Source of the DNA: Drouetiella hepatica Uher 2000/2452
GTDB lineage: Bacteria > Cyanobacteriota > Cyanobacteriia > Elainellales > Elainellaceae
Length of the DNA stretch: 64,000 nucleotides
Direction of reading: 5' to 3'
Assembly: GCA_019359505.1 (NCBI GenBank)
Contig: JAHHHD010000006.1
Span: forward strand, 1 to 64,000
A program made the position numbers and the translations under genes. This document shows, one piece after another, positions 1 through 64,000 of this stretch. Every line of letters starts with the position of its first letter. The first letter of the stretch is position 1. The notes under the pieces were generated by a model. That model ran no database searches. It saw only the letters and a list, made by a program, of their open reading frames with translations, and was not told the DNA's origin.

Positions 1-2
1 TT

Positions 3-116
3 GAACACTGGTGGAGCGTGCTAAAGAATTGGATGCGACAGCGATGGGATGAGTTTGATACCTTTCGAGATTGCGTTGATGCTGCCTTTAAAGAGTGTCC
101 TAACGTATGTGCGTAG
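3..116 (+). CDS. IS630-type transposase, C-terminal fragment (cut by window edge)
   Basis: The open frame enters from the left edge and stops at TAG 114-116. Its 37 visible residues contain EHWWSVLKNWMRQR followed by FRDCVDAAFK. This resembles the C-terminal end of IS630/Tc1-like DDE transposases, where the last catalytic Glu precedes a WxxLK-type helix. The catalytic core lies outside the window, so it cannot be said whether the element is intact. Family assignment rests on a short tail and is from memory of the family. Confidence 0.6.
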   Translation, partial: EHWWSVLKNWMRQRWDEFDTFRDCVDAAFKECPNVCA

Positions 117-501
117 CGCTATACCTCCCTAAACCAGCTACAGAGTCACCAATTTATCCCGATTTAAACGAATTTGTGGGCACATCGAACTTCAGAAGGG
201 GCTTGGCATTGCCAAGCCCGTACCGGGATCTGTCGTGGTTCCAATTCAAATTGGTATTAATCTCGTCAAGGGTCAATTCCTCGCCCCTTGGGGCGTAAGC
301 ATAAGCAAAAAAAGTTGGCTGTGCATACTCCGTCTGCTTGCAGAGGAGTTCTTGATTACAACTTCAACCCTGCTAGGGCTGGTGACCGTTCCGGTGATCT
401 TTACCCGCGTCGATTCGTTTCAGAAGTTTGTTTTCGGTCGCTTGCTGAAAGGTGCAAACCCGCGTCAGCAGGAAGATGTGAGAGGGCATGGATTGAAAGC
501 A
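117..501. other. gene-free gap after the transposase tail
   Basis: I see no convincing gene here. The short overlapping open frames on the plus strand have no recognisable motif and no ribosome binding site. The stretch contains a small perfect inverted repeat at 199-219 (arms GGGCTTGGC, loop ATT) of a kind common near cyanobacterial insertion sequences. It may be the outer end of the insertion element or decayed mobile DNA. Confidence 0.4.
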
Positions 502-2781
502 CTATTCCTCATTCTCCTGCTCTGCCTGACTGACGCGCCGGAGCTTGATCACGTCACTCATCTTGCGGATTTGTGTAAATGTCCGCTCTAACTGAGCGTG
601 ATCGAGAATATCAATACCAAGACTAATGGTGGCAGTCTGTGCGGGGAAGGTTTTGACCTGGGCACTGCGAACGTTGATATTGTAGTCGCTGAGCCGAGAC
701 AAAATATCCTTAAGGACACCCACGCGATCGATCACCTCAATCTGCACCTGGACGGGGTAGGTCTGCGGACGGCGATCGCGGCTGTCGGCATCATTCCAGC
801 TCACCGGGATCAGGCGATCGCCCGGTATGCTGTCGGTGTTGTGGCAGCCCTGACGGTGAATCGAGATACCTCGACTACCCAGCGTCACCACGCCAATAAT
901 GGCTTCACCCGGAACTGGGTTACAGCATCCAGCTAGATTATGCAGCAGCCCCTCGACCCCGGCGATCGGCGAGCCTTTAGTGCGCACCGAGGAATGACTG
1001 ACAGAGGAATGGTTAACCGAGGGATGCAAAGGGAGCAGCAGCGTTTCATGGGTGGCCGGAGCGATCGGCTGCTTGGCTTTAACCGCCTCTCGGATGCGAT
1101 TGACAACTAGATTCAGGGTAATTTCGCCATAGCCTAATGCCGCAATCAGGTCGTCAGGAGAAGCATAGTTGCAGCGTTCCGCTACGGTCTGCATCGGGTC
1201 AGACTTAAGCAGCGCATCTAAGCCGCTTTTGCCCAACTCTTTTTCCAGCATTTCTCGCCCCCGCAGCATATTCTCATCGCGGTTCGATCGCTTGTACCAT
1301 TGCCGAATCCGGTTGCGCGCGCCCGTTGTCACCGCAAAGTTCAGCCAGTCCAAGCTCGGATGGGCGTTTTTCTGCGTAATGATTTCTACAATATCGCCGT
1401 TCTTCAAACGAGTATCTAGTGTCACCATGCGCTCGTTCACCCTGGCTCCGGCACAGCGGTTTCCCACCTCGGTATGGATGCGGTAGGCAAAATCTACCGG
1501 AGTTGCACCTTGGTTCAACCCCACCACATCGCCACCCGGCGTAAACACATAGACATCATCTGCAAACAGATTGTCTTTAACGCTTTCTAGATATTCTTGG
1601 GCATCCTTTAGGTCACTCTGCCATTCCAACAGCTGCCGCAGCCAGGTAAACTTTTCGTCATCAGTCGAGAGCTTAGCGTTGGAATTGCCCGACTCTTTAT
1701 ACTTCCAGTGGGCAGCAATGCCATATTCGGCAATGTGGTGCATTTCTAGGGTGCGAATCTGTACCTCGATCGGTCTGCCCGTTGTACCAATCACGACCGT
1801 ATGTAGCGATTGATAGCGATTGGGTTTGGGCAACCCAATGTAATCTTTGAAGCGACCAGGAATGGGGCGAAAAGCATCATGCACTACGGCTAGGGCACGA
1901 TAGCATTCATCATTGGTCTGAACAATGACGCGAATTGCCGCGATGTCGTAGATTTCTTGGAACTGCTTTTGCTGCCGCTGCATCTTGTGATAGATGCCGT
2001 AGAGATGCTTGGGGCGACCGCTGATTTCTGAGCAGTGAATGCCGAGCTGCTGGAGGCGATCGCGTAGGGTATCCGCCACCTGCGTTAGCCGGGTTTCGCG
2101 ATCGATCCGCTTATCGGCAACCAGCTCCTGCATCTCCCGGTAGGCTTCTGGCTCCAGATATTTGAAAGCAATGTCTTCTAGCTCCCACTTAAAGCGACCA
2201 ATCCCTAGACGATTTGCCAGCGGCGCAAAAATCTCGCGGGTTTCTAGGGCAATGCGGCGGCGCTTGTCATCTGGCAGATGCTCCAGAGTGCGCATATTGT
2301 GGAGGCGATCGGCAAGCTTGACCACAATCACCCGAATATCCTGCGCCATTGCCAAAAACATCCGGCGAAAGTTTTCAGCCTGCCGCTCGGTTTTGCTGGA
2401 AAAATTAAATTTAGAGAGCTTGGTCACGCCTTCTACTAGCAGCCGGACTTCTACCCCAAAGCGGCTTTCTATTTCTTCGCCCGTCACATCCGTATCTTCA
2501 ATAATGTCATGCAGGAAACCCGCCGCAATCATGGCACCGCTGCCGCCCAGATCGCGCAATAGCCCAGCAACCGCTACCGGATGAGCAATGTAGGGTTCTC
2601 CAGAGGCGCGTTTCTGCCCTTGATGCAGGCAGTAGGCAAACTCAAAGGCCTGACAGAGCAGCGTTGTTTCCGAGGCTAAAGGACTGCCATCACAGGTGAG
2701 AGGCGATCGCTGCTCAATAATACATCCCTGAAGCCACTCAGGTAGGGTAATGTCGGTGGGAAGATCTGCTGCTACGTTCAT
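502..2781 (-). CDS. spoT: bifunctional (p)ppGpp synthetase/hydrolase (RelA/SpoT, Rsh)
   Basis: The 759-residue protein makes and breaks the stringent-response alarmone (p)ppGpp. The HD hydrolase domain is intact: H67, then HDIIEDTD at 91-98, then KLADRLHN near 155-162. The synthetase domain follows with GRPKHLYGIYHK near 255 and RFKD at 310-313. RFKD is the motif of bifunctional enzymes, where synthetase-only RelA has ExDD. A TGS domain (starting VYVFTPGGDVVGL) and a C-terminal ACT domain complete the long-RSH layout. It is the likely only long RSH of the cell, as in other cyanobacteria. The gene stands alone, with a 900-bp repeat-rich region upstream. Function is well supported; the name rel would be equally correct. 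Confidence 0.95.
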   Translation of the reverse strand: MNVAADLPTDITLPEWLQGCIIEQRSPLTCDGSPLASETTLLCQAFEFAYCLHQGQKRASGEPYIAHPVAVAGLLRDLGGSGAMIAAGFLHDIIEDTDVTGEEIESRFGVEVRLLVEGVTKLSKFNFSSKTERQAENFRRMFLAMAQDIRVIVVKLADRLHNMRTLEHLPDDKRRRIALETREIFAPLANRLGIGRFKWELEDIAFKYLEPEAYREMQELVADKRIDRETRLTQVADTLRDRLQQLGIHCSEISGRPKHLYGIYHKMQRQQKQFQEIYDIAAIRVIVQTNDECYRALAVVHDAFRPIPGRFKDYIGLPKPNRYQSLHTVVIGTTGRPIEVQIRTLEMHHIAEYGIAAHWKYKESGNSNAKLSTDDEKFTWLRQLLEWQSDLKDAQEYLESVKDNLFADDVYVFTPGGDVVGLNQGATPVDFAYRIHTEVGNRCAGARVNERMVTLDTRLKNGDIVEIITQKNAHPSLDWLNFAVTTGARNRIRQWYKRSNRDENMLRGREMLEKELGKSGLDALLKSDPMQTVAERCNYASPDDLIAALGYGEITLNLVVNRIREAVKAKQPIAPATHETLLLPLHPSVNHSSVSHSSVRTKGSPIAGVEGLLHNLAGCCNPVPGEAIIGVVTLGSRGISIHRQGCHNTDSIPGDRLIPVSWNDADSRDRRPQTYPVQVQIEVIDRVGVLKDILSRLSDYNINVRSAQVKTFPAQTATISLGIDILDHAQLERTFTQIRKMSDVIKLRRVSQAEQENEE

Positions 2782-2985
2782 GCTGGACAGCCTAGAGCGG
2801 GTGCTGATGATTATGTGCGAGAAGGGGCTAAAGTCGCTTATCTCCGTATTATAAGGATCTGTTGCATTATGTTACGCATGAACTTCTTAATCCCGACGTA
2901 ATTTAGAAATAATTTTTAGACAATCTTCAGGATTTGTCTATTAGAGCTAATGTCTATTAGAGCTTTTATTAGAGCTAGGACTTAC

Positions 2986-3036
2986 GCATTTTTGTTGTGT
3001 GTGGTGGGCGCAGCCCACCACACACAACAAAAATGC
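2986..3036. repeat. 24-bp perfect hairpin, relative of the palindromic element family
   Basis: The two 24-bp arms (2986-3009 and 3013-3036) are perfectly complementary around the triloop GCA. The outer part of each arm is A/T-rich and the inner part is GGTGGGC / GCCCACC, the same layout as the cores of the longer family members. The flanks GGACTTACGCA on the left and TTGCGTAAGGCC further right form an outer imperfect inverted repeat. Confidence 0.8.
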
Positions 3037-3217
3037 ACTACAGCTAGAGGGCTTGCGTAAGGCCTGAGAGCTAATGGTTGAGCCGTGCGTCAGCCTCATC
3101 AATTGAGCTGAAGTGCATCTTTGTCGCACGAGTCGGGCAGGGCAACCTGAAGGGCGACAAAGATGCTATGGCGTAGCCACCCGTTCCAAAGAACAGCCAC
3201 TTCCTGGGTTCGACCTT

Positions 3218-3327
3218 GCAATATAGCGCTACGCGCTTAGATCCAATGAGTTATTTTTTGAGAGCCGCACTCCGCGCGGCTCTCAAAAAATAACTCGCCC
3301 TAACTCAATTACGTAGGGCTATATTGC
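3218..3327. repeat. 110-bp palindromic element with terminal inverted repeats
   Basis: Outer ends GCAATATAGCGCTACGCG and TACGTAGGGCTATATTGC match as an inverted repeat at 15 of 18 positions. The inner 21-bp arms (3248-3268 and 3276-3296) are perfectly complementary. The inner arm ends in GAGAGCCGC, a motif shared with the hairpin at 37561-37613. There is no open reading frame, so this looks like a miniature non-autonomous element. Confidence 0.75.
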
Positions 3328-3390
3328 TCTATGTGCTGGCCAGATTGATCAATTAGCCCATACTCTCTGCCGACCTTGAGCAAAGAGTAT

Positions 3391-3440
3391 AGGCTAAGCC
3401 ATCACCATGATATCGAGGCTAAGCCATCACCATGATATCG
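3391..3440. repeat. 25-bp direct tandem duplication
   Basis: The unit beginning AGGCTAAGCCATCACC is present twice in perfect succession (3391-3415, 3416-3440). This is consistent with replication slippage. Confidence 0.9.
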
Positions 3441-3686
3441 GAGCAGGATAGGTGAAGAGCCGCTCTGACTGAATCCAAAGCTGCCGATCGCTGACAAAGA
3501 CCTCGTAGGGCAGTCAGTTTGAGAGCAAAGTTGAGATCAGTACGTTATTTAACGGTAAAAACCGGGTTCCGAAATGTAAGAAATCAGCAAAATCTCTCAA
3601 ATCTTCTGAGGCAATTGCTGTTTAGATTATGACTTTCTTGATGCAAGGCAACCTGACTCATCTTTTGCACCTGACATAAGACTGGA

Positions 3687-4052
3687 CTAGCTTTTGCGCA
3701 ATGCTTTGAGCAGAGTATGCAAAGAAGCTCTAGAGGGGTTATTGAGATAGGCGGTAAGGCGATCGGCGACTCCAATCCCGTTTATCTCTACATCCGCAGC
3801 ACCGCTTATGCTCATTACAACATTCACCAGCCGAATGAGCAGTTGCTGACTAGAAATATCTCCGACAAGAACCACTACTGAGCCTCGTTGGCTAAGGCGC
3901 AACCCGCCGATCTCATCAGGCTCAAAAGTGCGGCTTAGGGTCAGAGAAACCCGCTTTGCTAAACCATTGTGATCGTACTCTCCGCTCAATCCTACCCTTT
4001 CCGGTGGAATGGCTCTAAACAGTGAAGTTGAGGTAGTCTGCCCCATTGTCAT
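3687..4052 (-). CDS. small BON-domain-like hypothetical protein
   Basis: This is a 121-residue protein when started at ATG 4052, which has AGG eight bases upstream; a TTG at 4070 is an alternative start. The central part has alternating beta/alpha character (VSLTLSRTFEPDEIGGLRL, then GSVVVLVGDISSQQLLIRLV, then SGAADVEINGI). This resembles a BON domain, a fold often found in envelope or membrane-associated proteins. There is no signal peptide. The gene is isolated between repeat DNA and a 500-bp gap. Its function is unknown, and the domain call is a recognition by pattern only. Confidence 0.6.
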   Translation of the reverse strand: MTMGQTTSTSLFRAIPPERVGLSGEYDHNGLAKRVSLTLSRTFEPDEIGGLRLSQRGSVVVLVGDISSQQLLIRLVNVVMSISGAADVEINGIGVADRLTAYLNNPSRASLHTLLKALRKS

Positions 4053-4557
4053 TCTGCCAACCTGATTCAAGAAATTCAGCTTTTACCCGCACTCTCTACA
4101 AACACTGCACTCACGTCCACTAAGCCTACCTTCACCGTTTGCGGATATCTTGCTAGTAAAAATTTCGATGAAGGTTTTTGAATCTTTCGTAATATAGCTG
4201 TGAAGATGTAACCAATTTACCACACAAAAAAGTTTTTGATACCAGTAAAAATACTCACTACGTAAACTTGCTGAGAGCTACATTCGTAAATTCACGCCCC
4301 ATCACGTCTTTCTGACACCCAAAAGCTTGACCTATTTGCAACTCAGGAGCCTAAGCAAGTCCAAAAAAGCGAGATAAATTAGAAAGTGTTGCCCTAAGCA
4401 GTTTGCCGTTCAGTTAAAAAAGATACTGACTACCTCCCAGAATTTAAGTATAGATTCAGAATCATGAGCCAAATTTCTAACTCACGCAAGTCGCAAGAAG
4501 CTCATGTCTGTCAAAGAGGCTATTGTAATGTGGAGCTAATGCGGGGCTGATGTAGGC
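4053..4557. other. gene-free gap
   Basis: About 500 bp with no supported gene, hairpin or terminator. It holds the upstream region of the BON-like gene and the 3' flank of cyanase, both on the minus strand. Base composition is more A/T-rich than the neighbouring genes. Confidence 0.5.
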
Positions 4558-4992
4558 TCACCACTTCTTATAGGGCAAAAATTTACCGTTGAGGGTAACT
4601 TTGACGCGATCGCCCCGAGGATCTTCCTCTTTCTCAATGTCTAGAGTGAAATCGATCGCGCTCATGATGCCATCCCCAAATTTTTCTTGAATAATCTCTT
4701 TGATAGGCATCCCATACACCTGCATGATCTCGTAAAAGCGGTAGATCAGTGGATCGGTAGGTACGATAGGTCCCAATCCTTTAACCGGATAAGACATCAG
4801 CCCTGAAACCCACTCATGACCTAGCCCTAGGGCATCCAGCAGCTTTTCAGCCTCTTCCTTTGAGGCGCTGGCTTGACCGTAAAATAAGGCTGCGATCCAA
4901 ACTTCATTAAGACCTAGAACGCTCTCTAAGTCTGAAAAGCTCAAGCCTTTAGCCGCCTTAGCGACCAGTAAAGTCTGAGTGAGTTCTGACAT
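4558..4992 (-). CDS. cynS: cyanate hydratase (cyanase)
   Basis: The enzyme converts cyanate plus bicarbonate to ammonia and carbon dioxide, so it both detoxifies cyanate and recovers nitrogen. The protein is 144 residues, close to other bacterial cyanases. The catalytic trio is present: R85 and E88 in [11 protein letters not shown], and S111 in [12 protein letters not shown], equivalent to Arg96, Glu99 and Ser122 of the E. coli enzyme. The N-terminal half is the usual helical domain. The gene stands alone, without nearby cyanate transporter genes. No GTAN8TAC NtcA site is seen directly upstream, but a 9-bp inverted repeat lies about 180 bp upstream. Confidence 0.96.
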
Positions 4993-5167
4993 AAATCTAT
5001 GGATGCGATAATTATGAATGGCGGTACAGCAAATTATGAACCATTGCTCAACACAGACAGTATCGTCTTACTCTGTTTTCAGCAAATGCCAGAAATCGGG
5101 AAAGTCCGTAGCGACTTTTGAAGTTACTGCAAAGCAGGGCGACCTATCAGCACGGTTTACTGCTAAC

Positions 5168-5195
5168 TGAGTCTACTATGTCTCAGGTAGACTCA
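5168..5195. promoter_or_regulatory. 9-bp inverted repeat upstream of cynS (possible operator)
   Basis: Perfect arms TGAGTCTAC and GTAGACTCA are separated by 10 bp. The size and spacing would suit a dimeric regulator, but no known cyanobacterial operator consensus is recognised. Confidence 0.35.
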
Positions 5196-5205
5196 AGTTC
5201 AGAGA

Positions 5206-5259
5206 TATAGCTGTCGCCAGTTTACTTAGAACCTTCTAACCGCCTTGGCGGTTGCCATA
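5206..5259. repeat. coreless 54-bp copy of the palindromic element
   Basis: The left flank TATAGCTGTCGCCAGTTT and right flank CGCCTTGGCGGTTGCCATA match the flanks of the full elements at 24506, 32074, 50541 and 60069. The inner hairpin is missing. The junction is TTAGAACCTTCTAA, itself an inverted repeat, where full copies read TTAGGAC and GTCCTAA. Confidence 0.8.
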
Positions 5260-5595
5260 TCTACCGCGTCGTAAATTCTCCCACAGATTAAGGCAGATTA
5301 AGGAAGCGAATAGGAGTAGTAAATATCCCAGGATTAGACTGAATCTCGCAGTTAACTTGCGTTAGCCTTGAGGGAATTGCCTGAGCGTTAGCCTCTGAGT
5401 TTGGGCATTCTGAGAGAGTTACACCAGATCCAAAATTGTGGCTCCATCGTGTAATCTATGCGGAGGTTGGTGCAGAAGTTGATGGGAATCAACTCAGAAT
5501 TATCTGTGAATTGTCTGTTCATCAGCTGCTCAGCATAAAATAACTCGGTAGAGCACAGAGAAGGCTTTTCTGTTGGGAGTTGAGGAAGTTCCTAA

Positions 5596-7716
5596 ATGCT
5601 CGTTTGTCCTCAGTGTCAGTTTGAAAACCCCGATACCCACAAATTTTGTCAAAAATGTGGCGAATCACTGCTTGAGCAAAAGTGTCCTACCTGCAAGGCT
5701 ACAGCGGTATTTGATGCAGATTATTGTCTGCAGTGCGGTACCGCCATTGGCACCTTTTGGAAAGCGCTGCTTATTTTCACTCAAGAGCATGATGGACAGA
5801 ATGGCTCCTTACAGCCGCTCAGGTTGGATCGACTCTTAGTCTCAGGGGGTTCCGTAAGCACTGCTGCTGCGGACGAGGTTGCCTCAGCCCATCAGATGAG
5901 CTATGTCTTACCCAACGGAAAATACTTAGACATTCAGCAGCGTTACCAGATACTTGCGCCTTTGCCAGAGAAGGTAGACGGCACAGAAGCAGAGATAAAA
6001 GTTTTGGACTGTCAGCCTCTACAGGTTTCGCCCTTCAGAGGTCAGGATTGGCATCTGAGCCGATCGCTCCCAGAAATTTCTTCTCCCTTATCCGCTTTAA
6101 CGGCAATTCCGACGATCGCCCAGCCTTACCTAGAGTTGCAAGAACGCTACCCAGCCTTACCGTTACCCCAATTGCATGATGCTTGGGAGCAGGAAGGTCT
6201 TCAAGTTTTACTCTTAGAAGATCGCTCAAGCTTGCCCCTCTTGCTCGACTTCTGGCGAGATGAACAGGTGCTGCCGATACAGCTTTTGCACTGGCTGCAT
6301 GAAATGATTGAGCTGTGGGCAGCTTTGCAGTCTGGGAACTGTTGTCAGAGCCTTTTGGTGCTAGATAACCTGCGGGTTGATGAGGATTCGCTGCTGTGCT
6401 TACAGAGGCTGTACGCCGATCGCCCCGAACAGCCCCCACAGCTACGAGACTTGGGGCGCCTATGGCAAAGCCTCTTCCAGCGATCGCAGCGCACCCAGCG
6501 CGGAGACTTGGCACAGCTCTACAGTGATTTAGAGCTAGGGATTGTCAACTCTTTAGAGCAATTGCGATCGCGTATCGGAGAGATCGCGACGACGCTTCAA
6601 GTCAATTTTCCCCCAGCTACCGTTTCTTTAAGTCCCCCTGAACCCCTCAATCCCTTTATGATTGACGACGCAACTCTCAATGGCGAAGCGCTGTTTAGTG
6701 GCAGCCCAAATGTGGCACGACAAGCTCTTCCGACGAATCTGCCTTCCAAGGAAAGCTCTGAATCTCCGGGTTCAGAATTTTCAGGTTCTGAACCGCATAA
6801 TCTTGAGGATGATCTTGAGGCTCAACCAACGGTTCCTAATGAGGATGTGCCGGAGGCTGACGACTCTCCCACCATTGTGCTGCCCATGCGACTGGCTAGT
6901 TTAGACGATGCAGGTCTGACAGACATTGGTCGGCAGCGTGATCACAACGAGGACTGCTTCAGCATTCAAACTGAAGTTAAAAAAATAGAGAGTTCTAAAG
7001 GGCGATCGCTCCAAGCAAAAGGGCTGTACATTCTCTGCGATGGCATGGGCGGACATGCCAGCGGTGAAGTGGCTAGCGCCTTGGCGGTGGAAACGCTTCA
7101 GAAATATTTTGCTGAACATTGGCAAGACAAGTTGCCCAGCCAGGAGAGCATCCGCGAAGCTATTCACCAGGCAAATCAGGCAATTTATGATCTGAATCAG
7201 CAAAATTCTCGATCGGGCAGTGGACGTATGGGCACAACGCTAGTCTTAGTGCTGGTACAGGATACAGAAGCCGCGATCGCCCATGTGGGAGACAGCCGCC
7301 TCTACCGCTTTAGCCGTCGTCAAGGTCTGGAAACGGTCACAGTTGATCATGAGGTAGGGCAAAGAGAAATTCAGCGCGGTGTGGAGCCTGCAATTGCCTA
7401 TGCGCGACCGGATGCTTACCAACTGACTCAGGCTCTGGGGCCGCGCGACGAAAACTTTGTCATTCCGGATATTCGCTTCCTGGAGCTGAATGAGGATATG
7501 TTGCTGTTGCTCTGCTCGGATGGACTGACCGACAACAATCTCTTGGAAACCCATTGGCAGAGCCATGTGGAGCCATTGCTGAGTTCACAGAGCAATTTGG
7601 AGCAGGGAGTTCATCAGCTCATTGAGTTGGCAAATCAGCAGAATGGGCATGACAATATCACTGCGATCGCTATTCGAGCTAAAGTCCGCCCTGACCTGCA
7701 CCAATTTGGTCACTAA
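5596..7716 (+). CDS. zinc ribbon / kinase-like / PP2C Ser-Thr phosphatase
   Basis: A 706-residue protein with two tandem four-cysteine ribbons at the N-terminus (C4, C7, C18, C21 and C30, C33, C44, C47). The C-terminal part, from about residue 434, is a metal-dependent PP2C phosphatase. Its motifs are DIGRQRDHNED, LYILCDGMGGHASGE, VGDSRLYRF, LLLCSDGLTDN and GHDNITAIAI, so the metal-binding Asp residues are present and activity is expected. Residues about 110-330 resemble a decayed protein kinase: RYQILAPL, then LPQLHDAWEQEGLQVLLLE, then LLVLDNLRVDEDSLLCL, with no HRD or DFG. A low-complexity acidic linker joins it to the phosphatase. It is probably a soluble signalling phosphatase; the kinase-like reading is inference. 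Confidence 0.88.
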   Translation: MLVCPQCQFENPDTHKFCQKCGESLLEQKCPTCKATAVFDADYCLQCGTAIGTFWKALLIFTQEHDGQNGSLQPLRLDRLLVSGGSVSTAAADEVASAHQMSYVLPNGKYLDIQQRYQILAPLPEKVDGTEAEIKVLDCQPLQVSPFRGQDWHLSRSLPEISSPLSALTAIPTIAQPYLELQERYPALPLPQLHDAWEQEGLQVLLLEDRSSLPLLLDFWRDEQVLPIQLLHWLHEMIELWAALQSGNCCQSLLVLDNLRVDEDSLLCLQRLYADRPEQPPQLRDLGRLWQSLFQRSQRTQRGDLAQLYSDLELGIVNSLEQLRSRIGEIATTLQVNFPPATVSLSPPEPLNPFMIDDATLNGEALFSGSPNVARQALPTNLPSKESSESPGSEFSGSEPHNLEDDLEAQPTVPNEDVPEADDSPTIVLPMRLASLDDAGLTDIGRQRDHNEDCFSIQTEVKKIESSKGRSLQAKGLYILCDGMGGHASGEVASALAVETLQKYFAEHWQDKLPSQESIREAIHQANQAIYDLNQQNSRSGSGRMGTTLVLVLVQDTEAAIAHVGDSRLYRFSRRQGLETVTVDHEVGQREIQRGVEPAIAYARPDAYQLTQALGPRDENFVIPDIRFLELNEDMLLLLCSDGLTDNNLLETHWQSHVEPLLSSQSNLEQGVHQLIELANQQNGHDNITAIAIRAKVRPDLHQFGH

Positions 7717-7753
7717 GTCTGGTTAGCCACTAGGTCTGGGCTTAATCCAAGCC

Positions 7754-7975
7754 TTAATCGCTGTCTTCCCAGGTTTCCACATCTAGCAAATCGCTAATCG
7801 AGTCCTGCATGGTAAATTCAAAGTCCTCTAACTCCTTCTTCCAATAGCTCCAATCATCCCCATAGAGCAGGGCAATTTTCCAAAGCCTGTCCGTGGGTTT
7901 AATTACTTTAGATTGGATGAGCGATCGCACCTGACGCTGGAATTTCTCCATCGGGTGAGCAACCTGTTGGTTCAT
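7754..7975 (-). CDS. DUF4327-like small cyanobacterial protein
   Basis: A 73-residue protein, convergent with the PP2C gene. The pattern of a short helix, a WKIALLYGDDW segment, a KKELEDFEF segment and the C-terminal ISDLLDVETWEDSD matches what I recall of the DUF4327 family, which is restricted to cyanobacteria and has no known function. A second Met at residue 9 could also be the start. There is no signal peptide or membrane segment. Confidence 0.6.
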   Translation of the reverse strand: MNQQVAHPMEKFQRQVRSLIQSKVIKPTDRLWKIALLYGDDWSYWKKELEDFEFTMQDSISDLLDVETWEDSD

Positions 7976-8328
7976 AGCACCTTCAGCCTTTTTTGAAATG
8001 AGTTGGGTTGTAAAAATTTCGTTTAGACGCAGTTTCTACGTGAAGCTCTACGTATCGACGCAGCAGAACTCGCATGAGCCTTCTAATGCTGCAATGTCTA
8101 TGCCGAAAGAATATCTGCCAGAGAACAATGCTAGCATAAACAACTGGCAGAGTAATGATGTAATCTAATTTGCAGATCATTTACCTGCCAACCATCGCTA
8201 AAGCCAACCATCGCTAAAACTGATGGAAGTCACACTAATAGTTAAATCTAATTGATAGAATCTTTAAGGTTCAGATTATATCGACTAAGATAATAACTTT
8301 GGGCAAGTTTTTGTAGAGAGGAAGTTAG
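7976..8328. other. intergenic region upstream of rpsD
   Basis: About 350 bp without a supported gene. It carries the rpsD promoter and leader and a 16-bp near-exact tandem duplication at 8188-8219 (unit CCAACCATCGCTAAAG). A GAGAGGAAG ribosome binding site precedes rpsD. Confidence 0.5.
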
Positions 8329-8937
8329 ATGTCGCGATATCGAGGTCCTCGCCTCAGAATTGTGCGCCGCTTGGGTGAATTACCCGGTCTGACGCGCAAG
8401 ACTGCAAGGCGGGAATATCCCCCTGGTCAACATGGTCAAGCTCGCAAGAAGCGATCAGAGTATGCCGTTCGTCTAGAAGAGAAGCAAAAGCTTCGCTTCA
8501 ACTACGGCGTATCTGAGAAACAGCTGCTTCGCTACGTGCGCAGAGCAAGGCGGGCGGCAGGTTCTACAGGTCAAGTTTTGCTACAGCTTTTGGAAATGCG
8601 GTTGGATAACACCATTTTCCGTATGGGAATGGCTCCTACCATTCCGGGAGCACGTCAGTTGGTCAACCATGGTCACCTTACGGTTAACGGTCGTGTGGTT
8701 GATATTCCCAGCTACCAATGCCGTCCGGGAGATGTGATTGGCGTCCGGGATACCGATCGCTCTCGTAAGCTGGTAGAGGCAAATCTGCAATTTCCGGGTT
8801 TGGCTCACCTGCCTAGCCATCTGGAATTTGAAAAGAGCAAGCTGACGGGCAAGGTCAATGGCGTAGTTGAGCGCGAGTGGATTGCGTTGCAAGTCAATGA
8901 ACTGCTGGTGGTTGAGTATTACTCTCGCCAAGCTTAA
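8329..8937 (+). CDS. rpsD: 30S ribosomal protein S4
   Basis: The 202-residue protein is the small-subunit assembly protein that binds 16S rRNA. The typical start [15 protein letters not shown], the [13 protein letters not shown] segment and the S4 RNA-binding domain ([25 protein letters not shown], with [10 protein letters not shown]) are all present. Length and sequence are typical of cyanobacterial and plastid S4. It is monocistronic here, as is usual in cyanobacteria, with a strong GAGAGGAAG ribosome binding site. An inverted repeat GCAAGCC / GGCTTGC at 8950-8967 just after the stop may help end transcription. Confidence 0.98.
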
Positions 8938-9087
8938 ATCTTTTTGGATGCAAGCCTTCTGGCTTGCAGCTTCTAAATTTACGGTCTTAAATTTACAATC
9001 CCAAGTTGCATTTGCGCGGCTGCGATGCGACATCTAAAAATTCATTAAGTTCCTTGAAAATCAAATCAGGGAGCTTATTTTTATGGT

Positions 9088-9182
9088 TATGGCAACCGTC
9101 AAGGCGGTTAGGACAGCGACATTTTGGGTGGCGCGCTTCGTGCGCCACCCAAAATGTCCTAGGCAAACTGGCGAAAGATATA
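9088..9182 (-). repeat. palindromic element, full copy (opposite orientation)
   Basis: Flanks TATGGCAACC and CAAACTGGCG surround a hairpin with perfect 17-bp arms (9118-9134, 9142-9158; arm GACATTTTGGGTGGCGC). It lies between the convergent ends of rpsD and moaA. Confidence 0.85.
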
Positions 9183-9202
9183 CTTCTGGGCGCCCCTCCT
9201 AT

Positions 9203-10195
9203 CTAGCCCCCAATCTGAGACATCGTTCTAGCATAAGCTTCACCACTTGCGCCAGATTCTCGCTGCTTATAGTTAATTTCGGGTTTGAGGGCAAGCAGCT
9301 CTTGAACTTGGTGACGGATTTCTAGGGTAGATATGCCCGATCGCAGCGCCGTTTTCAGATCGAGTTGTCCAATTTCGTTTAGCAAGCAGGGACGCAGCCA
9401 GCCGTCTGCTGAGAGCCTCATGCGATTGCAGCGATCGCAAAAGCACTCAGACATTTGGCTAATAAATCCCAGAGTACCTTTCGCTCCAGGAATTTGAAAC
9501 ACGTCAGCTGGCCCATTGCCGCGCACCTGGGATTCAGTCAGCCCCCACTGGCTGCGAATCTGTTGCCGCAAATCTTCTGAGTCAATCCAGCCCTTGTCGC
9601 CAAATAGCTCTGCATTGCCGATTGGCATAAACTCAATGAAGCGCACATGCCACTGGCGATCGATACTGAGCGCCGCCAGATTGAGAATTTCGTGGTCGTT
9701 TACGCCAGGGATTACGACTACGTTTAGCTTGAGCGGATCAAAACCGACGCGATGAGCGGCTTGAATGCCTGCCCAGACTTGCTGCCAGCGCGATCGTCCT
9801 CGGTTGCCGATGATCCGATCGAAGGTTTCGGGTTCCAGCGAATCCAGGCTGATGTTAATGCGGCGCAGTCCGGCAGTGTAAAGATCCTGCGCTAAGTCTG
9901 CCAGCTTAAAGGCGTTAGTGGTCATGGACAGATCCTGCGTTTCGGGAAAGGCAGCGATCGTTCTCACCAAATCTACCACCTTCGGATGCAGCAACGGTTC
10001 GCCTCCTGTTAGCCGAAAGCGAGTAAAGCCTGTAGGGATAAATACCTCTCGCAGCAGCAGTAGCAGCTCTTCATGCGTCAACACGTCTTGCTGCTGCAAA
10101 TACTCTAGCTCTGCGCCTTCGGGCATACAGTACTGACACCGAAAATTGCAGCGATCGATCAAGCTAATCCGAAGATAGTCAACGACAGGGTTCAC
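9203..10195 (-). CDS. moaA: GTP 3',8-cyclase (molybdenum cofactor biosynthesis)
   Basis: This radical SAM enzyme starts molybdopterin synthesis by rearranging GTP. Molybdenum cofactor is needed, for example, by nitrate reductase. The radical SAM cluster is C16, C20, C23 (CNFRCQYC). The second cluster ligands C253, C256 and C270 lie in [18 protein letters not shown], and the essential C-terminal Gly-Gly is present (QIGG). The length of 330 is normal. The start is GTG at 10195, giving an N-terminus slightly shorter than in many homologues. No other moa gene is adjacent. Confidence 0.96.
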
Positions 10196-10318
10196 GGCGG
10201 TAAGAATCGAAGATTTGACTTGATCTTAGCGAGATAGCGTGAGATTAGCCCCGAAAGGAATTCGATAGAATAATCTACATGACTCTTCCTTACCCTCTAA
10301 TGGCGATCCCCAAAGCCT

Positions 10319-11011
10319 ATGACTGCCGTTTCCCAACCCAACATCACCTACCCAGATAGCGACGGTCAGCCTATGTCGGATAACACCAAACAATTCCGAT
10401 GGATCGTCACCATTAAGGAAAACCTAGAGCTGCTGTTTGCCGATCGCCCCGATGTTTTTGTGGCGGGTGATTTGCTTTGGTACCCGGTTCAAGGCAGTAA
10501 CACCATCTGCCAAGCGCCCGATGCTATGGTGGTTTTGGGTAGAGGGAAGGGCGATCGCGGTTCCTACAAGCAATGGGAAGAGGGCAATGTTGCCCCCCAA
10601 GTCGTTTTTGAAATTCTCTCTCCGGGCAATCGCCTTGCCGAAATGGTGAAAAAGTTTAAGTTCTATGAGCGCTATGGCGTTCAGGAATATTACGTCTATG
10701 ATCCAGATGATGTTGAGCTAACGGGGTGGTTTCGCCCTGGAACTGAGGCTGGCGGAGATTCAGAAGGGATTGAGTTTGAGGGAATTGAAAACCCGCTGAA
10801 TTGGGTCAGCCCTCTGCTGAGAATTCGGTTTTTAATTGGACAAGAGGAATTGGAAATCTACCGCCCAGATGGACAAAAATTTCTCACTTTCCTGGAATTG
10901 GGTCAGAGAGCTGAGGCAGAACGCCAGAGAGCTGAGGCAGAACGCCAGAGAGCTGAAGCGGCAGAAGCTCTGTTAGAATGGTACCGATCGCAGTTCGGTG
11001 AATTACCGTGA
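10319..11011 (+). CDS. Uma2 family (DUF820) putative restriction-endonuclease-fold protein
   Basis: A 230-residue member of the Uma2 family, which is greatly expanded in cyanobacteria. The fold is PD-(D/E)XK, with the likely metal ligands in APDAMVVLG and VVFEILSPG. The YERYGVQEYYVYDPD segment is also typical. The C-terminal end is a charged coiled coil made of about two and a half copies of the 7-residue unit QRAEAER, encoded by a 21-bp tandem repeat. Its stop overlaps the cbiD start in GTGA, so the two are probably co-translated. Biological role is unknown. Confidence 0.88.
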   Translation: MTAVSQPNITYPDSDGQPMSDNTKQFRWIVTIKENLELLFADRPDVFVAGDLLWYPVQGSNTICQAPDAMVVLGRGKGDRGSYKQWEEGNVAPQVVFEILSPGNRLAEMVKKFKFYERYGVQEYYVYDPDDVELTGWFRPGTEAGGDSEGIEFEGIENPLNWVSPLLRIRFLIGQEELEIYRPDGQKFLTFLELGQRAEAERQRAEAERQRAEAAEALLEWYRSQFGELP

Positions 11012-12120
11012 CGCTTTCCTCAAATCCGTCTCCTCGTGCGGGATATACGCTGCCTGTATTCGCCTGCGCGGCGGCGATCGCTGCCCTCTATCATCTTCAC
11101 CAAGAGTTACCCATAGGACTGAACAGTGTCTCTATTGATCTCCTAGAGCCATCTGAGACCGTAGACATTGCGATCGAACAAGTTGCCAGACTCAGCCCTA
11201 ACTCAGCGCTTGCCATTACCCGCAGCGATCCAGGCGACAATCTGGATTTGACGCGACACACCCCCATTTGGGCGTTAGTAGCACTGAATGTGGCTGGGCA
11301 AGAGGAGTCGATCGCCATTCAGGGCGGCGAAGGTTTGGGGCAGCATAATGACCAGCCCGCCATCTATGCCTATGCCCGACGGCTATTGCAAGAAAATTTG
11401 GGGCGACACCTGCGATCGGGAGAAACCTTGCAGGTGACAATCATTCTGCCCGAAGGGAAGGCTTTAGCAGAGCGCACGTCAAACGCTGCCTTTGGAGTAG
11501 TCGAAGGTCTTTCGCTGCTGGGCACTTCAGGCATTGCCCAGCCCCTCAGCGCACCAGGGCAACTGGAGATTTTTCGGCAGGATCTGCAAAACAAAGCAAA
11601 GCACGAATGCCTAGTTTTTTGTATTGGCGAGAATGGTCTGGATTTGTCTCGAAAACTGGGCATTCGGCCCGATCGTCTCGTGAAAACGGCAAATTGGCTG
11701 GGGCCGCTGCTCGTGGAAGCTGGAATGCAGGGCGTTCCGTCAGTGCTGCTATTTGGCTATCACGGCAAGCTGATTAAGCTAGCGGGTGGCATCTTTCACA
11801 CCCATCATCATGTTGCAGATGGACGGCAAGAAATCCTGGCGGCGCACTGCGCTAATCTGGGATTACCTACGGCAGAAGTGCAGCTCATCCTGGCTAGCCC
11901 GACCACAGAAGCGGCATTGAAACATTTGCGTGAATTGAATAGCGCTTGGGTTGAGTGGGTCTATGGTGCGATCGCTCAGCAAATTGATCAGCGTGCAGCC
12001 GCCTACATTAAAGTTCACAGCGATCGCGCAGTCGCAGTAGGTTCGATTCTATTTGACCGCGATCGCCAAATTATTGTTCGTAGTCCAATAGGGGATTCGC
12101 TTTTCCCTAAAGTTTGTTAA
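11008..12120 (+). CDS. cbiD: cobalt-precorrin-5B C1-methyltransferase
   Basis: CbiD methylates C1 of cobalt-precorrin-5B in the anaerobic (early cobalt insertion) route to the corrin ring. The 370-residue protein contains the RSGYTLPVFACAAAIAAL-like start (here RAGYTLPVFACAAA) and a glycine-rich region IAIQGGEGLG. It also has FGYHGKLIKLAGGIFHTHHH, all typical of CbiD. It starts at GTG 11008, four bases inside the upstream Uma2 gene, which indicates translational coupling. The coupling partner has no known role in cobamide synthesis. Other cobamide genes are not in the window. Confidence 0.93.
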   Translation: MTLSSNPSPRAGYTLPVFACAAAIAALYHLHQELPIGLNSVSIDLLEPSETVDIAIEQVARLSPNSALAITRSDPGDNLDLTRHTPIWALVALNVAGQEESIAIQGGEGLGQHNDQPAIYAYARRLLQENLGRHLRSGETLQVTIILPEGKALAERTSNAAFGVVEGLSLLGTSGIAQPLSAPGQLEIFRQDLQNKAKHECLVFCIGENGLDLSRKLGIRPDRLVKTANWLGPLLVEAGMQGVPSVLLFGYHGKLIKLAGGIFHTHHHVADGRQEILAAHCANLGLPTAEVQLILASPTTEAALKHLRELNSAWVEWVYGAIAQQIDQRAAAYIKVHSDRAVAVGSILFDRDRQIIVRSPIGDSLFPKVC

Positions 12121-12252
12121 TCTCTCTCCAGGTTTGCTAGTCTAAGTAGAATATCTAAATTTCGTTACATTTGATTGCTTCTTTTAATCTTTTAGCATCC
12201 AGATTTTTGATATGTTTATTCATCCCTTTAGAACTCACATCAGGACTCAGCG

Positions 12253-13860
12253 GTGACTCTCCAAACTGAAACCCCCCCGCAGACTTCATCTACCCCCAGG
12301 CTCGATCGCCAGATGATCGTCATCTTGGACTTTGGTTCTCAATATTCTGAGCTGATAGCCCGTCGAATTCGTGAAACCCAGGTTTACTCAGAAGTTCTGT
12401 CCTATCGCACGTCGATCGAACAACTGCGGCAATTGAGTCCCAAAGGCATTATTCTTTCGGGTGGCCCTAGCTCTGTCTATGACCCTGGCGCCCCTCAGTG
12501 CGATCCGGGAATTTGGAACCTCGGTATCCCCGTGCTAGGCGTTTGCTATGGGATGCAGGTTATGGTGCAGCAGTTGGGTGGCGGCGTAGAACGGGCAGAG
12601 CGCGGCGAATATGGAAAGGCTTCACTGCACATCAATGATGCTACTGATCTACTCACGTCTGTAGAGAATGATGCTGTGATGTGGATGAGTCATGGAGACT
12701 CTGTGACCCACCTGCCTGAAGGCTTTGAGCTATTGGCTCATACTGACAACACGCCCCAAGCTGCCATTGCCGATCATGCCCGTAAGCTCTACGGCGTTCA
12801 GTTTCATCCAGAAGTCGTGCATTCTCTGGGGGGTCAGGCTTTAATTCGCAATTTTGTGTATCACATCTGCGAGTGTGAGCCGACCTGGACAACTGATGCT
12901 TTTGTCGAAGAGGCGGTAAGAGAAATCCGGGCGCGGGTGGGCGACAAGCGAGTGCTGCTAGCGCTTTCGGGCGGAGTAGATTCCTCGACGCTAGCTTTTT
13001 TGCTGCATCGGGCGATCGGCGACCAGCTAACCTGTATGTTTATCGACCAAGGCTTCATGCGCAAGGGCGAGCCAGAGCGGCTAGTAAAGCTGTTCCGGGA
13101 GCAGTTTCACATTCCTGTAGAGTACGTCATGGCGCGCGATCGCTTCCTGGCGCAAGTCGTTGGAGTCACCGATCCTGAAGTGAAGCGGAAGCGCATCGGC
13201 CATGAGTTTATCAGCGTCTTTGAGGAAGAATCAAAGCGGTTAGGCCCCTTTGACTATCTGGCACAGGGAACACTCTACCCGGACGTGATTGAATCTGCTG
13301 ATACCAACGCAGATAGCAAAACGGGCGAACGGGTGGCAGTCAAGATCAAGAGCCATCACAACGTGGGTGGACTGCCTAAAGATCTGCGGTTTAAGCTAAT
13401 CGAGCCTCTACGCAAGCTGTTTAAAGACGAAGTGCGTAATGTGGGGCGATCGATCGGCTTACCTGACGAGATCGTGCGTCGTCAGCCTTTTCCAGGCCCT
13501 GGCTTAGCCATCCGGATCATTGGTGAAATCACGGTCGAGCGCCTCAATATTTTGCGGGATGCTGACCTTATCGTCCGCCAGGAGATCAACCGCAGCGGAA
13601 TGTATCATGAGCTTTGGCAAGCTTTTGCGGTGCTATTGCCTATTCGCAGTGTTGGGGTAATGGGTGATCAGCGTACCTATGCCTATCCGATCGTCCTGCG
13701 GTTTGTAACGAGCGAAGATGGCATGACGGCAGATTGGGCAAGAGTGCCCTACGATTTACTAGAAACTGTGGCGAATCGCATTGTCAACGAGGTGCGTGGC
13801 GTGAACCGGGTTGTGTATGACATCACTTCTAAGCCGCCCGGAACGATCGAATGGGAATGA
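12253..13860 (+). CDS. guaA: GMP synthase (glutamine-hydrolysing)
   Basis: The enzyme converts XMP to GMP using glutamine and ATP. The glutamine amidotransferase class I domain has nucleophile C98 (GVCYGMQ) and H185/E187 (QFHPEV). The ATP-pyrophosphatase domain has the PP-loop SGGVDSS at 239-245, and the dimerisation domain ends in KPPGTIEWE, the family's usual end. The 535 residues are typical. The start is GTG at 12253. The gene is monocistronic and faces a convergent gene across the DnaA-box cluster. Confidence 0.97.
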
Positions 13861-13891
13861 AGAGGCGAGAGATCGTTGCTTAAATCTCTGG

Positions 13892-13986
13892 TATCGCAAC
13901 CTCCAAGGCAGTGAGGACAGGGACATTTGGGGTGGGGCACTTTGCGCCCCACCCCAAATGTCTTAAGCAGGCTCACGACAGCTATA
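13892..13986 (-). repeat. palindromic element, full copy (opposite orientation)
   Basis: Perfect 17-bp arms (13922-13938, 13946-13962; arm GACATTTGGGGTGGGGC) enclose loop ACTTTGC. The flanks are diverged copies of the family flanks (TATCGCAACC and CACGACAGCTATA). It lies directly beside the DnaA-box-like cluster. Confidence 0.8.
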
Positions 13987-14002
13987 GTTAAGAATTTAAG
14001 AG

Positions 14003-14100
14003 TTTTCCACAGGTTTTCCACAGGTCTTCTCTAGACAGGGCAACATCTTGTGAAAAATTTGCCCAAAGCCTGTGGAAAACTTTGGGTCGCCTGTGGAAAG
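14003..14100. promoter_or_regulatory. phased cluster of DnaA-box-like sites (candidate origin or DnaA-titration site)
   Basis: Two TTTTCCACA sites lie at 14003-14011 and 14014-14022, 11 bp apart. Two inverted sites follow, TGTGGAAAA at 14071-14079 and TGTGGAAAG at 14092-14100, 21 bp apart. A weaker TGTGAAAAA lies at 14050-14058. TTTTCCACA is the DnaA box form used in cyanobacteria. Spacing close to one and two helical turns and the symmetric arrangement argue against chance. An A/T-rich stretch, TAGTTAAGAATTTAAGAG, abuts the left side. The region lies between convergent genes, so it is not a promoter of either. Confidence 0.65.
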
Positions 14101-14124
14101 CTCTAGATAGCTTGACTGAATGAG

Positions 14125-14742
14125 CTAACGTCCCATCTGACGTTTGAGCCGTTCTAGCTCTTCTTCGGTTTCCCATTGCTTAAACTTTTGCTCAAGGGGA
14201 TCAGCGCTTGAACCATCGAATCGGTAGTTCTGATTCCATCCTGAAGTTTGCCACTTTTGCTCAACTTGCTCAGTTGCCTGAGAAGCGGCTGCTTGAGATG
14301 CCGAAGCTTTTGCCGCCTGAGCCTGAGCTTGAGCCTCAACTATCTTCGTTTTAACTTCCTGCTTGCGAGCCTGGATTTGCTGATGTAGTTCTGCCGCCTG
14401 TTTAATCCGACCTTTCACGACCTCCATTTGCCCCCATAGCTGGTTGCCTTGACGCAATAAAGCCGCCTCTCGTTCTTCTGCTGGCTTCAGCAAATCTAGC
14501 CGCTGTGCTGTTTTGGCTTTTTCAATTCGCACATGCCAACGTTGGACTTCCTGGGCTGTCGCCAGAATCTCGTCTTGAATTTTCTTTTCTCGTAGACGCA
14601 AGTCCGCCAACAGACGAATTGTTTCTTCTTCCTGTTCCCTCAGCTTTTCCTCTAGCGCCATTAGCTCCAGATCAGGATTGCTACGAAGAAACTCCTCTAG
14701 CCGCATCTCTAAAAATGTGCTGAAATCCTCAAACAACCCCAT
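14125..14742 (-). CDS. coiled-coil protein of the cyanobacterial TIGR04376 type
   Basis: A 205-residue protein when started at ATG 14742, where CGGGAG precedes the codon at good distance; an upstream in-frame start at 14784 is less likely. The opening MGLFEDFSTFLEMRLEEFL is followed by a long charged coiled coil, LEEKLREQEEETIRLLADL. A segment with EEREAALLRQGNQLWGQM and an Ala/Gln-rich stretch come next, then a C-terminal ELERLKRQMGR. I recall this architecture as a conserved cyanobacterial family of unknown function. It is probably a cytoplasmic or peripheral structural protein. Confidence 0.7.
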   Translation of the reverse strand: MGLFEDFSTFLEMRLEEFLRSNPDLELMALEEKLREQEEETIRLLADLRLREKKIQDEILATAQEVQRWHVRIEKAKTAQRLDLLKPAEEREAALLRQGNQLWGQMEVVKGRIKQAAELHQQIQARKQEVKTKIVEAQAQAQAAKASASQAAASQATEQVEQKWQTSGWNQNYRFDGSSADPLEQKFKQWETEEELERLKRQMGR

Positions 14743-14818
14743 AGCGGCTACTCCCGTTGAAAAATCTATGTTTTTATCGTACACAAGGGACTAAACTCTA
14801 TCATTCGATCGTCGGATA

Positions 14819-14912
14819 TGTAGCTGTATTCACGGAAGTTAGGACGGGAGCATTTTTGAGGGCGCGCTCAGCGCGCCCTCAAAAATGCCCTCAGCCCGGT
14901 GATTACGGATAC
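14819..14912. repeat. palindromic element, variant flank subfamily
   Basis: Perfect 18-bp arms (14850-14867, 14871-14888; arm GCATTTTTGAGGGCGCGC) surround triloop TCA. The outer flanks TGTAGCTGTATTCACGG and GTGATTACGGATAC differ from the main family but match the copy at 22298-22392. Confidence 0.8.
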
Positions 14913-14913
14913 A

Positions 14914-16395
14914 TCAGCGATTAAACAACCCTCTTAATAGAGAGCCGATCGCTTTCAGCTTATTCCTGCGTTCAACAGGCGGCTTAGGGGGTGGTGGCTT
15001 AAGCTCCTGCTGGCATTTAGCGATGCGTAGATTACACTTTTCCTGAAAATCTGTATCACCCGTCATGGTTTTAGCAAGAGAGTAGGTGTCGATCGCCTCC
15101 TCAAACTGCCTTAGCCTTTGTAAATAAGAAGCCCGACGAAAATACAGGTGCGGCTTTTCCTTTGAGTGTTCGATGAAGGGCAGGCTTGCCGCTTTGTCTA
15201 AAAGCGTCAGCGCAGTGTGCTGATCACCCTGATGGACAAAATAGTCTGCTTGACCCATGAAACTCCGCACGACTTGGTTGTCTGCACAGCCAGCTAATTC
15301 TTCAACTTGTTCATACAACAGCTTTGCTTCTTCCCATAGCCCAACCCGTTTGCACTGATGCGCCAAAGGCAGCAGGTGGTTGGGATCTTGAGTCTGCTGG
15401 CAAGCCGGAATTAGATCTTTAAGGACGGCAACAATTTCTTGATCTTTGCCTTGCTCTTTCAGCGCCACCGTCAGCCGATGACAAGCAGCAACGCGAAGTC
15501 TGGGGGATAACAACAGATCTTTTGACAATGGGGACAGCAGAAGCTCTGCTCCCTGAAAATCTCTTGCAATTTGCCGATCGCAGCCCGCGAGATACTGCTG
15601 CACCGCAACTGGCAGCCACTGTTCATGATAAGGCTGCGAAAACTCTCCTTGCTTTCGTAAAAAGAAAGCGATGCTAGTAATCACAATGTCTCGGCTGTAG
15701 AGGGCAATGGCGTGGCGTGGCGCTCTGAGGGGTTCCGGAGCATTCTCAGGTGAAGGACTGGCGGTATAGTCGATCGAGTCGAGCAGGTCAAGACCTCGGA
15801 TTAAAGGATCAGCGCCAGTCATCCAGCGATCGAGCCAATGTTGATCGGTAAACAGCATATTAGGCTCGTAGCTGTGCTGCTGAGTGGGATTATATTCTGT
15901 GGTCAGGGCAGCAATACCCCCTGGTTTCAAGACGCGATGAATCTCCTGAAATACTTTGTGCAGCTCTTGAAAGTTATTGACATGCTCAATAGAGCAGCAG
16001 CTCCACACAAAGTCAAAGCTTGCGTCTGGGTACTCTACCTGAGTCATGTCCATATGCTGAACGACTAGCCGATCGCGCTGATAGGGAAACGGGTTAGCTT
16101 CATACACTGCATCGGTAGATAGGGCAGCGGTAGACCAGTTCTGGGATTTGTATAGATCTGTGGCAACTACCTTCTGGCAAACGTTAGTAAAGGCGTAAAT
16201 CAGCGACTCTGTGCCAACACCTAAACCTAAGGCAATTGATTCTCCATTGAGTAGCCCCAACTGCTGTAGCCCAGTATAAACTTGCAGATATTCCCAGGTT
16301 TTACGGTTGCGATCTTCTAATGCCAGCAAAGCCTCTGCTGCTTCAAAGTCAGGATGCTGATAGTCAATAATGTCTGCAACCTTGCAAAATTTCAT
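14914..16395 (-). CDS. SAM-dependent methyltransferase with C-terminal TPR domain
   Basis: A 493-residue protein. The N-terminal half is a class I methyltransferase: SIALGLGVGTESLIYAF as the SAM-binding glycine loop, VVATDLY after it, ASFDFVWSCCSIEHV as the acidic/post-I region, and HRVLKPGGIAALTTEYN. The C-terminal half (from about 270) is a run of helical repeats like TPRs (for example AACHRLTVALKEQGKDQEIV, FRRASYLQRLRQFEEAIDTY). The tail is proline-rich and basic. The substrate is not evident. The family is often found with glycosyl- and surface-polysaccharide genes, but no such context exists here. Confidence 0.82.
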   Translation of the reverse strand: MKFCKVADIIDYQHPDFEAAEALLALEDRNRKTWEYLQVYTGLQQLGLLNGESIALGLGVGTESLIYAFTNVCQKVVATDLYKSQNWSTAALSTDAVYEANPFPYQRDRLVVQHMDMTQVEYPDASFDFVWSCCSIEHVNNFQELHKVFQEIHRVLKPGGIAALTTEYNPTQQHSYEPNMLFTDQHWLDRWMTGADPLIRGLDLLDSIDYTASPSPENAPEPLRAPRHAIALYSRDIVITSIAFFLRKQGEFSQPYHEQWLPVAVQQYLAGCDRQIARDFQGAELLLSPLSKDLLLSPRLRVAACHRLTVALKEQGKDQEIVAVLKDLIPACQQTQDPNHLLPLAHQCKRVGLWEEAKLLYEQVEELAGCADNQVVRSFMGQADYFVHQGDQHTALTLLDKAASLPFIEHSKEKPHLYFRRASYLQRLRQFEEAIDTYSLAKTMTGDTDFQEKCNLRIAKCQQELKPPPPKPPVERRNKLKAIGSLLRGLFNR

Positions 16396-16475
16396 GGTCT
16401 TCCGGCGCTTTGCGCTTGGTTAAGGGGGGTTATGCAACTGAAGATTGCTTTAAGTTTGCTCTTCAACCAAGGTTG

Positions 16476-16520
16476 CTTCCGCTGAATCTACTTCCGCTGA
16501 ATCTACTTCCGCTGAATCTA
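16476..16520. repeat. 15-bp unit repeated three times
   Basis: The unit CTTCCGCTGAATCTA is present three times in exact tandem, just beyond the 3' end of the next minus-strand gene. It looks like a slippage-prone minisatellite. Confidence 0.9.
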
Positions 16521-16528
16521 ATGGTCTC

Positions 16529-17560
16529 CTAAAACTTTTGCCCCACGTAAATCGATCGCACTTCGCCATTTCGCCGCACGATCGCCTCCTGATTTTTGAT
16601 GGAAACTAGCGTCCAGCCGCTACCCCCAATCGATTCGCCGATTTGAATTCTCTGGGGCGCACCATCAATTTCAAATAAGGCTGCGGAGCGATCGCCCAAT
16701 TCCAACACGCCGATCAAAACACGGGTTGCAGCCGATGTGATGTTTGGGGTTGTCGCAGGGGCAGTAGTCACTTGAGGCGCAGTTGGGGAGCCGATTTGAG
16801 GAATCTGAGGAAGCGCCTGAGGAAGGGTTTGCGGAACAGCAGGTAGCGCTGGACTGGCGGCAACAGGCGACTGGTAGATGGGAATGTAAACTCGCTCTAG
16901 CACTGTAGAGGGGCTAGGGCTGGGGGAAGGAGCAGCAGCGGCGATCGTTGCGGCTTGACGCTGAGCTTTGGCATCTCGCTCTAGGCGATCGAGCGATCGG
17001 CTCACGTAGTCCAGAAACTCCTGGTCTTTTTGCGACTGAATCTGAGTTGCCGAAGGCGGCACAACGGTAACGGCAGGAGTCAGGCGATTGCGGAAGTAAA
17101 ACCACGCCCCACCTACCGCCACCAGTGCAACCACCACTAGGCTCAGCAGCAGCTTGTCGTAGGAGCGATTCTGAGGTGCCTCCTCAACCTCTGCCATCAG
17201 CTCTGCTAGGTCGGACAGCTCCTCCTTAGTTTCAGCCTGCTCTAAGAGCGATGGGCGTGGAGAAAGCTTGGGCGATATTACCAGACTTTGCGGCTCAGCA
17301 GACTGAAAGGAAGCTGTGTCCGCTTGGAGAGAGGGCGACTGTACAGATGGCTCAGGCAAAAGATCAATATCTCGATCGAGCATCCGATCGACATCGGCAA
17401 AGAGCTTATCCATCAGGCGATCGGCTACCGACTCAAAATCGCCTTCATCTTCAGGCATGACGGAATTTAGATCAGAGTTAGCGTCCGGCATCTGGCTTGT
17501 TGAAGAGGTGACTTTCGGGGTGTCAAGGACAGGGGCTTGGGAGGAGCTAGTTTGAGACAT
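16529..17560 (-). CDS. single-pass membrane protein with GspC/PilP-like C-terminal domain
   Basis: A 343-residue protein if started at ATG 17560 (MSQTSSSQ); an upstream in-frame start at 17653 adds a poor N-terminus. The first 130 residues are acidic and low-complexity, followed by one membrane segment (about 137-157, LLLSLVVVALVAVGGAWFYF). A proline/alanine-rich stretch spans the gap to a compact C-terminal domain of about 65 residues. That domain ends in GGSGWTLVSIKNQEAIVRRNGE and IYVGQKF, like the periplasmic beta domains of GspC and PilP in secretion and type IV pilus machines. The role is inferred only from that similarity. Confidence 0.65.
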   Translation of the reverse strand: MSQTSSSQAPVLDTPKVTSSTSQMPDANSDLNSVMPEDEGDFESVADRLMDKLFADVDRMLDRDIDLLPEPSVQSPSLQADTASFQSAEPQSLVISPKLSPRPSLLEQAETKEELSDLAELMAEVEEAPQNRSYDKLLLSLVVVALVAVGGAWFYFRNRLTPAVTVVPPSATQIQSQKDQEFLDYVSRSLDRLERDAKAQRQAATIAAAAPSPSPSPSTVLERVYIPIYQSPVAASPALPAVPQTLPQALPQIPQIGSPTAPQVTTAPATTPNITSAATRVLIGVLELGDRSAALFEIDGAPQRIQIGESIGGSGWTLVSIKNQEAIVRRNGEVRSIYVGQKF

Positions 17561-17729
17561 ACGCGATCGCCTGGTCAGTAAGAGGAGTAAGTTCAAACTG
17601 ATTGTGGCAATCTGCCGCCTCGTTTGGAACTTTAGGGCAGAATCATAACACAACTCTAGAAAATGGAATCCTGAATTTTAGCGTCAAAATTCTGAAGCCG
17701 GAATCTAGCTTTTAATCCTCCAATTCCTA

Positions 17730-19652
17730 TCAGGACGTAACCGTTTGCCGAGGGGTTTCAGGACGCGATCGAATCTCCAAATAAAGCAGCAGCGCATTTA
17801 CATCCGCCGGATTCACGCCTCCAATTCGGGCGGCTTGTCCGATCGTCAAAGGCTGAATCTTAGACAGCTTCTCCCGCGACTCCATGGAAAGAGTGCCGAT
17901 CGCCATATAGTCCAGGTCAGGGGGCAGCGATCGGTGGGCTTGCCGAATGATCTGATCGATCTGGTTCTGCTGCCGCTGAATATAGCCGGAGTATTTGATG
18001 TCAATTTCTGCCCCATCCCGTTCGGCAGGAGTCAGATCAGAATTGCCGAGCTGGTAGCGATCGAGATCGACATAGTGAATGCCGGGACGACGCAGCAAGT
18101 CGGCTAGGGTGACAGAACCTTTGATGGCTTGTTGGGTATCCGCGAAAATCTGCTGTCCGATCGGCTCATGCTCTTTAATGCGAGTAGAGTACAGTCGCTC
18201 TTTCTCGGCAGTAATGTTTTCCTGCTTGCGGCTAAACATCTGCCAACGGCGATCGTCAATCAGCCCAATTTCGCGCCCCAAAGGCGTGAGGCGCTGGTCG
18301 GCATTGTCCGATCGCAGCAGCAGCCGATATTCCGATCGCGAGGTCAGCATGCGGTATGGCTCTCGCAGATCTTTGGTGCAGAGGTCATCTAGCAAGGTGC
18401 CAATGTAGCTGTGTTCACGGGGGAAGACGATCATCTCCTGTCCGCGACAGAGCCGAGCCGCGTTGAGTCCGGCAACTAGACCTTGGGCGGCAGCTTCTTC
18501 ATAGCCCGTAGTGCCGTTAATTTGCCCCGCGCAAAACAGCCCCTCGACTTTTTTGGTCATCATCGTCGGGTAGCACTGGGTTGCCGGGAGGTAGTCATAA
18601 TCCACGGCGTACGCCGGACGCAGCATCGTGCAGTTTCCCAGACCGGGGAGCGATCGCAATAACTGCACCTGAAGGCTTTCTGGCAGTCCGGTTGAGAAGC
18701 CCTGGATGTATAGTTCCGGGATATCTCGTCCTTCGGGTTCAATAAAAATCTGATGAGATTCCTTATCAGCGAACCGAACGATCTTGTCCTCAATGCTGGG
18801 GCAGTAGCGCGGACCTTTGGAATCCACCCAGCCGCCGTAGACAGGAGATAGGTGCAGATTTTCGCGAATGAGCCGATGGGTTTCGGGGGTGGTGCGGGTC
18901 AGGTGGCAGGGCATTTGCTCCCGCTCAACCCAAACTTCTGGATCAAAGCTGAACCAGCGCACCTCAGCATCTCCCGGCTGAAGCTCCATTTGGCTGTAGT
19001 CCACCGATCGCCGATCGACCCTTGCCGGGGTACCTGTTTTCAGCCGTCCTGTCTCAAAGCCCAGTCGATTAAGGGTTTCCGTTAGCCCGATCGCCGCAAA
19101 TTCCCCGGCGCGTCCGGCTGCCATGGACTTGTTGCCCACCCAAATCACGCCGCCCAGAAAAGTTCCGGTCGTCAGCACTACCGCCTTGCATTCAAACGCC
19201 ACGCCAAAGTAGGTCTCAACGCCCACAACCTCCTGATTCTTGCCCAGGACTAGATCTGTAACCATGCTCTCGCGCACGAACAGGTTTTCCTGATTTTCGA
19301 TCAGGGTTTTCATCACCGCCGCATATTCTCGCTTGTCCGTTTGTGCCCGTAGCGCCCAGACTGCTGGCCCTCGCGAGATATTCAGCACCCGTTTTTGCAG
19401 ATAGGTGCGATCGGCGATTTTGCCGATTTCGCCGCCCAGAGCGTCTACTTCGTGAGTCAACTGCGATTTTGCTGGCCCCCCCACGGCAGGGTTACAGGGC
19501 TGCCAAGCGATTTTGTCGAGGTTGAGGGTGAGCAGCAGCGTCCGGCAGCCCAGCCGCGCAGAGGCGAGAGCCGCTTCACAGCCTGCGTGTCCGGCTCCAA
19601 CGACGATGACATCAAAGGAGTCTTGAAATTCGATAGGGGAGTCGAGAGACAT
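17730..19652 (-). CDS. mnmG: tRNA uridine-5-carboxymethylaminomethyl modification enzyme, FAD subunit
   Basis: MnmG (GidA) works with the GTPase MnmE to modify wobble U34 of several tRNAs. The FAD-binding loop is [21 protein letters not shown] near the N-terminus, followed by [22 protein letters not shown], a family signature. The middle part has the [11 protein letters not shown] and [12 protein letters not shown] segments. The C-terminal helical domain ends near [18 protein letters not shown]. The 640 residues are normal. It is divergent from pheT with about 160 bp between them. Confidence 0.97.
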
Positions 19653-19815
19653 GGAGCGATCGCAAAAGGTATTCCAATTCTAACGGATGCCTACTCTGGA
19701 AGAAGCAAGCGACCTCCCCCATGGAACCACTGACCATAGAGCGATAGAATTAGCAAGATGTGAGAAAATCACCTCTGATCAAGTTACCCTCGATCGACAG
19801 AACACAGGCGGCGCA

Positions 19816-22287
19816 ATGCGGATCTCTTTAAACTGGCTACAGGAACTGGTAGACTTCACCCTCACTCCTGAGGAGCTGGCAAATACATTGACCATGGCAG
19901 GGTTTGAGGTGGAAGAGATTGAAGATCGCCGCACTTGGGCGGATGGCGTAGTGATTGGCAAAGTCCTGACGCGCGAACCTCACCCCAATGCTGATAAGCT
20001 CAGCGTCTGCACAGTGGACATTGGGGCGGCAGAACCTTCGACGATCGTCTGTGGAGCCGCAAATGTCCGTGCCGATATCTTTGTGCCTGTGGCGACGTTG
20101 GGCACCTACCTGCCCAAAATCGACCTGAAGATTAAGCCCCGTAAGCTGCGAGACGTGCCCTCAGAAGGGATGATTTGTTCCCTGGCTGAAGTAGGCTTGG
20201 CCAAGGAATCTGAAGGCATTCATATTTTTTTGCAGCCCGACCTGAAGCCTGGACATGATGCCCGACCCTATTTAGGGCTGGATGATGTCGTGCTGGATCT
20301 GACCTCGACGGCAAACCGAGCCGATGCCCTAAGCATGGTGGGTATTGCCCGCGAAGTTGCCGCGCTAACGGGCGGAGCGCTGAAACTGCCAGATGTGCCC
20401 GAAATTCCGGTAGCTCAAGGCGACACCCTCACCGTCAAAGTCTCTGAGCCGATCGCCTGTCTGATTTATATGGGTACCGCGATCGCCGGACTCAAAATCG
20501 CTCCTTCCCCCCTCTGGCTGCAACGCAAGCTGCTGGCTGCTGGAACCCGACCGATCAACAACGTCGTGGATGTCACTAATTTTGTGCTGCTGGAATGGGG
20601 ACAGCCGCTTCATGCCTTTGATTACGATCGCCTTTCTGGAGTGGGGACAAGTGGAGTTACAACAGGTGAAAATCTGGCGATCGGCGTGCGTTTTGCCCGT
20701 TCCGGCGAAACCTTAACTACCCTCGACAGCCAGGTGAGAACGCTGCAAGACCAGGCATTGCTAATTACCGCCAATGACCATCCCGTAGCCCTAGCAGGTG
20801 TTATGGGTGGCGAAGAAACGGAGGTTTCTGCTAGCACGCAAAATATCCTACTGGAAGCCGCGATCTTTGATACCGTGGCAATCCGGCGATCGGCTCGTTC
20901 TCAAGGGCTGCGCACTGAAGCTTCTGCCCGCTATGAGCGGGGTGTTAATCCAGCGGCGCTAGAAACGGCAGGTCGGCGAGCGCTCCAGCTAATTACAGAA
21001 CTGGCAGGCGGTACAGTTGGCATCCAGGCAGTAGACGATGCCCGTCTAGCAAAAGAACCTAGGGCGATCGAGCTGCGATTAGAGCGCGTCAATCAGGTCT
21101 TAGGTCTGGTGATTCTCAACCCATCGGTCAAAGCCGACGAGCTAACCGAAGAAGACATTGGCGAATTAACTGCTGCCGACGTAGAACGAACCCTGACAGC
21201 ATTGGGTTGTCAGCTGGCTCCTGTCCGTGAAGGCGTTTGGACGGTGACGGTTCCACCCTACCGCTACCGCGATCTGGAACGCGAGATTGACCTGATCGAA
21301 GAAGTGGCGCGGCTCTACGGCTACAACAATTTTTGCGACACCTTGCCCGATAAGAGTGAAGCAGGATACTTGCCCGATGAGGCGGCGGCTCTGCGCAAAA
21401 TTCATGCCGCGTTCCGGGCGGCGGGTCTGACGGAAGTGCTGCACTATTCTCTGGTGAAAGCCGAAGCCGACAATCAGGTTTCCCTAGCAAATCCGCTGTT
21501 TGTGGAATATTCTGCCCTGCGTACCGAGCTGCTTTCGGCGCTCATTGATGCCTTCCAGTACAACCTGGAGCAGGGCAACGGCGCGCTAAATGCCTTTGAG
21601 ATCGGGCGAGTATTTTGGCGCGAGGAAGACGGGCTAGACGAAACGGATCTAGTGTCGGGCATTATGGGCGGTGATCCTGTTCAGGAGCGCTGGGTGCAGA
21701 GTGGCAAAGAGCAGCCGCTCACCTGGTTTGAAGCAAAGGGCATCCTAGAAAGCGCGTTCAAACGGCTGAAGCTAGATGTGGAATATCAGCCCGATCGCCG
21801 CAATGCGCTTCTGCACCCTGGACGCACAGCATCTCTGTGGATTAACGGCAACCGCTTGGGCACATTAGGTCAGCTCCATCCCCAGATTCGCCAAGAGCGC
21901 GGCTTACCTGATGCGGTCTATGTGTTTGAGCTAAGTCTGGAAGCCATCGTCAATCACATGGTGCGAGATGAGGTGCTGGTGCCGCTGTTTCATTCCTACT
22001 CTACCTATCCGGCTGCCGATCGCGACATTGCCTTCTTTGCGCCCACCCAGTTCTCGGTTGCCGAGATCGAGCGTGCCCTTAAACATGCGGGAGGCAAGCT
22101 GCTGGAATCTGTAGCGCTATTTGATGAATATAAGGGTGAAAATGTGCCAGAGGGCAAGCGGAGTCTGGCGTTTCGGTTGGTCTACCGGACGGACGATCGC
22201 ACCCTGACTGACCAAGATGTTGACCCGATTCAGCAGAAGGTGCGGGAAGTGCTGGAGGAGAAATTCCAGGCGGAGTTGAGAAGCTGA
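19816..22287 (+). CDS. pheT: phenylalanine-tRNA ligase beta subunit
   Basis: The 823-residue protein pairs with PheS to charge tRNA-Phe. The chosen start is ATG 19816 ([14 protein letters not shown]), the family's normal N-terminus; an earlier in-frame ATG adds 43 unlikely residues. Domain order is the N-terminal coil, the OB tRNA-binding domain ([21 protein letters not shown]), B3/B4 with [22 protein letters not shown], and B5. The catalytic-like core follows, and the C-terminal FDX-ACB anticodon-binding domain begins at [13 protein letters not shown]. pheS is not nearby, as is usual in cyanobacteria. Confidence 0.97.
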
Positions 22288-22297
22288 GGCGATTTTA

Positions 22298-22392
22298 TCG
22301 CTGTATTTACAGCGGTTAGGGCAGGGACATTTTTGAGCGCGCGCGGAGAGCGCCCTCAAAAATGTCCTAAGCCCGATGATTACGGTTATATA
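22298..22392. repeat. palindromic element, variant flank subfamily
   Basis: Arms GACATTTTTGAG and CTCAAAAATGTC (22326-22366 overall) pair perfectly, with an imperfect inner part. Flanks CGCTGTATTTACAGCGG and GATGATTACGGTTATA match the copy at 14819-14912. It lies between the tandem genes pheT and the YciI gene. Confidence 0.75.
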
Positions 22393-22422
22393 TCTTGAAT
22401 TACTTTAATTTTATAGAGACCT

Positions 22423-22692
22423 ATGCCTAAATATGTGCTTTGGGGTAGTTACTGCAACAATGTTCTAGAAAAACGCGCTCCTTACCGTCAGGCTCACCTC
22501 GATCGCCTAACTGAGCTAAAGACAGCAGGTTCTTTGGTGACGATCGGACCAACCCAAGATTTGACTCGCGTGTTTGGTGTATACGAAGCTGCCGATGAAA
22601 CCGCTGCACGTCAGTTGGTGGAAGCTGACCCCTACTGGCAAAACGGCATCTGGACAGAATACGAAGTCATGGAGTGGATTCAGGCGTTCTAG
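22423..22692 (+). CDS. YciI family protein
   Basis: An 89-residue ferredoxin-like protein of the YciI/YCII family. Features are the early segment YRQAHLDRL with the conserved His, followed by LVTIGPTQDLTRVFGVYEA and the conserved DPYWQNGIW near the end. Family members are small dimeric proteins of uncertain, possibly catalytic or binding, role. Its last four bases overlap the end of the convergent ammonia-lyase gene. Confidence 0.85.
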   Translation: MPKYVLWGSYCNNVLEKRAPYRQAHLDRLTELKTAGSLVTIGPTQDLTRVFGVYEAADETAARQLVEADPYWQNGIWTEYEVMEWIQAF

Positions 22693-23642
22693 GATGCTCT
22701 GAGGTGGGCAAGCTGCTGAATATCGGCATTGCCGCCGCTGATGATTACGCCAATGCGGCGATCGGGCGCGCTGACAATTCCTTCTAGCAGGGCAGCAGTT
22801 GCCAGTGCTCCTGTTGGTTCTACGATCAGCTTCATCCGCTCCCAGAGAAAGAACATCGATCGCAGCAATGCCTGATCCGAAACTGTCACCATGTCTTGCA
22901 CATAGCGCAAAACCAGCGGCAAAGTTAGCTCGCCGGGACGGAGCGTTCTTGCCCCATCCGCGATCGTTTTAGGGTGGCTCACCGATTGCAGTGTGCGGGT
23001 TTGAAACGATCGCGTCATGTCATCTCCGGCTTCCGGCTCTACGCCAATGACGCGGCATCCCGGCGAGAGGGCATCTGCAGCAATAGCACAGCCCGACAGC
23101 AAGCCTCCGCCCCCACAGCACACTAGCAGCAGATCGATCGCGCCCACTGCTTGAATCAGCTCTTGAGCAGCTGTACCCTGTCCAGCAATCACGTCTACAT
23201 GATCAAATGGTGGAATGATGACAGCACCACGCTCTTGGGCAAGCTGCCGACACAAATCCTCTCGTTGGCCGCTGGCGCGATCGTAGAAAATAATTTCAGC
23301 CCCGTAGCCCCGCGTTGCCTCCTGCTTCACCAACGGCGCATCTTGAGGCATGACGATCGCCGTAGGAATTCCCAGCAACTTGCCAGAAAGGGCGATCGCC
23401 TGGGCATGATTGCCAGAGGAATAGGTGACAACGCCACACTGCCTTTGCGCTGGGGACAGGTTGGATAGAGCGCTGTAGGCTCCCCGAAACTTAAATGATC
23501 CGGTTCTCTGAAAGTTCTCGCACTTAAAAAACACCTGGCTGCGGGTGCGATCGTTCACCGTCCGAGAGGTGATCACGGGCGTTAGGTTTGCTTGCCCCTG
23601 TAATCGAGCGGCGGCAGCTTCGATATCTCGGTAAGTAACCAA
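22689..23642 (-). CDS. PLP-dependent serine/threonine or hydroxyaspartate ammonia-lyase (serine racemase-like)
   Basis: A fold type II PLP enzyme. The Schiff-base lysine is in TGSFKFRGA, the substrate/phosphate loop is YSSGNHAQA, and the PLP phosphate loop CCGGGGLLSG follows. The C-terminal VEPTGALATAALL is also typical. Homologues of about 320 residues begin close to VTYRDIEAAAARL, so I place the start at TTG 23642 (317 residues). The open frame continues upstream to 23834, with an N-terminus that looks non-coding. Known relatives deaminate threonine, serine or threo-3-hydroxyaspartate or racemise serine; the exact substrate cannot be read from sequence. There is no C-terminal ACT domain, so it is not the biosynthetic IlvA. 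Confidence 0.85.
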   Translation of the reverse strand: MVTYRDIEAAAARLQGQANLTPVITSRTVNDRTRSQVFFKCENFQRTGSFKFRGAYSALSNLSPAQRQCGVVTYSSGNHAQAIALSGKLLGIPTAIVMPQDAPLVKQEATRGYGAEIIFYDRASGQREDLCRQLAQERGAVIIPPFDHVDVIAGQGTAAQELIQAVGAIDLLLVCCGGGGLLSGCAIAADALSPGCRVIGVEPEAGDDMTRSFQTRTLQSVSHPKTIADGARTLRPGELTLPLVLRYVQDMVTVSDQALLRSMFFLWERMKLIVEPTGALATAALLEGIVSAPDRRIGVIISGGNADIQQLAHLRAS

Positions 23643-23992
23643 ATGAATGCCCAGTAATGAATGCTCAGACCGATCGAGCTTTTTCCCAGAAAGAAGCTTG
23701 ACCTCACGCTCAGGATTAGCAAGATTAAAAGGATAATGCTGCCGATTTGCTGGGTTACGCCGACTCATCAAAACTTCCAATGCGGCCCTGAAAGTTTCCT
23801 GCCCGTTTCTGTGCTCGGAAAGATACCGCATCAACTCAGCAATTGTCAGGGCAGACTTGTCATGGCAGATAGATTTGGTGCCATAAAACTAACCCCCAGC
23901 TTTTGCCCTTGTCAATCCCCAAGGCAATCCCATTGCCCATATCTGCCTGAAATATAGATCGCCCTAAATTTTGGGTCGTAACGAAAAACTCA

Positions 23993-24262
23993 TTAAAGCA
24001 GCCCAGACTCAATTTGGCTGAGGGGGACAAAACACTCTTTGGGCAATAGGATAGGCTTCTGTCCGAAGATTAGCTTACCGCGATGGTTGTTCCGATCGAT
24101 CGCAATCCCAATCGGGCGGCGAACCTGTTCGGGATGAACTTCGTAATAGGTTCGGTAAATCTGGCGAGCGGTTTGGAGCAGCGAGGGATCAAGCAGCGAT
24201 GAAAAATCCATCGGTTCAAGGGGGCTAATCATGGGATGCTCTGACGTTGAGGTGTATACCAT
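23993..24262 (-). CDS. conserved hypothetical protein
   Basis: An 89-residue soluble protein that I cannot assign to a named family. Visible features are a helical stretch (SSLLDPSLLQTARQIYRTYYEV) and a basic segment with GIAIDRNNHRGKLIFGQKP. It is followed by a leaderless 450-bp divergent gap. Good codon use and a clean start suggest a real gene. Confidence 0.5.
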   Translation of the reverse strand: MVYTSTSEHPMISPLEPMDFSSLLDPSLLQTARQIYRTYYEVHPEQVRRPIGIAIDRNNHRGKLIFGQKPILLPKECFVPLSQIESGLL

Positions 24263-24709
24263 TCTTGGAGTCCTACAGGTGTAGCTAGACTTTAATCGAT
24301 TTATATTTTTGTGACAACAAAAAAACTGTTTTCACATCCAGACAAAACTTCGCTCTTAACTCTTAATCAAACAGTCAGAGAGCAAAATCATTCGAGCGTA
24401 AATAATATTCGCAGTGATGATACGTCTGCTGGAGCCTGACCCATTTCTTTTTTTACATTCTGTTACGTTGTTGAAATGAGTAAAATCAACCTTTGCCTCT
24501 GTAGCTATAGCTGTCGCCAGTTTGCTTAAAACATTTTTGGTGGGGCGCTGCGCCCCACCAAAAATGTCCCTGTCCTAACCGCCTTGGCGGTGCTATATCC
24601 CTAAGTTATTCCCATTTGTTTAAGCTCTCGACCTACGCAGAATTAATTTATCCATAACTTTGATCTGCAACGATCGAACATTCCACTGCCCTCTACTACC
24701 GCGATCGTC
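24263..24709. other. divergent intergenic region
   Basis: About 450 bp without a gene; it separates two divergent small genes and contains one full palindromic element (24506-24597). The part next to 24263 is strongly A/T-rich and could hold promoters. Confidence 0.5.
24506..24597 (+). repeat. palindromic element, full copy
   Basis: Left flank TATAGCTGTCGCCAGTTTGC, perfect 17-bp arms (24531-24547, 24551-24567; arm ACATTTTTGGTGGGGCG) around triloop CTG, and right flank CCGCCTTGGCGGTGCTATA. It is one of the most symmetric copies. Confidence 0.88.
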
Positions 24710-25102
24710 ATGACTCCGCTCAAGCTCACTGCCTCACTGCTCGGACTGGTGCTGTTGGGATTGGCAGCCGCCACAGCCATTACCAATCCTGATCAGACTG
24801 CCTACGAAGAATTTGCAGCTCAAAAGCTGGGTGAATATTTGCAGGAAGACACCTGCTCCAAGGCAGGCATTGCCCTCCAAGCCCCCTGCAATTCTCTAGT
24901 TAAGTCCAATCAGTCTCAAATTCAGAACCTAGTTTCCGCCAATACTCAGCGCCAAAACTTCCTTTTCCTCAGCATTTACAAGACCGATCTAGTCCCTGGA
25001 GAACTCCTGCCCGATTTTTTGGGTGATTCGCTACCCAGCTATCACTTTGAAACGGCAGGGGTGCTGAGCAATTTTCATGTCTATAAGGTGGAAAAGCAGT
25101 AG
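24710..25102 (+). CDS. DUF4359 family exported or membrane-anchored protein
   Basis: A 130-residue protein with an N-terminal hydrophobic segment (LTASLLGLVLLGLAAATAIT) that is either a signal peptide or an anchor. The following NPDQTAYEEFAAQKL segment, two cysteines in CSKAGIALQAPC and the C-terminal YKTDLVPGE...LPSYHFETAGVLSNFHVYKV match DUF4359 as I know it. The two cysteines could form a disulfide outside the cytoplasm. Function is unknown. Confidence 0.75.
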   Translation: MTPLKLTASLLGLVLLGLAAATAITNPDQTAYEEFAAQKLGEYLQEDTCSKAGIALQAPCNSLVKSNQSQIQNLVSANTQRQNFLFLSIYKTDLVPGELLPDFLGDSLPSYHFETAGVLSNFHVYKVEKQ

Positions 25103-25116
25103 AGCGACCGATAGAG

Positions 25117-26745
25117 CTATTGTCGATCGCCCATTATCTCGATCGCCCCTACCCCGATCGCCCCTACCCCGATCGCCCCAATTACCAGCAGCGGCATCAG
25201 CCAATCTCCCCGCTCTGCGTAAAGCGTACGAGTCTGGCGACGATAGATCGTATGAGCATGGGTTTCATAAGTGCGGAAGCCTGAGAGCCACTGGGTTTTG
25301 CCGTGGGGATCAACAATGCCCGAAAAGCCAGTATTGGTGGCTCGTACCGCCCAGCGATCGGTTTCAACAGCGCGCATTACGTCTTGGGCATGGTGCTGTG
25401 CCATCATTGCGGCACTGTAGGGATCGTTGTTGGAGGCAGTCAGGATGAACTGCCCGCCTGCGATCGCCTGTTGCCGAAAGATTTCAGGAAAAGCCGATTC
25501 ATAGCAAATCCCGGCGATCGCCTGTCCAAACGGCGTATCTAAGGTTTGATGAGGATCTCCGGGCAGCATTGAGGCTCCTACGGGCGAGAGCCGACCAATG
25601 AAGCCCCCTAACGCCGCCTCAAACGGCACATATTCCCCCAAGGGCACCAGTTTCACCTTGTCATAGCGGCTAAAGATTTCCCCGGCTCCGGTGATGGTAA
25701 ACAGCGTCTGGGTAATGTTGCTCTGGCGTATGCCAACTGTCCCTACCCAAGCCAGTACGCCCCGCGATCGAATCGCCTGATAGAGCGGATTCTGAGCCTG
25801 ATTGGGTCGCCCAACCCACAGCCAGGGAAAGCTGCCTTCCGGCGTAAGGACGGCTTCTACGCCTTCATCTACTAGCTTGTTGTAGCCCTGAACATAGCGA
25901 TCGATCGCCAGTTTTTCACCCTGTTCAAACAGCTTAATCCGCGTTGGCACATTGCCCTGAATGATGCCGACTTTCAGCGAAGCTTCGGGAGAATTGGCGA
26001 TCGGCTGACGGTATAGCCCCCAGCCTATTAGGTGCAGGCTAACCAGGCTGAGCAGACTTGCCAGCAGCAGAACCCGCGCCTGAAAGATGTTTCTCAGCTT
26101 CAGGGAGATCCAGGCTTCGGCGAGGCAAGCATTCACCAGTACGATCGCTGCTGTGACCGCCGACTCTCCCGAAAGCTGTCCTAGATGCAGAATCAGCAGA
26201 TTGTGAGGGCTTTGCGTGTAGGACAGCGATGTCCAGTACAAGATTCCCTGACTCCAAAACGCTTCTACAGCGCACCATAGGGCAGTGCCAATCAGGATAC
26301 GACTGAAGGGCGATTGCCTCTTTGTACTCTGCTGGCTCCAACTCAGCCAAAGGCTAACGCCTGCTGCCCAAGTCACGGCGATCGCCGCACCCCAAAGCGT
26401 CACGATGATCCAGCAAGCGATCGTAATGGCTATGCTTGCCAGCCAGGGTACGCCCATCCAAGTCAGCGGGTGCAGTCCGGTAATCCAAGACAGTGCCAGC
26501 CCATGGTAGCCAATCCCCCAAACCAGAGCATAGCTGCAAGAGCGCCTCAACCTGACCTTTTCAGTTCCCATCACCAATATCCACAAGGGAGCCAACGCTA
26601 CCCAAGCAAGCATCCATAGATTAGCTGGAGCAGGGGTTAGACCCATGAGGATGCCACTGCTCAGAGCCACTAGAAGCCGCCATTCTGTTGTAAAGCGGCG
26701 ATATAGAGGGGAAGCATTAGTTTTTTGAGGCTGCGTTGGAATCAC
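25117..26745 (-). CDS. lnt: apolipoprotein N-acyltransferase
   Basis: Lnt adds the third acyl chain to the N-terminal cysteine of lipoproteins in the inner membrane. The 542-residue protein has several N-terminal membrane segments (for example GILMGLTPAPANLWMLAWVALAPLW). A periplasmic carbon-nitrogen hydrolase domain follows, with the catalytic Glu in LTPEGSFPW, Lys in DKVKLVPLGEYVPFE and Cys in AGICYESAFP. A last membrane segment ends the protein. Its extreme C-terminus contains five-residue repeats (GAIGV) encoded by a 15-bp tandem repeat. It is convergent with the DUF4359 gene. Confidence 0.94.
   Translation of the reverse strand: MIPTQPQKTNASPLYRRFTTEWRLLVALSSGILMGLTPAPANLWMLAWVALAPLWILVMGTEKVRLRRSCSYALVWGIGYHGLALSWITGLHPLTWMGVPWLASIAITIACWIIVTLWGAAIAVTWAAGVSLWLSWSQQSTKRQSPFSRILIGTALWCAVEAFWSQGILYWTSLSYTQSPHNLLILHLGQLSGESAVTAAIVLVNACLAEAWISLKLRNIFQARVLLLASLLSLVSLHLIGWGLYRQPIANSPEASLKVGIIQGNVPTRIKLFEQGEKLAIDRYVQGYNKLVDEGVEAVLTPEGSFPWLWVGRPNQAQNPLYQAIRSRGVLAWVGTVGIRQSNITQTLFTITGAGEIFSRYDKVKLVPLGEYVPFEAALGGFIGRLSPVGASMLPGDPHQTLDTPFGQAIAGICYESAFPEIFRQQAIAGGQFILTASNNDPYSAAMMAQHHAQDVMRAVETDRWAVRATNTGFSGIVDPHGKTQWLSGFRTYETHAHTIYRRQTRTLYAERGDWLMPLLVIGAIGVGAIGVGAIEIMGDRQ
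25140..25184. repeat. 15-bp unit repeated three times inside the lnt 3' end
   Basis: The unit CGATCGCCCCTACCC occurs twice exactly and once with changes. Being a multiple of three it keeps the frame and encodes the tail repeats GAIGV-GAIGV-GAIE. Confidence 0.85.
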
Positions 26746-26786
26746 TCTGCTGCGTTGAAATCACTATACATTGGAGACATTAGAGC

Positions 26787-26881
26787 TATGGCAACCGCCG
26801 AGGCGGTTAGGACGGAGACGTTTAGGGTAGGGCACTTAGCGCCCCACCCTAAACGTCCTAAGCAAACTAGCGACAGCTATA
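26787..26881 (-). repeat. palindromic element, full copy with compensatory change
   Basis: Arms GACGTTTAGGGTAGGGC and GCCCCACCCTAAACGTC (26817-26833, 26841-26857) pair with one mismatch. Both arms carry G/C where other copies have A/T (GACG...CGTC instead of GACA...TGTC). The loop ACTTAGC is like those at 13939 and 53544. It lies between divergent lnt and the lipoprotein gene. Confidence 0.85.
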
Positions 26882-26949
26882 CTTTTCAGGAGTTACTTAC
26901 AGGTGCGGTCGTTAGGCTTATTCATTCACCATAAAGACAGGATTACGTC

Positions 26950-28206
26950 ATGGGCGATCGCCTGAAAAAGCGGATCAAGGTTAAGAGTTTGACGATCGCC
27001 ATTCTTCTTACATTATCTCTTGTGGTCACATTAGCTCTGACAGGTTGCATGGGTCAGGAGACTATAGAAAGGGCGATTGTACCTTTACAAACCTGGTCGG
27101 CAGCTCGGACTCAGGGCAAGCTCCAGCCTTTTCCGCCCAAGGTGACGCGTCGGTTGCAGCGGTTGCTTGACCAGAGCGTTGGCGATGATGAGCTACCCGG
27201 CGTAGTGCTGCATATTGCCACGTCCGACGGCGTATGGATGGGGGCTGCTGGAGTCAGCGATCGCAAGTCAGATATCTCGCTCAAGCCCACCGATCGCTTT
27301 CGTATTGGTAACTTGACTGAGCTATTTATTGCAGTCATTTGCCTTCAGCTGACTGCAAGTGACAGCCTGGATCTGGATGGGCAAATTAGCGCCTATTTGC
27401 CCAAAGCCGTTATGGCTCAGCTAGAAAACAGCAGGTCTGTCACGGTGCGACAGTTGCTCAACCACACGAGTAGTCTAGCAGAACCCGATCCGCAGGCTTT
27501 TAAGCAGGCGGTGCTGACGAATCCCAAGCGTGAGTGGACGGCTCAAAAAGTTCTGGAGTTTCTACCCCAGCGAGAATTGGCAGTCCCTAAAGATGTCTAC
27601 TTTCATTCTTCTACTAACTATTTGCTGCTGCAAATCATCATAGAGCAGGTGACGGGTCAACCTCTGGCAAAGGTGTTGCGCGATCGCATCTCTAAGCCAT
27701 TGAAGCTGACCAACACTTTTTTAGAGCGACATGATCCGATTCCGGGCGGATTTGCCCAGGGCTATGACGATTGGGACGGCGATGGCAAGCTAGAGAACGT
27801 CACCCAGCCCTTAATTAATATGGGCTTGGGGTTGGGTGACAGCGGCATTGTTTCTAACACGCCCGACCTCACACGCTTTCTTCAGGCGCTCTTTATAGAA
27901 AACCCAAGGATAGAGAATTCAGGCTCAAACAATGCCCTGCTTTACCCCAACGCACTGCGGCAAATGTTGACCCTTGAGGATGGCAAGGGCGGCTATGGGT
28001 TTGGCATCCGGCATCTGCTGATGTCTTGGGGAGAAGCTTGGGGGCAAACGGGCAACACTACAGGCTTTTCCTCAATTTTGCTCTACCTGCCTGTGCATGA
28101 TCTGACGATCGCCATTTGGACGAATGAAGGCGGTCGCCAGATCATCAATAGCCCCTATGAGATTGCAGCCGAGAGTCTGGATATTATTCTGTCAGAGGCT
28201 CGATAA
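26950..28206 (+). CDS. beta-lactamase/DD-peptidase-fold lipoprotein lacking catalytic motifs
   Basis: A 418-residue lipoprotein: an N-terminal hydrophobic segment ends in the lipobox LTGC with C33. The rest follows the serine beta-lactamase-like family (Pfam Beta-lactamase): [42 protein letters not shown], then [17 protein letters not shown] and [11 protein letters not shown]. At the three catalytic motifs, SxxK reads N121-L-T-E124, YxN reads H218-S-S220 and HxG reads Q365-T-G. An EF-hand-like loop DWDGDGKLE sits at 273-281. It is probably a non-hydrolytic binding or scaffold protein in the envelope. The 3' end overlaps the end of gyrA by 23 bp. Confidence 0.85.
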
Positions 28207-30901
28207 TATCGGCTTCTCCTTCTTCCAGGACATCTTCTTCTGCAAGACCCTCTTCTGCGATTGCTTCTGCATCAGGCTCCCCATTAGGCTCTGTGCTAGA
28301 CATCAGTTGATTTAGGATCTCGATCGCCGTTCCCTCTGTCCCTTCGACCGCTACGTCCACCGTAGTCTCCTCCCCTGAAGGCGGCACCAAAGCGATGCCA
28401 ACAATCGCGTCATCTTCATCCAATCGCTGTACCCGCACCCCGGTTGCCGCCCGTGACTGGCAGGAAATCGCGTTGACGGTTTGGCGAATAATGATGCCTC
28501 GACTGGTGACGATGATGATTTCGTCATTTTCATTCACGACCTGTAGGGCAGCTAGGCGATCGCCCGGTTTGCGGAATTTAATAGCGCGTAGCCCTAGTCC
28601 AGCTCGTCTTTGCAGCCGGAATTGCCCCACCGGAACCCGCTTACCCAAGCCTCCCATGGTGATTACCAACGCCCAAGGGCCTTGGCTCCGTTCATCCACT
28701 TCTAGCTCTTCAGAGTCAGCCTCGACCTCGGCATCCTCGCTTTCGGCAATGCTGGCAACCACCTGACTCGGTAGGATGTCCATACTGATCAGCTCATCCC
28801 CTTTGCGAAGCGCCATTGATTTCACCCCGCGTGTAGGTCTGCCTAGAGGACGCAACTGCTCATGATTTGAGCGGAAGTGAATCGTCATACCCTGCCGGGT
28901 GCCAATCATGACGCTATCCTCTGCCCTTGCCAGACGCACCCAGCGAAGCTGATCTTCTTCCTCTAAGGAAATGGCGATCAGACCGTTGGCGCGAATATGG
29001 CTGAAGGCAGAAAGCTCGGTTTTTTTGATAAAGCCTTTCTGCGTCAGCATCACCAGATACTCGTCATCGGTAAACGCCGACACCGGAATGATGGAGGTGA
29101 TTTTTTCCTGATGGGAAATCGGCAGCATCTGCACGATCGGCGTACCTTTTGCGGTTCGTGAAGCTGTAGGAATCTGGTAGGCTCTGAGGCAGTAGGAAAT
29201 GCCGCGATCGCTGAAAAACAAGATGCTGTCGTGATCGTTGCAGGTTAAGAAGTGCTGAATCCCGTCATCTTCCTTCATGCGGGTGCCAGCTTTGCCGCGC
29301 GTAGCTCGACTCTGGGCTTCAAAGGTGCTGACAGGCATCCGCTTAATGTAGCCCTGCTCAGTCAGCAAGAGGATGGCTTGCTCATTGGCAATCAAGTCCA
29401 TATCGCCCAGCTCACCATCTGCTGTTTCAATAATGGTGCGGCGTGGGGAAACGTGAGCCGCCCGAATCTCAGTCACCTCCGTGTGAATAATTTGCAGAAT
29501 TCGCTCTCGCCGCGCCAGGATATCCTGCAAATCGGCAATTCTAAGCTGTAGATCCTCATGCTCCTTCTGGATCTTTTCAGCTTCTAGCGCCGTCAAACGC
29601 CGCAACTGCATTTGCAAAATGGCGTCAGCTTGAGTGTCCGACAGGCTGTAGGCTGCCATCAGCTCTTGACGTGCGGTGGCAGTATCTGCCGCATGGCGAA
29701 TAATGCTAATCAGCTGATCTAGATTGGCTAGTGCTACCAGCAGACCTTGCAGGATGTGATCCCGATCTTCTGCCTTGCGGAGTTCGTACCGGGTGCGCCG
29801 AGTAATCGTTTCCACCCGGAAATCTAGGAAAACTTGCAGCGCCTGACGCAGGCTCAGAAGCTGCGGTTCGCTATTCACGAGCGCCAGCATATTCACGCCA
29901 AAGTTTGCCTGGACGGGGGTCTGTTTATAGAGATTATTCAACACGACTCTGGCGTAGGCATCGCGCCGCAGTTCGATGACGATGCGCATTCCATCGCGAT
30001 CGCTCTCGTCCCGAATATCAGAAATACCCTCTAGCCGATGCTCGTTGACCATCTCGGCGATCTTTTCAATCAGCGATGCCTTGTTGGTCTGGTAGGGCAG
30101 CTCGGTGATGATGATGGCATCGCGATCGGGACGACCTCGCTGTTCCAGGGTTTCGATCGTCGCCACACCCCGCATGGTGATGGAGCCGCGTCCGGTTGTG
30201 TAGGCTTCCCGGATACCGCTGGTGCCTAGGATTTGACCGCCCGTCGGGAAGTCGGGGCCTGGAATGTATTCCATTAGCTCCAAGTCGGTAATCTCAGGGT
30301 TTTGGATCAGAGCTAGCAACCCATCCAGCAGCTCGCCTAAGTTGTGGGGGGGAATATTGGTTGCCATGCCCACGGCAATGCCCGACGAGCCGTTCAGCAA
30401 AAGCTGCGGAATTCGTGCCGGGAGCACTAAAGGCTCCTGCTGAGAGCCATCAAAGTTGTCGGTAAAGCCTACGGTTTCGGATTCAATATCTCGCAGCAGG
30501 GAGTTGACCGTCAGCGCATGGAGGCGACATTCGGTATATCGCATGGCGGCGGGCGGATCGTTGTCGATCGAACCAAAGTTGCCATGCCCCGAAATCAGCG
30601 GCATCCGCATAGAGAAGTCTTGCGCCATCCGCACCAGAGCGTCATAGATGGAGGTGTCGCCGTGGGGGTGATACTTACCCAGCACATCCCCCACTACGCG
30701 GGCGCACTTACGGAAAGGGCGATCGTGAGTCAACCCCAGCTCATGCATGGCGTACAAAATGCGTCGATGGACAGGCTTCAAGCCATCCCTCGCATCCGGT
30801 AGCGCACGCCCCACAATAACGCTCATGGCGTATTCCAGGTAAGATCGGGACATCTCATTCCGCAAATCTGTGGGAACAATCCGCTCTTGAGGGATACTCA
30901 T
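28184..30901 (-). CDS. gyrA: DNA gyrase subunit A
   Basis: The 905-residue type IIA topoisomerase breakage-reunion subunit. Catalytic tyrosine is Y122 in [10 protein letters not shown], with [12 protein letters not shown] near 77 and the [26 protein letters not shown] segment behind it. The C-terminal beta-pinwheel has six repeat-like blades, and the protein ends in a very acidic tail, as in gyrases. The GyrA box is not the classic QRRGGKG: at the equivalent place the protein reads [10 protein letters not shown]. Cyanobacteria carry two GyrA/ParC-like genes, so this could be either paralogue. The gene has its own 340-bp upstream region. Confidence 0.9.
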
Positions 30902-31252
30902 AGTAATTTAAGAAACTCCAAAAGTTTGAGCTTTCAGCCGATGGTCTTGCGGAAATAACCCTGTAGGAAAGGCGCTTGGGTAGTTGCTAAATCCCATGAC
31001 TCAGCCTTAAAGTTACCGCCACGAAGTTGCTTGCTCTTGACTGAAATTTTAACATATTTTTGCCTTCAAAAGGGCTAAAAGTTTGACGCTATACCGCTTC
31101 TGGTGTTTGGAATGCTGGGACTGCGATCGTCAAATCTTCACGAAACTTTTATGGTCGAACGATCGCCTTGCAACAAATCTTAAGCGTCAGCTTTGTTATG
31201 CTCGTCCTGGTGATGCAGGACGTGTGTTTGTCGTTAGTTGAGGAAAGCTCTT
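30902..31252. other. divergent promoter region of gyrA and the YdcF gene
   Basis: About 350 bp without a gene, hairpin or repeat. It should contain the promoters of gyrA (minus) and the YdcF-like gene (plus). TTGAGGAAAG just before 31253 is the ribosome binding site that decides the downstream start. Confidence 0.45.
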
Positions 31253-32050
31253 ATGTTAGTCGCCTCCATGATAAACTCAGCCCTCTGCTCCATTGAGACT
31301 AGCGCTTGGCTTCCCGCAAAAGGATGGGTATCTAGCTGGGTGACACAGCCGTTTCTGGTGCTGCCCTTATTTTTAGTTTTGTTTCAAATACTGAGCTTCA
31401 TTCCGCGTCGGTATGGTCGCCGCTGGCTGCAATCGCTGGTTTTTGCTTCAGCACTGGTCTACTTGATGGTGTTATTTCCCCCAGCAGTCCGGCTTGCCGA
31501 ACGGGCTCTGGTGAAGCAAATTCCCCATGACTCTGGCAAGGCTGCTGACGCAGTCGTGGTTTTGGGGCGCGGAGAATCGCTGAATCCTTCGCGGGTTGAG
31601 GCGGCGGCTAAGCTCTGGGAAGAGAAAAGAGCGCCGCTGATTTTTGCTAGCGGCATTCAGGATGCGCCTAAAATTGTTGAGCAACTGCATAACAAAGGAA
31701 TTCCTGAGCAAGATCTGACGGGAGAAGGTTGTTCTCGCACGACCTATGAGAACGCTAAGTTCACGGCAGAAGTGCTGAAGCCGCAGGGCGTCAAGCGAAT
31801 TTTGCTGGTCACAGATGCGCCCCATATGCTGCGATCGCAGCTCACCTTCCAAAATTTCGGCTTTACCGTCATTCCGGTTCCGAGTTCTGGTTCGCCAGAC
31901 CTAAGCCGAGGAGACAGAGCCAGACTGGTGATGTATGAGTATGCAGGTTTAGTGAGCTATGGGCTAATGGGCAGATTCTCTCCAAAGGAAGCGCTCAAGA
32001 TGAGCCTCCTGCCCGTTTTGGAAAGTGTTGAGAAATTAGGAAAGCAATGA
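31253..32050 (+). CDS. YdcF/ElyC family membrane protein (DUF218)
   Basis: A 265-residue protein started at ATG 31253 because GAGGAAAG lies eight bases upstream. Two N-terminal membrane segments (FLVLPLFLVLFQILSFI and WLQSLVFASALVYLMVLF) precede a DUF218 domain. The domain begins ADAVVVLGRGESLNPSRVE and contains the conserved SRTTYENAKFTAEVL and ILLVTDAPHMLRSQLTFQ. Relatives such as SanA and ElyC act in envelope integrity, but the exact activity is not settled. It is convergent with the GH57 gene. Confidence 0.85.
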   Translation: MLVASMINSALCSIETSAWLPAKGWVSSWVTQPFLVLPLFLVLFQILSFIPRRYGRRWLQSLVFASALVYLMVLFPPAVRLAERALVKQIPHDSGKAADAVVVLGRGESLNPSRVEAAAKLWEEKRAPLIFASGIQDAPKIVEQLHNKGIPEQDLTGEGCSRTTYENAKFTAEVLKPQGVKRILLVTDAPHMLRSQLTFQNFGFTVIPVPSSGSPDLSRGDRARLVMYEYAGLVSYGLMGRFSPKEALKMSLLPVLESVEKLGKQ

Positions 32051-32073
32051 GTCGATTTTAGATTTTGGATTTT

Positions 32074-32163
32074 GGCTGTCGCCAGTTTGCTTAGGACATT
32101 TTGGTAGGACGCTTCGCGCCCCACCAAAATGTCCCCGCCCTAACCGCCTTGGCGGTTGCCATA
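32074..32163 (+). repeat. palindromic element, full copy
   Basis: Left flank GGCTGTCGCCAGTTTGC, arms GACATTTTGGTAGGACGC and GCGCCCCACCAAAATGTC (32095-32112, 32116-32133; two mismatches), triloop TTC, and right flank CCGCCTTGGCGGTTGCCATA. Heptamer repeat DNA (32054-32075) abuts its left end. Confidence 0.85.
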
Positions 32164-32173
32164 AATCTAGAAT

Positions 32174-34738
32174 CTAGAACGCGCTTGTATCGATCGCTAA
32201 CTTCTCACCTAGCGCTAGGAACTCTGCCTGAGATTGCAGCGATTCTTGGCGGTGCCACTGGCTGAGGTATAGCTCCTGAGTGCGATCGAGCGCCAATGGC
32301 AGATGTAGCCGCTCTCCTAGTTCAATCAATCGCTTGACCCAGTCCAGATGATCCAGGGCATCTAGTTCAGCGTCAGACAAGATTGACCAGAGCGATCGCC
32401 AGATCAGCCGCTCCAGGATTTGCTTAATTTGCGGCATTTTAATTTGGCAGTGCAGATGATCGGCTTCGTGGGCGATCGCCTCTAGCTCTGCTAAGTGGCT
32501 GTGGCAAAGCTGTGGATCGTTGAACGGAAAATCGCTAGTCTCCCGCTCCAAAATCTGCAAAGAGTCAATGGCGCGGTGGCTGATGGCAATCTCTGCCGCC
32601 ACCTGTAGTTCCTGGGGCACTTCTAGCCCATCTCGATGAAATGCCATGAGAATGCCGTAGTTATCTCGGTAGACCTGAGTGTAGAGCTGGTCGAGCCGGG
32701 TCAGGGTTTCCTGGCTGAGCAGATGCATCATCCGATGGCGCTCCTCAGCAAATAGATCTTGCAGACTGAAAGATTGACTGCCAAAAATCCGGCTCATGGT
32801 CAGAATAGTTTGGGCAGCGCTGGCTTGCCCTAAAGCATTAAATACACTTTCTTTGGCTTGGCTATACGCCCGTCTACCCGTAAAAGACTGAACACAGCAG
32901 TGAAAGTCCCAGCCGCCTAGATGCAGCACCGCAAATGCCATCTGGCTAGTTTCTCGCGTCATCTCAGAGGTAAGCTGAATCTGACCGATCGCCAAAGTCA
33001 GCGCTCCTAGCCTCTGCATCTGATAATCTAATGCGTGAACGCCGTAGCAGTAGACATGCTGATCGCGGGTGCCCAGGAGAGACAGGATGGCATAGTGAGC
33101 TGCCACTTGCTCCAGGCTGACTTGGGACGGCAGCACCAGCTGACGATAAACATCTGCACCGTTTTGAAACAACTCCGTCACGTTGCTAGGAGCCAGGGAA
33201 AGTCTTTTAATGAAGCCCTTCTCCAGCTGAATGCCCGACACGTCTCCTGCCAGCTCGATCGCCCTTGCCGCATAGCGCAAAATTTGGGTGCCCTCAGGAC
33301 GAGAGAGTTCGTCAAAGAACCAGCCACAGCTCGTATACATAAGCTGTACATGACGCTGCATTTCTAACAGCCGCAAGGCATCCACCCGTTCGGCAACGCT
33401 GAGTCTGTGGGTTTGATGCTGTGATAAAAAACGGCTGGTGACGCTGGGCGTGCGATCGAGGATTACCTGAATATATTCGTCTCGCGCCTTCCAGGGGTCT
33501 CGAAACAGCTTCTTGCCGCTTTCTTCATAGACCTTGACGAGCTGCTCCCGCAGCCAGTCTAGGCTTTCCCGGAGCGGCTTTCGCCATTTCTGGTGCCAGT
33601 TGCCGCCGCCGCCACAGCCGCAGTTATCCTGCCAGCGATCGACCCCGTGGGAACAGCTCCAGGATGTGACAGGCTTTAGCTTTACTTCCCAGGTAGGCGG
33701 GTTAAGGCTGAGGTAGTGAGCAAAGTTTGTCACCGTCCAACGGCGATCGGGAAACTCTTGAGTAAAGGCATAAGCCAGGGCTTTTTCAGTGCCGCCTCGG
33801 TGATGCCCAAAGGTTTCGCCATCAGTGGCGACTGAAATGAGCTGCGCTGAAGGGCGATCTTGACGGACAGCCTCACCGACTCTCTCTGCGAGCTGATGGG
33901 AACTGCTCAGCACATCGTTGAACCCCATGTCTCGCGAGATGGGGCCGTCGTAGAAAAAGATGTCAATGTATTCTGCCGCCTCAGGCAAGTAACAGCGGTA
34001 GGGCTGAGTCGGGTCAATTTGGTTATCCGCAGCTTCTAGCCAAGCAGGATCAGGATGCTCAGCCGTAGATAGAGGGCGGCAGCGCTGAGCTTGGGAAGGA
34101 GCCAAAATAATAAACTTAATTCCTTCAGCTACTAAAGCCGTTAGGGTAGGATAGTCAACCGCCGTTTCTGCCAGCCACATCCCTTCTGGATCTCGCCCAA
34201 ACCGCAATCGAAAATCAGCTTTCCCCCAGCGAATTTGCGTGTACTTATCTCGTTCGCTCGCCAGCGGCAGGATGATGTGGTTATAGACCTGAGCGATCGC
34301 ATTGCCATGACCGCCCAGCCTTGCCGCGCTAAGGCGATCGGCTTCCAAAATTCGCTGATAGACCTCTAGATCGTGACGCTCCAGCCAGCTCATGAGCGTC
34401 GCGCCAATGTTAAAGCTGAGGTATTCATAATTATTGACGATGCCCAACAGCTCTCCTCGACTATTCACCACCCGCGCAAATGCATTAGGACGGTAGCATT
34501 CCTGGTGAATTCGCTCATTCCAGTCGTGAAAGGGGGCGGCGCTGGGCTGACGCTCGATCGCATTCAAGTAAGGGTTCTCACGGGGGGGTTGGTAGAAATG
34601 CCCATGTACCGTTACATAAATCGCTGCATTGCCCGACTTGTCTGACGCGTCGAATTTAGCGCCTCGATTGCTTTTAATCTGCTTTTCAGTCTGGCGTTCG
34701 AGGTGAGAAGTGAGGGACTCTAGATTGTGTGAGGACAT
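32174..34738 (-). CDS. glycoside hydrolase family 57 protein with DUF3536
   Basis: An 854-residue protein. The N-terminal GH57 (alpha)-barrel begins YVTVHGHFYQPPRENPYL. Its likely nucleophile Glu is in EGMWLAETAVD and the acid/base Asp in SVATDGETFGHH. The C-terminal part from about residue 480 is the all-helical DUF3536 region (MYTSCGWFFDELSRPEGTQ). GH57 enzymes act on alpha-glucans (amylase, branching or amylopullulanase types). The DUF3536 subgroup is uncharacterised; a role in glycogen metabolism is a reasonable inference for a cyanobacterium. A Cys/Gly-rich loop (NCGCGGGGNW) is an unusual insertion. No signal peptide. Confidence 0.88.
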   Translation of the reverse strand: MSSHNLESLTSHLERQTEKQIKSNRGAKFDASDKSGNAAIYVTVHGHFYQPPRENPYLNAIERQPSAAPFHDWNERIHQECYRPNAFARVVNSRGELLGIVNNYEYLSFNIGATLMSWLERHDLEVYQRILEADRLSAARLGGHGNAIAQVYNHIILPLASERDKYTQIRWGKADFRLRFGRDPEGMWLAETAVDYPTLTALVAEGIKFIILAPSQAQRCRPLSTAEHPDPAWLEAADNQIDPTQPYRCYLPEAAEYIDIFFYDGPISRDMGFNDVLSSSHQLAERVGEAVRQDRPSAQLISVATDGETFGHHRGGTEKALAYAFTQEFPDRRWTVTNFAHYLSLNPPTWEVKLKPVTSWSCSHGVDRWQDNCGCGGGGNWHQKWRKPLRESLDWLREQLVKVYEESGKKLFRDPWKARDEYIQVILDRTPSVTSRFLSQHQTHRLSVAERVDALRLLEMQRHVQLMYTSCGWFFDELSRPEGTQILRYAARAIELAGDVSGIQLEKGFIKRLSLAPSNVTELFQNGADVYRQLVLPSQVSLEQVAAHYAILSLLGTRDQHVYCYGVHALDYQMQRLGALTLAIGQIQLTSEMTRETSQMAFAVLHLGGWDFHCCVQSFTGRRAYSQAKESVFNALGQASAAQTILTMSRIFGSQSFSLQDLFAEERHRMMHLLSQETLTRLDQLYTQVYRDNYGILMAFHRDGLEVPQELQVAAEIAISHRAIDSLQILERETSDFPFNDPQLCHSHLAELEAIAHEADHLHCQIKMPQIKQILERLIWRSLWSILSDAELDALDHLDWVKRLIELGERLHLPLALDRTQELYLSQWHRQESLQSQAEFLALGEKLAIDTSAF

Positions 34739-35050
34739 GCAGTATTTTGCTGAGGTGCGATCGAATTATTCGCACTTTAAACCAATTCACTGCTATGTCT
34801 TGAGAGCCTATGACCTATGCCATAGCTGAAAATGCTTTACGGAGTGGGGCATTCAGCAGCAGAGATCTAAATTTTCAGGATGGATAGTTTTAATAATTTC
34901 TTAAACAACAAGGGCTGTTTCTAGCGATCCCCACTTGGACTTGAGAAAATTAGCCCCTAAAGAACTAAGGTGGGGGCAATTGCCCCCACCTTAGTTACCC
35001 GACATCGTCAACAACTAGCATCACAACCTAGGGAAACACGGTCTTTATCT
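34739..35050. other. intergenic region with a perfect palindrome
   Basis: About 310 bp upstream of the GH57 gene and downstream of the DUF4278 gene. No gene is seen. It contains the 34-bp perfect palindrome at 34963-34996. Confidence 0.5.
34963..34996. repeat. 34-bp perfect palindrome
   Basis: AACTAAGGTGGGGGCAA is followed directly by its exact reverse complement, with no loop. The core GTGGGGGC / GCCCCCAC resembles the stems of the dispersed elements. It may serve as a transcription end for the minus-strand DUF4278 gene, but no T-run follows. Confidence 0.8.
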
Positions 35051-35470
35051 TTACTTGGCTTCGGTCAAAGCCTCTAGCTCTTTCTGAAGCTGAAGGGTGA
35101 GGTGACGATCGCCCTTGGCTCTGGCAATTGCCATCCGTCGCTGCAAAGATTGCAGCTGCTGCCGACGGTGCAGTTGGTTTGCCCCCCGTGAGGTAGTCGG
35201 CGAAGACAATCTTGAGTGAACAGGAACAGGCTTGATCGGTCGATTGTTCGCGGATTGCGTTGCCTCGGTCGCCTCAAGTGCCTCGTTCAGGGTCGTGCGA
35301 TAGGCAATGCCGTGATACACCAAACCCATTACAGGCTGAACAAATGAGCTGTCGCCTTCACCTGTATAAATTTGTCCTCCATACTGAATAGGGCGATCGC
35401 TCTTAGATTCTGGAGAGGAGGTCGGTTCGAGACTGTAATCAGCGCCGTGATATTTGAAAGTAGTCGTCAT
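35051..35470 (-). CDS. DUF4278 family protein
   Basis: A 139-residue cyanobacterial protein. Two copies of the short motif seen in DUF4278 are present: FKYHGADYSL at the N-terminus and LVYHGIAYRTT near residue 50. The C-terminal third is a basic coiled coil (RRQQLQSLQRRMAIARAKGDRHLTL). DUF4278 proteins are small cytoplasmic proteins of unknown function. It lies between glnA's terminator and the GH57 gene, on the same strand. Confidence 0.75.
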   Translation of the reverse strand: MTTTFKYHGADYSLEPTSSPESKSDRPIQYGGQIYTGEGDSSFVQPVMGLVYHGIAYRTTLNEALEATEATQSANNRPIKPVPVHSRLSSPTTSRGANQLHRRQQLQSLQRRMAIARAKGDRHLTLQLQKELEALTEAK

Positions 35471-35703
35471 ACTAGGCTCCTGAACTCGTTACTTGTTGAG
35501 TAAGCGCGTTCCTTCGGGAGTATTCCCCTAATTCCGTCTCCATCAGAACCTCTCTGGATTTTAGAAAAGTTGCTAAAAGAGATGAACGATTGCTTTATAT
35601 TCTGTATTTTAAGCTACTTTTTTGAGGCAGGGCGACCGAATTTACGAAATTTAGTATTCCTTTAGCCTGATTCCTAGAAATCAGGCTACGTACAAACTTG
35701 CGC

Positions 35704-35735
35704 AAAAAAAGTGCGCACACTGTGCGCACTTTTTC
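35704..35735 (-). terminator. intrinsic terminator of glnA
   Basis: A G/C-rich hairpin (GTGCGCA stem, TGCGCAC partner, 35711-35729) is flanked by A- and T-runs on both sides. On the minus strand it ends in a long T-run, placing it about 65 bp after the glnA stop. A second inverted repeat (AGCCTGATT / AATCAGGCT, 35664-35687) lies just beyond. Confidence 0.75.
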
Positions 35736-35800
35736 TTCAAGCTTCAAGATTTTGCCGAAAGCTGCAAATCAGCAGTCTTACCTTCTAGTAGTTGTGCAGA

Positions 35801-37219
35801 TTAGCAGTCATAATACAGCTCAAACTCGTAAGGATGCGGCAACTTGCTGAGGGGTCTTACCTCATCATCCATCTTCATCTTGACCCAGTTGTAAATAAAG
35901 TCTTCAGGGAAAACGCCTCCTGCGGTCAAGAATTCGTGATCGCTTTCCAGGTTTGCCAATGCTTCACCCAAGTTTGCCGGAGCCTTGGGCACCTTTGCCA
36001 GCTCTTCAGGAGACATTTCGTAAATGTCTACATCTAAGGGTTCGCCGGGATCAATTTGGTTCTTAATGCCATCCAATCCGGCGCAAAGCATAGAAGCAAA
36101 AGTGAGGTAAGGATTGCTAGAAGCATCAGGACAGCGAAACTCTAGGCGCTTTGCCTTGGGATTGGTGCCAGAGAGGGGAATCCGAATGGATGCCGAGCGG
36201 TTTCCGGCAGAATAGGCCAGGTTAACCGGAGCCTCAAATCCTGGAACTAGCCGCTTGTAGGAGTTGACCGTAGGGTTGGTGAATGCCAGCAGCGACTTAG
36301 CGTGTTTGATTAGACCGCCGATGAACCAGAGTGCCGTTTGGCTCAGTCCCGCATACTTGTCGCCTGCAAACAAGGGCTGTCCATCCTTCCAGATCGACAT
36401 ATGGGAGTGCATCCCGGTGCCGTTGTCATCATGGATGGGCTTGGGCATGAAAGTAGCAGTTTTGCCATACTTGCGCGCCACGTTTTTGACCACGTACTTA
36501 TAGGTCATAACGTAATCGGCGGCATGAACCAAGTCTGAGAAGCGAATTCCCAGCTCACACTGACCGCCCCCAGCCACTTCATGGTGATGCTTTTCGATCG
36601 GCACACCACATCTCGCCATGGTCAGCAGCATCTCTGTACGGATGTCTTGCAGCATATCGGAAGGCGCAACGGGGAAATAGCCACGCTTCTTGCCGATCTT
36701 GTAACCCAAGCTCCCCTCTTTGCCAGAGTTCCAGTTTCCTTCATCTGAGTCGATGAAGAAGTAGCTCTCGTGCCCCGACTGCCCGTATTCGATGCTGTCA
36801 AATATAAAGAATTCTGGCTCAGGACCGCAGTAGACCTTATCGCCAATTCCGGTAGAGATGAGATAATCGATCGCCTTTTGAGCAATCGATCGCGGATCGC
36901 GCTCATAGAGCTGACCCGTGCGCGGATCGACGATCGTACACACCATGCTGAGGGTGGGTTCTACCATGAAGGGATCCATCCAGGCAGTGGTAGGATCGGG
37001 CACCATCGCCATGTCTGAGTTTTGAATGGACTTCCAGCCTTTGATGCTGGAACCATCGAAAGCGACACCGCCAGAGTTCACAAAAGAATCTGCGTCGATC
37101 AGGCTTTTGTGAAATGTGCAGTGCTGCCAAATGCCAAGCAGGTCAACGAACTTGAGATCAATCAGTTCAATGCCCTGCTCGTCAATCATTGTCAAGATTT
37201 CTTGTGCAGTTTCAGGCAT
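35801..37219 (-). CDS. glnA: glutamine synthetase type I
   Basis: GlnA makes glutamine from glutamate, ammonia and ATP and is the main entry of ammonium in cyanobacteria. The 472-residue sequence has the beta-grasp N-terminus ([15 protein letters not shown]), [13 protein letters not shown], and the metal site region [12 protein letters not shown]. It also has the [17 protein letters not shown] segment, the ATP site [19 protein letters not shown] and SASIRIP. The C-terminal IYEMSPEEL has the Tyr at the position adenylylated in enteric enzymes, although cyanobacteria instead use the small inactivating factors IF7/IF17. Neither factor gene is nearby. Expression is probably from the NtcA-type promoter upstream. 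Confidence 0.98.
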
Positions 37220-37426
37220 TCTTTACTCCTTAACTAGTTGCGGCGCTTCTTGGACAGGGGAAGAGATAAAGGAAGGTCGAATGGTAACTGCGATCTAAAG
37301 CTAGATCTCTAGGAGTAGATCAGGCAATTACTACGGGCAACCCGGATCTTTCAAAAGCCTTTGCTGAAAAGGTCTATTGGCTTAGTAAGCCGCCTTACAA
37401 AGCTGAGGCTTAAGTTAGGCTGAACA

Positions 37427-37469
37427 ATCATATGTACAGCTTCAATCTGGATTTTGTATATATGGCTAC
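37427..37469 (-). promoter_or_regulatory. NtcA-activated promoter of glnA
   Basis: On the minus strand, GTA-N8-TAC lies at 37469-37456 and a -10 box TATGAT (matching TAN3T) at 37432-37427, 23 bases apart. This is the canonical layout of NtcA class II promoters in cyanobacteria, where the NtcA site replaces the -35 box. Transcription would start near 37420 and leave a leader of about 200 bases. Both elements and spacing are read directly from the sequence. Confidence 0.85.
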
Positions 37470-37560
37470 TAAATTTGAGGCGATCGCGCCAAACTTAACT
37501 CTAGGCTCAAAAATTAAACGTCACTTATAAAGCCACCTCATTAATTTAAATTGATGAGGT

Positions 37561-37613
37561 GGCAGATGATTTTCGAGAGCCGCGCGGAGCGCGGCTCTCG
37601 AAAATCATCTGCC
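37561..37613. repeat. 25-bp perfect hairpin between glnA and apcF
   Basis: Arms 37561-37585 and 37589-37613 are perfectly complementary around triloop GGA. The inner part GAGAGCCGCGC resembles the element at 3248-3296. It lies in the divergent region, upstream of both promoters' transcripts. Confidence 0.85.
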
Positions 37614-37837
37614 CTGCTTGGGGCTTAAATTGGTATGAGAAGATATCGTTCACAGTGCCCTACCTTCCAGGATCGATCGCGCTTGGTGAGGACAAAGTGC
37701 TTAATAAATCCTGACAAGCAGAGCCGTTTACTAGGGTCAAATTGGGTAAGGGCATCGTGATAAACTGAAGAGCAACGCTGTAAGACAGAAAATACTTAGA
37801 ATTCACACATTAGTAAGCTGTTGGGAGATTAGATTTC

Positions 37838-38347
37838 ATGCGGGATGCGGTGACCAGTCTGATTAAGAACTACGACAGCACAGGTCGATACCTCGATCGA
37901 AACGCCATGGATGACCTGAAATCCTACTTCAACTCAGGGCTGGCAAGGGTGAAGGCGGCAGGCGTAATTAACGGCAACGCGGCGGCGATCGTCAAACAGG
38001 CGGGTCTCCAGCTCTTTGAAGATGTTCCTGAACTGATTCGTCCAGGCGGCAATGCCTACACCACTCGGCGCTATGCCGCCTGTCTGCGAGATATGGACTA
38101 TTATCTTCGCTACGCTAGCTACGCGCTGGTGGCGGGCAACATGGATGTGCTGAACGAGCGCGTTCTGCAAGGCTTGCGAGAAACCTATAACTCATTGGGC
38201 GTACCGATCGGGCCTACGGTCATGGGCATCCAGATCATGAAAGACATTGTCAAAGAGCAGGTTGCAGCCGCAGGAATTAGCGATACAACCATGGTGGATC
38301 AGCCTTTTGACTACATCACGCGAGAACTCAGCGAACAAGACGTGTAA
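37838..38347 (+). CDS. apcF: allophycocyanin beta-18 subunit
   Basis: ApcF replaces one beta subunit in the terminal-emitter trimers of the phycobilisome core, helping to pass energy to the photosystems. The 169-residue globin-fold sequence carries the chromophore cysteine C82 (RRYAACLRDMDYYLRYA) and N72 in RPGGNAYTT, the usually methylated Asn. The start MRDAVTSLIKNYDSTGRYLD and end YITRELSEQDV distinguish it from ApcB. It is monocistronic, as apcF is in other cyanobacteria, and has a strong terminator after its stop. Confidence 0.95.
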   Translation: MRDAVTSLIKNYDSTGRYLDRNAMDDLKSYFNSGLARVKAAGVINGNAAAIVKQAGLQLFEDVPELIRPGGNAYTTRRYAACLRDMDYYLRYASYALVAGNMDVLNERVLQGLRETYNSLGVPIGPTVMGIQIMKDIVKEQVAAAGISDTTMVDQPFDYITRELSEQDV

Positions 38348-38373
38348 GACTCGCTCGTTCATAGGTTAAAAAA

Positions 38374-38400
38374 GGGCGCATCTCGGATGCGCCCTTTTTT
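38374..38400 (+). terminator. intrinsic terminator of apcF
   Basis: Stem GGGCGCAT / ATGCGCCC with loop CTCGG is followed by TTTTTT, 27 bases after the apcF stop. Confidence 0.9.
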
Positions 38401-38418
38401 AGGCAAACTGGAACTCTT

Positions 38419-38778
38419 TTACAGGCAATAGCGCACCGTTGTCACCACGCGACTTTTCTTCGATCGCAGCCCAGTCTTAGAAAAACTGAGGTTTGGTTAT
38501 GCAAAAAGCTCTCCCACCAGTTTCGGGTAATGAAGCCCCGAATAATGATGGTAGAGAAAATGCCGGGATGACGCGCCTCATAATCTTGGATGAAGTCCAG
38601 CAGCGGCTCTGCTAGCGATCGATAGGGCGAATCTAAGATCACCCGCGGGATATCTGCTTCAAGCTGCTGCCAGCGCTGCTGAAGACTGGCATGATCTATC
38701 GTGCTCGTATCAATCGACATGCACAGCAACAATTTCATCGGCAATCAGCAGATTCTTTAGTCCAGAACAAAGGGACAT
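38419..38778 (-). pseudogene. decayed cytoplasmic tail of an APC-type permease
   Basis: Three reading frames in succession give one sensible protein. Frame one ends IADEIVAVHV. Frame two covers LQQRWQQLEADIPRVILDSP, YRSLAEPLLDFIQ and NWWESFLHNQTSVFLRLG. A further shift gives LRSKKSRVVTTVRYCL before TAA at 38419. This resembles the end of large amino acid/polyamine permeases, whose soluble tail reads LDSPYRS...RWW..LLHNQTALL. The membrane part is absent and at least two frameshifts are present. The ORF 38442-38744 alone would therefore be a false gene. Confidence 0.72.
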
Positions 38779-38918
38779 TGACGATGCACCTAAAAGTAGA
38801 GAACAGCGTTATACAAAGTGATCTTCAACGATCATAGAGGGATATTTAGGACAAGCCCTAGAAGTTGTGCTAGAACATCTGCTCTAATGATTCCCAAACT
38901 TGATGATTCTAAAGCTTA

Positions 38919-40064
38919 ATGATTCCAACTATCACCGCTCTGCCTCTGCTTCAGCTCGCCTCTGGCGATCGCCTTTCCTTACAAATCTATAAATTTGTGG
39001 GTGAAAAGCCGGGACGAAAAGTCTACTTGCAGTCAAATCTCCATGGCTCAGAGCTGACGGGTAATGCCGTTATCCATCAGCTTATTCAATGGTTGTCTGA
39101 GCTAGAGTTGGCTCAGCTTGTTGGGGAGATTTGGTTAGTGCCGCTCTGCAATCCCTTAGGCACCAACGAGCGCAGCCATCACTTTTCTCCAGGGCGGTTT
39201 GATCCCTACAGCGGCGAAAATTGGAATCGTATCTTTTGGGAATATCAGCCGAGCGCAGAGGAATTGACGGCATTTGCCCAATCGCAGATGGAGTGCGATC
39301 GCCTCACCATTGAACAGAATTACCGCGATCGGATTCAGACCAGCTTTGGTAAACTCGCCGCGCCCTTACAGGCTCCCAGCAGTAAGCCCTTCTCCGATCA
39401 CTACCGCTTTTTGCTCCAGTCGCTCTGTTTAGATGCCCACTACGTCATCGACCTACATACCTCTTCGGATCAGGGTTTGACTTATTTTTACTATTTCCAG
39501 AACCGTCAAACTAGCGCCCGTCTGTTTATGCTGCCGATCGGCATTTTGCTAGACGAGTATGCAGGCGGAGCCTTCGATGAGGCGTTCATGAAGCCTTGGC
39601 TGGCGCTTGAAGACTGTTTTGCCAAGCTGGGGCGCAAAATTCAGTTTGACATTGAAGCTTGGACACTGGAGCTAGGCTCGGCGATGCAGATCGATACGGC
39701 AACCGTCGATCGCGGCGTTCAGGCGGTAAAAAATTATTTGCTGCAAAAGGGAATTCTGCGAGTTCCGGCTGCCCCTGCGCCTATGCCCTCGATTGCCGCC
39801 ATGAAGCTGGTTTCCAGCAGCCAAATGAAGAAATACTATGCGCCCGTTGGCGGCATGGTCCAGTCTCGTGTAGCGCTAGGGAAAACCGTCGAAGCCGGAC
39901 AGCGGCTCTATCAGATCCTCAGCTTCAATAAAAGCTCTGGTGAGGGTTTTAGCCCAGAAATGCCGACGATTTTGGATATCTGTGCAGAGCAATCGGGCAT
40001 TGTGTACGACGTATCGATTAATCATGCTGTCAACCAAGGGGAATATGTGTTGGGTATCCTATAG
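38919..40064 (+). CDS. succinylglutamate desuccinylase/aspartoacylase family protein
   Basis: A 381-residue zinc deacylase of the M14-like AstE/ASPA group. Zinc ligands are visible in SNLHGSELTGNA (His, Glu) and in VIDLHTSSD (His). NPLGTNERSHHF and a later WTLELGSAM with the probable catalytic Glu are present. The C-terminal 90 residues form a beta-rich domain with YYAPVGGMVQSRVALGKTVEAG. The natural substrate is unknown. It precedes era by 88 bp on the same strand. Confidence 0.85.
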   Translation: MIPTITALPLLQLASGDRLSLQIYKFVGEKPGRKVYLQSNLHGSELTGNAVIHQLIQWLSELELAQLVGEIWLVPLCNPLGTNERSHHFSPGRFDPYSGENWNRIFWEYQPSAEELTAFAQSQMECDRLTIEQNYRDRIQTSFGKLAAPLQAPSSKPFSDHYRFLLQSLCLDAHYVIDLHTSSDQGLTYFYYFQNRQTSARLFMLPIGILLDEYAGGAFDEAFMKPWLALEDCFAKLGRKIQFDIEAWTLELGSAMQIDTATVDRGVQAVKNYLLQKGILRVPAAPAPMPSIAAMKLVSSSQMKKYYAPVGGMVQSRVALGKTVEAGQRLYQILSFNKSSGEGFSPEMPTILDICAEQSGIVYDVSINHAVNQGEYVLGIL

Positions 40065-40152
40065 GAACTGGCGATTAGAGACTGGCGACTAGATGCTGGC
40101 GATCGATCGTAAGATTGACATTCAGGTTAGATTCCCATTGCATCTGTAGTTC

Positions 40153-41091
40153 ATGAATTTCGACTACGCAGAAAACACGCTGATTCCGATCGCCCCACCG
40201 GGCTTCAAATCCGGCTTTGTGGGCATCATCGGTCGTCCTAACGTCGGCAAATCAACGCTGATGAACTACTTGGTGGGGCAAAAGATTGCCATTACCTCGC
40301 CCGTTGCCCAGACCACGCGGAATCGTCTGCGGGGCATTCTCACCACGCCAGAAGCCCAAATTATCTTGGTCGATACGCCGGGAATTCATAAGCCGCACCA
40401 TCAACTGGGGCAGGTATTAGTCAAAAACGCCCGTCTTGCCATCAGCTCGGTAGACGTGCTGCTGTTTGTGGTAGATGGCACTGTAGAGGCGGGCGGTGGC
40501 GATCGCTTTATTGTCGAACTGCTGACCCGTACCGACGTTCCGATTATCCTAGGCATTAACAAAATCGATCGGCAGCCTGGAGATTCTCCTTGGATCGATC
40601 AGAGCTATCTCCATCTCGCCAACGAGCAAAGCTGGAAAACGGTAAAATTTTCGGCGTTGACGGGGGATGGACTCGAAGACCTGCAAACTCAATTAATTGA
40701 TCGCCTAGAGCCAGGACCTTACTACTACCCGCCTGACCTGGTGACGGATCAGCCAGAGCGGTTCATCATGGGTGAGCTAATTCGAGAACAAATTCTGCTG
40801 CTCACCCACGAGGAAGTGCCGCATTCAGTGGCGATCGCCATTGACCAGGTAGAGGAAGATCCAGACATTACCCGTATCCTTGCCACGATTCACGTCGAGC
40901 GAGATTCCCAGAAGGGAATTGTGATTGGCAAAGGCGGCAGTATGTTGAAGGCAATTGGCACAGAAGCCCGCCAGCAGATTAGCAAGCTGGTCATGGGCAA
41001 GGTCTATCTTGAGCTTTTTGTTAAAGTCCAGCCTAAATGGCGACAGTCTCGGACTCGCCTGAGCGAGTTGGGCTATCGCGTAGAAGAGTAA
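40153..41091 (+). CDS. era: GTPase Era
   Basis: Era is a GTPase that assists 16S rRNA maturation and 30S assembly. The 312-residue protein has the G1 loop GRPNVGKST, switch region TRNRLRGIL, G3 DTPG, and G4 NKID. The C-terminal KH RNA-binding domain follows with GIVIGKGGSMLKAIGTEARQ. Length is normal. It is convergent with the SRPBCC gene, leaving only two bases between the stops. Confidence 0.97.
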   Translation: MNFDYAENTLIPIAPPGFKSGFVGIIGRPNVGKSTLMNYLVGQKIAITSPVAQTTRNRLRGILTTPEAQIILVDTPGIHKPHHQLGQVLVKNARLAISSVDVLLFVVDGTVEAGGGDRFIVELLTRTDVPIILGINKIDRQPGDSPWIDQSYLHLANEQSWKTVKFSALTGDGLEDLQTQLIDRLEPGPYYYPPDLVTDQPERFIMGELIREQILLLTHEEVPHSVAIAIDQVEEDPDITRILATIHVERDSQKGIVIGKGGSMLKAIGTEARQQISKLVMGKVYLELFVKVQPKWRQSRTRLSELGYRVEE

Positions 41092-41093
41092 GG

Positions 41094-41705
41094 TTATTTA
41101 GGAGCGCCAAATAAAGTATCGGCGCGATCGCGAATAGCAGACAAGTTAGTAACCAAGCCACTCTTGAGTCGGTTCTCAATTAAGCTCACAGGCATGGTTC
41201 GAGGCGGCAGCACTACAATCATGTAGCAAAGTTCTGTACAAAAGCCTGCCCCGGCAGCTACGGGCTGAAGCGTCCAGCTCCCCGAAAACTGCTTGAAATC
41301 ACCTTCCACCATGCAGAAATCAAGCTGGTGCGGAAACTGTTCCACCATGTCTAGCACAACACGGGCGCAAAACTTGAGCTTCAGCAGCGACTGTGTTCCA
41401 ACTTGCTCAATCCGAATGCCGCCCTGAGGATGGTCAATTTGGCAGCTCTTTGCCAGATTGGGAATGAAGTCTGCCAGCCGATCGTAGTCTGTCAAAATCT
41501 GCCAAACTTGCTCGATCGAGTAGGGAATCCGAATCTTGGCAGAGATCTGGCGCTGTCTACCCTCAGCGCGATCGGTCTGAACTTCTACGCCCTGCGACTC
41601 AGATAACCAGAAGTCAGGTGACGGCAGATCAAAAGCTTCGGCGATTTCATCGTCGTTTTCCGCTCTTTTGCCTTGAGTCATCCATTGATCGAGTTCGGTA
41701 TTCAT
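41094..41705 (-). CDS. SRPBCC family protein (polyketide cyclase/COQ10-like)
   Basis: A 203-residue protein started at ATG 41705 with AGGTGA just upstream; a GTG at 41711 is possible. After an acidic N-terminus comes a START/Bet v1-like helix-grip domain: ISAKIRIPYSIEQVWQILTDYDRLADFIPN, then KLKFCARVVLDMVEQFP and a C-terminal helix LIENRLKSGLVTNLSAI. Such domains bind hydrophobic ligands or quinone-like lipids. The function in cyanobacteria is unknown. It is followed (upstream on the minus strand) by the histidine kinase gene, 60 bp away. Confidence 0.82.
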   Translation of the reverse strand: MNTELDQWMTQGKRAENDDEIAEAFDLPSPDFWLSESQGVEVQTDRAEGRQRQISAKIRIPYSIEQVWQILTDYDRLADFIPNLAKSCQIDHPQGGIRIEQVGTQSLLKLKFCARVVLDMVEQFPHQLDFCMVEGDFKQFSGSWTLQPVAAGAGFCTELCYMIVVLPPRTMPVSLIENRLKSGLVTNLSAIRDRADTLFGAPK

Positions 41706-41765
41706 ACTCACCTAGCCTACAAATCTTTGAGCAAGTCAGTCAAGCAAGTCATTCAGGCAAGTTGC

Positions 41766-43835
41766 CTAGACAATCCCTTCAGGAGATTGGGGCAGCGTCA
41801 GGGTAAAACAGGTTTCCCAGAGAGAGCCAACGGTTTGAGGCTGACTGGTGACGGCGATCGTTCCGTTCAGATGCTCCACCAATCCTTTGACGAGTGCTAG
41901 CCCCAACCCCGTTCCCTGGATGGCGCGTTGTGTCACCCCATCACCCCGCCGAAACTTGTCGAAAATGTGGGGCAACACCTCTGGCAAAATGCCATCGCCC
42001 CTATTGCACAGACTCAAAACCGCCTGACGCGAACGGCTGTCGTACGCTAGATTTAGCTCAACCGTACTGCCGGGTTCCGAGTATTTCCTAGCATTGCTCA
42101 GTAGCTCCAGCAGAATTCGATTGAGGCTATCTGGATCGGTGTAGATCGTCACGGCATCTTCGGGTAAATTGAGCGACAAATTTAAATTGCGATCGCTCCA
42201 GCTTGCCTCGACAGACTGAGCTGCGCCCTGGATCAGATAGCGGATATCCACTTTCTGAAGTGAACTATGAGTCGGATTCGCCTCTAGCTTGCGCAATGCC
42301 AGCAGATCGTTGATCAGATTTGTTTCCTGAGCGCACTGTTGCTCCAAGATATCCAGGTACTTGCTCTGGCGATCGGCAGGCAAGTTTGCCTCGCGCAGCA
42401 TCCGAATCGCTAATGTCATGCTGGTCAGGGGGGTGCGCAGCTCATGGCTAATTGTGCTGAGGAATTCTTCTCGCTCTGCGTTGAGCCGCCGCAGCTGCTC
42501 GACCTGCTGCCGACTTTTTTCATAAAGCCTTGCCTGAACCTCCAGACTGCGCTGAAGCTGAGAAGTGCGCTCCTGCACCACAGACTGAATTTGCTTCAGG
42601 GTGAGGGTTTGAATAATGGCTGTGCTGATCTGCGCTGCTGCCAGCTTTACAAACGATAGCTCCTGAGCCGACCACTGGCGCGGGCGCGCTTGCTGTAGCA
42701 CCAGACAGCCCAGTACCGTACCCTGATTTTCTAAAGGCACAAGCAGCAGCGCATCAGAGGGTTGCAGATTGAATATGGGGGCGATCGCTTGACCCGTATC
42801 GGGTATGCCTGCATTCCCAGCCTCCAGCGTTTCACCTGCCGGAATGATCACCGGATTGAGCTTGCTGGTTAGCACCTGTTGGCAGATGTAGCAGTCAGAT
42901 GCCCAGAAGGGACTGTTGAGCGGGGTAGCCGTATTAGCATTCTCTAGTCGAGACCACTCCGCCGAGACGTTAGCTTTAGTTTTGGGAACGCCCTCCAATT
43001 TACGGCTTTTGTGCAGCGGGTCAGCATATTTAAAAAGCAGCAGCATCCCGCGATTTGCCTCTAGAGCTGAAGCTGTGCCTTCAACCGCCAGCCTGAAAAT
43101 TTCCTCTAGATCCCACTCATTGCGGATAGCGTTGGTGAGTTGGTCAATCAGCGCCTGATAGTTAACCTGCTGCTGAAGCTGATGCTCCAAATGAGCCTGG
43201 GAGATGGCGATCGCTACTTGGGGAGCCACGGATTGAATCATCGCTACATCGGCTTCTGTCCAAACATAGGGCTGCGACTGCACGAGGGCAATCACGCCAT
43301 TCACCTGACCCTGAAATTGCGTGCTGACAATGAGAATAGATTTCGATCGCAGGTCAGGCTGAAGGTCATAGCCCGGAGCGATGGCTTGTAGATTGGCGAT
43401 CGCTAGAAACTCTTGATCGATCCAGTCTGTTTCGTTGACTAGATGCGCCAGCAAATCCAGTAAGTGATCGCGAAGCTGTCCGTCTCTGAAGCCGCTAGCC
43501 AGCCAGTAGGGGAAGGTCGTGGAGCTACTGGGCTGAGGCAAGATCACGCACCCCTCAGCATGGAAAGTTTTGCCGATCGTCTCAGATAAACTCACCAAAG
43601 CGGCTTGAGAACTCTTGCTAGTCGAAATAGCCTGAGTCAAGTGCTGCTCCAAATTGGGTCTAATTTGAGCCACTTTTTGCTGCATCGGAGAAGTTTCTAG
43701 AGAGAATGGGCGTGAATTGGGAGAATAACCCAGTGGCGATGTTCCTCCGATGGAACCTCTTGTGCCTGAACCGACAGGCTTGCTCCCTGAAGGTCTTGCT
43801 TGGACTAGGTGATTGGCTTCCATTTCTCGTGACAT
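41766..43835 (-). CDS. GAF-domain sensor histidine kinase
   Basis: A 689-residue cytoplasmic kinase. Two GAF domains (about 70-215 and 225-400) are followed by a short coiled coil. HisKA has the phosphoacceptor at about H464 (FLSTISHELRTPLTSM). The HATPase domain carries N-box NRILLELLSNARKYS, the DGILPEVLPHIFDKFRRG region and GTGLGLALVKGLVEHLNG. All catalytic motifs are intact. Neither GAF shows the cysteine pattern of a phytochrome-type pigment site that I could identify. No response regulator is adjacent, so the partner is unknown. Confidence 0.92.
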   Translation of the reverse strand: MSREMEANHLVQARPSGSKPVGSGTRGSIGGTSPLGYSPNSRPFSLETSPMQQKVAQIRPNLEQHLTQAISTSKSSQAALVSLSETIGKTFHAEGCVILPQPSSSTTFPYWLASGFRDGQLRDHLLDLLAHLVNETDWIDQEFLAIANLQAIAPGYDLQPDLRSKSILIVSTQFQGQVNGVIALVQSQPYVWTEADVAMIQSVAPQVAIAISQAHLEHQLQQQVNYQALIDQLTNAIRNEWDLEEIFRLAVEGTASALEANRGMLLLFKYADPLHKSRKLEGVPKTKANVSAEWSRLENANTATPLNSPFWASDCYICQQVLTSKLNPVIIPAGETLEAGNAGIPDTGQAIAPIFNLQPSDALLLVPLENQGTVLGCLVLQQARPRQWSAQELSFVKLAAAQISTAIIQTLTLKQIQSVVQERTSQLQRSLEVQARLYEKSRQQVEQLRRLNAEREEFLSTISHELRTPLTSMTLAIRMLREANLPADRQSKYLDILEQQCAQETNLINDLLALRKLEANPTHSSLQKVDIRYLIQGAAQSVEASWSDRNLNLSLNLPEDAVTIYTDPDSLNRILLELLSNARKYSEPGSTVELNLAYDSRSRQAVLSLCNRGDGILPEVLPHIFDKFRRGDGVTQRAIQGTGLGLALVKGLVEHLNGTIAVTSQPQTVGSLWETCFTLTLPQSPEGIV

Positions 43836-44168
43836 GGCGGACTGACGCGTAAAAAACTGTGACGAATTGGGGATTAATCCCTATGATTGTGGGGTTAGTG
43901 CATTCGTTCTGCTGCTCTGACCCAACTGGCTACAGATTACACGCTCTAGAAATCGAACAGTATCCGTGAATTCTCTACGTTTACTTTGAACTTTGCTTAG
44001 TCTTGGCTTGGTTTTCAGTAGTGTCAACATCGCTCACTCAGCAGTTCAATACGAATTCTTTACCTTTAGATAAATTTAGATACAGCTTTCGGATATCCTT
44101 CCGCAGATTAGCCCTTTTGGCAAATTTGCATTTTGGCAGACACACTTCAATTGATACAGTTGAGACAT
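43836..44168. other. divergent intergenic region
   Basis: About 330 bp without a supported gene or repeat, between the divergent histidine kinase and HerA genes. Confidence 0.4.
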
Positions 44169-45857
44169 ATGACACCCGCCTTCATTTCTCCAGCTTCTCC
44201 CTGTACAATCGGCACGGTAAAAGGGCCAGGAGAGAATGGCAACCAATATGTGTTCATCACGGCAGACAATCGCCATGTCAAGATTGGCGAGTTTGTCTAC
44301 TACGAAATCCGAGGCACTGAAACGCTGAAAATTTTGGGCAAGATTTCGGCGCGTTGCCTGATTGAGCATCTGCCTGACCGCATTTTCGCCGACACCGAGA
44401 TTAGCCCAGAGACGATCGCAGCGCTGGTAGGATTTGCCCATCCCAATCCAGAAATCTACGAGGTTGCCGTCGATGTAATTGGCTACTTTGACCCTGGCTT
44501 GGGATTCATGAACCCCCGGAAAACGCCTGATCCCGGTGCGAAGGTTTACCTTGCCGATGATAGTATGTTGCGGCTAATTCTCAATAAGAAGCAGCCCGGT
44601 CAGGTCGGGTCGGCGCATATTGGGGCTTTGCTGCTGCGAGATCCTGGAGCCGTGCCGATCGCCCTAGACGTGAAAGAGCTAGTTAGCACCCACATGGCGA
44701 TTCTGGCCGGGACAGGTTCTGGAAAATCTTATACGGCAGGGGTACTGGTGGAGGAACTGATGCTGCCCCACAACCGCGCCGCCGTACTGATTTTTGACCC
44801 CCACGGCGAGTACGGCACCTTGACCGATATGCGAGGGCATCCAGACTTTAAGGCGGCAGACGGCTATGCACCCAAGGTAAAAATTCTTAAACCAGAAGAT
44901 ATTCGGATTCGCGTCTCATCCTTAGACTATGCCGATATTTTGACGCTGCTGCCCGACATGAGCGATCGCCAGCAGTCTATTCTCAACAAAGCCTATCGCT
45001 TGCTTCAGCGACACAAGCGCGGCTCCTATCGCTGGGGCATTCAAGATCTAATCTCAGCGGTACGCGAAGCGGACACCCAAAGCGATGATGATGGCAACGA
45101 AAAGCTTGGCTCCTCGGCTCCAGCGCTGGAGTGGAAGCTGGAAAGGCTAGAGCGATCGGACTATTTCCACCAGATTGAACACACGGTTTCCCCTCGCGAC
45201 CTGTTTGAGCCGGGGCAGGTCACGGTGCTGCAAATGAACGAAATCAGCCAGGAAGAGCAGCAGGTGATCTGTGCGGCGGTATTGCGGCAGTCTAACCAGG
45301 CACGGATGAACACCCATCGAGAGTTAGTCGATGCAGGAGACAGCGAAAACTATTTGCCTTACCCGGTCTTTATCCTGCTGGAAGAGGCACACCGTTTTGC
45401 ACCTGCCCATGAACCCTCTCGCTGTAAAGCCGTGATTCGGACAATCTTGAGCGAAGGGCGTAAGTTTGGGCTGGGCATGGGGCTAATTACGCAGCGACCT
45501 GGAAAGATTGACTCAGACGTACTGTCGCAGTGCATGAGCCAGTTCATCATGCGGATCGTTAACCCAGTGGATCAGGATAGCCTGAAGTATGGCGTTGAGG
45601 CGGCAGGGCGAGATTTGCTTAAGGAACTGCCTGCCCTCACCAAAGGGCAAATTATTGTGGCGGGTGTCTGCGTGAATACGCCTGTGCTTTGCAAAGTTCG
45701 CAAGCGGCTCACCCAGCATGGTGGCGAAACTCTGGATGCGCCTGCCATGTGGCAAAAGCATTTTCAAGCCCATCAGGTTGCTGCTCGAAAAATTGAGGAA
45801 GCGCCGCTAGTCGGTCGCGCCAGACCTAAAACCGTTCGTGGCGTGAGTATTGAGTAG
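44169..45857 (+). CDS. HerA-type ATPase (DUF87)
   Basis: A 562-residue AAA/RecA-like hexameric ATPase when started at ATG 44169 (GAG seven bases upstream); a TTG at 44133 is the alternative. The N-terminal HAS-barrel (PCTIGTVKGPGENGNQYVFIT) is followed by Walker A GTGSGKSY at 181-188, then LIFDPHGEYGTL, Walker B FILLEEAHRF and an arginine finger region ITQRPGKIDSDVLSQC. HerA proteins translocate DNA and usually partner with NurA nuclease in end resection or with other nucleases in defence systems. No nuclease gene lies next to it here. Confidence 0.88.
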   Translation: MTPAFISPASPCTIGTVKGPGENGNQYVFITADNRHVKIGEFVYYEIRGTETLKILGKISARCLIEHLPDRIFADTEISPETIAALVGFAHPNPEIYEVAVDVIGYFDPGLGFMNPRKTPDPGAKVYLADDSMLRLILNKKQPGQVGSAHIGALLLRDPGAVPIALDVKELVSTHMAILAGTGSGKSYTAGVLVEELMLPHNRAAVLIFDPHGEYGTLTDMRGHPDFKAADGYAPKVKILKPEDIRIRVSSLDYADILTLLPDMSDRQQSILNKAYRLLQRHKRGSYRWGIQDLISAVREADTQSDDDGNEKLGSSAPALEWKLERLERSDYFHQIEHTVSPRDLFEPGQVTVLQMNEISQEEQQVICAAVLRQSNQARMNTHRELVDAGDSENYLPYPVFILLEEAHRFAPAHEPSRCKAVIRTILSEGRKFGLGMGLITQRPGKIDSDVLSQCMSQFIMRIVNPVDQDSLKYGVEAAGRDLLKELPALTKGQIIVAGVCVNTPVLCKVRKRLTQHGGETLDAPAMWQKHFQAHQVAARKIEEAPLVGRARPKTVRGVSIE

Positions 45858-45962
45858 CGCCAAAGTTCTTAAATTGAAACTAAACAACCGATCGCTCAGC
45901 CTCGATCGCCAAACCCAAGCTAAAATCAAGGCTATTCTCTGAATCCGGATAACTTTTCGGCA

Positions 45963-46385
45963 ATGGGCAACCCACTCCGACGGCTTTCTAGACTGCCTTG
46001 GATCTCTCTCATGATCACGGCTGTTCTGACCAGCATCTGGATCTTTGTCATGGAGTTTTTTATAGGATTTGGTCTAGCCCGCAGTCCTCTCGTGCAGCAG
46101 GTTCTGATCACGCTGCTTTCACCGCCCTTGGGGCTGATTGTTACCTTGGCGATCGGCGTAGGCGTGGGCGCTTTAGGGCTTTATCTGCTGGAAATTGTCT
46201 ATGCCAATCTGCGAATTGATACGGGCATCATGTGGGCACTGATCTTGTGCTTAATTGTAGCGATCGCCCTCAAGGTCACAGTTCTGGCAGAAGCTCTGCC
46301 GCTAACTCTGGTAAGTCTTAGCCAAACGCAGATGATTGGCGTGGTTCTGGGGGTTTTCTGGAAAGGCAAACGCTACTGGCGCTAA
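45963..46385 (+). CDS. small multi-pass membrane protein, unknown
   Basis: A 140-residue hydrophobic protein with about four membrane segments (LMITAVLTSIWIFVMEFF, VLITLLSPPLGLIVTLAIGV, IMWALILCLIVAIALKVTVL and a weaker last one). It has a basic end GKRYWR. No family is recognised. It follows herA on the same strand at 105 bp. Confidence 0.6.
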   Translation: MGNPLRRLSRLPWISLMITAVLTSIWIFVMEFFIGFGLARSPLVQQVLITLLSPPLGLIVTLAIGVGVGALGLYLLEIVYANLRIDTGIMWALILCLIVAIALKVTVLAEALPLTLVSLSQTQMIGVVLGVFWKGKRYWR

Positions 46386-46782
46386 AAGATTAAGGGATGG
46401 CGCTGGCAGGCATTCCGCTGGCAGATATTCCGCTGGCAGACATTGCACCAGCACAAATCTTGCCGAAAAAATCAACTTTCACGATCTGAGACAGAACGTT
46501 ACTTTCTGTTATGAAACATAAAGCATAGTTATAGAGATGACAAGAAGATTCAAAGTTAGACTTATCAGTTTCCTGATATATTTTGGAATAACCCAACGAA
46601 ACAGGGGACAGTCTTAAGATAAGCTAAAGAATGCCAGTCAGACTGTTGCTCTGGCTCCTACGGACTTAAATGCCAGTTGTAAGTTGCCGTCCAAGGCGGC
46701 TCTTTCCTGCCTAACCATTTTGGTTGCGGGCAGGACAGGGTTTCTATGTTCGGTTCTCGCTGATTCACAGGAAGGGAAATCC
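46386..46782. promoter_or_regulatory. rbcL upstream region and leader
   Basis: About 400 bp without a gene, expected to contain the Rubisco operon promoter and leader. It starts with three 15-bp repeats (46401-46445). Near the 3' end, arms CCTGCC and GGGCAGG (46707-46736) form a possible leader hairpin. GGAAGGG lies upstream of the rbcL ATG as the ribosome binding site. I do not see a GTAN8TAC site. Confidence 0.5.
46401..46445. repeat. 15-bp unit repeated three times
   Basis: The unit CGCTGGCAGRYATTC occurs three times in tandem with few changes, just after the end of the membrane protein gene. Confidence 0.85.
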
Positions 46783-48213
46783 ATGTCTTATTCGCAAACA
46801 AAGACCCAGACCAAAGCTGGGTATCAGGCTGGGGTTCAAGACTACCGCCTGACGTACTACACGCCCGATTACACGCCCAAAGATACCGACATTCTGGCAG
46901 CCTTCCGAGTGACTCCTCAGCCCGGAGTTCCGCCCGAAGAAGCGGCGGCAGCCGTTGCCGCTGAGTCTTCGACCGGAACCTGGACGACCGTTTGGACGGA
47001 CTTGCTGACGGATCTCGATCGCTACAAGGGTCGCTGCTACGATATCGAACCCGTTCCCGGTGAAGACAACCAGTTCATCTGCTTCATTGCTTATCCTTTG
47101 GATTTGTTTGAAGAAGGTTCTGTCACCAACATGCTGACCTCGATCGTCGGCAACGTGTTTGGTTTCAAAGCTCTGAAAGCTCTGCGTCTGGAAGATCTGC
47201 GGATTCCCGTAGCCTACCTGAAGACGTTCCAAGGCCCTCCCCACGGGATTCAGGTTGAGCGCGACTTGATCAACAAGTACGGTCGTCCGCTGCTGGGCTG
47301 CACCATCAAGCCCAAGCTGGGGTTGTCTGCGAAGAACTATGGTCGTGCAGTTTATGAGTGTCTGCGCGGCGGTCTAGACTTCACCAAAGATGATGAAAAC
47401 ATCAACTCCCAGCCGTTCCAGCGCTGGCGCGATCGCTTCACCTTTGTTGCTGATGCTATCCACAAGGCGCAAGCTGAAACAGGCGAAGTGAAGGGTCACT
47501 ACCTCAACTGTACGGCTGGAACCTGCGAAGAGATGATCAAGCGGGCTGAGTATGCGAAAGAACTCAAGATGCCCATCATCATGCATGACTTCTTGACCGC
47601 AGGCTTCACCGCCAACACCACGCTGTCTCACTGGTGCCGCGACAACGGCGTTCTGCTGCACATTCACCGCGCTATGCACGCCGTGATTGACCGTCAGAAA
47701 AACCACGGGATGCACTTCCGGGTTCTGGCAAAGTGCTTGCGGATGTCGGGTGGCGACCATATTCACACGGGTACCGTTGTGGGCAAGCTGGAAGGCGACA
47801 AGGCTGTCACCTTGGGCTTTGTAGACCTGCTGCGGGAAAACTACGTTGAGCAAGATCGCTCTAAGGGCATCTACTTCACCCAAGACTGGGCTTCTATGCC
47901 GGGTGTGATGGCGGTTGCTTCGGGTGGTATTCACGTTTGGCATATGCCTGCGCTGGTAGAAATCTTTGGCGACGACTCTGTGCTGCAATTTGGTGGCGGC
48001 ACCTTGGGTCACCCCTGGGGTAATGCTCCGGGCGCAACGGCTAACCGCGTGGCTCTGGAAGCCTGCGTTCAGGCTCGTAACGAAGGTCGTGACTTGATGC
48101 GTGAGGGAGGCGACATCCTGCGTGAAGCTTGCCGCTGGTCTCCTGAGCTGGCAACGGCTTGTGAACTGTGGAAAGAAATCAAGTTTGAATTCGAGGCACA
48201 GGACACCATCTAG
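46783..48213 (+). CDS. rbcL: Rubisco large subunit (form IB)
   Basis: RbcL is the catalytic subunit fixing CO2 onto ribulose 1,5-bisphosphate. The start is ATG 46783 ([18 protein letters not shown]); upstream in-frame codons are not homologous. The 476-residue sequence contains the active-site and carbamylated-lysine region [16 protein letters not shown], the [16 protein letters not shown] loop and TAGFTANTT. The form IB assignment follows from cyanobacterial/plant-type sequence and the rbcX gene next to it. It leads the rbcL-rbcX-rbcS operon; the 107-bp spacer to rbcX contains heptamer repeats. Confidence 0.99.
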
Positions 48214-48255
48214 GCGCAGCTTTACTCGAATTGCAATTTTGCAAACAGCTTTGGA

Positions 48256-48317
48256 CTTTGGATTTTGGATTTCCACCCATCCAAAATCCAAAATCTAAAA
48301 TCTAAAATTCAAAATTG
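48256..48317. repeat. heptamer repeat hairpin between rbcL and rbcX
   Basis: TTTGGATTTTGGAT is followed, after a short loop, by its complement and then by further heptamers of the form YYAAAAT (CCAAAAT, CCAAAAT, CTAAAAT, CTAAAAT, TCAAAAT). Similar short heptamer clusters lie at 32054, 48772, 51282, 57985 and 59131. Confidence 0.85.
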
Positions 48318-48320
48318 CCC

Positions 48321-48725
48321 ATGGATCTGAAGCAGATTGCGAAAGATACGTCTAAGACGCTGATCAGCTATTTGACGTATCAGGCGTTACGGGTTGTGAT
48401 GGCGCAGCTGGATGAAACAGAGCCGAAGCGATCGTACTGGCTACGGAAGTTCACAGAGCGGGAAAGCATTCAGAACGGGGAGGCTTACTTGCAGGCTCTC
48501 TTTAAAGAGGAGCAGCGCCTCGCCTTTCGGATTTTGACCGTGCGTGAACATATTGCCGAGCAGGTGGCGGACTACCTGCCAGAGATGCTTCGTACAGGCG
48601 TTCAGCAAGCGAATATGCAGCAGCGCGCTCAGCAATTGGAGCGGATGACGCAAGTTGATCCAGCTTCTGATTCAGGTTTAGGTGATTTGCATCCGGAGTC
48701 GAATGAGCTAGAAGGCGATCGCTGA
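48321..48725 (+). CDS. rbcX: Rubisco assembly chaperone RbcX
   Basis: RbcX is a small helical homodimer that binds the C-terminal tail of newly folded RbcL and helps to build the L8 core. The start is ATG 48321; a TTG six bases upstream is unlikely. The 134-residue protein has the conserved DLKQIAKDTSKTLISYLTYQALR start and the groove helix ENPKR-like region (here ETEPKRSYWLRKFT). It also has GEAYLQALFKEEQRLAFRILTVREHIAE. The C-terminal tail is variable, as usual. It sits between rbcL and rbcS, the normal cyanobacterial order. Confidence 0.96.
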   Translation: MDLKQIAKDTSKTLISYLTYQALRVVMAQLDETEPKRSYWLRKFTERESIQNGEAYLQALFKEEQRLAFRILTVREHIAEQVADYLPEMLRTGVQQANMQQRAQQLERMTQVDPASDSGLGDLHPESNELEGDR

Positions 48726-48807
48726 CTTTCTCAGGATTTAAGATTCAGGCTCTAAGAATCCCAAACAAGACTCCAAAATCTAAAATTTACAACGCATAGA
48801 GGCATCC

Positions 48808-49152
48808 ATGAAGACTTTACCCAAAGAGCGGCGGTACGAAACCTTTTCCTATTTGCCTCCCCTGACCGATGCGCAAATTGCGCGTCAGATCCAATACACG
48901 ATCGATCAAGGGTATTTCCCCTGCATCGAGTTCAACGAAGATGCGGCAGCTCAAATCTACTACTGGACGATGTGGAAGCTGCCCATGTTCAATTGCAAAG
49001 CTCCCCAAGAGGTACTGAGCGAAGTGCAGCAGTGCCGCACTGATTACCCCAACTGCTACATTCGCGTGGTTGCCTTCGACAACGTGAAGCAGTGTCAGGT
49101 GATGAGCTTTATCGTTCACAAGCCCGGTACCAACACTGGTTACCGCTACTAA
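48808..49152 (+). CDS. rbcS: Rubisco small subunit
   Basis: RbcS caps the L8 core to give the L8S8 holoenzyme. The 114-residue protein starts [20 protein letters not shown] and contains the conserved [13 protein letters not shown] segment and [21 protein letters not shown]. It ends [14 protein letters not shown]. It closes the rbcLXS operon; an intrinsic terminator follows 73 bp later. Confidence 0.98.
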
Positions 49153-49225
49153 GTGATGACTACTGAGCGATAAATCTTGCGGGTCTTGATTTTTTGGACT
49201 CGTTGATTTGAATCCCTTGGGAACT

Positions 49226-49260
49226 AGGAGGTAGGATATCCTGCCTCCTTTTTGTTTTTT
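49226..49260 (+). terminator. intrinsic terminator between rbcS and rca
   Basis: AGGAGGTAGGAT pairs with ATCCTGCCTCCT (one G-U pair) and is followed by TTTTTGTTTTTT. The rca start codon lies only 18 bases after the T-run, so rca must be fed by read-through or by an internal promoter. Confidence 0.88.
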
Positions 49261-49277
49261 AACCGCACCTTTTTCCT

Positions 49278-50519
49278 ATGAGCTTCTACATTTCCCCTCG
49301 CTTCCTCAACAAGCTGGCGATTCACATCACGAAAAACTACCTTGATTTGCCCAACGTGAAGGTGCCTCTGCTCTTGGGCGTGCATGGTCGCAAGGGAGAG
49401 GGCAAAACTTTCCAGTGCCAGCTGGCATTCGATCGCATGGGTGTCGAAGTCGTACATATGTCTGCCGGAGAGCTGGAAAGCCCCGACGCAGGAGATCCGG
49501 CACGTCTAGTGCGGCTCCGCTATCGAGAGGCAGCCGACCTAGTGAAAGTGCGCGGCAAGATGGCGGTGTTGATGATTAATGACATTGATGCGGGGGCAGG
49601 GCGCGTTGATCAGTATACGCAGTACACGATCAACACACAGTTGGTAAACGGTACGCTGATGAATATCGCCGATAATCCGACGAACGTGCAGCTTCCGGGC
49701 AGCTACGACTCTTCACCAATTCAGCGAATTCCCATCATCGTTACGGGCAATGACCTCTCGACCCTATATGCGCCGCTGATTCGAGATGGACGCATGGATA
49801 AATTTTTCTGGGAACCCAACCGCGACGATCGCATTGGTATCGTCAGCGGTATTTTCCAGGTGAACGAGGTGGCTCATGCCGATATTGAAAGACTGGTTGA
49901 CACGTTTCCTGAGCAGTCAATCGATTTTTATGGAGCATTGCGATCGCGCCTCTATGACGAGCAGGTGCAAAGGTTGGTCGATGAGGTGGGGATCGATCGC
50001 ATCTCTCTACGGGTGGTCAACAGCGCCGAAGCGCCGCCAGAATTTCGATCGCCTGATTTTAGCTTGCGGCACCTGATCGAGGTCGGGCAACAAATGGTGG
50101 AGGAGCAAAGGCGGGTTCAGGATATGCGCCTTGCCGAGGAATACAATAAGGCTCTCTACTTCAATCGCAAGCTGGGAGAAACTACTGAGTCTCGTCCCGA
50201 ACCTGTAAATGGTTCCGCTGCTCCTGCCACTTCGCCACCGGGACAGCCTTCCAGCACTCAGCTTACGGCTGAAATGGTGACGCAGGTCAATCAAATCCTT
50301 GGGCAGGGGCATCGCCTAGGAATTGAGTATGTCGATCAGCGCCGCTTTCGCACCAACTCTTGGAACTGCTACGGCATGTTTGAAGGCAACGGTGCAGAAG
50401 CCATTGCCGCTCTGGAAGCTTGCTTGAGCGAACATCCTGAAAACTATATTCGAGTGGTGGGCATTAGTCTGAGCGATCGCCGTCGCCTACTAGAGCAGGT
50501 GATCCAACGCCCCGGATAG
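49278..50519 (+). CDS. rca: Rubisco activase with small-subunit-like C-terminal domain
   Basis: This AAA+ protein removes inhibitory sugar phosphates from Rubisco. The 413-residue sequence has Walker A GRKGEGKT at 37-44, Walker B VLMINDIDAGAG, and sensor/arginine-finger region PLIRDGRMDKFFWEPNRDD. From about residue 326 a Rubisco small-subunit-like (SSUL) domain follows, with GIEYVDQRRFRTNSWNCYGMF and EACLSEHPENYIRVVGI. SSUL lets the activase join carboxysomes by binding Rubisco, as shown for Nostoc. A Pro/Ser-rich linker joins the two. It follows the Rubisco operon but is separated by a terminator, and no clear Shine-Dalgarno is present. Confidence 0.95.
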   Translation: MSFYISPRFLNKLAIHITKNYLDLPNVKVPLLLGVHGRKGEGKTFQCQLAFDRMGVEVVHMSAGELESPDAGDPARLVRLRYREAADLVKVRGKMAVLMINDIDAGAGRVDQYTQYTINTQLVNGTLMNIADNPTNVQLPGSYDSSPIQRIPIIVTGNDLSTLYAPLIRDGRMDKFFWEPNRDDRIGIVSGIFQVNEVAHADIERLVDTFPEQSIDFYGALRSRLYDEQVQRLVDEVGIDRISLRVVNSAEAPPEFRSPDFSLRHLIEVGQQMVEEQRRVQDMRLAEEYNKALYFNRKLGETTESRPEPVNGSAAPATSPPGQPSSTQLTAEMVTQVNQILGQGHRLGIEYVDQRRFRTNSWNCYGMFEGNGAEAIAALEACLSEHPENYIRVVGISLSDRRRLLEQVIQRPG

Positions 50520-50540
50520 ACCATAAGTAGTGGTATTCAG

Positions 50541-50636
50541 ATACAGCTGCCGCCAGTTTGCTTAGGACATTTAGGGTGGGGTGCTTCGCGCCCCACCCTA
50601 AATGTCCCCGCTCTAACCGCTAAGACGGTTGCCATA
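50541..50636 (+). repeat. palindromic element, full copy
   Basis: Left flank ATACAGCTGCCGCCAGTTTG, 19-bp arms (50566-50584, 50588-50606; arm GACATTTAGGGTGGGGTGC, one G-T pair) around triloop TTC, and right flank ACGGTTGCCATA. It lies between the convergent rca and the next minus-strand gene. Confidence 0.88.
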
Positions 50637-50661
50637 ACAATTTTTTGAGGACTACCAAACA

Positions 50662-50690
50662 ATAAAAAGCCCCTGGTTTAAGCCAGGGGC
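50662..50690 (-). terminator. intrinsic terminator of the Cys-motif gene
   Basis: On the minus strand GCCCCTGG pairs with CCAGGGGC around a six-base loop and is followed by a T-run, about 90 bp after the stop of the gene at 50783. Confidence 0.8.
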
Positions 50691-50782
50691 AAGTAATCAG
50701 GGTGCATCTACCTCTTTTTTATACGCAGATAAATTTACCGCAACCGGAAAACTTTGGGGAGTTTAGTGCGCTTCACTAAAGC

Positions 50783-51277
50783 TTAAAAATTGTCATTAGA
50801 ATCATCTGATCGATTCATAGGTGGAAAAGACCAGGAATACGTCTCTTTATCAGGGCATTGTTCTGATCCGTCGGTAATGCCATAAGGATGCATGGCACAA
50901 ACCAGCATCGTGCCACTGTAAACTTGACCATGATAGTGCCGACAGCCAACGCAAAGCGGATGCTGATTAATCAGCGGCTCTACGGTATGAGTAATCGGCT
51001 CAGCTGCGCGATCGAGCGTCGCCTCAAAGCCCAGAATCATTTGCAGCAGCGGATCAAACCATTCGGTGAGCTGGTCATCCAGGCGATCGATATTGGGAGC
51101 TACCGTTTCCTCAAAGGGGGCAAGGGTTTGCTCTATCTCTTCGGCAACTTTTTCGGTAAATTCCAAGAGCACATCGGCCGCCTCATCAACGCCTTTGCCG
51201 ACGTCCTGAAAAAATTGATCGATGCCTTCTGTCACAGCTTCCAATGCCTTCATCCAGTCTTGCTGCCAACCGTCCAT
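50783..51277 (-). CDS. conserved cyanobacterial protein with C-terminal cysteine motif
   Basis: A 164-residue acidic protein. The first 100 residues are amphipathic helices (DQFFQDVGKGVDEAADVLLEF, EEIEQTLAPFEETVAPNIDRL) with no membrane segment. The last 60 carry four cysteines in CVGCRHYHGQ, MLVCAMHPYG and EQCPD, which could bind zinc or an iron-sulfur cluster. I recognise the cysteine region as recurring in cyanobacterial unknowns but cannot name a function. It forms a minus-strand pair with the phasin-like gene, 68 bp apart. Confidence 0.7.
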   Translation of the reverse strand: MDGWQQDWMKALEAVTEGIDQFFQDVGKGVDEAADVLLEFTEKVAEEIEQTLAPFEETVAPNIDRLDDQLTEWFDPLLQMILGFEATLDRAAEPITHTVEPLINQHPLCVGCRHYHGQVYSGTMLVCAMHPYGITDGSEQCPDKETYSWSFPPMNRSDDSNDNF

Positions 51278-51345
51278 AGCTTTGATTTTAGATTTTAGAT
51301 TTCGGATTTTAGATTTTGAGGTGAAGCGATCGCGGTTTTAGTTAC

Positions 51346-51744
51346 TTAGTCTCGTTTTAGCCGCCGCAGTTCTTCCTGAAGCTTGGCAACTTGATCGCGC
51401 AGACTGTCAGCTTGAGGAGATCCGGCAACTCGGCTTTCAGCTTGTGAATCTTCAGCTTGTGAATCTACTGAAACTTCATCGTCTAGGATCTCAATGCGTC
51501 GAGGTTCAGGTGTGGCAGCCGCATTCCCTGAAACCGCATCTTTCTGCGCCCGACTAACCATTTCGTCAACCATGTGCTTAGCTTCGTCGGCAGTCATTTC
51601 GCCTCTAGCCACCATTTCATCTGCAATCTTCTGGGCTTGCGATCGCAGCTCTCCCAGAGTAGTCCCTGCTTTCTCAGCAGCGTAGGATGCAACGCCTACA
51701 CCTAGGTAAAAAGCTTTTTGTACTAAATCTCCAAAGTTAGCCAT
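51346..51744 (-). CDS. phasin family protein
   Basis: A 132-residue protein whose first 70 residues form helices typical of PhaI-type phasins (LVQKAFYLGVGVASYAAEKAGTTL, then ADEMVARGEMTADEAKHMVDEMV). A Ser/Ala/Glu-rich linker with the duplicated SQAEDSQAES comes next. It ends in a short coiled coil (LRDQVAKLQEELRRLKRD). Phasins coat polyhydroxybutyrate granules, but no pha genes are nearby, and this family also includes proteins of unclear role in cyanobacteria. Confidence 0.72.
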   Translation of the reverse strand: MANFGDLVQKAFYLGVGVASYAAEKAGTTLGELRSQAQKIADEMVARGEMTADEAKHMVDEMVSRAQKDAVSGNAAATPEPRRIEILDDEVSVDSQAEDSQAESRVAGSPQADSLRDQVAKLQEELRRLKRD

Positions 51745-51879
51745 CTTAACTCAGACTCCTTCATGTCAGAGTGCCATAGCCTTCAGCATAGGAGCAATTT
51801 GGGCGATTGCCTATGTAGAATTCCACACTTGCTGTAGCGAGAATTCCGCAGAGGCTGGGGCGATGGCTTAAAAGCAAAA

Positions 51880-51973
51880 GACCCGGAGTTTACGCCTATT
51901 ACAAGCATCCCGTATTGCTGCTACCTTCCGGTCCTGACAAAGTTTGGGCGTTGCAATCGCATAAATCCGAGTC
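51880..51973 (-). ncRNA. ffs: signal recognition particle 4.5S-type RNA
   Basis: On the minus strand the diagnostic SRP domain IV loop is present as TCAGGACCGGAAGG followed by TAGCAGCA, matching the bacterial consensus TCAGGTCCGGAAGGAAGCAGC. The ends GACTCGGA (51973-51966) and TCCGGGTC (51887-51880) pair to close the long hairpin, and TTTT follows as terminator. The roughly 94-base length is typical of small bacterial SRP RNA. It guides ribosomes with Ffh to the membrane. It lies upstream of the phasin-like gene on the same strand. Confidence 0.95.
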
Positions 51974-52462
51974 CTTACCCAAGATAGCATAACGAGCAGG
52001 TTTAGTTGCAGCTACCTCATCACAGAGCTATTAAACGCCAAAGATTAAGAAGCTGAGCAATATTAAGAAGATTTAATGTTTACGCTAATCATTTTTCAGA
52101 AAATGTAAAGGAATGGAGGCTAATTTTGTTCCTCAGGATGCATTCTGATTTTCGATCAGCAGGGTATTCTGGGCTTAGAGGGGGTACGAGACAGAAGAAT
52201 TCTCTACCTGTAGAACTGTAACTTTATTTGTAAAATGATGTTACGATTATGAGAGATATGCCTGTCTCGTGAGAAATGGGGTTGCTGAAAGACTAAGACT
52301 CTCACTTCATTAGAAGGATTTACCCGTCAAGTGCAGGGTAAATACGAAGAGATGTGTTGCCCCTTCAAGCCCACTGTCCGTTACATACACTGCTAGGTTG
52401 CAATATCGCCATATCATAGTACATTTGTTCTAAATCAGTTCCTCCACAGCTAGAGACGCGCT
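51974..52462. other. divergent region between ffs and the sigma factor gene
   Basis: About 490 bp without a protein gene. It holds the ffs promoter (minus) and a long upstream region of the sigma factor gene (plus). No repeat family member is seen. Confidence 0.45.
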
Positions 52463-53419
52463 ATGAAGACTACCTCAACCTCTGCTGACCTAGTACGCGC
52501 CTATCTCCGAGAGATTGGTCGGGTGCCGCTACTAACCCATGAGCAGGAGATTCTTTACGGTAAGCAGGTGCGCCGCTTGGCACAGCTTCACGAATGGAAA
52601 GAAGTTTTAGAAGATAAGATGGGTCGCGTTGCTACGCTGCAAGAGTGGGCAGAGTTTGCAACCCTCCCGACTGGGGAGCTAGAGAAGCTCATTGTTGAAG
52701 GTGAACATGCTAAGCGCAAAATGGTGGAAGCCAACCTGCGTCTGGTAGTTTCTGTGGCTAAAAAGTACATTAAGAGAAATGTCGATCTTCTTGACCTGAT
52801 TCAAGAAGGCACGATCGGGATGCAGCGCGGTGTTGAGAAGTTTGATCCCACCAAGGGATATCGCTTTTCGACTTATGCCTATTGGTGGATTCGGCAGGCA
52901 ATCACAAGGGCGATCGCCGAAAAGGGTCGCACGATTCGTCTTCCAATCCACATTACAGAGAAGCTAAACAAAATTAAGAAAGCTCAGCGATTGCTCTCTC
53001 AACAGTATGGGCGAGCTGCAACTGCGGCGGAGCTTGCGGCGGAGCTGGAGTTAACCCCTAAACAGGTACGCGAATACTTGGAGCGGGCACGCTTGCCTTT
53101 GTCGCTAGATTTACGGGTCGGCGACAATCAGGATACAGAGCTGGGAGAGCTGTTGGAAGACACAGGACCATCGCCAGAGGAGTTTGCGGCTCAATCGGCT
53201 CTGCGTTCTGAGCTAGAGCAAATTATGGCGGATTTAACGCCTCAGCAGCGAGAGGTTCTGTCTCTGCGGTTTGGCTTAGAGGATGGTCAGGCTTTGACTT
53301 TAGCGAAGATCGGCGATCGCCTCAATATCAGCCGCGAACGAGTACGGCAGATTGAGCGGGAGGCGTTGACTAAGCTGCGTAAGCGTAGAGCGGATATTCG
53401 TGAGTATTTGGCGAGCTGA
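52463..53419 (+). CDS. group 2 RNA polymerase sigma factor (sigma-70 family)
   Basis: A 318-residue non-essential type sigma factor. Region 1.2 is [22 protein letters not shown]. Region 2 runs from [20 protein letters not shown] through [21 protein letters not shown] (2.3-2.4). Region 3 contains the [17 protein letters not shown] segment, and region 4.2 is the helix-turn-helix [14 protein letters not shown]. Absence of the long region 1.1 marks it as group 2 (SigB/C/D/E type), which act under stress, nitrogen or light changes. Length is like SigD, but the subtype cannot be set by eye. Confidence 0.93.
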
Positions 53420-53757
53420 TGCTCATTTAAGACTCGAACGAGGCAGGTGGTTTTTGAGGATTGCATGGAGGGTAACGCTCAAAAACTACCTCTCCCTTTA
53501 TCGAATGGTAGTGGTGTTTAGGCAAGGGTTTTTAGTGGCGTGGACTTTGCCCACGCCACTAAAAACCCTTGCCTCTTAAGGAACACCCATCAAATTGAAC
53601 TGGCAGGAGTCCTTGAGGTGTGGGTGAGAACCAAACAGCTTTGAGGGTTTCCCCCAAACCCCTAGCAGGGGACGGGCACGTCCCCCACACCCCCTCTGCA
53701 TGAGGCGTTTTGTGGGAGGAAGGGATCGCTTTGCATCGGTGAGGCGATCGGGCGTTT
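53420..53757. other. convergent intergenic region with hairpins
   Basis: About 340 bp between the sigma factor gene and the last Nit1C gene. It holds an imperfect hairpin (AGGTGGTTTTTGAG with CTCAAAAACTACCT, 53440-53495), the perfect 23-bp hairpin at 53521-53573 and a small GGGGAC / GTCCCC repeat at 53667-53684. No gene is seen. Confidence 0.5.
53521..53573. repeat. 23-bp perfect hairpin, relative of the palindromic element family
   Basis: Arms GGCAAGGGTTTTTAGTGGCG plus TGG (53521-53543) and their exact complement (53551-53573) enclose loop ACTTTGC, the same loop as in the copy at 13892-13986. Flanking TTTAGG and CTTAAGG suggest the family's outer repeat. Confidence 0.8.
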
Positions 53758-54045
53758 CTATTCGATGAAGCGGATGACTTGAACTTGCGGTTGAGGTAAA
53801 TTGTGAAACTGAATTGCTTTGCTCTCGATTTCGTCTAGCTGCCCTAACGCTAGACCGCATGGATAGCCATATTTGGCTTTGACGCGATCGCTGGCAATCT
53901 GTAATGCAGTGCGCGATCGTGTTACGAAGTCTTCTAGCGGGTAGCTTTGTTCGGGCGTGAAATACTCCTTGACTATGAGCGAGGGCGAATAGCAGGTTTC
54001 TTGGGAGCCGTCGGGCCATTGGATTTGGAAACGAATTTCGGGCAT
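53758..54045 (-). CDS. MSMEG_0570 family protein (Nit1C cluster)
   Basis: A 95-residue small protein, the last gene of the Nit1C operon. It begins MPEIRFQIQWPDGSQETC, continues with IVKEYFTPEQSYPLEDFVTRSRTAL and ends QVQVIRFIE, as in Synechocystis Sll0788 and the mycobacterial MSMEG_0570 group. The sequence suggests a compact alpha/beta fold without metal-binding motif. Its role is unknown; it always travels with the nitrilase cluster. It starts 36 bp after the glycosyltransferase. Confidence 0.85.
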   Translation of the reverse strand: MPEIRFQIQWPDGSQETCYSPSLIVKEYFTPEQSYPLEDFVTRSRTALQIASDRVKAKYGYPCGLALGQLDEIESKAIQFHNLPQPQVQVIRFIE

Positions 54046-54081
54046 AGTCGGTTTTGGGTATGGTTGGTTTTGGGTTTTGAG

Positions 54082-55260
54082 CTAGTGGTTTTGCGATACT
54101 TCTAGTAGCTGACGATAGGCTTTTATATGCATTTTGGCAGAGCTTTTCCACGTGTAGCTGTCACAAAGGGTTTGACTTTCAGCAATTAAAGCGTTTGCTA
54201 ACTCAGGCTGCATCACCTGGATCATGGCTTGGGCGATCGCGCCTACATCTTCTGGGTTGACCATGAGTGCTTGCTGCTCTGACAAAAACTCGGTGAAGGG
54301 GGGCTGCCGTGAGGTAATGACGGGTAAGCCTGAGGCGATCGATTCCATCACGACTAACCCCCAGCCTTCTTTAAGCGAAGGAAATACAAAGGCATCGGCG
54401 GCATGGTACAGCAGCGGTAGGTCAGCTTCGGCAACTACTCCTGGCAACACGAGAGATTTGCTGACCCCCAGCCAATCGACTTCGGCGAAGAAGCGATCGC
54501 GGTAGTCTTGATAGTCAAATAGCGTTGCACCACCTGCAATTACAAGCTGCGCTTGGGGAAAGTGGTTCAGGGTTTGGGCGAAGGCTTGCAGCAGGGCGAT
54601 CGAGTTTTTGCGGGGTTCGATGCCGCCTACGGTCAGATATATTGGGCTTCCGGATAGGCTGAGCTGCTGTTTCAGAGTAAGCAGAGCCTCTATGTTCTGA
54701 GGGGTGAGATGGCTTGGCGTAAAGCGATCGGTGTCTACGCCGTTGATTACTCGATGGGCATCAATGCCACGTTGAAGCAGTTGAGTTTGCCAGTAGGCAC
54801 TGACGCAAAGGCATAGGTTGGGTTCGGCGATCGATTTTTCTTGGCAAGCCTGTAAGTAAGGGCTGTTGAACTCGTCAATATGGTGGACAGTCCGGATGAA
54901 GTGCGGAATTTGCCCCTGCTGCCGCAGTTGTAGCAAAGCATTGGCGCTAATACAGTCCTGCGCGTGATAGCAGTCGTAGGGTGAAGGCTCATAAGTCAGA
55001 AAATCAACGAATTCTTGAATCCGCTGTTGGATAAGGCGATCGATATCTCCACTGACAGGAGCAGTCGGAATGAGCTGTACTTTGCAGGAGAGAGGGCGAT
55101 CGAAGCCTCTGTTTTTTCCGTCATCCGCTTTATCTAAAGCATAAATACAAACGTCATGTCCTAGATGATGCAGGGCTTCCGCCAATTCCAGCGTATGCAC
55201 AACGCTGCCTCTGGGCTTTGTGGCGTAGGTGAGTAGCGCAATTCGAAGTCTGTCGCTCAT
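54082..55260 (-). CDS. MSMEG_0565 family GT4 glycosyltransferase (Nit1C cluster)
   Basis: A 392-residue GT-B glycosyltransferase starting at ATG 55260, which overlaps the stop of the upstream gene in ATGA. The N-terminal domain begins LRIALLTYATKPRGSVVHTLELAEAL. The C-terminal nucleotide-sugar domain has YLTVGGIEPRKNSIALLQAF and the ExxE-type motif region FPSLKEGWGLVVMESIASGLPV. The MSMEG_0565 type is found with Nit1C clusters in many phyla. A sugar or related donor is presumably attached to the pathway product, but donor and acceptor are unknown. Confidence 0.87.
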   Translation of the reverse strand: MSDRLRIALLTYATKPRGSVVHTLELAEALHHLGHDVCIYALDKADDGKNRGFDRPLSCKVQLIPTAPVSGDIDRLIQQRIQEFVDFLTYEPSPYDCYHAQDCISANALLQLRQQGQIPHFIRTVHHIDEFNSPYLQACQEKSIAEPNLCLCVSAYWQTQLLQRGIDAHRVINGVDTDRFTPSHLTPQNIEALLTLKQQLSLSGSPIYLTVGGIEPRKNSIALLQAFAQTLNHFPQAQLVIAGGATLFDYQDYRDRFFAEVDWLGVSKSLVLPGVVAEADLPLLYHAADAFVFPSLKEGWGLVVMESIASGLPVITSRQPPFTEFLSEQQALMVNPEDVGAIAQAMIQVMQPELANALIAESQTLCDSYTWKSSAKMHIKAYRQLLEVSQNH

Positions 55261-56240
55261 CGTTGCGCCTTTGGAGGTATTTCGGGCGAAAAGCCTGTTA
55301 ATGGCTCCTGCTGCAAGTCCCAAAAGAGCTGAGTTTCGCCCTGTAGTCGCAAGTTGAGCTTTCTCCCTGGCTGAATTTGTCCGACGATCGCGCAAGTCAA
55401 GTCTCGCTGATGAAACTTTTCCTGCACGGCAGTAACCTGCTCAGGACGAATGCTGAGCAAAAAGCCATAGCTCGGAAAACAGGTAAGCCACCGTTCCAGA
55501 GGCATATCTGGATGGGGAATTGCGTCTAAATCTAGCACTGCTCCACAGCCAGAAGTTTCTAGCAGCATCAGTAATGTGCCCACCACACCCCCCATGCTGA
55601 TATCTTTCCCGGCATCGCACAGCCCCGACTCTGCCAAAGCAGGCAGAATCGCTAAATCTTGTCGCAGCTCTGCGGGGTCAGCCTCTGTGGCCGCATTCCA
55701 AAAAGGATGCTGAGGGTGGGCTTTGCCGCGTAGATCAATCGCCATCAGCAAGCAATCGCCCGCCCTGGCACCAAAACTGCTGATGAGCCGCTGCGATCGC
55801 CCCAAAATCGCCACAGACAGAGCGTTATAAACGCTATGGCAGTTGGTATGTCCACCGACAATCGGCACTTGATAGGTCTGAGAAGCTGCCCGCATTCCTG
55901 CCAGCAAAGCCTGACTCTGGGAAAGCGACTGGCTCCAGATGGTGTCTACGACGGCGATCGGTCGTCCGCCCATCGCATAAATATCGCTGACGTTTACCAT
56001 GACGGCACACCACCCGGCAAACCAGGGTTCTGTCTCTACCAGCATCGGCAAAATCCCCTCGGCGGCTAAGAGCAGATAGCCGTCTCCGTCGGGAATGGCC
56101 GCACAGTCATCTCCAAGCTGAGCAGCAGACAGGTCTTGCCGGGATGCAGCCTCAGAGATGACCTGAGATATAACCTGAATGTCCTGCTTCTGCAAGATGC
56201 CCAAAGCTTGCCGTAGATTTGTGATGAGCTGACTTAACAC
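55257..56240 (-). CDS. AIR synthase-like protein, Sll0787 type (Nit1C cluster)
   Basis: A 327-residue member of the PurM/ThiL/HypE/SelD ATP-binding superfamily. Visible signatures are LGDDCAAIPDGDGYLLLAAEG near the N-terminus, MVNVSDIYAMGGRPIAVVD, PIVGGHTNCHS and the glycine-rich GKDISMGGVVGTLLMLLE. The start is GTG 56240, seven bases inside the upstream GNAT gene. In mycobacteria the two are one fused protein (MSMEG_0567), so they surely act together. Superfamily members phosphorylate or adenylate amide or carboxyl oxygens; the substrate here is unknown. Confidence 0.87.
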   Translation of the reverse strand: MLSQLITNLRQALGILQKQDIQVISQVISEAASRQDLSAAQLGDDCAAIPDGDGYLLLAAEGILPMLVETEPWFAGWCAVMVNVSDIYAMGGRPIAVVDTIWSQSLSQSQALLAGMRAASQTYQVPIVGGHTNCHSVYNALSVAILGRSQRLISSFGARAGDCLLMAIDLRGKAHPQHPFWNAATEADPAELRQDLAILPALAESGLCDAGKDISMGGVVGTLLMLLETSGCGAVLDLDAIPHPDMPLERWLTCFPSYGFLLSIRPEQVTAVQEKFHQRDLTCAIVGQIQPGRKLNLRLQGETQLFWDLQQEPLTGFSPEIPPKAQR

Positions 56241-56800
56241 GCTTGCGCCTCGTGCCGTTCGGCTTGCCAAAGAGGAAGGGCTGGGCGAGGTTCTGCATCA
56301 GGCAAAGAGAGAGGCTGATAATGGTCAAGATCAGCTTCCATCAGATGATGCAGCCGATCGCAGAAAGTTTTTTCCTGAAGCGATCGCCAATGCAGCCGCT
56401 GAAAAAAGCGCACGTTTTGCATCTGCACAGTTGCTAAAAACTGGTTACAGCCCCAAGTATTTGCCGTGGTGACAGCCTTTTCGATTAAGCCTTTGCCAAT
56501 TCGCCAGCCTTTACGGTACTCCGGATGGGTGCCTAGCCTGCCACCATACCAAAGCCCCGGCTCCATTTCATAGATGCGGACAACGCCCACAACTTTTTGC
56601 TGCTCAGGCTGCTGCGAGTCCGGCGGCTGCAAAACAGTTGCAACAGCAATAATAGGATAGGCGATCGCATCCCACTCATCTAGATCATTTCCCTGAAAAA
56701 TCTGCTGCTCTTCAGCAAAGATGGCTTGGCGGAGAGCAAAGTAGGCGGCAATTTCTGCTGGAGTTACCGCAAGCTTGAATTGATAGGAACAGCTGGACAT
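56234..56800 (-). CDS. GNAT acetyltransferase, MSMEG_0567 N-terminal type (Nit1C cluster)
   Basis: A 188-residue GNAT-fold protein, equivalent to Synechocystis Sll0786. It shows YQFKLAVTPAEIAAYFALRQAIFAEEQ at the N-terminus and VVGVVRIYEMEPGLWYGGRLGTHPEYRKGWRIGKGLI, where the R-x-x-G-x-G/A coenzyme A loop sits. A further QFLATVQMQNVRFFQRLHW is also typical. It starts 21 bp after the radical SAM gene and overlaps the next gene by seven bases. The acceptor is unknown. Confidence 0.87.
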   Translation of the reverse strand: MSSCSYQFKLAVTPAEIAAYFALRQAIFAEEQQIFQGNDLDEWDAIAYPIIAVATVLQPPDSQQPEQQKVVGVVRIYEMEPGLWYGGRLGTHPEYRKGWRIGKGLIEKAVTTANTWGCNQFLATVQMQNVRFFQRLHWRSLQEKTFCDRLHHLMEADLDHYQPLSLPDAEPRPALPLWQAERHEAQAC

Positions 56801-56821
56801 GGAAGAAAATAGAGTAGGAAC

Positions 56822-57937
56822 TTAGAGATTCAGGGCTTTTGTGGGTGTCGGCTGCTCAAAGGTCGACAGCGCCGAACAGGCACCACACTTGCCACATCCC
56901 GCTTTCATGGCTGCTGAAGACATGCCTGCCCGATTGAGCAAAGCGCTGACCTGCTGATAGAGGCTGTACATAAACTCGCTGCTAGGAGCAGGTTGGGCAG
57001 CAAGCGGCGTGCCGCTGATGGGCACAAAAGGCACTACAAACGGATAGACCCCAATTTGAATCAAGCGATCGCTAGCTTCCACCAACGTTTCTAAACTATC
57101 TCCCAAGCCTGCCAGCAGGTAGGTGCTAACTTGCCCCCAGCCAAAGACCTGCACGGCAGCTTCAAATGCTTGAAAGTAAAACTCTACGGGAACAGTCGCT
57201 TTCCCCGGCATAATCCGATCGCGTACCGCTGGATCAACGGCCTCCAAATGCATCCCCAAGCTGTCTACTCCAGCAGCTTTGAGACGATCGAACCAGATAA
57301 AATCATCGGGCGGCTCACACTGAACCTGAATTGGCAGGTCTACCCGCTGCTTGACGACGCGCACACACTCGGTGAGATAAGCTGCTCCGCGATCGGTGGT
57401 ATTGGGCGTACCCGTCGTCATAATCATGTGCTTCACGCCGTCTAGCCGCACGGCAGCTTCAGCCACCTCGGCAAGCTGGGCGGGCAATTTACGCGCGATC
57501 GTTCGTCCTGCCTCCAACGACTGACCAATGGCGCAAAATTGACAGGCGCTTTCGGTATCGATGTAGCGCATACAGGTTTGCAACACCGTGGTCGCTAGGA
57601 CATCCTGGCTGTGGAGTAACGCAATCTTCCAATAAGGAATTCCCTCTGCTGTGGCTAGACCATAGAACTTCGGCTGCTGCGGAAAGCTGATAGGGGCGAT
57701 CGCCTCTTCCTGCAAGTGCAAAGTCTGTGAACCTGCACCAGAATCCAATTTTGCTGTGTAGGGCGATCGGGCGGCAGTTCCTGTAAAAATCGGCACCATC
57801 ACCGTTGTGCCTTCGATCGTCACTGCCTTGTGATCAGAAGGTCCCGCTCCGCCCTTTCGTCCTGCGGCTCCTACCTCCTGCTCAACCAGCTTCAGACCAT
57901 GCGATTGCAGTTCCGTAATCAGATGTTGTTTATCCAT
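56822..57937 (-). CDS. MSMEG_0568 family radical SAM protein (Nit1C cluster)
   Basis: A 371-residue radical SAM enzyme. The cluster cysteines are C122, C132 and C135 (TCMRYIDTESACQFCAIG), giving C-x9-C-x2-C instead of the usual C-x3-C-x2-C. The barrel continues with MIMTTGTPNTTDRG, CEPPDDFIWFDRLKAAGVDSLG and STYLLAGLGDSLETL, like biotin synthase relatives. Three further cysteines at 348, 351 and 354 (CGKCGAC) could bind an auxiliary cluster. It equals Synechocystis Sll0785. The reaction is not known to me. Confidence 0.88.
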   Translation of the reverse strand: MDKQHLITELQSHGLKLVEQEVGAAGRKGGAGPSDHKAVTIEGTTVMVPIFTGTAARSPYTAKLDSGAGSQTLHLQEEAIAPISFPQQPKFYGLATAEGIPYWKIALLHSQDVLATTVLQTCMRYIDTESACQFCAIGQSLEAGRTIARKLPAQLAEVAEAAVRLDGVKHMIMTTGTPNTTDRGAAYLTECVRVVKQRVDLPIQVQCEPPDDFIWFDRLKAAGVDSLGMHLEAVDPAVRDRIMPGKATVPVEFYFQAFEAAVQVFGWGQVSTYLLAGLGDSLETLVEASDRLIQIGVYPFVVPFVPISGTPLAAQPAPSSEFMYSLYQQVSALLNRAGMSSAAMKAGCGKCGACSALSTFEQPTPTKALNL

Positions 57938-57984
57938 TGCAGAGAAAATAGAGGATCAGAAATGAGGCAGAGCATAAACCTATT

Positions 57985-58020
57985 GATCTTGGATTTCATC
58001 TAAAATCCAAAATCTCTAGA
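57985..58020. repeat. heptamer repeat cluster between nit1 and the radical SAM gene
   Basis: GATCTTGGATTTCATC is followed by TAAAATCCAAAATC, forming a short hairpin made of the same YYAAAAT heptamers as at the Rubisco operon. Confidence 0.7.
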
Positions 58021-58061
58021 GAACTACCAGGTTTACTTGGCGAAAGACTAGAGGGCGAGGA

Positions 58062-59081
58062 TTAGGGATTTAGGGTCAGGTAGGTCGGCTCGATCGGCGC
58101 TGGCGCTGATGCTCCTTGGCTCAGCAATTCAGCAGCAGCGGGAGCTGGATCGATGCCCGTAGCGACCGACCACTGAGAAGCATTCATCTGGAGCTGCAAC
58201 AGGTCGGGGCGAGAGTAATGCCCGACGCTGTCCATCATGCGTTTGCGCTTGGTAATCAGGGAAAAATCTAGATCGGCGATCGCCATTCCCTCGCCTTCGG
58301 TAATGGACGGACAGAGCGGCACGCCCTCAGGGCTAATGATGGCCGTGTAGCAACCGCCCGTCAGCACCCGCTGCAATTTCTCATCGGCTGTCACCTGCCC
58401 AATCTGTTCGGGAGACAGCCACCCGGTCGCGTTGACCACGAAGCAGCCCGCCTCTAGAGCATGATGTCGAATGGTTACCTCTATCTGGTCGGCAAAGATT
58501 TGTCCCACCATGGAGCCAGGAAATTGAGCGCAATGAATTTGCTCATGCTGTGCCATTAGGGCAAACCGCGCTAGAGGGTTGTAATGCTCCCAGCAGGCAA
58601 GAGCGCCCAGCTTACCCACTGCCGTGTCTACCACCTTCAGTCCTGCACCATCGCCCTGTCCCCAAACCATGCGCTCATGGTAGGTCGGAGTAATTTTGCG
58701 GCGCTTTAGCAGCAGTGTCCCATCGGCATCAAACACAAGCTGAGTGTTATAAATCGAGCCGTTGTCTCGCTCATTCACGCCCAAAACCACGACAATTTTG
58801 TACGATCGCGCCGCTCGACTTACCGCATCTGTGACCGCGCTGGGAACCTCAACGGCTTCCTCATAGAGCCGCATATGCTCTTTGCCCATCAGCACAGGGG
58901 GCTGCACAAACGAAAAATACGGGTAGTAGGGCACAAAGGTTTCTGGAAACACCACAAGCTGTGCGCCTGCCTGAGCGGCTTTAGCGATCGCCTCTAGCAC
59001 CTTCTCGGTTGTGCCCTCTCGGCTAAACAACACAGGGCTAATCTGCACGGCTGCCGCCCGGACTATCTGTGAATCGCTCAT
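58062..59081 (-). CDS. nit1: Nit1 nitrilase (Nit1C cluster)
   Basis: A 339-residue nitrilase-superfamily enzyme starting at ATG 59081, seven bases after AGGAGAAG; an upstream in-frame start is not supported. The catalytic triad is E47 ([16 protein letters not shown]), K129 ([12 protein letters not shown]) and C163 ([10 protein letters not shown]). It equals Synechocystis Sll0784, reported to hydrolyse nitriles. In the Nit1C literature the cluster is tied to growth on cyanide as nitrogen source in some bacteria. The gene sits second in the operon. Confidence 0.93.
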
Positions 59082-59130
59082 GGAGCTTCTCCTGACTGTA
59101 TGCTCTTTTCCCAATCAATTCAACGGGTGA

Positions 59131-59176
59131 TGATTTTGGATTTTGGATCTTAGCTCAACCCAAAATCCAAAATTTC
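59131..59176. repeat. heptamer repeat hairpin upstream of nit1
   Basis: GATTTTGGATTTTGGAT and its near-complement CCCAAAATCCAAAAT surround a 12-base loop. A duplicated ACAAAATTTCTAGA follows. It lies in the 124-bp spacer upstream of nit1. Confidence 0.8.
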
Positions 59177-59205
59177 TAGAAGTACAAAATTTCTAGAGGT
59201 ACAAA

Positions 59206-59688
59206 CTACAGTGTCCAGGTATCCAGAATGAACGCGCCATCCTTACGGTGCAGTAACACCAAATCCAGCACATCCAGAGGGCTAATCGGACGAATTCCTT
59301 CAATCAGCGAAGGTTCACCATGACCATAGAGCGCCTGCAATGCAAATCGACAAGCGTAGACTTTGCCGCCTTCCGAGATGAATTTGCTGATTTGATTGTT
59401 GAAATTCTGATGCCCTGGGAAAGCTTCATCTCCCAGCTTCGGAAAACCGCGCTGTACGCCCAGCGTCACGCCTGGCCCATAGAGCAAAATCGAAGTTTCA
59501 AAGCCTTTCCGCAGGAGGCGAGTGGCTTGCAGTAGGTTTACAAACCCGATCGATCCCTCAAAGGCAACCGTGTGAAACGTGACTAGCGCTTTCTCACCTG
59601 GATCTGCCTTTACATCCGGAAAAACTTTTTCTTCATAGTCAACTAGAAAATCACCAGCTTTGTGGGCGGGGTGGGTTACTTCAGGCAC
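59206..59688 (-). CDS. MSMEG_0572/Sll0783 family nitrogen-starvation response protein (Nit1C cluster)
   Basis: A 160-residue protein with GTG start (GAGGA upstream), first gene of the Nit1C operon. The fold pattern [26 protein letters not shown] and [19 protein letters not shown] is DsrE-like, with a conserved C113. In Synechocystis sll0783 is induced by nitrogen starvation and its mutant accumulates less polyhydroxybutyrate. Upstream I find no GTAN8TAC; the nearest match has a spacer of only six bases. Confidence 0.88.
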
Positions 59689-60024
59689 GATGATAGTCCT
59701 CAGAACGAAGGTTAAATCAAAATCTACTTAAATCTAGGCTGACTAGAGCGCGACTTAATACTATCCGCTACACCGCTACGTTGTCTAAGCGGACAGAACA
59801 TTAAGCTAGAAATCTAGCTTTCAGGCTATGTGAAGCGTAGAAGCATCGGATAGCATCGCTTGTGTAGTTCGCTACAGAAACTAGAAGTCTGATTCTATGA
59901 ACAGGCGCGATCGCCAACCTTCAAAAAAATACCATCAATTAGTCCAAATTACCTGTCTAAATGAACAGGCTATGCACTTTTGAGTCCCAGATTTTGCGTG
60001 GATGTAGGCTGGGTTAATCTACGC

Positions 60025-60054
60025 AAAAAGCGCCCTCAATCTATTGAGAGCGCT
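60025..60054 (-). terminator. intrinsic terminator of ftsH
   Basis: On the minus strand AGCGCTCTCAAT pairs with ATTGAGGGCGCT (one G-U) around a two-base loop and ends in TTTTT. It lies about 110 bp beyond the ftsH stop, after the palindromic element. Confidence 0.8.
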
Positions 60055-60068
60055 CACGAAAGTTAGAT

Positions 60069-60162
60069 TATGGCTGTCGCCAGTTGCCTAGGACATTTTT
60101 AGTGGGGCGCGAAGCGCCCCACTAAAAATGTCCCCGTCCTAACTGCTTTGACGGTTGCTGTA
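60069..60162 (+). repeat. palindromic element, full copy with perfect 19-bp stem
   Basis: Left flank TATGGCTGTCGCCAGTTGCC, perfect arms 60092-60110 and 60114-60132 (GACATTTTTAGTGGGGCGC) around triloop GAA, and right flank ACGGTTGCTGTAA. It lies between the ftsH stop and its terminator. Confidence 0.88.
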
Positions 60163-60166
60163 AAGA

Positions 60167-62098
60167 TCAGGAAACCTGCGCTGCCATCAGCTGTTTCTCA
60201 GGCAAGGTCGTGTGTTGTCCCACAATTTGACGGAACTGCTCACCCTCGATCGTTTCCTGCTCCAGCAGCATCTCGACTAGCTGATCCATTAGCTCCCGGT
60301 TCTCGCGGATGATACGACGAGACTCGCCATAGCAGCGAACGGCGATCGCTCTCACCTGATGGTCAATTTGGGTCGCAACTTCTTCAGAATATTCCACCCG
60401 CGCCATCCAGTCACGCCCCAAGAACACCTCGCTATTGCCGCTTTCTAGAGCGAAAGGTCCTAGCTCAGACATACCGTAGCGCGTCACCATTTCCCGCGCT
60501 AGGTTTGCCACCACTTGAATATCGTTGCTAGCTCCCACCGTAATCTCGGCATCGCCAAACACTTCTTCCTCGGCGGCGCGTCCGCCCAGCGCGATCGTGA
60601 TGCGATCGAGCAGCCAGGAGCGGGTGTACAGACCGCTATCAATCATCTCTTCGTTAAAGGTCTGCTGCGCAAAGCCTCCAATGCCGCCCGATCGCGGAAT
60701 GATCGTCACCTTATTGAGCGGGTCAGAGTTTTTGAGCAGCGTCATCAGCAGGGCATGACCGACCTCATGGTAGGCAATCAGCCGCTTCTTCTTGCTGTCT
60801 AGGAGCGGTGTTAGGGTCATGCCCGTAGTGACGCGATCGATCGCATCATCAATTTCTAGCGGAGTCACAGCTTCCTTGCGCCGACGTGCCGTTAAGATTG
60901 CCGCCTCGTTGAGCATATTAGCTAGCTCAGCACCCGAAAAACCGGGCGTACGGCGGGCGATCGTCTCTAAAGACACACTGGGATCAAGCTTCTTGTTGCG
61001 AGCATGAACTTCCAGGATACCCAAGCGACCCTTATAGGTGGGCAGATCGACCTGCACCTGCCGATCGAATCGACCCGGACGCAGCAGCGCCGAATCCAAG
61101 ACATCTGGACGGTTGGTTGCTGCAATGATGATGATTCCGGCATTGCCTTCAAAGCCATCCATTTCGGTCAAGAGCTGGTTCAGAGTCTGCTCTCGCTCGT
61201 CGTTGCCGCCACCAATCCCCGTACCGCGCTGCCGCCCCACCGCGTCAATTTCATCGATAAAAATAATGCAGGGCGCGTTCTCTTTTGCCTTTTTGAACAG
61301 GTCGCGCACCCGCGAGGCACCTACTCCGACAAACATTTCCACAAATTCGGAGCCGGAAATGCTGAAGAAAGGGACACCCGCCTCTCCGGCGATCGCCTTA
61401 GCCAACATGGTTTTTCCTGTACCTGGAGGTCCCACCAAGAGCACGCCCTTAGGAATCTTCGCCCCTACAGCCGTAAATCGCTCCGGCTTCTTCAAGAAGG
61501 TAACGACCTCTTGCAGCTCTTCCTTAGCTTCTTCAATTCCGGCAACATCATCAAACATCACGCCTGTTTTGGCTTCCATTTGAAAACGTGCCTTCGATTT
61601 GCCAAAGCTCATTGCCTGACCCGAAGAATTATTCGTTCGCCGCAAGAACATCAGCAGCGCCATCAGCAGCACAAACGCCAGCAGACCGTGGGTAATCAGC
61701 CAAGCCACCGTGCCGCCATCAGTCGAGGGCTGCACTTCCAGATCGACATTGTTGTTACGGGCAGCCTCAACTAATTCAGGATTGCTGTCGCCAAACAAAA
61801 CAACTTCTTGGGTGGCGCTGTCCTTCGCCTGGTTCTTCAGCCGCACCTCTGCGACTCCCCGCACCGGGTCGATCGCCACCTTCGCAACTTCTCCCGCCTC
61901 AATCTTTTCAACCAGCGAACTATAGGTCAGCCCGCCCTCACGAGACGAAGTTTGCGCCACGCTGGGCGGACTGATCAGCGTAGCCTGGAGCATCAGCCAA
62001 ACTGCCGTCACCGTTCCAGTCACCAGGGAGCTTTTCAGGGGGCGCTTCCCCTTTTTATTCAGCGTACCCATCAAAACTTTACCCTCAGCCTGCTTCAT
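60167..62098 (-). CDS. ftsH: ATP-dependent zinc metalloprotease FtsH
   Basis: FtsH is a membrane-bound AAA+ protease; in cyanobacteria it degrades damaged photosystem II proteins and soluble regulators. The 643-residue protein has an N-terminal membrane segment (about 27-48, followed by a VAQ-type cleavage-like site), a lumenal domain and a second segment (about 131-151). The AAA domain has Walker A GPPGTGKT at 223-230 and Walker [13 protein letters not shown]. The zinc site HEVGH is at 444-448. The start at 62098 has GAGAG close upstream; Met10 is an alternative. Which of the four cyanobacterial FtsH paralogues it is cannot be decided. Confidence 0.96.
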
Positions 62099-62353
62099 AT
62101 TCTCTCTGTCGCCTTTTGCAATCTGCTACAGCTCGGCGCATTGTCTTCAGCCAAACTACCCATTCTGTCGGGCGAGTCTGACGAAACAACAGCTCTAAAT
62201 CCAGTGTAACTCTAGACACTCTAAGTGACAGGTCTAAAAGAGGGATAAAGCTCTAGCCGATCCTGCGACAACGGGCACTCAATAGGAGCGATCGCACTAA
62301 AATCAGCTTACGCATCGAAGATGGGCAGGTTGTACATGATGGGCGGGTTGTAC

Positions 62354-63709
62354 ATGAGAAGACATGTTCATATAGGGTCTGGACTGATTGGCATCGTCGC
62401 AGCTAGTTGGATTGGGTTTCCGGCGGTTGTCGCGCAGGGCAGCCCATCTCAGCTTGTATCCCAGGTAACTCTTCCCTCGACTCAAGAGCAGCCGCAACGC
62501 CTACAGGAAGCGAACCGGATGCAGGACTTGCAGCAAGAGTTGCAAATGCGCAAGGTGGTTCAGGAAGAAGTCGATCGCGCTTTCAATCACACTACAGCTT
62601 TGCTCAATGTCCTGCTGGCAATTTTGACAGTGCTGCCCATCATTGCCACGGTGCTGCTATATCTCTCTCGTCAAAGAGCTATTCAACAGCTACGCGAAGA
62701 AATGGACGAGCAGATCCGAAAAGAAATTGAAGCTCAGGTACAGGCAGAGTTAAAGCAGCAGACGCTCATTATTCAGAAACAAATGCTTGAGTTGGGGCAG
62801 GAGTCCCTAGCTGTGACTAGACAAGTGCAGCAGCAAGCTAGTGAATTTCAGGCAGAAATCGATCAGCTAAAAACCGAATTTGAAACTCAGCTAGAAGCGC
62901 TTAAAAGCGCTGCAACAGAAGTAGAGCGAGAAAAAGACCGCATCTTTCAGCAAATCACTAGCATTACTCTCGTCGCCACTTCAAAAGACGAACTCTCTGA
63001 CGAAAAGAAACGGAAAATTGAAACGCTAACGGAGCAGTTGGATCACTTGAAGTCGAAAAGTTCGAGTCTAGATCTGTGCATCAATGACTTTGTGCGAGAG
63101 GGAGATGCTTTATTCTTTGCAGGGCGCTATGCAGAAGCAATTCATGCCTACGATCAGGCGATCGGTAAAACCCTCGTTGATGTTGACGATTTATTTGCAG
63201 CATGGCATGGAAAGACTAAGGCGTTGCGCAGGCTCAGGCAATATCCGCAGGCATTGGCAGCCAGCACGAGAGCCATGGCATTGAAACCCGACGATTCCCT
63301 CATGTGGTTTGAACGGGGCTACCTGCTACACATTCAGGGGCAATATGCTGAAGCCCTAGAAATATACGATCGATTAATTGCCAATCAACCCAGCTTCTAT
63401 CGTGCCCGTAATCACAGAGGATACGTCTTGCTCAAACTGAAAAGATATGAAGAGGCGATCGCTGAACTCAATAAGAGCATTGAAATTAAACCAGATTATG
63501 GCAACGGCTATTATGGCAAGGCGTATTACTATCTGCTTCATGATCAGCCCGATCTGGCATTAGAGAATCTAAAAATTTCGATTGCGTATTACCCCAGGTA
63601 TAAGACCAGAGTAAAGACTGATTCAGACTTTGCCAGCTTGTGGGACAATTATCACTTTCAAGATCTAGTTGGGATCTCTGTAGCATCGAAGTCCGTGATT
63701 CAGGAGTAG
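62354..63709 (+). CDS. exported or membrane-anchored coiled-coil/TPR protein
   Basis: A 451-residue protein when started at ATG 62354, which gives a good signal peptide (MRRHVHIGSGLIGIVAASWIGF, cleavage near VAQG). Three more Met codons lie just upstream because of an 18-bp tandem duplication (62321-62356). A second hydrophobic stretch (LLNVLLAILTVLPIIATVLLYL) anchors it. A long coiled coil (about 120-240) is followed by TPR repeats, for example EGDALFFAGRYAEAIHAYDQAI and WFERGYLLHIQGQYAEALEIYD. Function is unknown; it may be a scaffold in the envelope or thylakoid. Confidence 0.82.
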   Translation: MRRHVHIGSGLIGIVAASWIGFPAVVAQGSPSQLVSQVTLPSTQEQPQRLQEANRMQDLQQELQMRKVVQEEVDRAFNHTTALLNVLLAILTVLPIIATVLLYLSRQRAIQQLREEMDEQIRKEIEAQVQAELKQQTLIIQKQMLELGQESLAVTRQVQQQASEFQAEIDQLKTEFETQLEALKSAATEVEREKDRIFQQITSITLVATSKDELSDEKKRKIETLTEQLDHLKSKSSSLDLCINDFVREGDALFFAGRYAEAIHAYDQAIGKTLVDVDDLFAAWHGKTKALRRLRQYPQALAASTRAMALKPDDSLMWFERGYLLHIQGQYAEALEIYDRLIANQPSFYRARNHRGYVLLKLKRYEEAIAELNKSIEIKPDYGNGYYGKAYYYLLHDQPDLALENLKISIAYYPRYKTRVKTDSDFASLWDNYHFQDLVGISVASKSVIQE

Positions 63710-63794
63710 GCTCATTGTCAGTGCAATGATGATGGTCAGTGCAAGGATGATGATGGACCGCGACCCAACGTTTTCTCTCGGAGACAGAACCACT

Positions 63795-64000
63795 CTAGGG
63801 CAGGAAACTGCTATCCAAAACCTGTTCCAGAGAATAGGGACACTCTGAGGGGAATGTGTCATAGCTCAGGTTGGTTTCTCTGACCGCCAAATCTAAGCCG
63901 TACTCAAAACCCAGGGTAAAAGCTTTTGGTAAGTAAGGCTTCAGGCTGGGATTTTCCTGTAGATGTCTGGCGATCGCGCTACGCTGCTCCCGAATTGTGG
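63795..64000 (-). CDS. DUF29 family protein, C-terminal part (cut by window edge)
   Basis: The minus-strand frame from the right edge to TAG at 63797-63795 encodes 68 residues. It reads SAIARHLQENPSLKPYLPKAFTLGFEYGL and then TFPSECPYSLEQVLDSSFLP. The NPSLKPYL...FP.ECPYSLEQVLD pattern is the normal end of DUF29 proteins, which are very common in cyanobacteria and have unknown function. The N-terminal half lies beyond the window. Confidence 0.8.
   Translation of the reverse strand, partial: TIREQRSAIARHLQENPSLKPYLPKAFTLGFEYGLDLAVRETNLSYDTFPSECPYSLEQVLDSSFLP

Follow-up and report, generated by a model that had tools for sequence, protein, structure and literature searches.

In Bacillus subtilis, six DnaA-box clusters (DBCs) outside oriC are thought to take up DnaA, and their joint deletion resulted in early initiation (PMC5295017). 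Escherichia coli possesses datA, which is non-coding, lies at a distance from oriC and contains five DnaA boxes (PMC5295017), as well as the conserved non-coding sites DARS1 and DARS2, which contain three and six boxes, respectively, with a core of three (PMC4585315). datA promotes the hydrolysis of DnaA-ATP, while the DARS sites release ADP from DnaA and hold a conserved position relative to oriC; IHF binding sites are required for the activity of datA and DARS, and Fis is needed also for DARS2. Among cyanobacteria, Cyanothece 51142 has boxes of the consensus TTTTCCACA adjoining dnaN, which were bound pairwise by domain IV of DnaA in vitro (PMC4674748). A literature search, largely without subscription papers, yielded no datA-, DARS- or DBC-like site for cyanobacteria and no publication joining DnaA, ChIP-seq and S. 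elongatus.

The locus described here, site A, is located in a stretch of 64,000 nucleotides of Drouetiella hepatica Uher 2000/2452, which is called the window in the following. Like the DBCs, it consists of several DnaA boxes in a short stretch outside oriC; it differs from them by a fixed three-box architecture with spacings of 21/22 bp and by a conserved place beside guaA or a gene for a coiled-coil protein. With datA it has in common the non-coding nature, five boxes and a location away from oriC; the comparison concerns the number of boxes and their place, and the need for IHF and the promotion of DnaA-ATP hydrolysis are properties described for datA. Conservation, the non-coding nature and a core of three boxes are shared with DARS; however, the chromosomal position of datA and DARS is fixed and that of site A is variable. 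The cyanobacterial oriC upstream of dnaN contains the same box TTTTCCACA, pairs at 21 bp and double boxes (PMC4674748), but site A has no DnaA-trio and neither dnaN nor dnaA nearby. We class the locus with the DnaA-box clusters outside oriC and equate it neither with datA or DARS nor with oriC itself. It is, in our estimate, rather probable that the cluster is a conserved DnaA-binding locus outside oriC, which tunes the active DnaA available to the dnaN origin.

The box cluster in the window

Within 98 bp of the window, five DnaA-type boxes with at most one mismatch are present (Table 1); simulated windows (200 first-order Markov simulations) contained a maximum of two such boxes per 98 bp. 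Three of the five are exact copies of TTTTCCACA, and there is no further exact box anywhere in the 64 kb, in agreement with the preliminary description, which had noticed no other in intergenic DNA. The draft assembly of 6.4 Mb contains 70 exact boxes, compared to 35 matches of a reversed control pattern, and only three places in it have two exact boxes on the same strand within 25 bp, i.e., the window cluster, the region upstream of dnaN (C1:35838) and C37:146765.

Table 1. Features of site A and its surroundings (window positions)
Feature	Position	Strand	Remarks
DnaA box 1, core array	14092..14100	-	CTTTCCACA, 1 mismatch; aligns with conserved box 1 of relatives
DnaA box 2, core array	14071..14079	-	TTTTCCACA, 21 bp from box 1
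DnaA box 3, core array	14049..14057	-	TTTTTCACA, 1 mismatch, 22 bp from box 2
Facing double DnaA box	14003..14022	+	TTTTCCACA at 14003-14011 and 14014-14022, 2-bp gap
Whole DnaA-binding locus (site A), putative	14003..14100	.	Box cluster, simulations, conserved place, alignment
guaA (GMP synthase), convergent neighbour	12253..13860	+	
Coiled-coil protein gene, convergent neighbour	14125..14784	-	Without Pfam family; in 35/36 genomes of the order
Palindromic hairpin, outside conserved array	13922..13962	.	Four similar copies occur in the window, this one included

The preliminary description had reported two direct boxes 11 bp apart, two inverted boxes 21 bp apart and a weaker box in the middle, between the convergent guaA and a coiled-coil gene. 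The neighbours and the direct boxes, both exact, are as claimed. For the inverted pair the spacing is correct, but only one member (box 2) is exact. The weaker box does exist and should be read as box 3 of the core, because the same-strand order with 21/22 bp becomes apparent on the minus strand, which is the strand of the coiled-coil gene: box 2 lies 21 bp after box 1 and box 3 a further 22 bp on, and then comes the facing double box. In the other 15 aligned relatives, box 3 is an exact TTTTCCACA. In the three genomes of the same genus, the facing double box was seen as well, either as a pair or as a remnant; for E. coli DnaA, a preference for a gap of 2 or 3 bp between boxes was described (PMC11317965).

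Two accompanying features had been mentioned. The A/T-rich stretch beside the boxes is there but weak (70% AT over 27 bp). The adjoining palindrome was likewise found; however, it is not specific to the site, since it is one of four similar dispersed copies. These near-perfect hairpins (GGGTGGGGCNNNNNGCNCCCCACCC) occur at window positions 9126, 13930, 26825 and 50574 (four copies, compared to none in shuffled sequences). Site A as a repeat or mobile element was rejected, the palindrome being dispersed yet outside the array. Known RNA families were also discarded, with only chance matches of miRNA type far below the gathering scores of Rfam, and so was an RNA structure or terminator, since the window contains one weak hairpin and RNAalifold detected no common pair across 16 relatives.

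Conservation in relatives and association with dnaA

When 16 relatives were aligned, the three core boxes were essentially invariant and the spacers had diverged; the only box mismatches were the two in the window itself. In loci which were fetched by the neighbouring gene only, and not selected for boxes, the spacings between exact boxes on the same strand were 21 bp (15 times), 22 bp (15 times), 11 bp (twice) and 43 bp (once), with no others up to 120 bp. Arrays with 21/22 bp were present in 36/36 genomes of the order to which the window belongs, and the reversed control pattern in 0/36. As judged from these alignments, the core array is a textbook phylogenetic footprint across the order.

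At least 31 of the 36 genomes have the site-A array next to one or both of guaA and the coiled-coil gene. It accompanies both genes in 10 of them, only guaA in 13 and only the coiled-coil gene in 8, where one array is situated at a contig edge; upon separation of the two genes it remains with one of them. A sample of the phylum contained eight exact arrays situated 3' of guaA at a distance of 113–415 bp and uniformly directed against this gene, from five families, i.e., the window's own and four others; the window's array was entered in this count by hand, since two of its boxes are inexact. In one family (f10), the array adjoins a cation-efflux gene, 15–20 kb from guaA. Retention of the array and its orientation while the neighbours change argues for an autonomous locus. 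The distance from site A to dnaN amounted to about 42%, 34% and 10% of the chromosome in G029, G061 and G030, respectively, and a fixed chromosomal position was rejected, with the reservation that these genomes belong to different genera or families, which makes the comparison looser than one between E. coli strains. A local sink or catalyst for DnaA would fit such variable distances more easily than a position-timed switch.

Exact two-box arrays with 21/22 bp were found in 80 of 110 dnaA-bearing genomes of the class, leaving 30 without, and in 1 of 19 dnaA-less genomes (Fisher p = 2e-8); this test refers to arrays at any site, not to site A alone, ignores phylogeny and leaves out family f19, which has small genomes with dnaA and almost no such arrays. 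The stronger part of the association is the contrast within genera, which was seen in g67 (G191 versus G289 and G296), g64 (G177 versus G181, G217 and G302) and g35 (G155, G360 and G402 versus G088). On the second contig of the sole dnaA-less genome with an array (G143), a 21-bp unit occurs twice in identical form and has an iteron-like look. In family f6, which we infer to be Nostocales from named loci with the order dnaA-array-dnaN, hardly any array lies elsewhere than at dnaN/dnaA. Nostoc 7120 can dispense with DnaA (PMC7198777), and a loss of accessory sites in this family would agree with this.

Possible functions of site A

Titration of DnaA or control of its nucleotide state, which would help to time replication, appears from our analysis as the most likely role. 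Several DnaA molecules would bind to the three boxes, which lie on the same face two helical turns apart, and to the facing double box. The locus could thereby hold DnaA and possibly shift its ATP/ADP state, and the amount of active DnaA for the origin upstream of dnaN would be tuned. Once the locus is replicated, its capacity for DnaA would double and re-initiation would be delayed. With about 3–7 boxes per site, the capacity for simple titration would be small. Of the titration locus suggested in the preliminary description, the part concerning a DnaA site other than an origin is well supported by the footprint, the place and orientation, and the loss of arrays together with dnaA; titration itself, or nucleotide-state control, as well as binding of DnaA in vivo and an effect on the timing of initiation, are what we would predict from these data.

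The other suggestion, a replication origin, is not supported. In this genome, the canonical origin is found on a different contig, upstream of dnaN (dnaN at C1:36307, dnaA at C73:250, the window on C37). This region combines two box pairs and an AT-rich stretch with a DnaA-trio (CTACTACTACTA); in TTTTCCACATTTTCCACAGACCCTACTACTACTA the boxes are followed by the trio, which is the unwinding module of B. subtilis and was predicted in most bacterial origins (PMC8287927). When a strict CTA-rich rule was applied, a DnaA-trio was detected at 9 of 16 dnaN origins of the order and at none of 27 orthologous site-A loci, including the window (Fisher p = 2e-5), nor at any of 12 DUF2811 sites (see below). 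Neither dnaN nor dnaA is found beside site A, both being on other contigs. It is therefore very improbable that site A serves as an origin, main or secondary, even though clustered boxes including double boxes are as in origins and some cyanobacteria replicate from several origins (PMC7198777). The multiple-origin species which were described replicate independently of DnaA (PMC7198777) and thus would not select for DnaA boxes, and the AT-rich stretch at site A is, as mentioned, weak. GC skew provides no argument for or against an origin here: 59 samples of 20 kb from the closed genome of a relative (G029) showed no significant pattern (permutation p = 0.45), which is to be expected, since most cyanobacteria have irregular GC skews (PMC7198777).

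An action of DnaA on transcription, either by blocking or terminating RNA polymerase between the convergent genes or by coupling guaA, and hence GMP synthesis, to the level of DnaA, would be compatible with the constant orientation of the array at the 3' ends of guaA and the coiled-coil gene, and with the one weak terminator-like hairpin in the window, which overlaps box 2. In addition, the gua operon of E. coli is repressed by DnaA, according to a statement in PMC8203912, which cites Tesfa-Selase and Drabble 1992 for it. We consider such an action unlikely, since the array lies outside both promoters, terminator-like sites are no more frequent than in shuffled sequences, no hairpin is conserved, and at site B the same type of array is found upstream of another gene. 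Regulation of guaA in particular is weakened by the survival of the array without guaA nearby (8 genomes); in 13 genomes it persists without the coiled-coil gene nearby. The idea that the boxes came together by chance, or are what is left of a plasmid iteron array or some other repeat, can be given hardly any credence. Iteron-like tandem TTTTCCACA arrays with 21 bp do exist elsewhere, for instance on plasmid pSOE2, but the number of boxes exceeded that in all simulations, and position and orientation are orthologous across genera and families; diverged spacers with fixed boxes also mean that no recent tandem copying took place.

A conserved DnaA-binding locus outside oriC, the reading preferred here, would bear on how initiation is controlled in cyanobacteria, many of which are polyploid and some DnaA-independent. 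Two conserved and precisely placed arrays are directly testable targets for laboratories with tools for DnaA. Origin predictors which are based on box clusters can miscall such sites as origins.

Site B and similar arrays elsewhere

A second class of arrays, site B, was located 216–510 bp upstream of a DUF2811 gene (PF10929) in constant orientation. It was present in 54 of the 80 genomes examined and spans 21 families; this proportion is not a frequency for the phylum, because the 80 genomes had been chosen for an exact array somewhere. The third cluster of the window genome (L003:1440-1640; G000 C37:146.7 kb, outside the window) belongs to this class. In many cases, hemJ (UPF0093) or a HemY-type gene comes next after the DUF2811 gene. 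Site B has in common with site A the same-strand 21/22-bp array of TTTTCCACA, the lack of a DnaA-trio and the constant orientation; in contrast to site A, it is situated upstream of a gene and has a wider phylogenetic spread. Owing to this position it may regulate a promoter, and it possibly represents a DnaA-controlled gene or a second DnaA control site. As far as sequence comparison goes, the data show the 21/22-bp array to be a recurrent cyanobacterial module. DUF2811, a widespread gene of unknown function, is tied to DnaA by site B; its structure model was of low confidence (pLDDT 66), and no paper on it was found, again largely without subscription papers.

A more far-reaching scheme is offered tentatively, and we incline to doubt it as a whole: sites A and B would form an ancient two-site control of DnaA outside oriC in cyanobacteria, the three-box 21/22-bp array would assemble a defined DnaA oligomer controlling the availability or nucleotide state of DnaA, DUF2811 would regulate initiation in response to DnaA, and all of these would be lost once DnaA became dispensable.

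Several other arrays were noted. In G027 (L394, L409), one array adjoins hemJ and another precedes DUF2811, which looks like a duplication of site B upon separation of the genes. The tiny plasmid pSOE2 of the symbiont Candidatus Pantoea edessiphila (L081) carries a long tandem array of TTTTCCACA with a period of 21 bp, probably iterons. Exact three-box arrays of TTTTCCACA with 21/22 bp were also present in Thermoanaerobaculia, Bacteroidaceae, WOR-3, Anaerolineales and other MAGs, non-cyanobacterial or unassigned (L066, L070, L074, L085, L094, L101), where they are possibly the origins. Facing arrays which adjoin related genes were observed in L085, L094 and L180.
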